A stretch of 36,370 nt of DNA. Source: Candidatus Parcubacteria bacterium. GTDB lineage: Bacteria; Patescibacteriota; Minisyncoccia; UBA9983. Made by a program: the position numbers and the translations under genes. The notes under the pieces were generated by a model. The model made no database searches. It was given only the letters and a program-made list of their open reading frames with translations, and was not told where the DNA came from. The DNA is taken from contig QZIU01000025.1 in assembly GCA_003599625.1 (NCBI GenBank), forward strand, positions 1-36,370, written 5' to 3'. Positions 1-36,370 of the stretch are shown here, piece by piece (positions within the stretch are counted from its first letter, which is position 1; every line of letters starts with the position of its first letter).

Positions 1-1
1 A

Positions 2-1258
2 GGACTCCAGGGTATTATGGGTACGCTGACCAATCATCCGCTAAAAATCAGGGCAAATAATACTGACATTTTAACTCTTACAGCATCCGGCAACGTCGGC
101 ATTGGCACCACCTCTCCTTACTCCCTCCTCTCCCTTAAAGGTTCTTCCGGAGCCCAAATGACCATCGCTCAGGCCGACACCAATTATGCGGAATTGACGG
201 TGGACGCTTCAGGCAACTTCAAAATAGATCCGTCCGGCTCAACCGTCACCATTCCCGACCAGAATCTTAAAGTCTGCGCCGGAGACGCCTGCCAGACCGA
301 TTCTACTTCCGGCAACGGCAATCTTATTGTGGAAAACGACATAGAGATAGGGGGAGACTACAATCGCACTTGCGCCACCGGCTACATCTGGGTGCCCGGC
401 TCCGCCAAATTCGGCACTATGCCCGGCTTCTGCGTGATGAAGTACGAGGCCAAGAACGACGGTTCAAACAACGCCGTTTCCACCGCCACAGGCGGTCCGT
501 ATGTTTCCATAGACCAGCCGACTTCCCGAACCAAATGCGAAGCCGTCGGCCTCGGCTATCACCTTATCAGCGAACCGGAATGGATGACCATCGCCGAGAA
601 CATCGCCCAAACGCCGATAAACGATATGGACGACGATGCCGGCCTCCAGTTGGCCACCGGCCATTCGGATAACGCTCCCGGTGCCGCCCAGGCAACCACC
701 GCCTCCGCCGACCCCGTCGTTTCCGGCTGCAATCTTTCCGCCACCATGGAGAACGCCGCTAACGCTTACTCCGCCTCTTCTTGCGAGATCCAAGGCGACG
801 GTTCTTACGGAGGGGATGACACGGACAAAGGCTTCTACGGCACGTCTCAGGCCTGGGCAACGACCGGCTATTCTTCCGGCGCCGCCAACAAAGCCCAGCT
901 CAGAACGCATGCCCTTTCCAACGGCAATGTCATCTGGGATTTCGCCGGCAATGTGTGGGAGTGGACGGACGCTTATGTGAACGGGACGGCGGAGAAACCG
1001 GCGTCCGCCACGGACGCGTGGCAGGAATTCAGCGCCATCACCAATTATGTAACGCTCAATTACGCCAGACCGCAGAATCCTTCCTGGACTTCCGCCAACG
1101 GCATAGGCCAGTATTACGGAGGCGCCTCCGCCGGCCAGCGCGGCTTCCTCCGCGGCGGCAACTGGTTCGCTGGCGCGCTTGTTGGCGTCTTCACGCTGCT
1201 CCTGTACTACGCTCCGTCCTACACGTACACGTCCCTCGGGTTCCGTTGCGCTCGCTGA
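2..1258 (+). CDS. DGR target protein: tail-fibre-like region plus FGE-sulfatase/C-type-lectin domain (5' partial)
   Basis: The frame is open to the left window edge, so the gene probably starts upstream; the ATG at 17 has no ribosome binding site and lies inside the open frame. Numbering here is from that ATG. Residues 1-110 have low-complexity, tail-fibre-like sequence (the motif ASGNVGIGTTSP is typical of phage fibre and CPR surface proteins). From about residue 117 comes an FGE-sulfatase/CLec fold, with GNVWEW near 315 and a closing GFRCAR. The last 39 codons are the VR. Twelve residues differ from the template translation: 378, 384, 385, 388, 389, 395, 397, 398, 402, 404, 406 and 407, including four Asn-to-Tyr. 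FGE/CLec folds are known DGR scaffolds that display variable ligand-binding surfaces. Surface location and ligand are inferred. Confidence 0.9.
   Translation, partial: GLQGIMGTLTNHPLKIRANNTDILTLTASGNVGIGTTSPYSLLSLKGSSGAQMTIAQADTNYAELTVDASGNFKIDPSGSTVTIPDQNLKVCAGDACQTDSTSGNGNLIVENDIEIGGDYNRTCATGYIWVPGSAKFGTMPGFCVMKYEAKNDGSNNAVSTATGGPYVSIDQPTSRTKCEAVGLGYHLISEPEWMTIAENIAQTPINDMDDDAGLQLATGHSDNAPGAAQATTASADPVVSGCNLSATMENAANAYSASSCEIQGDGSYGGDDTDKGFYGTSQAWATTGYSSGAANKAQLRTHALSNGNVIWDFAGNVWEWTDAYVNGTAEKPASATDAWQEFSAITNYVTLNYARPQNPSWTSANGIGQYYGGASAGQRGFLRGGNWFAGALVGVFTLLLYYAPSYTYTSLGFRCAR
1138..1256 (+). repeat. DGR variable repeat (VR)
   Basis: This 119-bp segment aligns to TR 1767-1885. The last 21 bp (1236-1256) are identical to TR and GC-rich, which fits the initiation-of-mutagenic-homing end. 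VR stops one base into the stop codon: VR continues TGAAG where TR continues TTCAG, so the stop codon is specific to the target gene. Substitutions in VR relative to TR adenines are mostly A to T and A to C, with one A to G. Confidence 0.95.
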
Positions 1259-1320
1259 AGGGGTTTATCTTAATCTAAAATCTTAAATCTGAAAATCTAA
1301 AATCAAATTTTTCAAAAAAA

Positions 1321-1692
1321 ATGGTTCAAGATTTGACAGTATTTCAAAAAACTTATGATTTTCTGCTTTGGCTAAAGCCGGTGGCGCAGAAGTTTGCTAA
1401 GGCGCATAAATACGGGTTAGGCATCGAAATTGAAAATGAAACAGTTAGATTGCTTAAAAAAATAATAGAAGCGAATCTTTCCAGAAGCAAAAAAGAAGAA
1501 CTGATTGAAGAATCTTTGGTCGTGTATGAAATAATCCGCACGCTCGTCAGACTAAGCAAGGATTACAAACAAATCAGCGTCAGGCAATATGAATTTGCCT
1601 CAAAAAATTTGGTTGAGATAGGAAATTTGCTCGGCGGATGGCGAAGAAAATTCAGTAAAAATTTTCAAGCAGCGGGAAATTCAGGGAAATAG
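1321..1692 (+). CDS. avd: DGR accessory variability determinant, Avd-like four-helix bundle protein
   Basis: This 123-residue, mostly helical protein resembles the four-helix-bundle (23S rRNA intervening sequence/Avd) family. It has charged amphipathic helices and a basic C-terminus (GGWRRKFSKNF). In studied DGRs, Avd forms a pentamer that binds the RT and the TR RNA and is required for cDNA synthesis. The position between VR and TR is the usual one. It starts at an ATG after an A-rich stretch without a Shine-Dalgarno sequence, 62 bp after the target stop codon. The call rests on fold-level resemblance plus context. Confidence 0.85.
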   Translation: MVQDLTVFQKTYDFLLWLKPVAQKFAKAHKYGLGIEIENETVRLLKKIIEANLSRSKKEELIEESLVVYEIIRTLVRLSKDYKQISVRQYEFASKNLVEIGNLLGGWRRKFSKNFQAAGNSGK

Positions 1693-2115
1693 AATAAAGG
1701 CCGTTTTTGATGACTTTTATTCTGTTTCTCTCTTGAGAAGCAGAGGGTGTGGTGTTTAACAAAAGCGCGCGGCTTCATCCGCGGCGGCAACTGGAACAAT
1801 GGCGCGAATGATGGCGTTTTCACGCTGAACCTGAACAACGCTCCGTCCAACACGAACACGAACATCGGGTTCCGTTGCGCTCGCTTCAGTGGTTTTTAAA
1901 ACTGGCCGGAATTTCGTCTTCTATGGAAGACGGGAGTGAGCCAAATAACCCCAAACGCCATTCCTTTCAGAGTAGGCCTTTAATAAACCGAAATGAAAAA
2001 TATCAAGCCCGTATCCGGAGAAAGACGGTTTTTGAAAACAAAAATTCCTTTCTCCGGTCAGTAGGCTTTTATTAAGTTGAAAGTTAAAAAGTTTATAAAG
2101 TTCGAAAGTTAAAAA
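1693..2115 (+). other. Non-coding DGR interval: pre-TR leader, TR and TR-RT spacer
   Basis: This 423-bp gap between avd and the RT holds the TR (1767-1885) and candidate RNA structures. Downstream of TR there is a 7-bp stem with a 4-nt loop (1915-1921 with 1926-1932) and a 10-bp stem (2015-2024 with 2048-2057, loop 23 nt). The sequences AGTAGGCCTTTAATAAA and AGTAGGCTTTTATTAA flank the second stem as a near-direct repeat. In well-studied DGRs the spacer between TR and RT is part of the functional RNA that primes cDNA synthesis. I see no credible protein gene here. Confidence 0.7.
1767..1885 (+). repeat. DGR template repeat (TR)
   Basis: This is a non-coding, adenine-bearing donor copy of VR. 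Read in the VR frame it would encode many AAC/AAT (Asn) codons at exactly the positions that vary in the target: residues F384, A385, L388, L395, Y397, Y398, Y402, Y404 and S406 are all Asn in TR. AAY-rich templates are typical of DGRs because A-mutagenesis of AAY reaches many amino acids without creating stop codons. TR has 26 adenines, 17 of which differ in VR. Confidence 0.95.
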
Positions 2116-3196
2116 ATGTTTAACCAGATTTGCGATTTTGAAAATTTGCACAAGGCGTATTTGAAAGCCAGGAAAGGGAAAAGATACAGAGGGAAGATTT
2201 TGGAATTCGGATATAAACTGGAAGAAAATTTGCTGAAATTGAGAGAGGAATTGTTGAGTGGGAATTACCGGCATGGGGCGTATAGAGAGTTTGTCGTTTG
2301 TGATTCCAAAAAACGCCACATTAAAGCGGCGCCGTTTAAAGACAGAGTTGTCCATCATGCCGTATGCAATATCACAGAGCCGATTTTTGAAAAAAGTTTT
2401 ATTTATGACAGCTACGCTTGCCGAGAGGGGAAAGGAACGCATAAAGCGGTGAAAAGATTGCAAAACTTCTTGAAATCAATAAGAGAATTATTGGCTTCTC
2501 GAGAGACCCGCCCAATGCTTCGCATTGTGGCGGGCAAGGAGAGAAAGTCGGGGGGGGGGTAAAAGTAATCCGGCCATTTACTGCCTCAAATGCGATGTTT
2601 CCAAATATTTTGACAATGTGAACCACGGGATTTTATTGAAACTGGTCGGGAAGAAAATCAAATGCGATAAAACAATGGAACTTATGGGAAAAATTATCAA
2701 AAGCGACAACGCGCCAAGCGGAAAAGGCATACCGATAGGCAATTTGACCAGCCAGCTTTTCGCCAATATTTATCTTAACGAGCTTGATTGTTTTATAAAA
2801 AGAAATTTGCGGGCAAGATATTATATTCGCTATATGGATGACTTTCTGATACTGGATTTTAGCAAGAAAAAACTGCATCAGGCAAAAGAAGAAATTCGGA
2901 GATTTTTGGAAAACAATTTGCGTTTAAAACTGCACCCTAAAAAAGCCAATGTTTGTCCGGCGGACAAAGGAATTGATTTTCTGGGATATGTCGTTTTTGA
3001 AAATTATAGATTACTGCGAAAAAGCACAATCAAAAGATTTATCAAGAGAACGAAAAAATACGCGAAAAAGGTCGAGCAAAACCAATTAACAAAAGATAAA
3101 TTCGCCCAATCTGTGGCTTCCTGGACTGCTTACGCCGGATTCGGAAATTCCTGGAGATTGAGGAGAAAGTTGGGGAGAAAAGGGGGGTTGATTTAA
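2116..3196 (+). CDS. DGR-type reverse transcriptase, interrupted by a +1 frameshift
   Basis: Two frames together make one RT. Positions 2116-2559 encode the N-terminal part (contains FKDRVVHHAV), then a stop at 2560-2562. The second frame, entered within the G run at 2550-2559, encodes the catalytic part. Motif A has Asp at 2594 (CDVSKYFDN), motif B reads IGNLTSQ (2735-2755), and motif C is YMDD (2831-2842), followed by HPKKAN and FLGYVV. The IGNLTSQ-type motif B is typical of DGR RTs and differs from the group II intron QG form. Removing one G would restore a continuous protein of about 360 residues. Just upstream, an inserted hairpin adds about 20 residues before motif A. It may be a sequencing error, a phase-variable gene, slippage-expressed, or a decaying gene. 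Confidence 0.88.
2507..2534. repeat. GC-rich palindromic insert inside the RT gene
   Basis: Bases 2507-2518 pair with 2522-2534 as a 12-bp stem with one bulged T (2528) and a 3-nt loop. It lies in a stretch that interrupts the usual RT sequence between the N-terminal helices and motif A. It looks like one of the small palindromes scattered through this window. Confidence 0.75.
2550..2559 (+). other. Run of ten G at the RT frameshift point
   Basis: Ten consecutive G are followed directly by TAA in the upstream frame. A tract of nine G would fuse the two RT halves. AGGAG at 2537-2541 lies about 8 nt upstream. Homopolymers like this are prone to sequencing error, replication slippage and transcriptional slippage. 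Confidence 0.8.
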
Positions 3197-3235
3197 GCGG
3201 AAGCGTTCTTGTTGCGGGCATAAGATGAGAAATGT

Positions 3236-3241
3236 TATAAT
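3236..3241 (+). promoter_or_regulatory. -10 box of a leaderless promoter for the MNT/HEPN pair
   Basis: TATAAT ends 5 nt before the ATG at 3247. A weak -35 (TTGCGG, 3212-3217) is 18 bp upstream. There is no Shine-Dalgarno sequence. Transcription would start at or next to the start codon. Confidence 0.6.
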
Positions 3242-3246
3242 AAAGT

Positions 3247-3555
3247 ATGAATAAAACCGAAGAAATTAAAAAAATAGCCGAACAAATCGCCAAAAAATAC
3301 GAACCACAGAAAATTATTCTTTTTGGTTCTTACGCGTGGGGGAATCCCGGTCCGGACAGCGACATCGATTTATTGGTGATTAAAGAAACGAAAGATACGA
3401 GACAAATGGCGCGGGAAGTGGATCGTTTGATTTTTCCTCGTCGATTTTCTCTTGATTTGATCGTTTATACCCCGGACCAAGTAGGAAGACGAATGAAACT
3501 AAACGACTTTTTCATTAAAAATATTTTAACCAAAGGCAAAGTTTTGTATGGATAA
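3247..3555 (+). CDS. MNT-type minimal nucleotidyltransferase (antitoxin-like partner of a HEPN protein)
   Basis: This 102-residue protein has the pol-beta nucleotidyltransferase signature: G27-S28, then D39 and D41 (DSDIDLL), with a third acidic residue at D70 (LDLIV). The length is that of the minimal MNT family. In MntA/HepT systems the MNT protein adds AMP to the HEPN toxin and neutralises it. The gene overlaps the downstream HEPN gene by 8 bp, so they are translated as a pair. It has its own promoter-like -10. The antitoxin role is inferred from family and pairing; some MNT-HEPN pairs have other functions. Confidence 0.85.
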   Translation: MNKTEEIKKIAEQIAKKYEPQKIILFGSYAWGNPGPDSDIDLLVIKETKDTRQMAREVDRLIFPRRFSLDLIVYTPDQVGRRMKLNDFFIKNILTKGKVLYG

Positions 3556-3943
3556 TCAAGAAGAAATTATTTTGGAATGGATTAAAAAGGCGGAGGAAGA
3601 CGAATTTGCCGGAGAAATTATATTGAAAGACGGAAATTTTTTTACTCCGGCTTGTTTTCATTTTCAGCAAGCGGCTGAGAAATTACTTAAAAGTCTCTTG
3701 ATTTTCCATGACATAGAATTTTCTAAAACTCATGACCTGCTTGAATTGGAAACATTGCTTTTGGAGATTGAACCGGATATTAAAGATTGCGAAGAAGAAT
3801 TAATTTTGCTTAATCGTTATTCCGTTGAAGTTCGCTATCCGGGTGATTATCCGGAAATTTTCTCAAAAGAAGCCAATGAGGCGCTTAAAGCCGCCAGAAA
3901 GATTAAAGACTTTGTTTTAAAAAAGATTAAAACTGGAGCTTGA
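3548..3943 (+). CDS. HEPN-domain protein paired with MNT
   Basis: This 131-residue all-helical protein resembles the PF05168 HEPN family. The N-terminal helix carries FHFQQAAEKLLKSLLI, followed by THDLLELE and the RYPGDYPE segment seen in one HEPN branch. HEPN proteins next to MNT genes are often RNase toxins. The R-x4-6-H ribonuclease motif is not visible near RYSVEVRYPGD, so either this branch lacks RNase activity or it uses another site. The gene starts at ATG 3548 inside the end of the MNT gene. Confidence 0.8.
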   Translation: MDNQEEIILEWIKKAEEDEFAGEIILKDGNFFTPACFHFQQAAEKLLKSLLIFHDIEFSKTHDLLELETLLLEIEPDIKDCEEELILLNRYSVEVRYPGDYPEIFSKEANEALKAARKIKDFVLKKIKTGA

Positions 3944-3981
3944 AAAAAGACAGCTTTACAAACTTTTTAACTTTAAAACTT

Positions 3982-5100
3982 ATGAACTTTCTTCGCTTCA
4001 TCAAATACAACAACGCCTTTCTCATCATCCTCGGCATTGTCTTTCTCGCCGCCGGAAGCTCCTTCGCTTCGGAGAAAGTCAGAGACACCGTGATAGGACA
4101 GACGATAGAAGAAGTCAAAGGCGTGGACAATTCCGCTCTGCTTGCCATCAATCTTGATTCTCTCAAACAAGAAATGAGCATCGCGGACGTAGCTGAAGAC
4201 GAAGACAATTATCTTGTTTCTTACGCTTTCTCCACCTTCGACATCAAAGACAATATCTGGCAGAACCAAACCAAGACCCAAACGCTTAAAGTTCCCAAAG
4301 ACGCGCTAAAGGGCGGCAAAGACCTCGGCCTTTACGTCCAGAGCGAACTGGCCCAGATAATGGACAACCAACTCGCTTATCTCAAAGACGCCAAGGAAAA
4401 AGAGCAAAAGAAAGGCGAGACCAAAATCGTCAAAACCACCAAATACACCGGTCTTAAAGGACTCGTTCTCAATTCAGAAACCAAAGAATTGGAGGGCTAC
4501 GAGCCGGTGATTAAGAAAGAAGAAAGAAAAGACCCGCCGTATGTCCAGTTTACCCCGCAATCGGCGGGGCCGGCGGCTGTCGCTGAAGCGGTAACGAGCT
4601 CGTTATCTTCTAGCTCCCCGCTTCCGTCGGAGCAGGTTTCAAGTTCAAGCTTGTCATTCGACGCGACTTCCGGTTCAAGCGATGAGTCTTCATCTTCTTC
4701 CAATTCCCCCGATGACAGCGACTCCTCGGACTCAACCTTCCAGGTTGAAGACAACCAGGCAGGTTTGTCCTCGTCGTCGCTGTCATCTTCGTCTCAAAAT
4801 TCTTCAACATCCGACTCATCGGCGGCTTCAAGTGCTGGCAGCGGGAGCGAGGAAGTCAGCTCATCGTCATCTTCCGAAGCAGTCAGTTCGTCTTCCTCAG
4901 AATTAAGTTCTTCATCAGTGGAGTCGTCAGAGACCGCTGGCTCCAGCAGTTCCACGAGATCCGCTTCGTCATCTTCATCCGAGCCGGCAAACTCCTCATC
5001 TGCCGTTTCTTCATCTGATTCTTCGCCTGAAGCCAGTTCAAGTTCTGAGTCTTCTTCTTCATCTTCGGATTCCTCATCATCCAGTTCTTCTTCCGAGTAG
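3982..5100 (+). CDS. Secreted protein with a long Ser-rich C-terminal region
   Basis: I chose ATG 3982, which gives a clean signal peptide: basic start, hydrophobic core (FLIILGIVFLAAGSSFA) and a likely cut after about residue 28. An upstream TTG at 3940 would bury the signal. Residues 30-190 form a mixed globular region of no recognised family. From about residue 205 to the end the protein is mostly Ser with Glu, Asp, Ala and Pro, like a linker or stalk exposed outside the cell. No C-terminal anchor is visible. Within the Ser region, residues from 4733-4765 (QVEDNQAG) come from the core of the roughly 70-bp palindromic repeat. The proximity to a DGR target raises the possibility of a surface-assembly partner, but nothing shows this directly. 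Confidence 0.7.
   Translation: MNFLRFIKYNNAFLIILGIVFLAAGSSFASEKVRDTVIGQTIEEVKGVDNSALLAINLDSLKQEMSIADVAEDEDNYLVSYAFSTFDIKDNIWQNQTKTQTLKVPKDALKGGKDLGLYVQSELAQIMDNQLAYLKDAKEKEQKKGETKIVKTTKYTGLKGLVLNSETKELEGYEPVIKKEERKDPPYVQFTPQSAGPAAVAEAVTSSLSSSSPLPSEQVSSSSLSFDATSGSSDESSSSSNSPDDSDSSDSTFQVEDNQAGLSSSSLSSSSQNSSTSDSSAASSAGSGSEEVSSSSSSEAVSSSSSELSSSSVESSETAGSSSSTRSASSSSSEPANSSSAVSSSDSSPEASSSSESSSSSSDSSSSSSSSE
4733..4765 (+). repeat. Core fragment of the ~70-bp palindromic repeat (copy C)
   Basis: This 33-bp stretch matches the central part of the copies at 18249-18318 and, reversed, 5596-5665, but lacks both terminal inverted repeats. It is read in frame within the Ser-rich protein. Confidence 0.8.
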
Positions 5101-5131
5101 TCACTTAGCGGTTTAACCGCTCAAAATCAAT

Positions 5132-5818
5132 TTGCGTCAAATATATCTTACCAAGGGCATAATATTGAAGAAAAAAGACCTGGGCGAGGCGGACAGGTTA
5201 TTATACATATATACGGAAAATCTCGGGATGATCATGGCTTCCGGGCAAAGCGTCAGATCGGAGAAGTCGAAACTAAGGCCTAACCTTGATTTGTTTGTAT
5301 ATGGAAGCTTTGCCATTATTTCTCTTGGGGAATTCTGGAGATTGGTGGACGCGAGAGAAATTGTCTCTTTCCGGATATGTCCGGATTCTTCGGGGGAAGT
5401 TAAAACCTTTGCCGAAGTTGCTAAGCTGATCCTGAGAATGGTGAAAGGCGAAGAGAGGAATGAGGAAGTTTGGCGGGCGTTGAAGGATGCTTTTGAGAAG
5501 CTGAACGGAGATTCGGCTTGTGGAAAACTTGTCCGACCGCGCCGGGTTCGAAACCTAACCCGGCGGGACTGCCAAGTTATCCACAAGCCGACGGAGCCTG
5601 TGGGAAACTCTTCCAACCTGCCTGGTTGTCTGCAACCTGGAAGGTTGGTTGAGTTTTCCGCAGGCGGAAACAGAAGAGACGAGGACTTAAAAACCCTCGA
5701 AATACAAACCGTCGCGAATATATTAAAGGGCTTGGGTTATATGGATAAAACTTCTTTTTCGAGCCAAAAAGAAGCCGTAAAACTCATCAATGAGGCGATA
5801 AAGGAAAGTATGTTATAA
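5132..5818 (+). CDS. recO: DNA repair protein RecO, with palindromic repeats inserted in frame
   Basis: The first 70 residues match the RecO OB-fold: TKGIILKKKDLGEADRLL and then SKLRPNLDLF. RecO loads RecA with RecR in recombinational repair. The start is TTG at 5132, since no in-frame ATG precedes the conserved block. Residues about 128-178 are encoded by two palindromic repeats (5514-5590 and 5596-5665) and look unlike RecO. Without them the protein would be only about 177 residues, short compared with the usual roughly 240. No zinc-finger cysteines of the classic type are evident. The gene remains open through the insertions, so a functional RecO with a surface loop is possible. Confidence 0.85.
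   Translation: MRQIYLTKGIILKKKDLGEADRLLYIYTENLGMIMASGQSVRSEKSKLRPNLDLFVYGSFAIISLGEFWRLVDAREIVSFRICPDSSGEVKTFAEVAKLILRMVKGEERNEEVWRALKDAFEKLNGDSACGKLVRPRRVRNLTRRDCQVIHKPTEPVGNSSNLPGCLQPGRLVEFSAGGNRRDEDLKTLEIQTVANILKGLGYMDKTSFSSQKEAVKLINEAIKESML
5514..5590 (+). repeat. Palindromic repeat, variant with a different core, inside recO
   Basis: The 17-bp ends (5514-5530 and 5574-5590) are inverted repeats with one mismatch. The inner part has its own dyad, GCCGGGTT with AACCCGGC. The ends resemble those of the 70-bp family (GGCTTGTGGAAAACTT against GCCTGTGGAAAACTC). TTATCCACA, the DnaA-box consensus, is at 5577-5585. Confidence 0.8.
5596..5665 (-). repeat. ~70-bp palindromic repeat (copy B) inside recO
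   Basis: The reverse complement of this 70-bp segment matches 18249-18318 at 66 of 70 positions by eye. The ends are 15-bp imperfect inverted repeats. It is translated in frame in recO in the opposite orientation to the prepilin copy. Confidence 0.88.
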
Positions 5819-5828
5819 TAACTCATAG

Positions 5829-5926
5829 CTCAAAGCGTAAAACTCAGAACTACAATGCAAAACTTAAAACGGAATTCCAGTTTAAACTTTGAGTCAAGTT
5901 TTGAGTTCTAAATTTTGAGTTTTGAG
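5829..5926. repeat. AT-rich imperfect inverted repeat before the DUF11-like gene
   Basis: The left arm is CTCAAA/AAAACTCAGAAC-like and the right arm GAGTTTTGAG-like, around a central GGAATTCC. It is of the same kind as the intergenic repeats at 9452-9577, 12616-12732 and 13946-14046. It could fold into a long weak hairpin. Confidence 0.5.
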
Positions 5927-5937
5927 ATAGTATTCCC

Positions 5938-7875
5938 ATGGACAACCTTGAAGAATTAAAAAAGAAACTATATCAAAAGGACGGGGGGTTAGGCTCAAGG
6001 CTTGATAGGGAGTCTTTAAAAGAAGATGATAACGGCAGTCTTGCAAAAAATTATTGGAGTTCCGCCGAACCGAAGACCATCGAAGCAGGTTCAGGCTCCG
6101 GAATTCGGGGAGACTGGGATCCGGGCCTAAAGCGCCGGAATACTTTAAGCAGTATGAAATTTTTTATATTCTTATTCTTTTTTATCGTCATTTTGGCCGG
6201 AGGGGGAGCGGCTTATGTTCTTTATTCCGGCGGAAATATAATATCTTCTTCCAATGTTTCGGTGGAGGCGGCCGGCCCTGTCTATGTCGATGGCGGGCAG
6301 GAAGCTAAATTTAATTTTACCGTCAAAAACCAGAACGGCGCGACGTTGGAAGTTGCGGATCTGATCTTTGATTTTCCCGCCAACACGTTTTCCTCGCAAG
6401 GCGAAACTATGACCCGGACGAGAATATCTCTGGGCAAGCTTGAACCGGGAGCCGTCGCGAACAAAAGCCTGAATCTTGTTTTCTTCGGACTTGAAAACGA
6501 GGAGAAAAAGATCCAGGCGAATCTTGAGTATCGTTTCGCCGATTCCAACGCCATATTCGTAAAAAGCAAGGACCATTCGGTAAAGATCTCAAAAGCCCCG
6601 GTCGGCCTGTCCGTTGAGGTTCCGAAGGAAGCCGTATCCGGCCAGAAAATCGCCGTGAAGGTGGCGGTCGTGTCAAATTCCGATGCGATCGCTCCAGATT
6701 TAAAACTGGAACTCAAGTATCCGCCCGGTTTCAGGTTCGAAGAATCCGACCCTGAACCAAGCAAAGGGAATAATCTTTGGAATCTGGGCGATTTCGGGTC
6801 CTCCCAGCAGAGAGATATAGTGATAGAAGGAACGATCGAAGGCGAGAACTCCGAAGAAAGGACATTTACCGCCACCGTCGGGGTGATGGAAGAGGGTGGC
6901 GCGATGAGGCCGTTCGGCTCAGCCAGCCAAAAACTGGCAATAAAGAAATCCCCCCTCAATCTTTCCGTTCTCATAAACGGCTCCGATGAGCCGGAGTATG
7001 AGGCTCGCGCAGGGGAATCGATCCGGCTTGATTTAAATTGGGTCAACAACCTCTCCGGAAATATTCGGGACGCTAAGGTTGAACTTGAGCTGGAAGGGGA
7101 GGCTCTGGACGAAAGATCTTTCTCGGTTACAAAGGGAACCTACTTGAGCCAGGAGGATAAGATCGTTTGGACGCCGTCTTCCCTTAAAGATTTGGCCTTG
7201 ATCTCATCCGGAGCTTCCGGAAAGAGCCAAATGAGTTTTACCATCAAAAGAATTTTGCCGGTCTCGGGCGAAGACGACAAAAATTTTGCCATAAAGGTCA
7301 ATGCCAGAATAACCGGAACGGGCACTTCCGACCAGTATGAAAACAAGCAAATTACCGACAATATCGGGAAAGAGATAAAGATCGGTTCAAGATTGCAAGC
7401 GGTGGGAAAGACGCTGCATTATTCCGGACAATTCAAAAATTCGGGCAGTGTTCCGCCGAAAGTCGGAGAGGAGACTTCTTACACGATCGTTTGGTCTCTG
7501 GCCGGCAATGTGAATGATTTGTCGGACGTGAAAGTTTCGGCCAGTTTGCCTCCGTATGTTACCAAAGGCGAGGGAGTCCACCCCGAGGGTTCGGACTTGC
7601 AATTTGACGAGAAAAAAGCGACACTTGTATGGAATGTAGGGAATGTTTCGGCGGGAACGGGACTGATCTCGCCGGCGAAAGAGATCGCTTTTCAAGTCTC
7701 CATCACCCCAAACTTGGCCCAAGTCGGAACTGCTCCGATTCTTGTAAACGGAGCAAGCGTGGAGGGGCGAGACAGCTTTACCGGGGAAGCGGTAAGAGCG
7801 CAGATATCCGAATTGACCGCCAGTTTAAGCGCCGATCCGCAGGCGAAAGGAAATGATGGGAAGGTGGTAGAGTAA
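5938..7875 (+). CDS. Membrane-anchored surface protein with DUF11/CARDB-like beta domains
   Basis: The 645-residue protein has a charged cytoplasmic N-terminus of about 75 residues, one transmembrane segment at about residues 80-98 (FFIFLFFFIVILAGGGAAYVL) and a long extracellular part. The outer region contains repeated beta-sandwich-like units. Recurring elements include VSGQKIAVKVAVVSNS, LELKYPPGFRF with WNLGDFGSSQQ, and SASLPPYVT with LVWNVGNVSAG, as in DUF11 and related conserved repeat domains. There are no catalytic motifs. The likely role is in the cell envelope or adhesion. The start ATG follows an AT-rich inverted repeat. Confidence 0.75.
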   Translation: MDNLEELKKKLYQKDGGLGSRLDRESLKEDDNGSLAKNYWSSAEPKTIEAGSGSGIRGDWDPGLKRRNTLSSMKFFIFLFFFIVILAGGGAAYVLYSGGNIISSSNVSVEAAGPVYVDGGQEAKFNFTVKNQNGATLEVADLIFDFPANTFSSQGETMTRTRISLGKLEPGAVANKSLNLVFFGLENEEKKIQANLEYRFADSNAIFVKSKDHSVKISKAPVGLSVEVPKEAVSGQKIAVKVAVVSNSDAIAPDLKLELKYPPGFRFEESDPEPSKGNNLWNLGDFGSSQQRDIVIEGTIEGENSEERTFTATVGVMEEGGAMRPFGSASQKLAIKKSPLNLSVLINGSDEPEYEARAGESIRLDLNWVNNLSGNIRDAKVELELEGEALDERSFSVTKGTYLSQEDKIVWTPSSLKDLALISSGASGKSQMSFTIKRILPVSGEDDKNFAIKVNARITGTGTSDQYENKQITDNIGKEIKIGSRLQAVGKTLHYSGQFKNSGSVPPKVGEETSYTIVWSLAGNVNDLSDVKVSASLPPYVTKGEGVHPEGSDLQFDEKKATLVWNVGNVSAGTGLISPAKEIAFQVSITPNLAQVGTAPILVNGASVEGRDSFTGEAVRAQISELTASLSADPQAKGNDGKVVE

Positions 7876-7924
7876 TAGAGCCTCTTCAATAAATAGTAGA
7901 AATAACAGCCGGCTAGTTCCGTGT

Positions 7925-8070
7925 ACAGTTAACTAACTTTAAATCAAAATGTAAAAATCAAAATGCAAAGTGACAATGCAAAATTAAAAAGATCAACAAA
8001 GATCAACAAAATTTCATCTTTTAATTTTTATTTGTCATTTTTATTTTTGATATTTCATCTTTAAATTAAT
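7925..8070. repeat. AT-rich imperfect inverted repeat before glyS
   Basis: The left part (AAATCAAAATGCAAAG) and the right part (TTTTTATTTTTGATATTT) are roughly complementary. It contains a direct duplication of AGATCAACAA. No gene is seen in the 199 bp between the two coding sequences. Confidence 0.45.
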
Positions 8071-8074
8071 TAAA

Positions 8075-9451
8075 ATGGATTCTTCAAAGCTGGACAAAAT
8101 AATATCGCTTTGCAAACGAAGGGGTTTTGTATATCCGGGTTCTGAGATATACGGCGGATTCGCCGGAACCTATGATTGGGGACCGCTTGGAACCGAGCTT
8201 CGCGGAAATGTGGTAAAAGAATGGACGGAAGCCATGGAGGATCATGAAAACATGGCATTTTTGGACTCCAGTATTTTTACCGCCGCGAAAGTTTGGGAAG
8301 CAAGTGGTCACATATCCGGATTCTCCGATCCGATGGTGGTTTGCAATCATTGCCACACTAAGTTTCGAGCCGATCATTTGCTTGATGTTATAGGGGTCGT
8401 AGCAGATGAAAAAATGACCGAAAAGCAGATCAATGCGATATTCGATGAAAGTCGGGATAAATTGCATTGTCCCGTATGCGGCAAAAAAAACTTCGGGAAA
8501 GTGGCCGCCAAAAGTTTATTGGCGACATCAAACCTCGGAAGATTCGAAGACGAGGATCAAGAAGTCTATTTGAGAGGAGAAACGGCGCAGGGAATTTTTA
8601 TAAATTATAAAAATGTGCTAAGTCTTGGGTGGTATTCGATTCCTTTCGGCATCGCGCAAGTGGGAAAGGCCTTCCGCAACGAGATCAGTCCGAGGCAATT
8701 TTTGTTTCGCAAGCGTGAATTCGAGCAGATGGAGATGCAGTATTTTGTTTCGCCCAAAAAAGCGCCTGCCGCATATGAAGATTGGAAGAAAGAACGCATG
8801 ACTTATTACGATCGCCTCGGTGTCAAGAAAGAAAAGTTGCGTTGGAAACAGCACGAAAATCTTGTCTTTTACGCCAAAGACGCTTGGGATATTCAATATG
8901 AATATCCCTTCGGATGGAATGAATTGGAAGGGGTGCACTATCGCGGCGATTATGATTTAAGCCAGCACCAAAAATTTTCCGGCGTTGATATGGCTTATTA
9001 TGACGAAGAGACCAAAGAAAGATATATTCCTCATGTTATTGAAACATCAGTGGGAGTTGATCGCACTATCTTGATGCTTCTGGCTGATGCGTATGATGAA
9101 GACGAAATGAACGGGGAGAAAAGAGTAATACTCAGATTCAAGGCAAACATGGCGCCGATTAAAGCGGCCGTTTTTCCCTTGCTTAAGAACAAACCGGATC
9201 TGGTGAAAAAGGCGCGGGAAGTTTACGGACTTGTTAAAAAAGAGATCCGGCCGATAGTTTTCGACGACAACGGAAATATCGGCAAACGGTATAGAAGGCA
9301 GGACGAGATCGGCACGCCGTATTGCGTTACGGTAGATTTTGACACTCTTCAGGATGATACCGTCACCTTAAGAGACAGGGACACGGGGAAGCAGGAGAGG
9401 GTGAAGATCGGGGAAGTGGCGAGTGTTATTAGGAAAGCCATTGAAAAATAA
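8075..9451 (+). CDS. glyS: Glycine--tRNA ligase, alpha2 homodimeric type
   Basis: This class II aminoacyl-tRNA synthetase attaches glycine to tRNA-Gly. The N-terminus shows the diagnostic GlyRS motif 1 region (KRRGFVYPGSEIYGG, then YDWGPLG). Two Cys pairs, CNHCHTKF and CPVCGKK, bracket an insertion that probably binds zinc. ETAQGIF and FRNEISPRQFLFRKREFEQMEMQ belong to motif 2, and VGVDRTIL is motif 3. The C-terminal anticodon-binding domain is present. The length of 458 residues is normal for the single-chain type, so no separate glyQ is needed. Confidence 0.96.
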   Translation: MDSSKLDKIISLCKRRGFVYPGSEIYGGFAGTYDWGPLGTELRGNVVKEWTEAMEDHENMAFLDSSIFTAAKVWEASGHISGFSDPMVVCNHCHTKFRADHLLDVIGVVADEKMTEKQINAIFDESRDKLHCPVCGKKNFGKVAAKSLLATSNLGRFEDEDQEVYLRGETAQGIFINYKNVLSLGWYSIPFGIAQVGKAFRNEISPRQFLFRKREFEQMEMQYFVSPKKAPAAYEDWKKERMTYYDRLGVKKEKLRWKQHENLVFYAKDAWDIQYEYPFGWNELEGVHYRGDYDLSQHQKFSGVDMAYYDEETKERYIPHVIETSVGVDRTILMLLADAYDEDEMNGEKRVILRFKANMAPIKAAVFPLLKNKPDLVKKAREVYGLVKKEIRPIVFDDNGNIGKRYRRQDEIGTPYCVTVDFDTLQDDTVTLRDRDTGKQERVKIGEVASVIRKAIEK

Positions 9452-9577
9452 CTCAAATGTCAGAACTCAAAGCTCAAAACTACAACACAAAACACAAAAC
9501 TTAAAAGTTAAAAAGTTTTAAGCCTGCCTGTCCGGTAGGCAGGTTGTAGTTTTGAGTTCTAAGTTTTGAGTTTTGAG
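9452..9577. repeat. AT-rich inverted repeat with a GC-rich palindromic tip
   Basis: The arms at 9473-9486 and 9543-9556 are perfectly complementary (14 bp, CTCAAAACTACAAC). Near the right arm sits the palindrome 9523-9543 (CCTGCCT, 7-nt loop, AGGCAGG). It lies between glyS and the M16 gene and could act as a processing or termination structure, or be a decayed repeat element. Confidence 0.6.
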
Positions 9578-9587
9578 ATAAAATATT

Positions 9588-10874
9588 ATGATCGATTTTG
9601 AAAAACGGGTTCTTGAAAACGGTTTGCGGGTGATATTGGCCCCCATGAAGAGCACCGAGGCGGTGACTCTTCTTGTTCTTGCCGGAGTGGGCTCCCGCTA
9701 CGAAACGAAAGAAATAAACGGCGTATCCCATTTTCTGGAACACATGTTCTTTAAAGGCACGAAGGACAGACCTGATCCCGGCCAAGTACACAAGGATTTG
9801 AACCGCATAGGAGCGGCTTATAACGCTTTTACTTCCAAAGAAACAACCGGCTTCTGGGTGAAGACTTCTTTTAAGGATTTTGATATCGGTCTGGACATAG
9901 TCTCAGATATTTTACTCCGGCCCATATTTAAAGATGAAGAGTTCCAGAAGGAGAGAGGGGTGATCCTACAGGAAATAGATATGTATGAAGACAATCCCAT
10001 GCATAAGACCCAAAGCCTGCTTGAGGCAATGACCCTGGAAGATCAGCCGATAGGTTGGGATATCGCGGGGACGAAAGAGACGGTTTCCTCCGTCAAAAAA
10101 GAAGACCTTATCTCTTACGAAAAAGAAAATTATCTTTCCCGAAACATTATCGTGGCCGTGGCGGGAAAATTCGACAAAGAAGAGACTTTCGTCAAGATCA
10201 AGGCTGCCTTCGCCGAACTCAAAGAGGGCAAAAATAAGGACTTCAAGAAGGCCTCTTTCTCGCAAAAAGAACCGAGACTGAAAGTAACCGAGAAAGATTC
10301 GGATCAGACGCATTTGGCCATGGGATTCAGGGCTTACGACATGTTCGACGATAAGAGATACCCGGCAAATCTTCTTTCGACGCTCCTTGGAGGCAACACT
10401 TCTTCCCGGCTGTTCACGGAGATAAGAGAAAAACTCGGACTGGCTTACTATGTTTATTCCTGGAACGATCAGTTCATGGATTGCGGTTACATAGGCATGG
10501 CGGCGGGCGTTCCCCATGAAAAGCTGACCGAGGTAACGGAAGGCATAAGAAAAATTTGCTTTCAGATGAAAAGCGGCGAAGTCTCCGAGGCCGATCTGGA
10601 CGCGGCGAAAAGTTACATCAGGGGGCAAACCGCCTTGAGGTTCGAATCGTCCGAAGAGATAGCCAGCTTTGTCGCCAATCAGGAATTGTTTTATAATGAG
10701 ATCAAGCAACCTGCCGAAATCATCAAGAAAATAGAAAGGGTTAAGAGAGAGGAGGTAATTTCAGCGGCAAGCGATATTTTTAAGCCGGAAAAAGCCAACA
10801 TGTCAGCCCTTGGAAAGCATGGGACCGACAATGAAACAAAAAAGAAGCATGAAGACATTCTGAGGAGCTTCTAA
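9588..10874 (+). CDS. M16 family zinc metallopeptidase
   Basis: This 428-residue protein has the inverted zinc motif HFLEH (H48, E51, H52) and the distant Glu ligand E129 (KERGVILQEI). These are the active-site residues of M16 (pitrilysin/MPP-like) peptidases. The C-terminal half has the substrate-binding LREKLGLAYYVYS-type segment. There is no clear signal peptide. M16 enzymes degrade peptides or process precursors; the substrate here is unknown. It is 33 bp upstream of the AI-2E permease gene and probably co-transcribed. Confidence 0.92.
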   Translation: MIDFEKRVLENGLRVILAPMKSTEAVTLLVLAGVGSRYETKEINGVSHFLEHMFFKGTKDRPDPGQVHKDLNRIGAAYNAFTSKETTGFWVKTSFKDFDIGLDIVSDILLRPIFKDEEFQKERGVILQEIDMYEDNPMHKTQSLLEAMTLEDQPIGWDIAGTKETVSSVKKEDLISYEKENYLSRNIIVAVAGKFDKEETFVKIKAAFAELKEGKNKDFKKASFSQKEPRLKVTEKDSDQTHLAMGFRAYDMFDDKRYPANLLSTLLGGNTSSRLFTEIREKLGLAYYVYSWNDQFMDCGYIGMAAGVPHEKLTEVTEGIRKICFQMKSGEVSEADLDAAKSYIRGQTALRFESSEEIASFVANQELFYNEIKQPAEIIKKIERVKREEVISAASDIFKPEKANMSALGKHGTDNETKKKHEDILRSF

Positions 10875-10907
10875 TGCTTGCGATCAACTTAAAACGAAAT
10901 TTTAAAA

Positions 10908-11954
10908 ATGAACGAAAAAATCTTTTCAATAAATATTACCACCGGAACGGTTATCAGGGTTTTAGTGATACTGATCCTGGTCGCTTTCCTTTACCTTATA
11001 CGCGACATAATGATGGCTGTGCTTTTTGCCGTCGTTATAGCCTCTGGCGTGGATCCCGCCGCCGCCTGGCTCCAAAGAAGGAAGATACCCAGACTCCTGG
11101 CTGTTATTTTGGTATATTTGATTGCCGCGGGATTTTTGGGAGGAATGTTCTATTTGATCATTCCCACTACCGTTTCGGAGCTTTCCGCTTTCGCGGATAA
11201 CCTGCCGGCTCTTCTCGAGAAACCGTTCGAAGCCGGAACGGTGGATAAGATCTTCGGCAATCTGCCTGTTTTCTTGAGAGAGGCTATTGGAAATTCCATC
11301 GGCATGGTGAGCGATTACATCAGCAGCTTTTCGGCGGGGTTGTTCGATCTTATCTCCATGGCTTTGGGCGGGGTGGTTTCCTTTATCTTGATCGTGGTGC
11401 TTTCCTTTTATCTGTCGGTGCAGGAAAACGGCATTGAGAACTTTCTTAGGATAGTAATACCGGCCAAATACGAGAATTATTCCATCGGCCTTTGGATGAG
11501 ATGGAGAAAGAAAATAGGATTATGGCTCCAAGGACAGATCTTGCTGGGCTTTATCGTGGGAGTCTTGGTCTATCTTGGTTTGACCATTCTTCAAGTCGAA
11601 TACGCTCTGACCTTCGCTTTACTCGCGGCGATCTTCGAGCTTGTGCCTATTTTCGGGCCGATAATGGCGGCCATTCCGCCGGTGGCGCTGGCATTGCTCA
11701 GGAGCCCGCTTCTTGGTTTGGAGGTCGGCATTCTTTATCTTGTGATCCAACAGTTCGAGAATCATTTGATCTACCCGCTGGTCGTGAGAAAGATCGTAGG
11801 CATTCCGGCGATCATGGTCATATTGGCTTTGGTGATAGGAGCCAAAGTAGGAGGATTCTTCGGGATGCTTTTGGCCATTCCCATAGCAACTGTCATAATG
11901 GAAGCGCTGGATGATCTGAACTACAGGAAAAAGCATACGAAGGAGATAAAATAG
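10908..11954 (+). CDS. AI-2E family transporter / YdiK-PerM permease
   Basis: The 348-residue membrane protein has about eight hydrophobic segments: an N-terminal pair, a middle soluble stretch from about 85 to 140, then a C-terminal group with LVPIFGPIMAAIPPVALAL and FGMLLAIPIATVIMEAL. This order is that of PF01594. Members export small molecules or act as Na+/H+ antiporters, so the autoinducer-2 name should not be read as a function here. It ends before a convergent ppa gene. Confidence 0.88.
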   Translation: MNEKIFSINITTGTVIRVLVILILVAFLYLIRDIMMAVLFAVVIASGVDPAAAWLQRRKIPRLLAVILVYLIAAGFLGGMFYLIIPTTVSELSAFADNLPALLEKPFEAGTVDKIFGNLPVFLREAIGNSIGMVSDYISSFSAGLFDLISMALGGVVSFILIVVLSFYLSVQENGIENFLRIVIPAKYENYSIGLWMRWRKKIGLWLQGQILLGFIVGVLVYLGLTILQVEYALTFALLAAIFELVPIFGPIMAAIPPVALALLRSPLLGLEVGILYLVIQQFENHLIYPLVVRKIVGIPAIMVILALVIGAKVGGFFGMLLAIPIATVIMEALDDLNYRKKHTKEIK

Positions 11955-11966
11955 GTCAATTTTCAA

Positions 11967-11982
11967 TCCGCCAGCTGGCGGA
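11967..11982. repeat. Perfect 16-bp palindrome TCCGCCAGCTGGCGGA (copy 1)
   Basis: This perfect palindrome lies in the convergent gap after the AI-2E gene, between two CAATTTT-like flanks. An identical copy is at 14177-14192. Confidence 0.8.
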
Positions 11983-12011
11983 CCAATTTTGCAAAGAATT
12001 TTCAATCTGCC

Positions 12012-12085
12012 GAGGAATGCACTAAAAAACTAAAAAGTTTTAACTTTTAAGTTGAAGTTTTAAGCTTTGACTTTTAAGCTTTGAG
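12012..12085. terminator. AT-rich repeat region between convergent genes, possible bidirectional terminator
   Basis: The stretch holds self-complementary A/T blocks (AAAAGTTTTAACTTTT) and a tandem TTTTAAGCTTTGA. It lies directly 3' of both the AI-2E gene and ppa. The terminator role is inferred from position; no GC-rich stem with a T tract is seen. Confidence 0.4.
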
Positions 12086-12610
12086 TTATTTCTTATGCAT
12101 CTCCCTCGCTCTCTCGATCTCTTTCTTTGCCGCTTCGGCGTTTTCCCAGCCGAGAATTTCCACTTTCTTGCCTTGAAGTTCTTTGTAAGTCTCAAAGAAA
12201 TGAGAAATTTCCTTGAGATGATGAGTGTGAAATTTTTCTATGTCGGAAATATCTTTGATGTTGTCAAAACGGGGATTGTCGGCCTGAACGCCCAAAATTT
12301 TGTTATCTTGTTCGCCCGAGTCGATCATCCTCAGCATTCCAACTGGTCTGACCCTGACTACGCACCCCGGGAAAAGAGGATCGCCTCCTAAAATGAGGAC
12401 ATCGGCGGGATCGCCATCCTCAGCTTTGGTTTCCGGTATGAAGCCGTAATCGGCGGGGTAGTGCATCGGGGAGTAGAGGACCCTGTCCAGGCTGATCAGG
12501 CCGGTCTCTTTGTTTATTTCGTATTTATTCTGGCTGTCTTTCGGGATCTCCACTATGGCGTTTATAATTTCCGGCGACCTGTCGCCGATCTTGATGTTAA
12601 GTAAAGACAT
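12086..12610 (-). CDS. ppa: Inorganic pyrophosphatase (family I)
   Basis: This 174-residue enzyme hydrolyses pyrophosphate to phosphate and drives biosynthetic reactions forward. It shows MHYPADYGFIPET and the metal-binding signature DGDPADVLIL, both typical of family I soluble PPases. The length fits the bacterial form. The gene is convergent with the AI-2E gene and lies downstream of nusA on the same strand, separated by an AT-rich inverted repeat. Confidence 0.96.
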   Translation of the reverse strand: MSLLNIKIGDRSPEIINAIVEIPKDSQNKYEINKETGLISLDRVLYSPMHYPADYGFIPETKAEDGDPADVLILGGDPLFPGCVVRVRPVGMLRMIDSGEQDNKILGVQADNPRFDNIKDISDIEKFHTHHLKEISHFFETYKELQGKKVEILGWENAEAAKKEIERAREMHKK

Positions 12611-12615
12611 GTTAA

Positions 12616-12732
12616 AAGCTCAAAAGTCAAAACTCAAATCTCAAAACTGCAACTTAAAACTTTAAACTGATAATAGTTTTTTTAGTTTTGCGTTGTGGTT
12701 TTGAGCTTTGCGCTTTGAGTTTTGAGTTGCTC
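12616..12732. repeat. AT-rich imperfect inverted repeat between nusA and ppa
   Basis: The left arm (AAAGCTCAAAAGTCAAAACTC..., 12616-12652) and right arm (GTTGTGGTTTTGAGC..., 12692-12732) are broadly complementary. It is of the same kind as the repeats at 5829 and 9452. Confidence 0.5.
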
Positions 12733-12747
12733 TTAAATTAATAATAA

Positions 12748-13938
12748 TTATTTATTTTCCGCGAGTGTTGTGTTTCCCTCCGTATTTTTTTCCTCTTCCT
12801 CCGATGTTGCCGCTGTTTCTCCTCCCCGTGACTTTATGTCTATCTTCCAGCCCGTCAATTTCGCGGCCAGTCTTACGTTTTGTCCCATTTTTCCTATGGC
12901 GAGAGAGAGTTGGCTCTCATCCACGATCACTTCCGCCTGCTTGATCTCCTCATTGGCTTTCACCTCGATGATCTTTGCGGGAGACAAGGCGTTCGCCAAA
13001 AGTTCCTCCACGTTGGTGGACCATTCGATGATATCTATTTTCTCGCCGCCAAGTTCGGTAATGATGGTGCTTATCCTGACGCCCTTTTGCCCGACACACG
13101 AGCCGACAGGGTCAATCCCTTCCTGGGTGGAAACAACGGCGATTTTCGATCGGGATCCTGCTTCCCGGGCGATATTTTTTATCTGCACCACGCCGCTGGC
13201 GATCTCCGGTATCTCTATTTCGAAAAGTTTGGCAATGAATTTCGGATGAGATCGGGAAAGATAAAGGTTGATGCCTCTTGGCCCTTCTTCCACAAGGAAA
13301 AGGAGCGCTCTGGTTCTTTCTCCGATCCTGTATCTTTCGCCCCTGATCTGCTCTTCTTTCAAAAGAATGGCCGTGGCTCTGCCAAGATCCACGAAAACAT
13401 TTCCTCCTTCGATCCTCTGGACTATTCCGCTTACGATTTCCCCTTGTCGATTTTTGAACTCTCCGTAAATTGATTCTTTTTCCGCTTCCCGAATCCTTTG
13501 GATGATCACTTGCTTGGCGGTCTGGGCAGCGATCATGCCGTAATTATCCTTTGTTTCCAACGGGAAAACCATCTCGTCCCCGGACTGAGCGCTTTTTTTG
13601 ATCTTTTGGGCCTCATCAAGCATTATATGATGCTCGGCATTAAACCTGACCTTTTTTGTCTCTCCTTCAGCAAATTCTGTTTCCTCGGCGACCGATTCTT
13701 CCCCCTCTTCTTCTTCCGGCCTGAGCATGGATTCATCCACTACGTATTTTATCTGGGAGAAAGACATTTCCCCGTTATCCGGATTGAATTGCGCGCGCAC
13801 TATCTGGCCTTTTTTGCCGTAATCCTTTTTGTAGGCGGCGGCCAGCGCGTCCTCTATTGTTTTTACTATTTTGTCTTTGGCAATTCCGCGTTCCACTTCA
13901 AGTTGCTGGAGGGCGGATTGCAAGGCTTTTAGATCCAT
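12748..13938 (-). CDS. nusA: Transcription termination/antitermination protein NusA
   Basis: NusA binds RNA polymerase and nascent RNA and controls pausing, termination and antitermination. The 396-residue protein has an N-terminal polymerase-binding domain (KDKIVKTIEDALAAAYKKDYG), an S1 domain at about residues 165-235 (GEIVSGIVQRIEGGNVFVDLG) and two KH domains (GIDPVGSCVGQKGVRI and then SLAIGKMGQNVRLAAKLTG). An acidic insert at residues 70-100 (EEEEGEESVAEE) and an acidic C-terminal tail flank the core. It lacks the C-terminal repeats of E. coli NusA. Confidence 0.96.
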   Translation of the reverse strand: MDLKALQSALQQLEVERGIAKDKIVKTIEDALAAAYKKDYGKKGQIVRAQFNPDNGEMSFSQIKYVVDESMLRPEEEEGEESVAEETEFAEGETKKVRFNAEHHIMLDEAQKIKKSAQSGDEMVFPLETKDNYGMIAAQTAKQVIIQRIREAEKESIYGEFKNRQGEIVSGIVQRIEGGNVFVDLGRATAILLKEEQIRGERYRIGERTRALLFLVEEGPRGINLYLSRSHPKFIAKLFEIEIPEIASGVVQIKNIAREAGSRSKIAVVSTQEGIDPVGSCVGQKGVRISTIITELGGEKIDIIEWSTNVEELLANALSPAKIIEVKANEEIKQAEVIVDESQLSLAIGKMGQNVRLAAKLTGWKIDIKSRGGETAATSEEEEKNTEGNTTLAENK

Positions 13939-13976
13939 AAAAAAAGTTTAAAAATCAAAAATCAAAGTGCAAATTT

Positions 13977-14046
13977 TAGGAATCGTCCCGCTTCCAGCGG
14001 GACTCTATAATTTTTAATTTTGATATTTAAATTTTAAATTATTTAT
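13977..14046. repeat. Intergenic repeat copy 1 (TAGGAATCGTCCCG ... AAATTATTTAT)
   Basis: It begins TAGGAATCGTCCCG, has the hairpin GTCCCGCT/AGCGGGAC and ends in an AT-rich tail. The second copy at 14163-14245 shares both ends but carries a different palindrome. Together with 13946-13976 it forms a longer A/T-armed inverted repeat. Confidence 0.7.
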
Positions 14047-14109
14047 AATAAATCGCCCGCTCCTTGGAAGGAAACGGGGTAACGCTTTAATCTTATACAC
14101 AATCGGGCT

Positions 14110-14138
14110 TTGTGTCAAATTTTTTATAATGATATAAT
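14110..14138 (+). promoter_or_regulatory. Sigma70-type promoter for the pilB operon
   Basis: TTGTGT (14110-14115), a 17-bp spacer, and TATAAT (14133-14138) make a good match to the consensus. Transcription would start near 14145, giving a leader of about 100 nt that contains repeat copy 2 and its palindrome. Confidence 0.6.
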
Positions 14139-14162
14139 AAACGCAATTAAAAGATCGAAATC

Positions 14163-14245
14163 TAGGAATCGTCCCGTCCGCCAGCTGGCGGATCAGCAGG
14201 ACTCCATAATTTTAAATTTTGATTTTTCAATTTTAAATTATTTAT
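14163..14245. repeat. Intergenic repeat copy 2 with a nested 16-bp palindrome
   Basis: It shares the ends of copy 1, but TCCGCCAGCTGGCGGA (14177-14192) sits where copy 1 has only a short loop. It abuts the pilB start codon, so it lies in the mRNA leader. Confidence 0.7.
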
Positions 14246-16000
14246 ATGCAGGTTGAGGCCAAAAAATTAAAACTTTTTCTTTTAGACAGCGGGCTGGTCT
14301 CCAGCAAAGACCTGACCGAGGCTGAAAAGAAGGTCAAAAAAGACGGAGGAAATTTGGGTGACGCTCTGGTCAACGGCGGCAAGATCAAGGAGGACGACCT
14401 CAAAAGACTCGAGGCATATATTTTAGGCATCCCGTTCGTCGGCCTGGAAAAGGAAAAAATAGATTTCGATGTTTTGCGGTTGATCCCGGAGCCTATCGCG
14501 AGATCTCACAACATAGTCGCGTACAGGAAAGAAGGCGACGAATTGGAGGTTGCCATGCTTGACCCTGAGGATCTGGGAACCATCGATTTCATAAAAAAGA
14601 AATCAAATCTTAAAATCTTGCCGAGGCTTACGAACGGAAGTTCCATAAAAACCGCGTTGTCTCAATATCAGGAGAGCCTGCAAGCGGAATTTAACGCCAT
14701 CGTTAAAGAAGAAGCGGCTTCGGTGAAGATCTTAAACGAAGGCCAGGATGTGAATAATGCTTCGGGTGGGGAATTGAAGAAAATGGCAGAGGATATCCCC
14801 GTGGTTCGGGTCGTCGATACTTTGTTAAGGCACGCCATTTTACAGCGCGCCAGCGACATTCACATAGAGCCAGCCGAAAAGGAGGTTATCGTAAGATACC
14901 GGATAGACGGCGTTCTCAGGGATGCCATGATCTTGCCCAAGAATGTCGCGCCCGGCATAACGGCCAGGATAAAAATAATGGCCAATCTCAAGATCGATGA
15001 AAAGAGATTGCCCCAAGACGGCCGTTTCAAAATAGAAACTTCGGAAATGAAGGTCTCCTTCAGGGTCTCTATTTTGCCGGTCTTCCACGGAGAAAAGATC
15101 GTGATGAGAATCCTTCTGGAAAACATGAAAGGATTTTCTTTCGAAACCCTGGGTTTCACCCACACGCAAATCGAGGATATGCACTGGGCTATCAACCGTC
15201 CGACGGGCATGATCCTTGTTACCGGCCCGACCGGTTCCGGAAAAACGACCACCCTTTATACGGCCATGGACATTCTTAATACGCCCGATGTCAATATTTC
15301 CACGATCGAGGACCCGATAGAATATCAAATCCCGCGGCTTAATCAAACCCAAGTTCGCCCGGATATCGGCTTCAGCTTTGCCAATGGCTTGAGGACGCTG
15401 GTCCGGCAAGATCCGGATATTATCATGGTGGGGGAGATCAGAGACAACGAAACAGCCTCTTTGGCGGTAAACGCCGCCCTGACCGGCCACCTGGTTTTAT
15501 CCACTTTGCATACCAACTCGGCATCTGGCACGGTGCCGCGATTGCTCGACATGGAGGTTGAACCTTTCCTTTTGGCCTCTACCGTCAACGTCATAATTGC
15601 TCAGAGGCTGGTGAGAGTTCTATGCGGCGGGAAGGAAAAATATTTTTTGACCCGGAAGCAATTGGATGTGTTTGAGAAGCAGGTCGACCTGGACAGGATC
15701 GCCGGATTCTTGAAGAAAGAAGGCATTATGGAAAATATTTCCGACTGGACCAAAGTTCCTTTCTACAAGCCCGCGCCAAGCAAAGAATGTCCGGAAGGAT
15801 ACATGAGAAGGATCGGGGTGCATGAAATAATGAGAGTAAGCGAAGGTATAAGAAATCTGATAATGAGCAATGCCACGGCGGATGATATAGAAAAACAGGC
15901 CAAGAAAGAAGGAATGATGACCATGTTGGAGGATGGAATAGTTAAGGCGGTCCAGGGAATTACCACAATCGAAGAGATATTAAGGGTCACCAGCGAGTAG
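14246..16000 (+). CDS. pilB: Type IV pilus assembly ATPase PilB (GspE family)
   Basis: PilB powers pilus extension at the inner face of the membrane. The 584-residue protein has an N-terminal GspE-N domain (about 1-150), then the ATPase core with Walker A GPTGSGKT (K333), the Asp-box-like STIEDPIEYQ, Walker B DPDIIMVGEIRD and the His-box LTGHLVLSTLHTN. The C-terminal zinc site is degenerate: only single cysteines remain (VLCGGKEKY and KECPEGY) instead of two CxxC pairs. It is the first gene of the pilus operon, 63 bp before pilC. No retraction ATPase PilT is in the window. Confidence 0.96.
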   Translation: MQVEAKKLKLFLLDSGLVSSKDLTEAEKKVKKDGGNLGDALVNGGKIKEDDLKRLEAYILGIPFVGLEKEKIDFDVLRLIPEPIARSHNIVAYRKEGDELEVAMLDPEDLGTIDFIKKKSNLKILPRLTNGSSIKTALSQYQESLQAEFNAIVKEEAASVKILNEGQDVNNASGGELKKMAEDIPVVRVVDTLLRHAILQRASDIHIEPAEKEVIVRYRIDGVLRDAMILPKNVAPGITARIKIMANLKIDEKRLPQDGRFKIETSEMKVSFRVSILPVFHGEKIVMRILLENMKGFSFETLGFTHTQIEDMHWAINRPTGMILVTGPTGSGKTTTLYTAMDILNTPDVNISTIEDPIEYQIPRLNQTQVRPDIGFSFANGLRTLVRQDPDIIMVGEIRDNETASLAVNAALTGHLVLSTLHTNSASGTVPRLLDMEVEPFLLASTVNVIIAQRLVRVLCGGKEKYFLTRKQLDVFEKQVDLDRIAGFLKKEGIMENISDWTKVPFYKPAPSKECPEGYMRRIGVHEIMRVSEGIRNLIMSNATADDIEKQAKKEGMMTMLEDGIVKAVQGITTIEEILRVTSE

Positions 16001-16021
16001 TTATGAGAACCAGTTTTTATT

Positions 16022-16047
16022 GCCTAGTCCCTAGTCCCTAGTCCCTA
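16022..16047 (+). repeat. CCTAGTC heptamer tandem repeat before pilC
   Basis: Three to four tandem CCTAGTC units precede CTAAACCTAAAACCTAATT. Related CCTAGTCCCTGGAA units occur before tpiA at 20116-20141. The function is unknown. Confidence 0.6.
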
Positions 16048-16063
16048 AACCTAAAACCTAATT

Positions 16064-17275
16064 ATGCTTTATCAATTTCAGGCGAAAAAAATTTCAGGCG
16101 AGGAAATAAACAGCCTTATGGAAGCTTCGGACAAGACCGATCTTGCCCACAGGCTGAGAGAAAGCGGCTTTGTTTTGATTTCCGCGAAAGAGCAAAAAGA
16201 AAAAAGTTCCGTTTCGGCCAATTTTCTTTCCAAATTGGGTTTTGTCGCGACCGCGGACAAAATAATGTTCGCAAAAAATCTCGCGGTGATGATCGAGGCA
16301 GGATTGCCTATCACGAGAGCCCTTGAAATTTTAAGCAGGCAGACGAACAATAAAGCTTTTGGCAGCAAGATAATCGCTTTAATGGAGGATGCCAGGAGGG
16401 GCGATCCTCTCAGCGAGGCGATGAAGAAACATCCCAAAATTTTCTCCAAGCTTTTTGTCGCCATGGTTAAGACGGGGGAAGAAAGCGGGCGTTTGAGCGA
16501 AGCTCTCAAGATGGCGGGGCAGCAACTTGAAAAAGATTATGTTTTGATGAAGAGGGTCAAAGGCGCGATGATGTATCCTTCGATAATTCTCGCGGCCATG
16601 ATCCTTATAGGTATCTTCATGTTCATTTATGTGGTTCCGACGCTTGTTTCGACTTTTAAAGAAATCAATATCGAATTGCCTCTTTCCACCAAGGTAATCA
16701 TTTTCTTAAGCGACTCCATAACAAACCACACTCTGCTTTTTATATTGTTCCTGCTGGCAGTTGTTTTCAGCGGGATCTTTTTCTTTAGAAGTGAAAAAGG
16801 CAAGATCGTTTTGGGAAATGTTTTGATAAAACTGCCGCTAATCTCTCCGGTGGTCAAAAAAATCAATTCGGCCAGAACGAGCAGAACGCTCGCTTCCCTT
16901 ATCTCTTCGGGTGTTAATGTCATAGAGGCCCTCGCGATAACGAGGGAAGTTTTGCAGAACAAGAATTACAAGGAGGTTTTGACCTTGGCCATAAGCGACG
17001 TGCAAAAGGGAGCGCCGGTTTCCGGTTCTTTCAAGTCGGCGAGCAAGCTTTATCCGGTTTTGATGGGGGAGATGATCGCCGTGGGGGAGGAAACGGGAAA
17101 GATCGCCGAAATGCTGGAGAGATTGGCTGTTTTCTACGAAGATGAAGTGTCCGAGGCTACTAAGAACATGACCACTATCATCGAGCCTATTCTCATGATC
17201 TTCATCGGCGCCGCCGTCGGCTTCTTCGCGCTCTCCATGATCCGCCCCATGTACTCGATGATGAACGGGATATAA
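16064..17275 (+). CDS. pilC: Type IV pilus inner-membrane platform protein PilC (GspF family)
   Basis: PilC is the membrane platform that couples PilB to pilin polymerisation. The 403-residue protein has an N-terminal soluble stretch and two GspF repeats. The first is at about 65-190 (FAKNLAVMIEAGLPITRALEIL, then MVKTGEESGRLSEAL), the second at about 265-390 (LASLISSGVNVIEALAITREVL, then AVGEETGKIAEMLERLAVFYEDEV). Three transmembrane segments lie near 165-190, 215-240 and 375-395. It follows pilB and precedes the prepilin genes by 6 bp. Confidence 0.95.
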   Translation: MLYQFQAKKISGEEINSLMEASDKTDLAHRLRESGFVLISAKEQKEKSSVSANFLSKLGFVATADKIMFAKNLAVMIEAGLPITRALEILSRQTNNKAFGSKIIALMEDARRGDPLSEAMKKHPKIFSKLFVAMVKTGEESGRLSEALKMAGQQLEKDYVLMKRVKGAMMYPSIILAAMILIGIFMFIYVVPTLVSTFKEINIELPLSTKVIIFLSDSITNHTLLFILFLLAVVFSGIFFFRSEKGKIVLGNVLIKLPLISPVVKKINSARTSRTLASLISSGVNVIEALAITREVLQNKNYKEVLTLAISDVQKGAPVSGSFKSASKLYPVLMGEMIAVGEETGKIAEMLERLAVFYEDEVSEATKNMTTIIEPILMIFIGAAVGFFALSMIRPMYSMMNGI

Positions 17276-17281
17276 AAACAA

Positions 17282-17761
17282 ATGTCAAAGTTCAAAATTC
17301 AAATCTCAAAACTTTCAGGCTTCTCCGTCATCGAGTTTTTGGCGGCGGCGGTTATTGGAATTATTTTGACGGTGTCGGTTATACTTTCTTTTCAAGGTTT
17401 TAGGAACGGCAAAATGCTGGACTCGGCGACGGACGAGGTTTTGGGTTTGATAAACGAGGCCAGAATGAAGACATTGTATTCTGAAGGAGATTCCCGTTAC
17501 GGCATTCGTTTTGAGGCTGGAAGAGCGGTATTATTTAAAGGGACAAGTTTTTCGGAGGGCGATCCTGCTAACAAGGTTTTGACTTTTTCGCCCTTGCTGG
17601 AAATTTCCGGGATCAACTTGAGCGGCGGCGGATCGGAAGTTGTTTTCGAAAGGCTTACCGGCAAAGCCGACAAAAGCGGCGCCATTGCTCTGAGGGTCAA
17701 ATCAAGCGGAGCGACAAAAAACATTTCGATAAAAACAACCGGGATAGTTTCGATCCAATGA
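17282..17761 (+). CDS. Type IV prepilin / minor pseudopilin (GspH-like)
   Basis: The 159-residue protein has a short basic leader ending in G13, then F14-S-V-I-E18, with Glu at mature position 5, and a hydrophobic helix (FLAAAVIGIILTVSVIL). This is the class III signal cut by the prepilin peptidase. The C-terminal part is beta-rich and resembles small GspH/FimT-type minor pilins. Its first codons (MSKFKIQISK) are built from the same CAAAGTTCAAAATTCAAATC-like sequence seen in intergenic repeats. Its TGA overlaps the next start by 4 bp. Confidence 0.85.
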   Translation: MSKFKIQISKLSGFSVIEFLAAAVIGIILTVSVILSFQGFRNGKMLDSATDEVLGLINEARMKTLYSEGDSRYGIRFEAGRAVLFKGTSFSEGDPANKVLTFSPLLEISGINLSGGGSEVVFERLTGKADKSGAIALRVKSSGATKNISIKTTGIVSIQ

Positions 17762-18243
17762 CGAAAAATAAAAGGGAAAATAATAAGAACAGAGGAATCG
17801 CTTTGCTGGAGGCGGTGGTGGGCGTTTCCGTTATTTCGCTGATTATCTTCAGTCTTTTGTCTGTTTTCCACATATCGCAAAAAGTAATGACGGAAAGCGG
17901 GCGGAATGCCAAAGCCTCTTTTTTATTGGAAGAGGGAATTGAAGCGGTCAGGATCATGAGAGATTCTTCCTGGAGCAATATTGCCAGTCTCTCAACTTCG
18001 ACGGACTATTATTTTTCTTTTAACGGTTCCGCTTGGGCGACTACAACGGCGAATGTCTTTGTTGATTCCATTTTCGAGAGAAAAGTGAGAGTCGGAGATG
18101 TGTTTCGAAGCGGCAGCGACGATATAGCTGCTTCCGGCACGTTCGACGCGGGAACGAAAAAGATAACGGTTACGGTGTCTTGGCCGGGAAGGACCGGAAC
18201 AAGCACCAAGAGTATTTCAACTTATGTTGCGAATATATTTTAA
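17758..18243 (+). CDS. Type IV prepilin-like protein (PilV-like)
   Basis: The 161-residue protein has a basic leader MTKNKRENNKNRG with the cut after G13, E18 at mature position 5 (IALLEAVVGVSVISLIIFSLL), and then an amphipathic helix (EEGIEAVRIMRDSSWSN) typical of PilV-like minor pilins. The beta-rich C-terminus ends in WPGRTGTSTKSISTYVANIF. It overlaps both neighbours, which suggests translational coupling in the pilus operon. Confidence 0.85.
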   Translation: MTKNKRENNKNRGIALLEAVVGVSVISLIIFSLLSVFHISQKVMTESGRNAKASFLLEEGIEAVRIMRDSSWSNIASLSTSTDYYFSFNGSAWATTTANVFVDSIFERKVRVGDVFRSGSDDIAASGTFDAGTKKITVTVSWPGRTGTSTKSISTYVANIF

Positions 18244-18802
18244 AAAAAGCCTGTGGAAAACTCAACCAACCTTCCGGGTTGAAGACAACCAGGCAGGTTG
18301 GAAGAGTTTTCCACAGGCTGCCGGCTCCACATTGCTTGAAACGGTTATTTACTCGGCCATTTTGGCGTTGGTGGCGGCTTTAACGGCGCAATCCTTTTTG
18401 GCCATGAGTAAAACTTACGCTTCCATAAGGGCAACGCGAGCCGTAAACATCTCGACAGTCTCGGCGATGGAAAGAATCATAAGAGAGATCAGGCTGGCTG
18501 ATACGATTGACGAGGCGGGGAGTATTTTGAGTAACGACACGGGGAAACTGAGGATTATCGCCGGAGCTTCCTCGACCGAATTTTCTTTGATCGGAAGCGA
18601 TGTTTACATAAGCGAGAATGGCGGATCTTTCGATCCTCTTACGTCCAGTTCCAGCGAAATTTTGCTGATGCGTTTTGATAAAATAACCGCGTCTGGAACC
18701 TCAAAAGCCTTGAGGGTCACAATGGAAACCCGGGCAAAGGTCGGACATATTCAAAAACAGGAAAAGTTTTACAACACGGCGGTTTTAAGAGGAAGCTATT
18801 AA
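18224..18802 (+). CDS. Type IV prepilin-like protein (PilW-like) with a repeat-encoded leader
   Basis: The 192-residue protein has a prepilin motif AAG then STLLE at residues 35-39 (Glu at mature position 5), followed by a hydrophobic helix (TVIYSAILALVAALTAQSFLAM). The leader is 34 residues long, and most of it (about residues 9-32) is encoded by a 72-bp palindromic repeat at 18248-18319. Normal leaders in this operon are 13 residues. The only upstream start is ATG 18224, inside the 3' end of the preceding gene. The mature part resembles PilW/GspJ-type minor pilins. The peptidase needs only G-1 and E5, so cleavage may still occur. Confidence 0.82.
   Translation: MLRIYFKKSLWKTQPTFRVEDNQAGWKSFPQAAGSTLLETVIYSAILALVAALTAQSFLAMSKTYASIRATRAVNISTVSAMERIIREIRLADTIDEAGSILSNDTGKLRIIAGASSTEFSLIGSDVYISENGGSFDPLTSSSSEILLMRFDKITASGTSKALRVTMETRAKVGHIQKQEKFYNTAVLRGSY
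18248..18319 (+). repeat. ~70-bp palindromic repeat (copy A) in a prepilin leader
   Basis: The 16-bp terminal inverted repeats are perfect: AGCCTGTGGAAAACTC (18248-18263) and its complement (18304-18319). The core has nested dyads (CAACC/GGTTG). It matches the reverse complement of 5596-5665 with four differences in 70 bp. It has no transposase and looks like a MITE or RPE-type element. Confidence 0.92.
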
Positions 18803-18803
18803 A

Positions 18804-20105
18804 ATGAGTCGAAAGTCCATAAAGTCCATAAAGTCAGGAAATCACGGGCAAGCGGTGCTTGCCGCGGTGATGTTTTTTACTTTCATCTCCGCGATCACTC
18901 TTTCGGGGATTTATACCGTTTCCTATCAGGAAGCCAAGACCTCGAGGAATCTCGTGGCATCCAAAAAAAGTTTGTTTCTGGCCGAAGCCGGGCTGGAAGA
19001 TACGGTTTACAGGATCATCAAATCCAAAAACTATGATCCGATCGAAACTTTGACCTTGGATGGAGATACGGCTACCACCTCAGTGTCTGCAAATGGAGAA
19101 TTGACTGAAGTAACTTCCGTCGGAGAAGCGTCAAAGCTGATAAGAAAGGGAAAAGCGGTGATCGAGGAGAGTTTGGAAGGTGTCTCGTTTTTCTACGGAA
19201 TGCAAACCGGAGAAGGAGGGGTCGAGATGTCCAATAGTTCGCAGGTTGAGGGCAATGTTTTTTCCAACGGGCCGATAATCGGACACAACAGTAATCTGGT
19301 CAAAGGCGATGTGATCTCGGCCGGACCGAATGGTCTCGCGGACGGCATCAATGCCACAAGCTCGGTTTACGCCCATACTATTAGAAATTCAGACATAGAC
19401 AAAGACGCTTATTATCAATCAATATCGGGCAGTTCTGTGGGCGGAAATCCCTATCCCGGCAGTCCTGATCAGGCCACTTCTTCTTTGCCGATCTCTGACG
19501 AGAAGATCGAAGAGTGGAAAAGCGAAGCTTTGGCCGGGGGGACGCATTCGTCCCCTTGTCCTTATACGATAAGCGGGACGGTCTCAATCGGGCCGAAGAA
19601 AATAAATTGCAATTTGTATATCACCGGTTCTGCCGTTGTAACGCTAAACGGGCCGCTCTGGGTATCGGGAAATATCGACTTCAGCAATTCGGCGGATATA
19701 AGGATCAATCCTTCGCTTGGCAACAAGAGCGTGGCTATTATCGCGGATAATCCGACCAATAGAACCACGAGCAGCAGGGTCTTTATCACTAACTCCGTCG
19801 AATTTTTCGGAACTGGGGGAGACAAATCATATATCCTGCTGGTTTCTCAAAATAACAGCGCGGAACTTGGCGGCGGTTATTCGGCCATAGACGTGTCCCA
19901 AAGCGCGACCGGAGATATTTTGCTTTACGCCGGCCATGGAATGATCTATTTGTCCAACAGCGTCAGTGTCAAAGAGGCCAGCGCCTACAAAATTTCTTTA
20001 GCCAATTCCGCCAACATTATTTACAAAACCGGTTTGGCTAATCTGCTTTTCACCTCCGGCCCATCGGGAGGATATAGCATAGGAAGCTGGAAAGAGATCG
20101 AATAA
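18804..20105 (+). CDS. PilX-like pilus-associated protein with polymer-forming-like beta region
   Basis: The 433-residue protein has a basic N-terminus and one hydrophobic helix (AVLAAVMFFTFISAITLSGIY) followed by SRNLVASKKSLFLAEAGLEDTVYRI, the PilX/PilW N-terminal pattern. There is no Glu at mature position 5. The rest is rich in Ser, Asn and Gly with repeated NSS/VEGNVFSNGPIIG and SGNIDFSNSADI units that suggest a beta-helix, bactofilin-like stack. The first codons carry a tandem AAGTCCATA repeat (KSIKSIKS). It is the last gene of the operon and probably a pilus tip or priming component. Confidence 0.72.
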   Translation: MSRKSIKSIKSGNHGQAVLAAVMFFTFISAITLSGIYTVSYQEAKTSRNLVASKKSLFLAEAGLEDTVYRIIKSKNYDPIETLTLDGDTATTSVSANGELTEVTSVGEASKLIRKGKAVIEESLEGVSFFYGMQTGEGGVEMSNSSQVEGNVFSNGPIIGHNSNLVKGDVISAGPNGLADGINATSSVYAHTIRNSDIDKDAYYQSISGSSVGGNPYPGSPDQATSSLPISDEKIEEWKSEALAGGTHSSPCPYTISGTVSIGPKKINCNLYITGSAVVTLNGPLWVSGNIDFSNSADIRINPSLGNKSVAIIADNPTNRTTSSRVFITNSVEFFGTGGDKSYILLVSQNNSAELGGGYSAIDVSQSATGDILLYAGHGMIYLSNSVSVKEASAYKISLANSANIIYKTGLANLLFTSGPSGGYSIGSWKEIE

Positions 20106-20142
20106 AATTTCGCGGTCCCTGGAACCTAGTCCCTGGAACCTA

Positions 20143-20148
20143 TATAAT
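20143..20148 (+). promoter_or_regulatory. -10 box of a leaderless promoter for tpiA
   Basis: TATAAT ends 6 nt before the tpiA ATG at 20155. No Shine-Dalgarno sequence is present. The upstream CCTAGTCCCTGGAA repeat may overlap the -35 zone. Confidence 0.6.
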
Positions 20149-20154
20149 ATCCTT

Positions 20155-20913
20155 ATGAAAAAACTGATCATCGCCAATTGGAAAATGAACCCCGCTTCTT
20201 TAAAAGAGGCAAAGGACATATTTAACGCGACAAAGAAATCGTTGGCCGGGTTGAAAAACGCGGAAGTTGTTGTTTGTCCTCCGTCAATTTACATCGCTGA
20301 ATTGGCGGATAAGGCCGCGAAGGTCGGCGTCGGCGCGCAAAATGTTTTTTACGAGGACGGCAAAAGATCTCATACGGGGGAGATCTCAGCCAAGATGCTT
20401 AAAAGCATCGGCGCGAAATATGTCATAATCGGGCACTCCGAACGCCGGACCTTGGGTGAAACTGACGAAGTTATAAACCGGAAAATTTTAGCCGCGCTTG
20501 AAGCCGGACTCAAAGTCGTTTTTTGCGCGGGGGAGGAAACCAGAGACGCGGAAAACCAGTTTTATAATGTGGTAAAGGGGCAAATAACGGAAGGTCTCAG
20601 GGGGATAAACCAGAATTTGCTAAAAAATATCGTCTTGGCTTATGAGCCGGTGTGGGCCATAAGCAGCAATTCCAATGCCAAGGCGGATAACCCCGGATCT
20701 GTTTTTGAGATCAGTGTTTTGATTAGAAAAATATTGATGGAATTCGCGGGAGGGGACTTGGCCAGAAAGATTCCCATAATTTACGGCGGATCGGTAAACG
20801 CGGAAAACGCGGAGAAATTTATTAAAGAAGGCGGCGTGGATGGTTTGCTTGTCGGAAGCAAAAGTTTAAATAAAGAGGAATTCAGAAAAATTTTAAGCAG
20901 CATGTCGTCATAA
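20155..20913 (+). CDS. tpiA: Triose-phosphate isomerase
   Basis: This enzyme interconverts dihydroxyacetone phosphate and glyceraldehyde 3-phosphate. The 252-residue TIM barrel has N8/K10 in ANWKMN, catalytic His94 (IIGHSERR) and catalytic Glu164 (YEPVWAIS). The phosphate loop GGSVNAENA and DGLLVGSKSL are conserved. The flexible loop 6 reads AISSNSNAKADNP instead of the usual AIGTGKTAT, an unusual but CPR-like variant. The gene precedes pgk. Its stop codon lies inside a 25-bp perfect inverted repeat. Confidence 0.96.
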   Translation: MKKLIIANWKMNPASLKEAKDIFNATKKSLAGLKNAEVVVCPPSIYIAELADKAAKVGVGAQNVFYEDGKRSHTGEISAKMLKSIGAKYVIIGHSERRTLGETDEVINRKILAALEAGLKVVFCAGEETRDAENQFYNVVKGQITEGLRGINQNLLKNIVLAYEPVWAISSNSNAKADNPGSVFEISVLIRKILMEFAGGDLARKIPIIYGGSVNAENAEKFIKEGGVDGLLVGSKSLNKEEFRKILSSMSS

Positions 20914-20979
20914 AAATAATCAAATTTTTGAGTCGCGTCGGAGCCCGCCCCGCTTCAAAAATTTGATTATTTTTATGAC
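20907..20979. terminator. Perfect 25-bp stem-loop overlapping the tpiA stop codon
   Basis: Bases 20907-20931 are exactly complementary to 20955-20979, with a GC-rich 23-nt loop (20932-20954). The stem is AT-rich. The position between tpiA and pgk suits a terminator or an mRNA-stability structure; it may instead be a palindromic element. Confidence 0.6.
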
Positions 20980-21006
20980 TTTAACAGATGAACATTTCAT
21001 TAACCC

Positions 21007-22101
21007 ATGAATTTGCCATCAATTAAAAACTTGGATGTCAGGGGCAAGCGCGCGTTAACGCGCGTCGATTTCAATGTCTTGTTCAACGATGGCAGGGTGG
21101 AGGACTTGTACAGGATAAGCAAGACGATCCCTACGATAGAATATCTGAGAGACCGCGGAGCCAGGACGATCCTGATAAGTCATTTAAGTTCGGGAAAGAA
21201 CGGTTCTCTTTCAGCGATAGCGGAATATCTCAATCAAAATTCTTCCGTTCCCGTAAAATTCATCAAACAAAAGAGCTTGAGAGAGATCAAAAAGGAAACG
21301 GATGAAATGAAGGACGGCGATGTTGTTCTTATCGAAAACTTAAGACTTTTCCCCGGAGAGGAGAATAATGACCCGAGATTCGCCGAGGAGTTAGCCAAAC
21401 TGGGAGATGTTTACGTGAATGACGCTTTTAGTTCTTCTCATCGTGGTCACGCCAGCATAGTCGGCTTGCCGAAATATCTCCCATCATACATCGGTTTCCT
21501 TTTTGAAAAAGAAATGGAAGGATTCCGATCCGTTTTTGAACCGTCTCATCCTTTTTTATTCATTTTGGGCGGAGTAAAAATTGAAACCAAGTTGAGTGTC
21601 CTGGATAAATTTTTGGAGATTGCCGACAGTGTTTTTGTGGGAGGGGCGCTGGCCAACAGCTTTCTCAAAGCAAAAGGTTTTGATACCGGCGATTCCGTGG
21701 TCAGTGAAAAGATTTCGGTTGAAAAATATTTGGGTAATCCCAAAATGTTTTTCCCGGTAGATGTCAAGAAAAAAGACGGCAAAATCTTCGACATAGGGGA
21801 AGAAACGATCGCGAAGCTTTTGCCGATCATCAAGGAGGCGAAATTTATCCTTTGGAACGGTCCAGTCGGCAATATCGAAGAGCGGGACTTTGACAAGGGG
21901 ACGAAGGTTCTCGCTCAAGCCGTTCTCGATTCCGGCGCAAAAGCTGTCGTAGGGGGAGGCGATACGGTGGCCGTTCTGAATCAAATGGGAATTTTAGACA
22001 AATTTTCTTTTGTTTCAACCGCCGGCGGCGCAATGCTGGAATTTCTGGCCACGGGGACGCTGCCGGGAATAGAGGCGATTAAAATCGCATCCGCCGTTTG
22101 A
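21007..22101 (+). CDS. pgk: Phosphoglycerate kinase
   Basis: This glycolytic enzyme transfers phosphate from 1,3-bisphosphoglycerate to ADP. Visible motifs are RVDFNV near residue 19, RDRGARTILISHL, HRGHASIVGLP, the hinge-region WNGPVGNIE and the nucleotide-site GGGDTVAVL followed by STAGGAMLEFLA. At 364 residues it is shorter than the usual 390-400, with several loops trimmed, as is common in CPR bacteria. It follows tpiA by 93 bp across a strong stem-loop. Confidence 0.95.
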   Translation: MNLPSIKNLDVRGKRALTRVDFNVLFNDGRVEDLYRISKTIPTIEYLRDRGARTILISHLSSGKNGSLSAIAEYLNQNSSVPVKFIKQKSLREIKKETDEMKDGDVVLIENLRLFPGEENNDPRFAEELAKLGDVYVNDAFSSSHRGHASIVGLPKYLPSYIGFLFEKEMEGFRSVFEPSHPFLFILGGVKIETKLSVLDKFLEIADSVFVGGALANSFLKAKGFDTGDSVVSEKISVEKYLGNPKMFFPVDVKKKDGKIFDIGEETIAKLLPIIKEAKFILWNGPVGNIEERDFDKGTKVLAQAVLDSGAKAVVGGGDTVAVLNQMGILDKFSFVSTAGGAMLEFLATGTLPGIEAIKIASAV

Positions 22102-22179
22102 GGCAATAGAAGTTGTCCTTATGTTGCCCCGGCCCGTATTTCATTTGTAAGCGGTTATATTGTGTGATACCATCAAAAA

Positions 22180-22503
22180 ATGGAAAAGTTTAAGAATACA
22201 ATGCAAAAAGGATCTGTAAGATACGTAGTTTTTAAGGAAGAAGATTCTTGGTATGCCGTGGGACTTGAATTCAATATCGTGGAATCGGGAGATGATCCGC
22301 AGATGGTCTTATTTAATCTTTTTGAAGCCATTAAAGGTTATGTAAAGTCTTTCACAAAAGCTCATGCCAGGCCGCATATGTTAAATCAGAAAACAAATGA
22401 AGAATATGAAAAGATGTGGAAAAATCTAACAAGGGGAAATGACAAGCCGATCAAATCTCCTTACGAAATTTATACATTTGGAAAACAATTGTTAAGTGTT
22501 TAA
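22180..22503 (+). CDS. hicB: HicB-like antitoxin
   Basis: The 107-residue protein has a HicB-type partial RNase H fold at the N-terminus (VRYVVFKEEDSWYAVGLEFNIVESGDDPQMVLFNLFEAIKGYV). HicB normally binds and blocks HicA and represses the operon through a C-terminal DNA-binding domain; no clear helix-turn-helix is visible here. It lies 6 bp before the hicA-like gene. The pairing supports the call more strongly than the sequence alone. Confidence 0.72.
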   Translation: MEKFKNTMQKGSVRYVVFKEEDSWYAVGLEFNIVESGDDPQMVLFNLFEAIKGYVKSFTKAHARPHMLNQKTNEEYEKMWKNLTRGNDKPIKSPYEIYTFGKQLLSV

Positions 22504-22509
22504 CATGAC

Positions 22510-22743
22510 ATGCCAAGAGGCGTATTTAATTGGAGTTTTCATGATGTTGAAAAATTTCTTAGGAGCAAAGGCTTTCAATTAAACCACATTGAGGGAAGTC
22601 ACTACTATTTCACGGTATCTTTAAACGGAATTATTCATCAAGTTTGCGTTCCTTTTCATGGAAGCAAGACATTTAAGCCAAGGACTTTAAAAGGCATAAT
22701 TGTTCAGTCCGGGTTTTCAAAAGAAGAATGGCTAGCAGGATGA
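22510..22743 (+). CDS. hicA: HicA-like mRNA interferase toxin
   Basis: This 77-residue protein matches the HicA/YcfA double-stranded RNA-binding-like fold: an N-terminal helix (DVEKFLRSKGFQ), then the catalytic His segment IEGSHYYF, then PFHGSKTFKPRTLKGIIVQSGFSKEEWL. HicA cleaves mRNA and is held by HicB. The order here is antitoxin first, the reverse of the classic hicAB order but seen in many genomes. Confidence 0.82.
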   Translation: MPRGVFNWSFHDVEKFLRSKGFQLNHIEGSHYYFTVSLNGIIHQVCVPFHGSKTFKPRTLKGIIVQSGFSKEEWLAG

Positions 22744-22767
22744 ATTTTAGATCTTTAAGAGCGTTTT

Positions 22768-23190
22768 CTATTGACTATAAGCTATTCGCCGTATGGCGTT
22801 TGCCATTTCGGCGGACTCTTCTTTGTTCGCGTACGGTTTTCCCGGCCAGTGGCGGAGGCCGTCATTTGAGAATCGCGGGATAATGTGGAAATGCGCGTGC
22901 GGAACGATTTGGCCCGCCGCTCCTTCGACATTCATTATGAGGTTGATTCCATCCGCCTTGGCCGCTCTCTTTACGGAAGCGGCGATTTTTTTCATCAAAA
23001 CGGACATCTTTGAAATTGTCTCGTCAGACAGGTCGTATAAATTCGCATAATGCGATTTTGGGATCAGGAGAGTGTGTCCTCTGTTTACCGGGTTGATGTC
23101 TAAAAAAGCCAGAAAATCTTCATCTTCATGCGTAATGTCCGCCGGTAACTCTTTTCGCGCGATCTTGCAAAAAACGCATTGGTTGTTCAT
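22768..23190 (-). CDS. HIT family (histidine triad) nucleotide hydrolase
   Basis: The 140-residue protein has the histidine triad H98-A-H100-F-H102 followed by IIPR, and an N-terminal CVFCKIARKELPADI with two Cys typical of the HINT branch. HINT proteins hydrolyse AMP-linked substrates such as AMP-lysine or adenosine phosphoramidates. The gene is divergent from recJ with only 26 bp between the start codons. Confidence 0.93.
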   Translation of the reverse strand: MNNQCVFCKIARKELPADITHEDEDFLAFLDINPVNRGHTLLIPKSHYANLYDLSDETISKMSVLMKKIAASVKRAAKADGINLIMNVEGAAGQIVPHAHFHIIPRFSNDGLRHWPGKPYANKEESAEMANAIRRIAYSQ

Positions 23191-23196
23191 GTGTAT

Positions 23197-23209
23197 ATTA
23201 TGATATAAT
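23197..23209. promoter_or_regulatory. Back-to-back -10 boxes for the HIT gene and recJ
   Basis: On the plus strand TATAAT (23204-23209) is 7 nt before the recJ ATG. On the minus strand CATAAT (23197-23202 reversed) is 6 nt before the HIT ATG. Both mRNAs would be leaderless, and the two polymerases cannot bind together. Confidence 0.5.
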
Positions 23210-23216
23210 CGGCGTT

Positions 23217-24923
23217 ATGAGGCAATGGATCTTGAGGGAGAAAATTCCCAACGATGTCTCCGGAGAATTGGGGGATTTGCCGGAAATGGTGAAAAGCCTT
23301 CTTTTCCATCGCGGGATAAAAACCAGTCAGGAGGCGAAAAAATTTCTCGCTCCGAGTTACGACGATGACACCGGCGACCCTTTAGAAATTCTAAACATGG
23401 AGAAAGCCTCCCTCCGGATCATCAAAGCGATAAAAGATAATGAAAAGATCGTTGTCTTTGGCGATTATGACGCGGATGGAGTTTGCGCCAGCGTGATCTT
23501 TCACGATTTCTTCAAAAGAATCGGTTTTGAAAATTTTCACGTTCATATTCCCGACAGATATTTGGATGGTTATGGTCTGACGAACAAAGCGGTAGACGAG
23601 TTTAAGGAAATAGGCGCAAGTCTGATAATCACCCTTGACTGCGGGGTGACAAATTCGGAAGAGGTGGACAGGGCAAATTCTCGCGGAATCGATGTGGTAA
23701 TTATCGATCATCATATCGTGCCGGAGGAACCGCCGAAAGCCTACGCGATAGTGGATCTAAAACAAGACGGCGAAAAATATCCGACAAAGTTTTTGTGCGG
23801 AGCAGGTATCGCTTTCAAGACAGTTTGCGCTTTAATCAAGCTTGGCAATTTCAATATTATCCCGGGTTGGGAAAAATGGCTTTTGGATGTGGTGGCTGTG
23901 GCCACGGTGGCCGACATGGTGCCCATGACGCAAGAAAACAGGGTCTTTGTCCATTATGGACTGAAGGTGTTAAGAAAGACCAGGAGGCCGGGGTTGCTGG
24001 CGTTCTATCGTCGCCTTAATTTAGGGCCCGGCACAATAGGAGAAGATGATCTTGGATTCATGATCGCCCCGCGTCTTAACGTGGCGGGCCGCATGGAGCA
24101 TGCGACCGTCAGTTTTAATCTGTTGACCACCCAATCTCCCCAGGAAGCTGATTGGATAAGCGGCAGGTTGGAAGTGATGAATAACGACAGAAAAGGATTG
24201 GTCGAGAAAATCATCAACAAGATCGAAGAAGAGGTAACTGATTTGCCGGATATTAACCGGATAATAACGGCTGGGGATGAGAGTTGGAGTCCGGGAGTGC
24301 TCGGTCTGGCGGCCAACCGTATTCTTGAGAAATATAATTGTCCGGTTTTTTTGTGGGGCAAAGGGGGCGGCAACCTTAAAGGTTCTTGCCGGAGCGACGG
24401 TTCTATTGATCTTGTTCGGTTCATGAGGCTGATGCCGGAAGGCATTTTCGAAGACCTTGGCGGACACAGCTTTTCGGCCGGTTTCACTTTGGCGGGCAAT
24501 GATACAGATCGGCTCAAAGAAGAGATCGGCAAACTATACGCCAAGTTGCCTAAAACGGCCGTGGAGAAGGTTATAAAGGTCGAAAGGGAAATGCTCATGG
24601 ATGAAGTTGATCAGACCTTTTATTCTCTCATAGAATCTTTCCAGCCTTTCGGCGCTGAGAATCCTAAACCCGTTTTCTCCTTTCGGGGCGTAAAGATTTT
24701 TAACGTCAAAAAATTCGGCAACGGCGGCATCCATCTCCAATTCGATTTCAAGAAAAAAGACGGCTCTGTCATCTCGGCAGTCGGCTTTTTCATGAGTCGG
24801 GAAGATTTTTTTGATTATACTTCCGGGCAAATCATAGATTTGGCCGCCTCTCTTGAAAAAAGCTATTTTAAGAGCAAGCCGGAATTAAGATTGAGGATCG
24901 TGGACGCGAGAAAAGCGGCTTGA
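23217..24923 (+). CDS. recJ: Single-stranded-DNA-specific exonuclease RecJ
   Basis: RecJ degrades single-stranded DNA 5' to 3' in recombination and repair. The 568-residue protein has the DHH superfamily motifs: FGDYDADGVCAS (D83, D85), TLDCGVTN (D141) and IIDHH (164-166). The DHHA1 part has DLGGHSFSAGF. A C-terminal OB domain follows (FQPFGAENPKPVF and on). Length and order match bacterial RecJ. It is followed 19 bp later by rnhA. Confidence 0.96.
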   Translation: MRQWILREKIPNDVSGELGDLPEMVKSLLFHRGIKTSQEAKKFLAPSYDDDTGDPLEILNMEKASLRIIKAIKDNEKIVVFGDYDADGVCASVIFHDFFKRIGFENFHVHIPDRYLDGYGLTNKAVDEFKEIGASLIITLDCGVTNSEEVDRANSRGIDVVIIDHHIVPEEPPKAYAIVDLKQDGEKYPTKFLCGAGIAFKTVCALIKLGNFNIIPGWEKWLLDVVAVATVADMVPMTQENRVFVHYGLKVLRKTRRPGLLAFYRRLNLGPGTIGEDDLGFMIAPRLNVAGRMEHATVSFNLLTTQSPQEADWISGRLEVMNNDRKGLVEKIINKIEEEVTDLPDINRIITAGDESWSPGVLGLAANRILEKYNCPVFLWGKGGGNLKGSCRSDGSIDLVRFMRLMPEGIFEDLGGHSFSAGFTLAGNDTDRLKEEIGKLYAKLPKTAVEKVIKVEREMLMDEVDQTFYSLIESFQPFGAENPKPVFSFRGVKIFNVKKFGNGGIHLQFDFKKKDGSVISAVGFFMSREDFFDYTSGQIIDLAASLEKSYFKSKPELRLRIVDARKAA

Positions 24924-24942
24924 GTTATGATAAAATAATTTT

Positions 24943-25365
24943 ATGGAAAAAATAATCGTTTATACCGACGGAGGATCAAGGGGCAATCCGGGACCGGCCG
25001 GAGCAGGGGTGGCGATCACTAGCGACAAAGGCGATGTTTTAAGCGAGTGTCGCGCTTATCTTGGCATTCGGACAAACAACGAAGCCGAGTATGAAGCCGT
25101 GATCATGGCGTTGCAGAAATTGAAGGCCATTCTTGGCAAAGAGAAGATCAAAACCGCCGAGATCGAAGTAAGGATGGACAGCGAACTGGTAGCCAGGCAG
25201 CTGAACGGGATATATAAGATAGAGAACGAAAAGCTTATCCCGCTCTTTGTCAAAATTTGGAATCTCAGACTTGATTTCGGGAAAATAAGCTTCAAACATA
25301 TTCCCCGGGAACAGAACAAAGAAGCGGACAGATTGGCCAACGAGGCGATGGACGAAGAAAGATGA
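24943..25365 (+). CDS. rnhA: Ribonuclease HI
   Basis: This 140-residue enzyme cuts RNA in RNA-DNA hybrids. The metal-binding residues are visible: D9 (YTDGGSRGNPGPAG), E49 (NNEAEYEAV), D79 (RMDSEL) and D129 (NKEADRLAN). It is of the archaeal/bacterial short type without an N-terminal hybrid-binding domain. A TAAAAT-like -10 (24931-24936) lies 6 nt before the ATG. Its stop overlaps the comEC start as ATGA. Confidence 0.95.
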   Translation: MEKIIVYTDGGSRGNPGPAGAGVAITSDKGDVLSECRAYLGIRTNNEAEYEAVIMALQKLKAILGKEKIKTAEIEVRMDSELVARQLNGIYKIENEKLIPLFVKIWNLRLDFGKISFKHIPREQNKEADRLANEAMDEER

Positions 25366-26903
25366 CTTACCGGACCTGCGTCCTGATTCTTGCGGGCTTT
25401 TCTTTCGGTGTTTTTATAAACTCATTCCTCGATTTCGGCTTGTCTTCGGTTCTTCTTTTTGTTTTTCTCGGCGCGGTTTTGTGGTGGCTGGATTTTTTGA
25501 AATATTCTAAGTCAAAAATTTTCCTTTCCATGGGTTTGCTTATTTTTGCCATGGGGCTGGGTCAGTTGAGATTCCAGCAGGCCGAGAACAAGGCGTTTGG
25601 CGAAGCGAATTTGTTAAAAAAGAATTTGGATCAAAAGATGGCTTTGCGGGGGGTCGTCTCAGACGAGCCCGAGGAGAAAGAAAATTACGCGAGGATCGTT
25701 TTCGAAGAAGAAACAAGCGCGGCCAAAATACTTGTTTATCTCCAAAGTTATCCGAAATACAAGTATGGAGACAAATTAAATCTAAAAGGAGTTTTAAAAC
25801 GACCCCAAAATTTCAACGCGAGCGCATCAAAAAGTTTACAGGATCTAAGCTATAGCAACAAAAGCGTAAACAACAACAATTTCAACTGGCCTGATTATTT
25901 GGCCAAAGAAGGAATATATTTCGAGATGTTTTATCCGCAAGCGGAATACGTCTCGAGCGGCAATGGATTATGGATCAAAGAAAAACTCTTTGATCTGAAA
26001 AAGGAATTTTTGTCCGCGATATCCAAAAACGTTCCCGAACCGCATGGCGCTTTTTTGGGCGGCATAACAATAGGGGCGCGGGAGAGTTTGCCCGGGGAGT
26101 GGCAAGAGATGTTCAAGACGACCGGCGTCGCGCACATTGTGGCCTTGTCCGGCTATAACATCGCGATAGTGGCGGAAAGCGTCATGCTGCTTTTCAGCTT
26201 CTTGCCCCGATACCTGGCTGTCGGCGGGGGAGCCTTAGGCATTATCTTGTTTGCGATAATGACAGGTTCTTCGGCGACTGTTTTGCGCGCGTCCATCATG
26301 GCTCTCTTTGCCCTGACTGCAAAAGCGACAGGAAGGATTTATACCGTTTCCTGGGCTTTGTTTTTGGCAGGATTCTTCATGGTATTGCAAAACCCCAAGA
26401 TCTTGCGGTTCGACACTTCGTTTCAACTCTCCTTTTTGGCAACTTTGGGTTTGATCCATCTTTCGCCCTTGGTTAAAGAAAAAATGTCTTTTATCACTGA
26501 CAGGTTTAAATTGAGAGAGATCTTTTCCGCCACCGTGGCGGCGCAAGTCTTTGTCTTGCCCTTGCTGATGTTCAAAACAGGGGAATTGTCTTTGGCGGGT
26601 TTGCCGGTCAATTTTTTAATCCTGCCCTTTATTCCACTGACCATGTTCATGGGGTTCGGTGTCGGAATTCTCGGCATGATAAGTTCAGTGTTGGCGGCGC
26701 CGTTCGCCTGGCTGTCTTACGCTTTGCTCCAGTATGAACTTTGGATAGTGGAAATTTTTTCAAAGCTTCCCTTTGCCTCCGTTCATATTCCCGGTTTTTC
26801 CGAAATATTGCTCGTTTTGTCCTACGCGGCCATGTTCTTGGGACTGCATGCCTACAAAAAGAGAAAGGAGAAATTGGAATTGGAAAACGCGATGGAATTC
26901 TAA
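25362..26903 (+). CDS. comEC: ComEC/Rec2 family DNA-uptake channel, membrane part only
   Basis: ComEC forms the inner-membrane channel that takes up single-stranded DNA. The 513-residue protein has an N-terminal membrane/OB region (DUF4131-like, about 1-170) and the Competence domain with GITIGARESLPGEWQEMFKTTG, then HIVALSGYNIAIVAESVM and about eight further hydrophobic segments. It ends after the last transmembrane helix, so the C-terminal metallo-beta-lactamase domain of full-length ComEC is missing. A stand-alone protein of that type is encoded at 27931-28782. It overlaps rnhA by 4 bp. Confidence 0.92.
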   Translation: MTYRTCVLILAGFSFGVFINSFLDFGLSSVLLFVFLGAVLWWLDFLKYSKSKIFLSMGLLIFAMGLGQLRFQQAENKAFGEANLLKKNLDQKMALRGVVSDEPEEKENYARIVFEEETSAAKILVYLQSYPKYKYGDKLNLKGVLKRPQNFNASASKSLQDLSYSNKSVNNNNFNWPDYLAKEGIYFEMFYPQAEYVSSGNGLWIKEKLFDLKKEFLSAISKNVPEPHGAFLGGITIGARESLPGEWQEMFKTTGVAHIVALSGYNIAIVAESVMLLFSFLPRYLAVGGGALGIILFAIMTGSSATVLRASIMALFALTAKATGRIYTVSWALFLAGFFMVLQNPKILRFDTSFQLSFLATLGLIHLSPLVKEKMSFITDRFKLREIFSATVAAQVFVLPLLMFKTGELSLAGLPVNFLILPFIPLTMFMGFGVGILGMISSVLAAPFAWLSYALLQYELWIVEIFSKLPFASVHIPGFSEILLVLSYAAMFLGLHAYKKRKEKLELENAMEF

Positions 26904-26947
26904 TCTAGACAACTTCTGGTAATTTGCTTGCCTAAATTTGGCCGGTT

Positions 26948-27883
26948 TTATTTTGCCAAAATCGCGGAGGTCGCTTTTTTGTTGTGCCTTTTCGATTTCC
27001 AGAAGAAGTAGCCAACGATGGAGCTGGTGGTGAGGGGAGATACCCAGCTTGGGATATGGAAGCCGAAGCTGTCCAAAAGCATGATGATTCCCAAAAACAA
27101 AAGGGAATACATGGCGCCGTTCTTCAAAAAGAGGTATTTTTTGATCTTGTCGATATTGCTTATGGTGAGTTGCCGCACGACGAAGGCGCCGAGGCCGTTG
27201 CCCAGGAGAATGAGCGGCACGGACATGGTAAAGGCAAAGGCGCCCAGCACGCCGTCAATAGAGAAGGTCGCGTCTATCACTTCCAGATAAAATATTTTGG
27301 CAGTATCGAAGTAGCCTTCGCTCATCAATTCTTTTTCTTTCAGTTCGGCGTTTTGTTTGAAGCCGTGGGTGATGAAGAAAGCAGTCGAGCCGATGACCGC
27401 GCCGAAGGCCATCAGCGGATTTATTTTCAAGGAGAACCAGACAATGGCGGCAAGCAGAGCCGAAACGACGGCAAAAAACCACACCCCTTTCTCATGGAAA
27501 AATCTTTCCCCGCGCAAACCGTAATTTTTCGGCTCCATGAAGAGCCAGTGGAAGAAGAGAAAGATCATAAATACGCCTCCGCCAATGAGAATGACAGGAG
27601 ATGACTTTTCGATCGCTTCAATCACTCTCGGGTCGCCGCTGAAAGCGGCTGTCATGGCGCCCCATGGCCCCAGGCCGGGAGTAGTCAGCCAGACGATCAG
27701 CCAAGGCAGAAGACCTCTGATGGCGAAGACAGCGATGACGAACCCCCATAGAAGAAACCACTTCCTGGCTTTGGCCTTCATTGTCTGGAGAACTTCGGCA
27801 TTGATAATGGCGTTGTCCACGCTCGTTATCGTTTCAAAAACAAAAAGGCCCCCGACAATAAGGAAAATTGATATAATATCCAT
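26948..27883 (-). CDS. DUF475 / TerC-like integral membrane protein
   Basis: The protein is about 311 residues long with roughly eight membrane segments. Early FETITSVDNAIINAEVLQ and later YLEVIDATFSIDGVLGAF are the paired acidic motifs of the TerC/DUF475 superfamily, which is linked to metal-ion handling. I chose ATG 27883 over an upstream TTG (27919) because a TATAAT -10 box lies 7 nt before this ATG, inside the longer version. The gene splits the two halves of the ComEC function and runs against them. Confidence 0.85.
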   Translation of the reverse strand: MDIISIFLIVGGLFVFETITSVDNAIINAEVLQTMKAKARKWFLLWGFVIAVFAIRGLLPWLIVWLTTPGLGPWGAMTAAFSGDPRVIEAIEKSSPVILIGGGVFMIFLFFHWLFMEPKNYGLRGERFFHEKGVWFFAVVSALLAAIVWFSLKINPLMAFGAVIGSTAFFITHGFKQNAELKEKELMSEGYFDTAKIFYLEVIDATFSIDGVLGAFAFTMSVPLILLGNGLGAFVVRQLTISNIDKIKKYLFLKNGAMYSLLFLGIIMLLDSFGFHIPSWVSPLTTSSIVGYFFWKSKRHNKKATSAILAK

Positions 27884-27890
27884 GGCGAGG

Positions 27891-27925
27891 ATTATAGGAT
27901 AAAAAATCTCGCCCTTCAATATAAG
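27891..27925. promoter_or_regulatory. Divergent -10 boxes for DUF475 and the ComEC-like MBL gene
   Basis: On the minus strand TATAAT (27891-27896 reversed) is 7 nt before ATG 27883. On the plus strand TATAAG (27920-27925) is 5 nt before GTG 27931. Both genes would be leaderless or nearly so. Confidence 0.5.
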
Positions 27926-27930
27926 TCGAA

Positions 27931-28782
27931 GTGGCCAACTTTAAAAAACATTTCAAATATTATTTTATCCTCTTTCTTTTTTTGAGCGCGGCTTTTGTCT
28001 GGCTTGCCGTTTATCTTGAGACCAGGAAAAATCTGCTTGTCGCTTTCCTGGATGTGGGACAGGGAGACGCCGTTTTCATTCAGGCTCCCAACGGCAACCA
28101 GATTCTTGTCGATGGCGGGCCGAACAAAGCCATTCTTCGCGAGTTGTCCAAGGTCATGCCTTTTTACGACAGAACTATCGACGGCATTATTCTTACTCAT
28201 CCCCACCTCGACCATTACGCGGGACTGATGGAAGCGGCGCGGAAATACGACATCAATTTCGAGATGGATCCCGGGGTAAAAACGGAAGGCGAAGCCTTTG
28301 CTCTTTTTGAAGATGTCCTCAGGGAAAAAGGATTGCGGAGAATTTACGGCAAGAGGGGAATGCGGCTTGTGCTGGACAAGGATATTTACCTGGAAATCCT
28401 TTTGCCCGCCATAAACAACGAAAATTTATCCGAACATGACGGGATGCTGGTATCGAGGCTTGTTTATGGGAATAATTCTTTTCTTTTGACCGGCGACATG
28501 GAAGAAAACTTGGAAGAGTACCTTATCGCGACTGGCGCCGCCATTGGCAGCGACGTGCTGAAGGTTGCCCACCATGGGTCAAAAACATCCAGCTCTGAAA
28601 AATTTTTGGGCTGGGTCAGCCCCGATCTGGCGGTTATTTCAGTCGGAAAAAATAATAAATACGGTCATCCTCACGAAGAAGTGACAGGGAGACTTGAAAA
28701 GTTCGAGATACCGATACTGAGAACGAATGAAAGCAAAACGATAAAAATAAAGAGCGACGGGGAAAAAATCTTTGTGCAATGA
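27931..28782 (+). CDS. Metallo-beta-lactamase-fold protein, ComEC C-terminal domain-like
   Basis: The 283-residue protein has an N-terminal membrane anchor (YYFILFLFLSAAFVWLAVYL) and an MBL domain facing outward: FLDVGQGDAVFIQ, LVDGGPN, the metal motif THPHLDHYAG, LLTGDME, and KVAHHGSKTSS with HPHEEV near the end. This set is the ComEC/Rec2 C-terminal nuclease-like domain. It probably degrades the non-transported DNA strand or works with the channel at 25362-26903. The start is GTG 27931. Confidence 0.9.
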   Translation: MANFKKHFKYYFILFLFLSAAFVWLAVYLETRKNLLVAFLDVGQGDAVFIQAPNGNQILVDGGPNKAILRELSKVMPFYDRTIDGIILTHPHLDHYAGLMEAARKYDINFEMDPGVKTEGEAFALFEDVLREKGLRRIYGKRGMRLVLDKDIYLEILLPAINNENLSEHDGMLVSRLVYGNNSFLLTGDMEENLEEYLIATGAAIGSDVLKVAHHGSKTSSSEKFLGWVSPDLAVISVGKNNKYGHPHEEVTGRLEKFEIPILRTNESKTIKIKSDGEKIFVQ

Positions 28783-28800
28783 GCAATAAACAGATATAAT
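28772..28800 (+). promoter_or_regulatory. Leaderless promoter for the glycoside hydrolase-like gene
   Basis: TTGTGC (28772-28777), a 17-bp spacer and TATAAT (28795-28800) end 6 nt before ATG 28807. The -35 overlaps the end of the upstream gene. Confidence 0.65.
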
Positions 28801-28806
28801 TAAGCC

Positions 28807-30261
28807 ATGAAAAAGAAAATCCTGTTCATAATCATTATATTGGCGGTCATTTTGACAAGCTTTTATTTTTTTATGGGAAGACCGGAGTCCGAAAAAGAAA
28901 CGCTTCTTTTCGAAAAAGATGATATCTCAAAAAATTCTCCCTTTGGCATGCTGCCATTTTTTTCTTTCAAAGAGCCGATCGGAGAAAAGTCTCCAGCTCC
29001 GGATCAATTTGATTTCGGGCCGACCAAAGACCTCGGTCTTAAATGGGGCAGAGCCCATTATCTTATATGGCCGGTCGTCCAGCCAACAAAACGGGAAGTT
29101 GACCAGGGTGTTTTTGATTGGAGCGAAAGCGACGGAATCTTGACCGCTTACCCCGCGGACGTTGAAAATATTCAGAATCTTGTGGCCTTTCCGGCACGCA
29201 AGAATGAAATGGGGGAGTATGTCGAGAACTTCAGCTTCCCAAATCAAGAGGCGGAAGAAGCTTATAAAAAGTTCGTTCAAAAGGCGGCGGAAAGATACGA
29301 TGGCGACGGAAATGATGACGCACCCGGTCTAAAAAGTCCCGTAAAATATTGGCAAATCGACAACGAACCTGATCTGAAGACGAATGACTGGGCAGGTTAT
29401 TCCAAACTTCTCAATTTGAGTTACGAAGGAATAAAATCCGCTTGCCCCGATTGCAAGGTTTTGATCGGAGGTTTGGGCGGCGAAACGAAAGGATTGATGA
29501 CTTTCTTCACGCCGGCCATCGAGAAGTCGGGGGGAAGGTATTTCGATATTTTTGATTACCATTGTTATGGCAACAAGCGGGAATGGAAAAAATGCGGAGA
29601 TTTGGCCGGAGAAATAAAAAGAACTTTTCCCGATGTTGAAATATGGATGAGTGAAACGGGGACATGGAGCGGGGCGCCAAGCTATCCGCCCGATCCGCCC
29701 CCCGATTCCGAGCAATCCGAGAAAGATCAGTCCGCCGCGCTTGTCAAATACCATATTTACCCGTTCTCGCAAGGAGTCAAAAAAGTTTTTTGGGCCTGGG
29801 GAATCATCGAAGGGTTCGGCGGTCCGGAAAATAATATTTTCGATAATACCGGTTTGATTTACGACGGGCTGGGACCCAAAGATTTAGGAAGGGGCGTAAA
29901 AAAGCTTTCATATTACACTTATCGCAATCTCATCAAGGAGCTGGAAGGGGCGGACTTGGATAATGTCGAAACGCTCAAAGAAGGGGGTCTTTACGCGTAT
30001 AAATTTGATCGGGCATACGGCGAAGACAAAGGCAGACCCGTTTGGATTCTTTGGAATGAAGAATCATCGGGTAAAAATATAGTTATTAACGAATTGGCCG
30101 GCAAGGATATTCGGATAACGGAATCTGTGCCAAAGTACGCGACCGGCAAAGAAGCCAACAAGGAAGATTTATTCGCCGGGACCGGATTAAGAGTTTCGAC
30201 CGACGGAAGAATCGATGTTCCTTCGGGGGGAGTCCCGATCTTTGTAGAAATTTCCGAATAG
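28807..30261 (+). CDS. Membrane-anchored glycoside hydrolase-like TIM-barrel protein
   Basis: The 484-residue protein has an N-terminal membrane anchor (about residues 4-22). The main domain resembles GH-A clan hydrolases (GH39/GH5-like). It has YWQIDNEPD with a putative acid/base Glu187 and IWMSETGTW with a putative nucleophile Glu283, about 96 residues apart, plus HYLIWPVVQP early in the barrel and KVFWAWGI late. The C-terminus is a small beta domain. It faces outside and could trim host or biofilm polysaccharide. Family and substrate cannot be fixed from sequence reading. Confidence 0.75.
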   Translation: MKKKILFIIIILAVILTSFYFFMGRPESEKETLLFEKDDISKNSPFGMLPFFSFKEPIGEKSPAPDQFDFGPTKDLGLKWGRAHYLIWPVVQPTKREVDQGVFDWSESDGILTAYPADVENIQNLVAFPARKNEMGEYVENFSFPNQEAEEAYKKFVQKAAERYDGDGNDDAPGLKSPVKYWQIDNEPDLKTNDWAGYSKLLNLSYEGIKSACPDCKVLIGGLGGETKGLMTFFTPAIEKSGGRYFDIFDYHCYGNKREWKKCGDLAGEIKRTFPDVEIWMSETGTWSGAPSYPPDPPPDSEQSEKDQSAALVKYHIYPFSQGVKKVFWAWGIIEGFGGPENNIFDNTGLIYDGLGPKDLGRGVKKLSYYTYRNLIKELEGADLDNVETLKEGGLYAYKFDRAYGEDKGRPVWILWNEESSGKNIVINELAGKDIRITESVPKYATGKEANKEDLFAGTGLRVSTDGRIDVPSGGVPIFVEISE

Positions 30262-30286
30262 CGTGACGTTGTGATATCATTGAAGC

Positions 30287-30877
30287 ATGAACAATCCCAG
30301 GGAAGAAAAAACAATTTTCATCATCAAGCCGGATGGAGTAAAGAGAGGTTTGATCGGCGAAATTATCTCAAGAATAGAAAAAAGAGGTCTGAAGATCATA
30401 GCTTTGGACATGACCCAGGCGACCAAAGAGGAAATGGATGATCACTATCCCAAGGATAAGGCCTGGATCAAAAGGCTTGGGGAGAAGTCTTTGGCCAATT
30501 ACGCCAAATATTCCATAAACCCGGAAGAGAAATTGGGCACAAGCGATCCGGAAAAGATCGGAGAAATGATAAGAGCGTGGGTGATCGAATACATGACCTC
30601 CGGTCCGGTTGTTAAAGGAATGGTGAAGGGTGTTCACGCCATCGATATGGTTAGAAAGCTATGCGGGAACAGCGTTCCCGCCTTGGCGGAAATGGGCACG
30701 ATCAGGGGAGATTTTTCGGTTGACTCGGCGGTGTCGGCAAATCTGAACTTTCGTTCCATAAGGAATATTATTCACGCTTCGGAAACGCCGGAAGAATTTG
30801 CCAACGAGCTGGCATTGTGGTTCACGGAAAAAGAGATACACGATTACGCCCGGGCGGAAGAAGATATTATGTTTTAG
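30287..30877 (+). CDS. ndk: Nucleoside-diphosphate kinase with an internal insertion
   Basis: NDK transfers phosphate from ATP to NDPs through a phospho-His. Visible motifs are IKPDGVKRGLIGEII near the start, SGPVVKGMVKG, GTIRGDF and catalytic His163 in RNIIHASETPEEF. At 196 residues it exceeds the usual 140-150. The extra roughly 45 residues lie between DDHYPKDKAW and YMTSGPVV. A TATCAT -10 (30275-30280) lies 6 nt before the ATG. It is followed at once by the superoxide reductase gene. Confidence 0.94.
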   Translation: MNNPREEKTIFIIKPDGVKRGLIGEIISRIEKRGLKIIALDMTQATKEEMDDHYPKDKAWIKRLGEKSLANYAKYSINPEEKLGTSDPEKIGEMIRAWVIEYMTSGPVVKGMVKGVHAIDMVRKLCGNSVPALAEMGTIRGDFSVDSAVSANLNFRSIRNIIHASETPEEFANELALWFTEKEIHDYARAEEDIMF

Positions 30878-30878
30878 A

Positions 30879-31256
30879 ATGACACAAAAATACCAAATAT
30901 ACAAATGCAGCGTTTGCGGCGGTCATCTCGAAGTCTTGATCGAAGGAGGCGATAATTTGACTTGCTGCGGACAAAAAATGGAACTCTTGGCCGAGAAGAC
31001 GGAAGATGTGGGGATGGAGAAACATGTGCCGGTGATCGAGAAAACGGAAAAGGGCATCAAGATCAAGATAGGCGCCCAGCCGCACCCGATGCTTCCAGAG
31101 CATCATATCGAATGGATACAGGCCATCTGGAACGGTCGAAGTTACAGGAAATTTTTAAAGCCGGGGGATGTTCCGGAAGCTGAATTTGAAATTCCGACCA
31201 CCGAGGTTTTGGCCAGGGAACATTGCAACATTCACGGTCTTTGGCGCTCCAAATAA
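30879..31256 (+). CDS. dfx: Desulfoferrodoxin (2Fe superoxide reductase)
   Basis: This enzyme reduces superoxide to hydrogen peroxide without making oxygen, typical of anaerobes. ATG 30879 gives a 125-residue protein with both iron sites. Centre I has C10, C13, C29 and C30. Centre II has H49, H69, H75, C116 and H119 (CNIHGLW). The E47-K48 pair that guides catalysis in well-studied desulfoferrodoxins is present at the same numbers. It begins right after the ndk stop codon, and its TAA abuts the adk ATG. Confidence 0.96.
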   Translation: MTQKYQIYKCSVCGGHLEVLIEGGDNLTCCGQKMELLAEKTEDVGMEKHVPVIEKTEKGIKIKIGAQPHPMLPEHHIEWIQAIWNGRSYRKFLKPGDVPEAEFEIPTTEVLAREHCNIHGLWRSK

Positions 31257-31847
31257 ATGGACCCCATAAATATTCTTCTTATCGGGAGATCCGGTTGCGG
31301 AAAAGGCACCCAAGGCAAACTCTTGGCAAAATTTCTTGAGGAAAATGATTACGGTAAAAGTCTGTATGTTTACACGGGCGAAAAGTTGAGAAGTTTTTCT
31401 CAGGGGGGAAATAGCCTTGCCGCCAGCATTACCAAAAAGCGTCTTGAGGGCGGTTTTCTTTTACCAAGTTTTCTTGCCGTCTGGCTTTGGTCTGGTTCTT
31501 TGATTGAAGAATTAAACGAAAAAGATAATCTTATCATGGATGGATCTCCCAGAACTCTGCTTGAGGCGATGATGATCGACGACGCTATGGAATTTTACGG
31601 CCGGGGAAGGGTGGCGCCGCTTTTCATAGAAACGAGCGAGGGTTGGTCGCGAGAAAGATTGCTCAACAGAGGCAGAAAAGATGACGGAGAAAAGTCAATC
31701 AATGAACGGCTGGCCTATTTTGACAAACAGGTCGTTCCGGTGATAAATTATTACAAAAACGAAAGCAAGCACAAGCTTGTAACGGTAAACGGAGAACAAG
31801 GCATAGAGAGCGTGCATAAGGATATAATAGAAGGGATTTTTAAATGA
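31257..31847 (+). CDS. adk: Adenylate kinase (lidless type)
   Basis: This enzyme interconverts ATP + AMP and 2 ADP. The 196-residue protein has the P-loop GRSGCGKGTQG near residue 10, the AMP-site MDGSPRTLLEA (normally DGFPRT) and RERLLNRGRKDDGEKSINERLAYFDKQVVPVI with the conserved arginines. The zinc/lid insertion is very short. It abuts dfx and overlaps map by 4 bp (ATGA), so the three are probably translated together. Confidence 0.93.
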   Translation: MDPINILLIGRSGCGKGTQGKLLAKFLEENDYGKSLYVYTGEKLRSFSQGGNSLAASITKKRLEGGFLLPSFLAVWLWSGSLIEELNEKDNLIMDGSPRTLLEAMMIDDAMEFYGRGRVAPLFIETSEGWSRERLLNRGRKDDGEKSINERLAYFDKQVVPVINYYKNESKHKLVTVNGEQGIESVHKDIIEGIFK

Positions 31848-32608
31848 CCATTCTTAAAAACAGCGAGGATATAGCTAAGTTGCGGGAGGGCGGCAAGAAT
31901 CTTGCCGCCGTTTTAAGTAAGGTTGCGGATATGGTCTCGCCAGGAGTAAGAACAATCGATTTGGATATCGCCGCGGAAAAATTGATCAAGAATTCGAAAG
32001 GGCGACCATCATTTAAAAATTATCGAACGGCGGATGATAAAGTTCCTTACCCCGCTTCTCTGTGCGTTTCTATAAACGAGGAAGTCGTTCACGGCATACC
32101 CGGGGGGCGAGTATTGATGGAAGGAGATATAGTCAGCCTGGATGCAGGAATGGAATACAAGGGATTGTATACCGATACGGCGGTGACTGTTCCAGTTGGC
32201 AAGGTCAGCGAAAAGGCGTCAAAGATAATATCGGCCGGGAGAAACGCTCTTTTTCAAGGAATAGAAGCGGTGAAGGTCGGCGCGTCCGTGGGCGACATTG
32301 GAAACGCGATACAAAAATATGTCGAGAAAAGCGGTTTTAGCGTAGTTCGCAATTTGGTCGGACATGGTTTGGGGAGAAAGCCGCACGAAGACCCAGAGAT
32401 ACCCAACTGGGGGCAAAAGGGGAAAGGTCTGAAGTTGCCGGAAGGACTCGTTATAGCCATCGAGCCGATGATAACGGCTGGCAGGCACGACATTCTCCTG
32501 GACAAAGACATGTGGACATGGAAGACCAAAGACGGCTCTCTTTCCTCCCACTTCGAGCACACGATCTTGGTGACCAAAGAAGGAGCGGAGATAATAACTC
32601 GGTTGTAA
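31844..32608 (+). CDS. map: Methionine aminopeptidase type I
   Basis: This enzyme removes the initiator Met. The 254-residue protein has all metal ligands: D100, D111, H174, E207 and E239, plus the substrate-side H83 (VVHGIPG). GHGLGRKPHEDP and IEPMITAG are the family signatures. There is no N-terminal SH3 or zinc extension. The adk-map pairing is common because both sit near ribosomal-protein operons in many bacteria; here they are without the ribosomal genes. Confidence 0.96.
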   Translation: MTILKNSEDIAKLREGGKNLAAVLSKVADMVSPGVRTIDLDIAAEKLIKNSKGRPSFKNYRTADDKVPYPASLCVSINEEVVHGIPGGRVLMEGDIVSLDAGMEYKGLYTDTAVTVPVGKVSEKASKIISAGRNALFQGIEAVKVGASVGDIGNAIQKYVEKSGFSVVRNLVGHGLGRKPHEDPEIPNWGQKGKGLKLPEGLVIAIEPMITAGRHDILLDKDMWTWKTKDGSLSSHFEHTILVTKEGAEIITRL

Positions 32609-32615
32609 TTTTATT

Positions 32616-33065
32616 ATGCGTTACTTGGGTATCGATTACGGAGAGAAAAGGATCGGTGTCGCGCTTTCCGACGAGAACGGAAGGATGGCTTTTCCGCATG
32701 GGGTGATAGCTAATTTGGGATTAACTAAAACGATAAAAAAGATAATGAAAATTTGTCGGGATAACAATGTCGGGAAAATCATAATAGGAAGATCATTGAA
32801 TTACCAGGGAGAGTCGAATCCGATAATGGAAGAGATCGAGAAATTCAAAAGAGAACTGGAGGAAAAAGTCGGACTGCCGGTCGATTACGAGAACGAGACT
32901 CTTACCACGGTGGAAGCGGGAAGGGCGCTGAAAGGAGAACGCGCCAGGCCCCCGATCCAAAGCCAAAGGAAACCGACTGAGAAATATTTCAAAATGCGGA
33001 GAAAGATCGACGCTTCCGCGGCGGCGCTGATACTTAAGGCTTATTTAGAGAGGGCTAAAAAATAG
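32616..33065 (+). CDS. ruvX: Putative pre-16S rRNA nuclease / Holliday junction resolvase YqgF
   Basis: The 149-residue RNase H-like protein has YLGIDYGEKRIGVALSDENGRMAFP at the N-terminus, then VGKIIIGRSLNYQGE, YENETLTTVEA and KIDASAAALILKAYLE. These are the YqgF/RuvX motifs. In E. coli it processes the 5' end of 16S rRNA, and a role in resolving recombination junctions has also been proposed. It lies 7 bp after map and is probably co-transcribed. Confidence 0.94.
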   Translation: MRYLGIDYGEKRIGVALSDENGRMAFPHGVIANLGLTKTIKKIMKICRDNNVGKIIIGRSLNYQGESNPIMEEIEKFKRELEEKVGLPVDYENETLTTVEAGRALKGERARPPIQSQRKPTEKYFKMRRKIDASAAALILKAYLERAKK

Positions 33066-33121
33066 TTTTTTCGGTCATTTTAAAAATCGCTATTCCATCC
33101 CAATATGTTATTATCATAAGC

Positions 33122-33724
33122 ATGAAACTCATTTTCTTCGGATTCTTGGGAAAGCTTCGGGATTGGACGCTGCAATGGGCCGATTCAAAATATTCGGCTT
33201 TGGCTTTATTTACGCTGGCTTTCGTGGAATCTTCTTTCTTCCCGATCCCTCCGGACGTGCTGCTTATAGGCATACTCGCCATCAATTCCAAAAAGTGGTG
33301 GCGTTACGCCCTGATTTGCGCAGTCGGCTCGGTTTTAGGCGGACTTTTCGGCTATTTTATCGGGTGGAGTCTTTACGCGGCGATCGGACAGAAAATAGTC
33401 GATTTGTACGGCCTGCAAGAGGCCGTGGACGCGATCGGCGTGAGATATTCGGATCATGCTTTCCTCACCGTCTTCACCGCTGCTTTCACCCCGATCCCTT
33501 ATAAGATCATAACCATAACGGCCGGTTTGTTTAAAATTTCTTTGTGGCACTTGATCATCGGCTCTATCATAGGAAGAGGATTGAGATTCTTTATAATCGC
33601 TTTTGTCCTGAAATTGTTCGGGCAGAGATTCAACGGACTTGTCATAAAATATTTTGATATTCTTTCTCTCGCGGCGGTGGGCGTCGTGATCCTAAGCTTC
33701 GTCGCCATCAAATTTATCTTTTAA
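33122..33724 (+). CDS. VTT-domain (DedA/YqaA-like) membrane protein
   Basis: The 200-residue membrane protein has about five hydrophobic segments. Diagnostic parts are FVESSFFPIPPDVLLIGILAI, VGSVLGGLFGYFIGWSLY and AAFTPIPYKIITITAGLFKI, the pattern of VTT/SNARE-associated (YqaA/DedA) proteins, implicated in lipid scrambling and membrane homeostasis. TATTAT (33109-33114) lies 7 nt before the ATG. Confidence 0.9.
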   Translation: MKLIFFGFLGKLRDWTLQWADSKYSALALFTLAFVESSFFPIPPDVLLIGILAINSKKWWRYALICAVGSVLGGLFGYFIGWSLYAAIGQKIVDLYGLQEAVDAIGVRYSDHAFLTVFTAAFTPIPYKIITITAGLFKISLWHLIIGSIIGRGLRFFIIAFVLKLFGQRFNGLVIKYFDILSLAAVGVVILSFVAIKFIF

Positions 33725-33740
33725 AAAGCAGCCGTCATGG

Positions 33741-33746
33741 TAAAAT
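33741..33746 (+). promoter_or_regulatory. -10 box upstream of pilM
   Basis: TAAAAT ends 6 nt before the pilM ATG (33753), again without a Shine-Dalgarno sequence. Confidence 0.45.
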
Positions 33747-33752
33747 ATACAA

Positions 33753-34847
33753 ATGAGAAAAAAGGGAAATTTTTTTCTTGATGTCTTGCCTCCGCCGGAT
33801 TATTTGACTATGCCTGTTTTTTGCGTCGACCTCTCGGATCGGTCTCTGAAGTACATAGAGTTGGGAAGGAGGAAAGGAACGCCAGCTATTTTGAATTACG
33901 GAATTTTTCCGGTGGAGTCCGGCGTGGTGGAAAGAGGCGTAATAAAAGAGAAAGACAAATTAGTCGCCTTGTTGAGAAACTTGAGGGGGAAAATAAAGAC
34001 AAAATATATTGTCGCCTCCTTGCCGGAAGAAAAAGTCTTCCTCAGTCTCATAAAATTTCCCGTAACGGATGAAGAAAACCTGAGGGAAGCTTTGGCCTTG
34101 CAGCTGGACGAACACATACCTATGCCAGCCAAAGATGCTATTTTTGATTTTGATATAATAAAGGGGCGGAAAAAAGAGACTGACAAGTTCTTTCACATCA
34201 ATCTTGCCGCTTTTGAACGGTCGTTCGTGGAGAGTTACAGGGATGTTTTCGTGGAGGCGGGATTCATGCCCCTAGCCTTTGAAATGGAAGCCCAAGCATT
34301 CGCCAGGTCGGTTGTTCCGAGGGATGAAGAGGAGAATGTAATGGTGATAGATTTCGGAAGGACCAGGGCGACTTTTGCCATAGTGAACGAAGCTAAAGTG
34401 CAGTTCGCCATAACAGTAGCCGTTTCCGGAGAAGAAATAGAAAAAGCTTTTATGGAAAACTTGAATATAGACCGGTCTCAGGTCGAAAAAGCCAAAAGGG
34501 AAATAGGGTTCCGTCGCCAAAAGGGCAATGAAAAGATCTTTGACGCGATCCTTCCCACCGTTTCCGCCATCAAAGAGGAGGCAGCCAGGCATGCCGACTA
34601 TTGGGAAAGCCATCACGAAGCCAATGAGGAGAAAGTCAAAATTTCCAAGTTCATCCTTTGTGGAGGGGAGTCCACCCTGGCGGGACTTCCGGAATTTTTG
34701 TCTTATCAGCTTAAAAAGAAGGTCGAGCTCGGCGATCCCTGGACCAATGTTCTCTCTTTCGACGATCACATTCCGGAGATCGAGCGGAAAGACTCCCTCG
34801 CTTATTCCACGGTCATAGGTTTGGCGCTTAGGCAGCTTAATCCCTAA
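33753..34847 (+). CDS. pilM: Type IV pilus assembly protein PilM
   Basis: PilM is an actin-like cytoplasmic ATP-binding protein that forms the inner-membrane alignment complex with PilN and PilO. The 364-residue protein has VDLSDRSLKYIEL at the N-terminus, KYIVASLPEEKVFLSLIKFP, VMVIDFGRTRATFAIV in the phosphate-binding region and FILCGGESTLAGLPEFL near the end, as in FtsA/PilM. It is the first gene of the pilMNO cluster, about 14 kb from pilBC. Confidence 0.94.
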   Translation: MRKKGNFFLDVLPPPDYLTMPVFCVDLSDRSLKYIELGRRKGTPAILNYGIFPVESGVVERGVIKEKDKLVALLRNLRGKIKTKYIVASLPEEKVFLSLIKFPVTDEENLREALALQLDEHIPMPAKDAIFDFDIIKGRKKETDKFFHINLAAFERSFVESYRDVFVEAGFMPLAFEMEAQAFARSVVPRDEEENVMVIDFGRTRATFAIVNEAKVQFAITVAVSGEEIEKAFMENLNIDRSQVEKAKREIGFRRQKGNEKIFDAILPTVSAIKEEAARHADYWESHHEANEEKVKISKFILCGGESTLAGLPEFLSYQLKKKVELGDPWTNVLSFDDHIPEIERKDSLAYSTVIGLALRQLNP

Positions 34848-34855
34848 AACAAAAC

Positions 34856-35392
34856 ATGAATCTTCTTCCCGAGGAAAATAAGATTTTGTATAAAAGAGAA
34901 TATTTCAGGCGGCTCATTGTGACGGGAGGTTTTTTTGCCTCAGTCTTGTTGTTTTCCGCCGCGCTCGCCTTGATTCCGGTTTATTTTTTCATAACCTCGT
35001 ATGGGGCGACCCTTAAAAAAGAAGAGGCTCATTTTGCCGAAAGAAAAGATAAGATTGCTTCGCTGGATTTGGAAGCGGATATAAAGAAAATAAACCGCCG
35101 GATCAAGTTTATCGGGTCCGGAGAAACCGAGAAGTTATCCTCCTTGTTTGGCAGGGTAATAGAAAAAAGAAATTCCGGGATGGCTATAACGAGTTTGGCT
35201 TTCAAGCAAGGAGAAATGGAATCTCCGGGTAAAATGACGATAATGGGCCACGCCGCCAGGAGGGAGCAACTGATAAGTTTCGAGAACCATCTCAAAAGGG
35301 AATTTGGCGATCAAAAGGTCGTATCGCCGATTTCAAACTTGACAAAAGACAAAGATCTGGATTTTGTCATATTCTTAAATCTGCCAAAATGA
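34856..35392 (+). CDS. pilN: Type IV pilus assembly protein PilN
   Basis: The 178-residue protein has a short cytoplasmic start (MNLLPEENKILYKREYFRR) that in PilN binds PilM. One transmembrane helix follows (about 22-48), then a coiled coil (about 55-80) and an alpha/beta periplasmic-side domain. The NLLP start is the PilN signature. It overlaps pilO by 4 bp. Confidence 0.88.
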   Translation: MNLLPEENKILYKREYFRRLIVTGGFFASVLLFSAALALIPVYFFITSYGATLKKEEAHFAERKDKIASLDLEADIKKINRRIKFIGSGETEKLSSLFGRVIEKRNSGMAITSLAFKQGEMESPGKMTIMGHAARREQLISFENHLKREFGDQKVVSPISNLTKDKDLDFVIFLNLPK

Positions 35393-35913
35393 AAAGAAAG
35401 TTAATGCTATCGGTTACTTGTTTGATCGTTCTGATCGGCCTATCCGGGAGCGCCTGGTTCTTTCTTGCGGCGAAAATTTTCGCCGCAAGAGCCGCGGTTA
35501 TGGAGTTAAAAACAAAAGTTTCTCAAAATGGGAAAAAAATCGAAGAGGAAAAAAATTTAAAGAGAATGCTGGCTGGAATAAGCAAAGAAACAGCCCTTGT
35601 CGATTCTGTTTTTCTTGGTCAGGCGGAATTGATCAGACTGATAGAAGGGCTGGAGGGCATAGGGTCCGACTCTGGCGTGTCTTTGCAGATCAAATCCATC
35701 AACGTGGAGAAAAATTCGCCCTCTTTGAATCTCAGTCTCGAAGGAAGCTTTGAGAAATTGTTCGAATATCTTTACCTGCTAGAAAATCTCCCTTATCTTA
35801 TCAATATCCAAAATGTTTCCTTCCGGAAGCCGGATGAAGGGAGCGGCGCGGCGGCCCAATCAGGGAATTGGCAAGCTGATTTTAATATATTGCTTGACAG
35901 CTATGAGAACTGA
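35389..35913 (+). CDS. pilO: Type IV pilus assembly protein PilO-like
   Basis: The 174-residue protein has one N-terminal transmembrane helix (LIVLIGLSGSAWFFLA), a coiled coil (about 35-65) and a ferredoxin-like domain with LIRLIEGLEGIGSDSGVSLQIKSIN and LEGSFEKLFEYLYLLENLPYLINIQNV, the PilO pattern. It lies directly after pilN and overlaps the next gene by 11 bp. Confidence 0.88.
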   Translation: MKRKLMLSVTCLIVLIGLSGSAWFFLAAKIFAARAAVMELKTKVSQNGKKIEEEKNLKRMLAGISKETALVDSVFLGQAELIRLIEGLEGIGSDSGVSLQIKSINVEKNSPSLNLSLEGSFEKLFEYLYLLENLPYLINIQNVSFRKPDEGSGAAAQSGNWQADFNILLDSYEN

Positions 35914-36214
35914 TTTTAAAAAAATAATCCGGTATCTTAACCCGAACGGTCCGGACATATCCAAAATAAATCCGGTTCGCGACTGGAAGTGGCTTGTTTT
36001 GTTGTTTGCTTTTTTGGGGATGGTTGTGGTGGCGGCAGAGGGTTATTTCATCCGGAAAAGCTTGCATATTATGGATGAAACTATAATATTGGAGGAGCAG
36101 CCGCTAAAGTTAATCAACAGGGCGGCCCTAAATTCGGCCATAGAAAGGATAAAAGCCAGGGAGGAGCAGTTCAAGAAAAAAATGGATATCTCGATAAAAG
36201 ATCCATCAATATAA
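35903..36214 (+). CDS. Small single-pass membrane protein of the pilMNO cluster, unknown function
   Basis: ATG 35903 gives 103 residues: a soluble N-terminus (MRTDFKKIIRYLNPNG), one transmembrane helix (WLVLLFAFLGMVVVAAEGYF, about 33-52), and then a helical tail (NRAALNSAIERIKAREEQFKKKMD). The position after pilO, in an overlapping frame, suggests a pilus-complex part, perhaps in the place of PilP. I do not recognise a family. Confidence 0.7.
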   Translation: MRTDFKKIIRYLNPNGPDISKINPVRDWKWLVLLFAFLGMVVVAAEGYFIRKSLHIMDETIILEEQPLKLINRAALNSAIERIKAREEQFKKKMDISIKDPSI

Positions 36215-36219
36215 ATTCA

Positions 36220-36234
36220 GCCCTCGTAGTTCAA
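36220..36234 (+). repeat. Duplicated 5' end of the tRNA-Arg gene
   Basis: GCCCTCGTAGTTCAA matches the first 15 bases of the tRNA at 36299 with one difference. It is followed by two perfect 7-bp stem-loops: 36235-36241 with 36248-36254, and 36255-36261 with 36267-36273. It may be a broken tRNA copy interrupted by a palindromic insert, or a target duplication around one. Confidence 0.6.
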
Positions 36235-36298
36235 AGCCGACGCTTCGGTCGGCTCCCCGACTTATCGTCGGGGTGGATACCTGCCCGCCATGACCTGA

Positions 36299-36370
36299 GC
36301 CCTCATAGTTCAATGGATAGAACTGGAGACTTCTAATCTCCCAATGTAGGTTCGATTCCTACTGAGGGCA
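36299..36370 (+). tRNA. tRNA-Arg (anticodon UCU)
   Basis: The 72-nt gene folds as a cloverleaf. The acceptor stem pairs GCCCTCA with TGAGGGC, with discriminator A. The anticodon stem GGAGA/TCTCC encloses CTTCTAA with anticodon TCT, which reads AGA. The T arm contains GGTTCGATTCC. CCA is not encoded within the window, whose last base is the discriminator. Confidence 0.93.

Follow-up and report, generated by a model that had tools for sequence, protein, structure and literature searches.

The window, that is, the whole 36,370-nucleotide stretch of DNA analyzed here, belongs to a Patescibacteria (CPR) genome and carries a diversity-generating retroelement (DGR), recognized by a variable repeat (VR) with its template repeat (TR), an avd gene, and a reverse transcriptase (RT). 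The locus comprises the following features:

2–1258, + strand: DGR target gene, an open frame with an FGE-sulfatase-like (C-type lectin) C-terminal domain (Pfam FGE-sulfatase)
1138–1256, + strand: VR, aligned to the TR over 119 bp
1321–1692, + strand: avd, the accessory variability determinant, intact (NCBIfam NF033474, above the equivalog cut-off; Pfam bAvd, E 5e-18)
1767–1885, + strand: TR, aligned to the VR over 119 bp
2116–2562, + strand: N-terminal part of the RT, an open frame; as assembled, the presumed OFF product without the catalytic residues
2507–2535, + strand: palindrome in the RT linker with GA-rich remnants on both sides (hairpin fold –29.8 kcal/mol, z –2.8)
2550–2559, + strand: G10 tract, the proposed slippage switch; relatives carry (GA)n or Gn at the homologous position
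2561–3196, + strand: catalytic C-terminal part of the RT in another frame, with a DISKYFDNV-like motif A, IGNLTSQ, and YMDD (PF00078, E 2e-18)

A preliminary description of this DNA had interpreted the locus as an adenine-directed DGR acting on a surface protein of the FGE/C-type lectin kind. Its numbers were all reproduced: VR and TR align without gaps over 119 bp with 18 differences, 17 of which lie at TR adenines (26 adenines in total; hypergeometric p = 3.2e-13), and 12 codons differ in the encoded amino acid, with Asn in the TR at nine of them. From TR to VR, the changes at adenines are 10 A>T, 6 A>C, and 1 A>G; the sole difference elsewhere is T>C. The two repeats also represent the longest direct repeat within positions 1–6000. 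Past activity of the element, as claimed in that description, is well supported by these A-specific changes, and the assignment to the DGRs holds on the combined evidence of the VR/TR pair, avd, and an RT with IGNLTSQ and YMDD, which correspond to the IGxxxSQ-like motif 4 and the YxDD of DGR-type RTs. The genome search for additional VRs that had been proposed there returned one VR and one TR only, with no further copy of either in the whole genome (0.9 Mb, 35 contigs), and the RT is likewise single.

Because the window begins at base 1 of the contig, the 5′ end of the target gene is missing. The window protein matches Pfam FGE-sulfatase only under the cut-off (E 9e-4), but all 12 of the 12 aligned members of its family match this model (best E 2e-17), in agreement with the proposed FGE/C-type lectin kind. 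A PDB sequence search with the target protein gave no meaningful match, and its AlphaFold model, with a mean pLDDT of 46, is too low in confidence for use. An Rfam search across the window returned a tRNA and nothing else.

While the DGR interpretation stood, it had been overlooked that the RT is out of frame at G10. What sets the locus apart is this tract, not its VR/TR pair. The open frame at 2116–2562 encodes the N-terminal third of the RT and ends with a TAA stop directly after the G tract, and the C-terminal part finds its best solved-structure match in 8ub7 (E 4e-31), which we take to be the BPP-1 DGR RT complex. The nearest named relatives of this RT come from Parcubacteria and Wolfebacteria MAGs. 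The two frames part exactly at G10, so that an intact RT is impossible in the present assembly state; the single intact RT frame expected of a DGR is absent as assembled. Based on an alignment with intact relatives, we placed the frame break between ...RLxxFIxS and YCLKCDISKYFD, in the linker between RT motif 2 and motif 3/A that contains the tract. Since this position is 5′ of the first catalytic Asp, the OFF product should be inactive.

G10 is the sole homopolymer of at least 7 G/C (or at least 9 A/T) in the 36 kb window, and as in the simple repeats of phase-variable genes, its unit is not a multiple of three. Within the linker, GA-rich remnants surround the palindrome at 2507–2535 and are followed by the G tract, an order suggestive of an older GA tract that may have been interrupted and then replaced. 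The palindrome was also considered as a dispersed repeat and rejected, with one genome match, i.e. a single copy. Not every simple sequence repeat (SSR) of this genome can be regarded as a phase switch: the other G tract (C25) lies in a terminator-like hairpin outside called genes, and no clear gene could be assigned to a GA tract (C35).

Directly downstream of the RT, positions 3247–3943 encode an MNT nucleotidyltransferase/HEPN pair of the toxin-antitoxin type, followed at 3940–5100 by a protein without family match that combines a hydrophobic N-terminal segment with a long C-terminal half of low complexity and rich in serine. A separate repeat of ∼28–33 nt is inserted in protein-coding ORFs at 4738–4765 (–), 5615–5642 (+), and 18272–18299 (–), with six genome matches at no more than three mismatches. 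It resembles the in-frame palindromic elements of Rickettsia.

SSR contingency loci are phase-variable genes, for instance with poly-G tracts in Campylobacter and Neisseria or tetranucleotide tracts in the mod genes of Haemophilus. The tracts described here resemble them in being non-triplet coding repeats near a start or in a tolerant linker, with mixed ON and OFF states among related loci. They differ in that the gene proposed to be switched is itself a mutator (the retroelement RT or its accessory protein) and not a surface or methylase gene. We consider it quite probable that hypermutation by the window DGR is switched by such a contingency locus through slippage at G10 in the RT linker. 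In living cells, slipped-strand mispairing by DNA polymerase would lengthen or shorten the tract, and the RT would be full-length only if the tract length modulo 3 joins both frames; otherwise, it would end before the catalytic residues. In ON cells, the TR would be copied with errors at A into the VR and the FGE/C-type lectin target thereby diversified, and OFF cells would retain the current VR. The benefit may be a bet-hedging of the mutation rate.

Repeats at the homologous place of the RT linker are also present in relatives. Among the nearest RTs, L018, L019, L020, L023, and L024 carry (GA)n of 14–54 nt and L042 shows G12; L380 has G9, and L381 and L385 (GA)n. From other classes, we identified L454 with (GA)16, L468 with (AC)13.5, and L469 with (AG)12.5. 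A second internal (GA)n site, located just before RT motif 4 (GIPLGNLTSQ), was observed in L434 (n+552), L437 (n+537), and L474 (n+563), in frame in 3/3.

The RT of the window could simply be a pseudogene, or its frame could have been lost by a homopolymer error in sequencing or assembly, so that an ordinary DGR would remain. Homopolymer indels are a frequent type of error, the window is known from a single MAG assembly, and DiGReF (PMC3521204) has recorded DGR RTs that lost function through a frameshift, a nonsense mutation, or an insertion. The latter share a disrupted RT frame next to an intact VR/TR pair, but they were read as one-off inactivations, whereas the break described here lies at a tract prone to slippage, and such tracts recur at the homologous sites. 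An indel error would not generate same-site tracts with different units in other genomes, and the other frame-shifted linker loci also break at the tract. In pairs of OFF loci, moreover, the third-codon-position excess is the same after the tract as before (L019/L024: 0.19/0.10/0.48 versus 0.20/0.09/0.53), and downstream of the tract the OFF RT appears to be still under coding constraint, contrary to what a broken gene would suggest. Their VR/TR pairs are equally clean, differing almost only at A and as A-specific as those of ON loci; mismatches at other bases per 100 bp amount to 0.90 where avd is OFF and 0.86 where it is ON (no difference, p 0.7). Taken together, a defective RT or an erroneous assembly is an unlikely explanation. 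In one of the OFF relatives, the DGR target (L023:2835–3695) contains a TGA stop, which hypermutation may have created, within its variable region.

A heritable switch by slippage is to be distinguished from programmed ribosomal frameshifting or transcriptional slippage, which would provide a steady fraction of full-length RT or Avd, as known from some IS elements. Polymerases can slip on long G tracts, and such a mechanism would account for selection acting on OFF frames. In the linker-repeat loci (the window and 12 others), though, the direction is not fixed: five are in frame (L042, L385, L454, L468, L469), four at +1 (the window, L018, L020, L381), and four at +2 (L019, L023, L024, L380), so that close relatives include both ON lengths and, in eight cases, OFF lengths. 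This near-equal split is the prediction of free slippage, not of programmed frameshifting. To our knowledge, repeats with units of two, four, or five nucleotides, which occupy the same sites, do not belong to the typical slippery signals either, which again argues against this mechanism. We rejected programmed frameshifting on the mixed phases and regard this whole explanation as very unlikely. Paralogous DGRs within one genome can even differ by one G and show opposite avd phases (G9 OFF, G10 ON), as found for L015/L017 (G003) and L275/L314 (G173).

To return to the tracts as putative phase switches, we determined how widespread they are. RT loci were drawn by RT homology alone, taking the best matches from 384 genomes of the window's class, 152 of which have an RT, and a core reaching from 130 nt upstream to 1150 nt downstream of the conserved RT start was searched for SSRs. 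A core tract is present in 103 of 147 RT loci. With 106 tracts in 188 kb of core and eight in 412 kb of flank, the enrichment is 29-fold (Poisson p 8e-113), and 90 of the core tracts are located 15–80 nt upstream of the conserved RT start. Tracts also occur in other classes of the phylum: 54 of 85 loci there harbor one, with the units G, GA, GT, CT, AC, ATTG, TGTCC, and CTGTC. The same scan of 147 DGR RT loci from outside the CPR (80 viral, 67 from genomes) revealed none, and none of 87 non-CPR avd starts has a tract within 200 nt. In the family of the window genome, tracts of at least 9 G or at least 6 GA are rare (42 in ∼7 Mb, among the matches listed), and six of its eight DGR RT loci contain one. 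Since ∼30% of the CPR DGR loci lack a tract, it is not essential. On a FastTree RT phylogeny of 252 rows, the tract state changed no fewer than 50 times; for site plus unit, the minimum is 70 changes. The occurrence of repeats in mutator genes of about two-thirds of the sampled related cassettes suggests random on/off switching of hypermutation.

The composition of the tracts bears on their effect on the reading frame. In the core, 155 units shift the frame (lengths 1, 2, 4, 5, 7, or 8) and a single one preserves it (3 or 6), compared with 17 and 10, respectively, in the flanks; trinucleotide repeats are lacking from the RT/avd core. Most loci have avd and rt in divergent orientation, with the tract inside the 5′ portion of the avd coding sequence, where it reads PPP or SLSL on the avd strand; in some, one tract spans the overlapping 5′ ends of both genes. 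All 83 of the 83 testable loci have, on the avd strand, an ATG that opens into the tract over a distance of at most 60 nt; for shuffled sequences, the figure is 38%. Start codons of avd and rt are inferred throughout. No in-frame avd ATG is found in 67 of 85 tract loci, compared with 5 of 40 divergent loci without tract, and 33 of these 67 lack GTG and TTG starts as well. In most related Patescibacteria DGRs, a tract in the avd 5′ coding region, in some cases extending over the beginning of the divergent rt, would play the role proposed for G10 in the window. Where rt has no start past the tract, the same change in length would turn on both avd and rt in 25 of 39 loci, with 13 expected by chance. 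Only about 15–16 of ∼85 avd tracts are in frame, i.e. less than one-third, which counts against such a switch; OFF could be favored, or some starts could be misassigned. In L264, a back-to-back C9G9 between avd and rt (n–59 to n–42) represents a perfect self-complementary slippage site.

Another set of repeats is found ∼45–70 nt past the RT stop in L250, L252, L266, L272, L287, L308, and L326, about n+1022 to n+1099 from the conserved RT start, with that of L308 lying just before the stop. They consist of tetranucleotides (GGAT, GATG, ATAG, GTTG) or C13, and several are preceded by a promoter-like TATAAT on the opposite strand. We found no gene shifted by them; they do not fit a frame switch and count against this explanation. 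An effect of the tracts not on the frame but on transcription (promoter spacing or the 5′UTR between divergent avd and rt) or on RNA structure would accommodate these repeats as well as the position between two divergent genes in most relatives, with the rt ATG just downstream of the tract in 43 of 85 loci, but it is most improbable given that the tract is inside the RT coding sequence in the window's clade, that the core is free of triplet units, and that most tract loci leave avd without an in-frame start.

Frame switching by slippage thus remains the preferred explanation, and we think it likely that it extends across the Patescibacteria, with DGR hypermutation generally under the control of contingency loci: slippage tracts in avd, in rt, or in both would switch the mutator and thereby establish a two-tier stochastic diversification. 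Among known systems, BPP-1-type DGRs, including the Patescibacteria-restricted DGR clade 2 of Roux et al. 2021 (PMC8144416), come closest; they share the DGR-kind RT, Avd, TR, a VR in an FGE/C-type lectin target, and A-specific changes, but differ from the loci described here, where frame-shifting simple repeats occur in RT and/or avd and the assembled window RT does not keep a single frame. The passages on these subjects in that article make no mention of frame-shifting repeats. A full-text literature search, with incomplete coverage of work on CPR DGRs, returned no published description of a phase-variable DGR. DGRs and contingency loci are each already known; their combination in a putative phase-variable DGR appears to be new.

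These tracts also have practical consequences. Gene callers will split or truncate the RT and avd genes that bear them, and DGR surveys that filter on RT length may miss OFF alleles; one survey used a filter of 250–550 aa (PMC8144416). If the proposed switch is true, tract length should predict VR diversity, which can be tested in existing metagenome reads. The regulation of DGRs in nature has been called an “exciting frontier” (PMC12875486, 2026). A length-coded ON/OFF tract would, if true, explain why possession of a hypermutator need not cost a cell a good variant.
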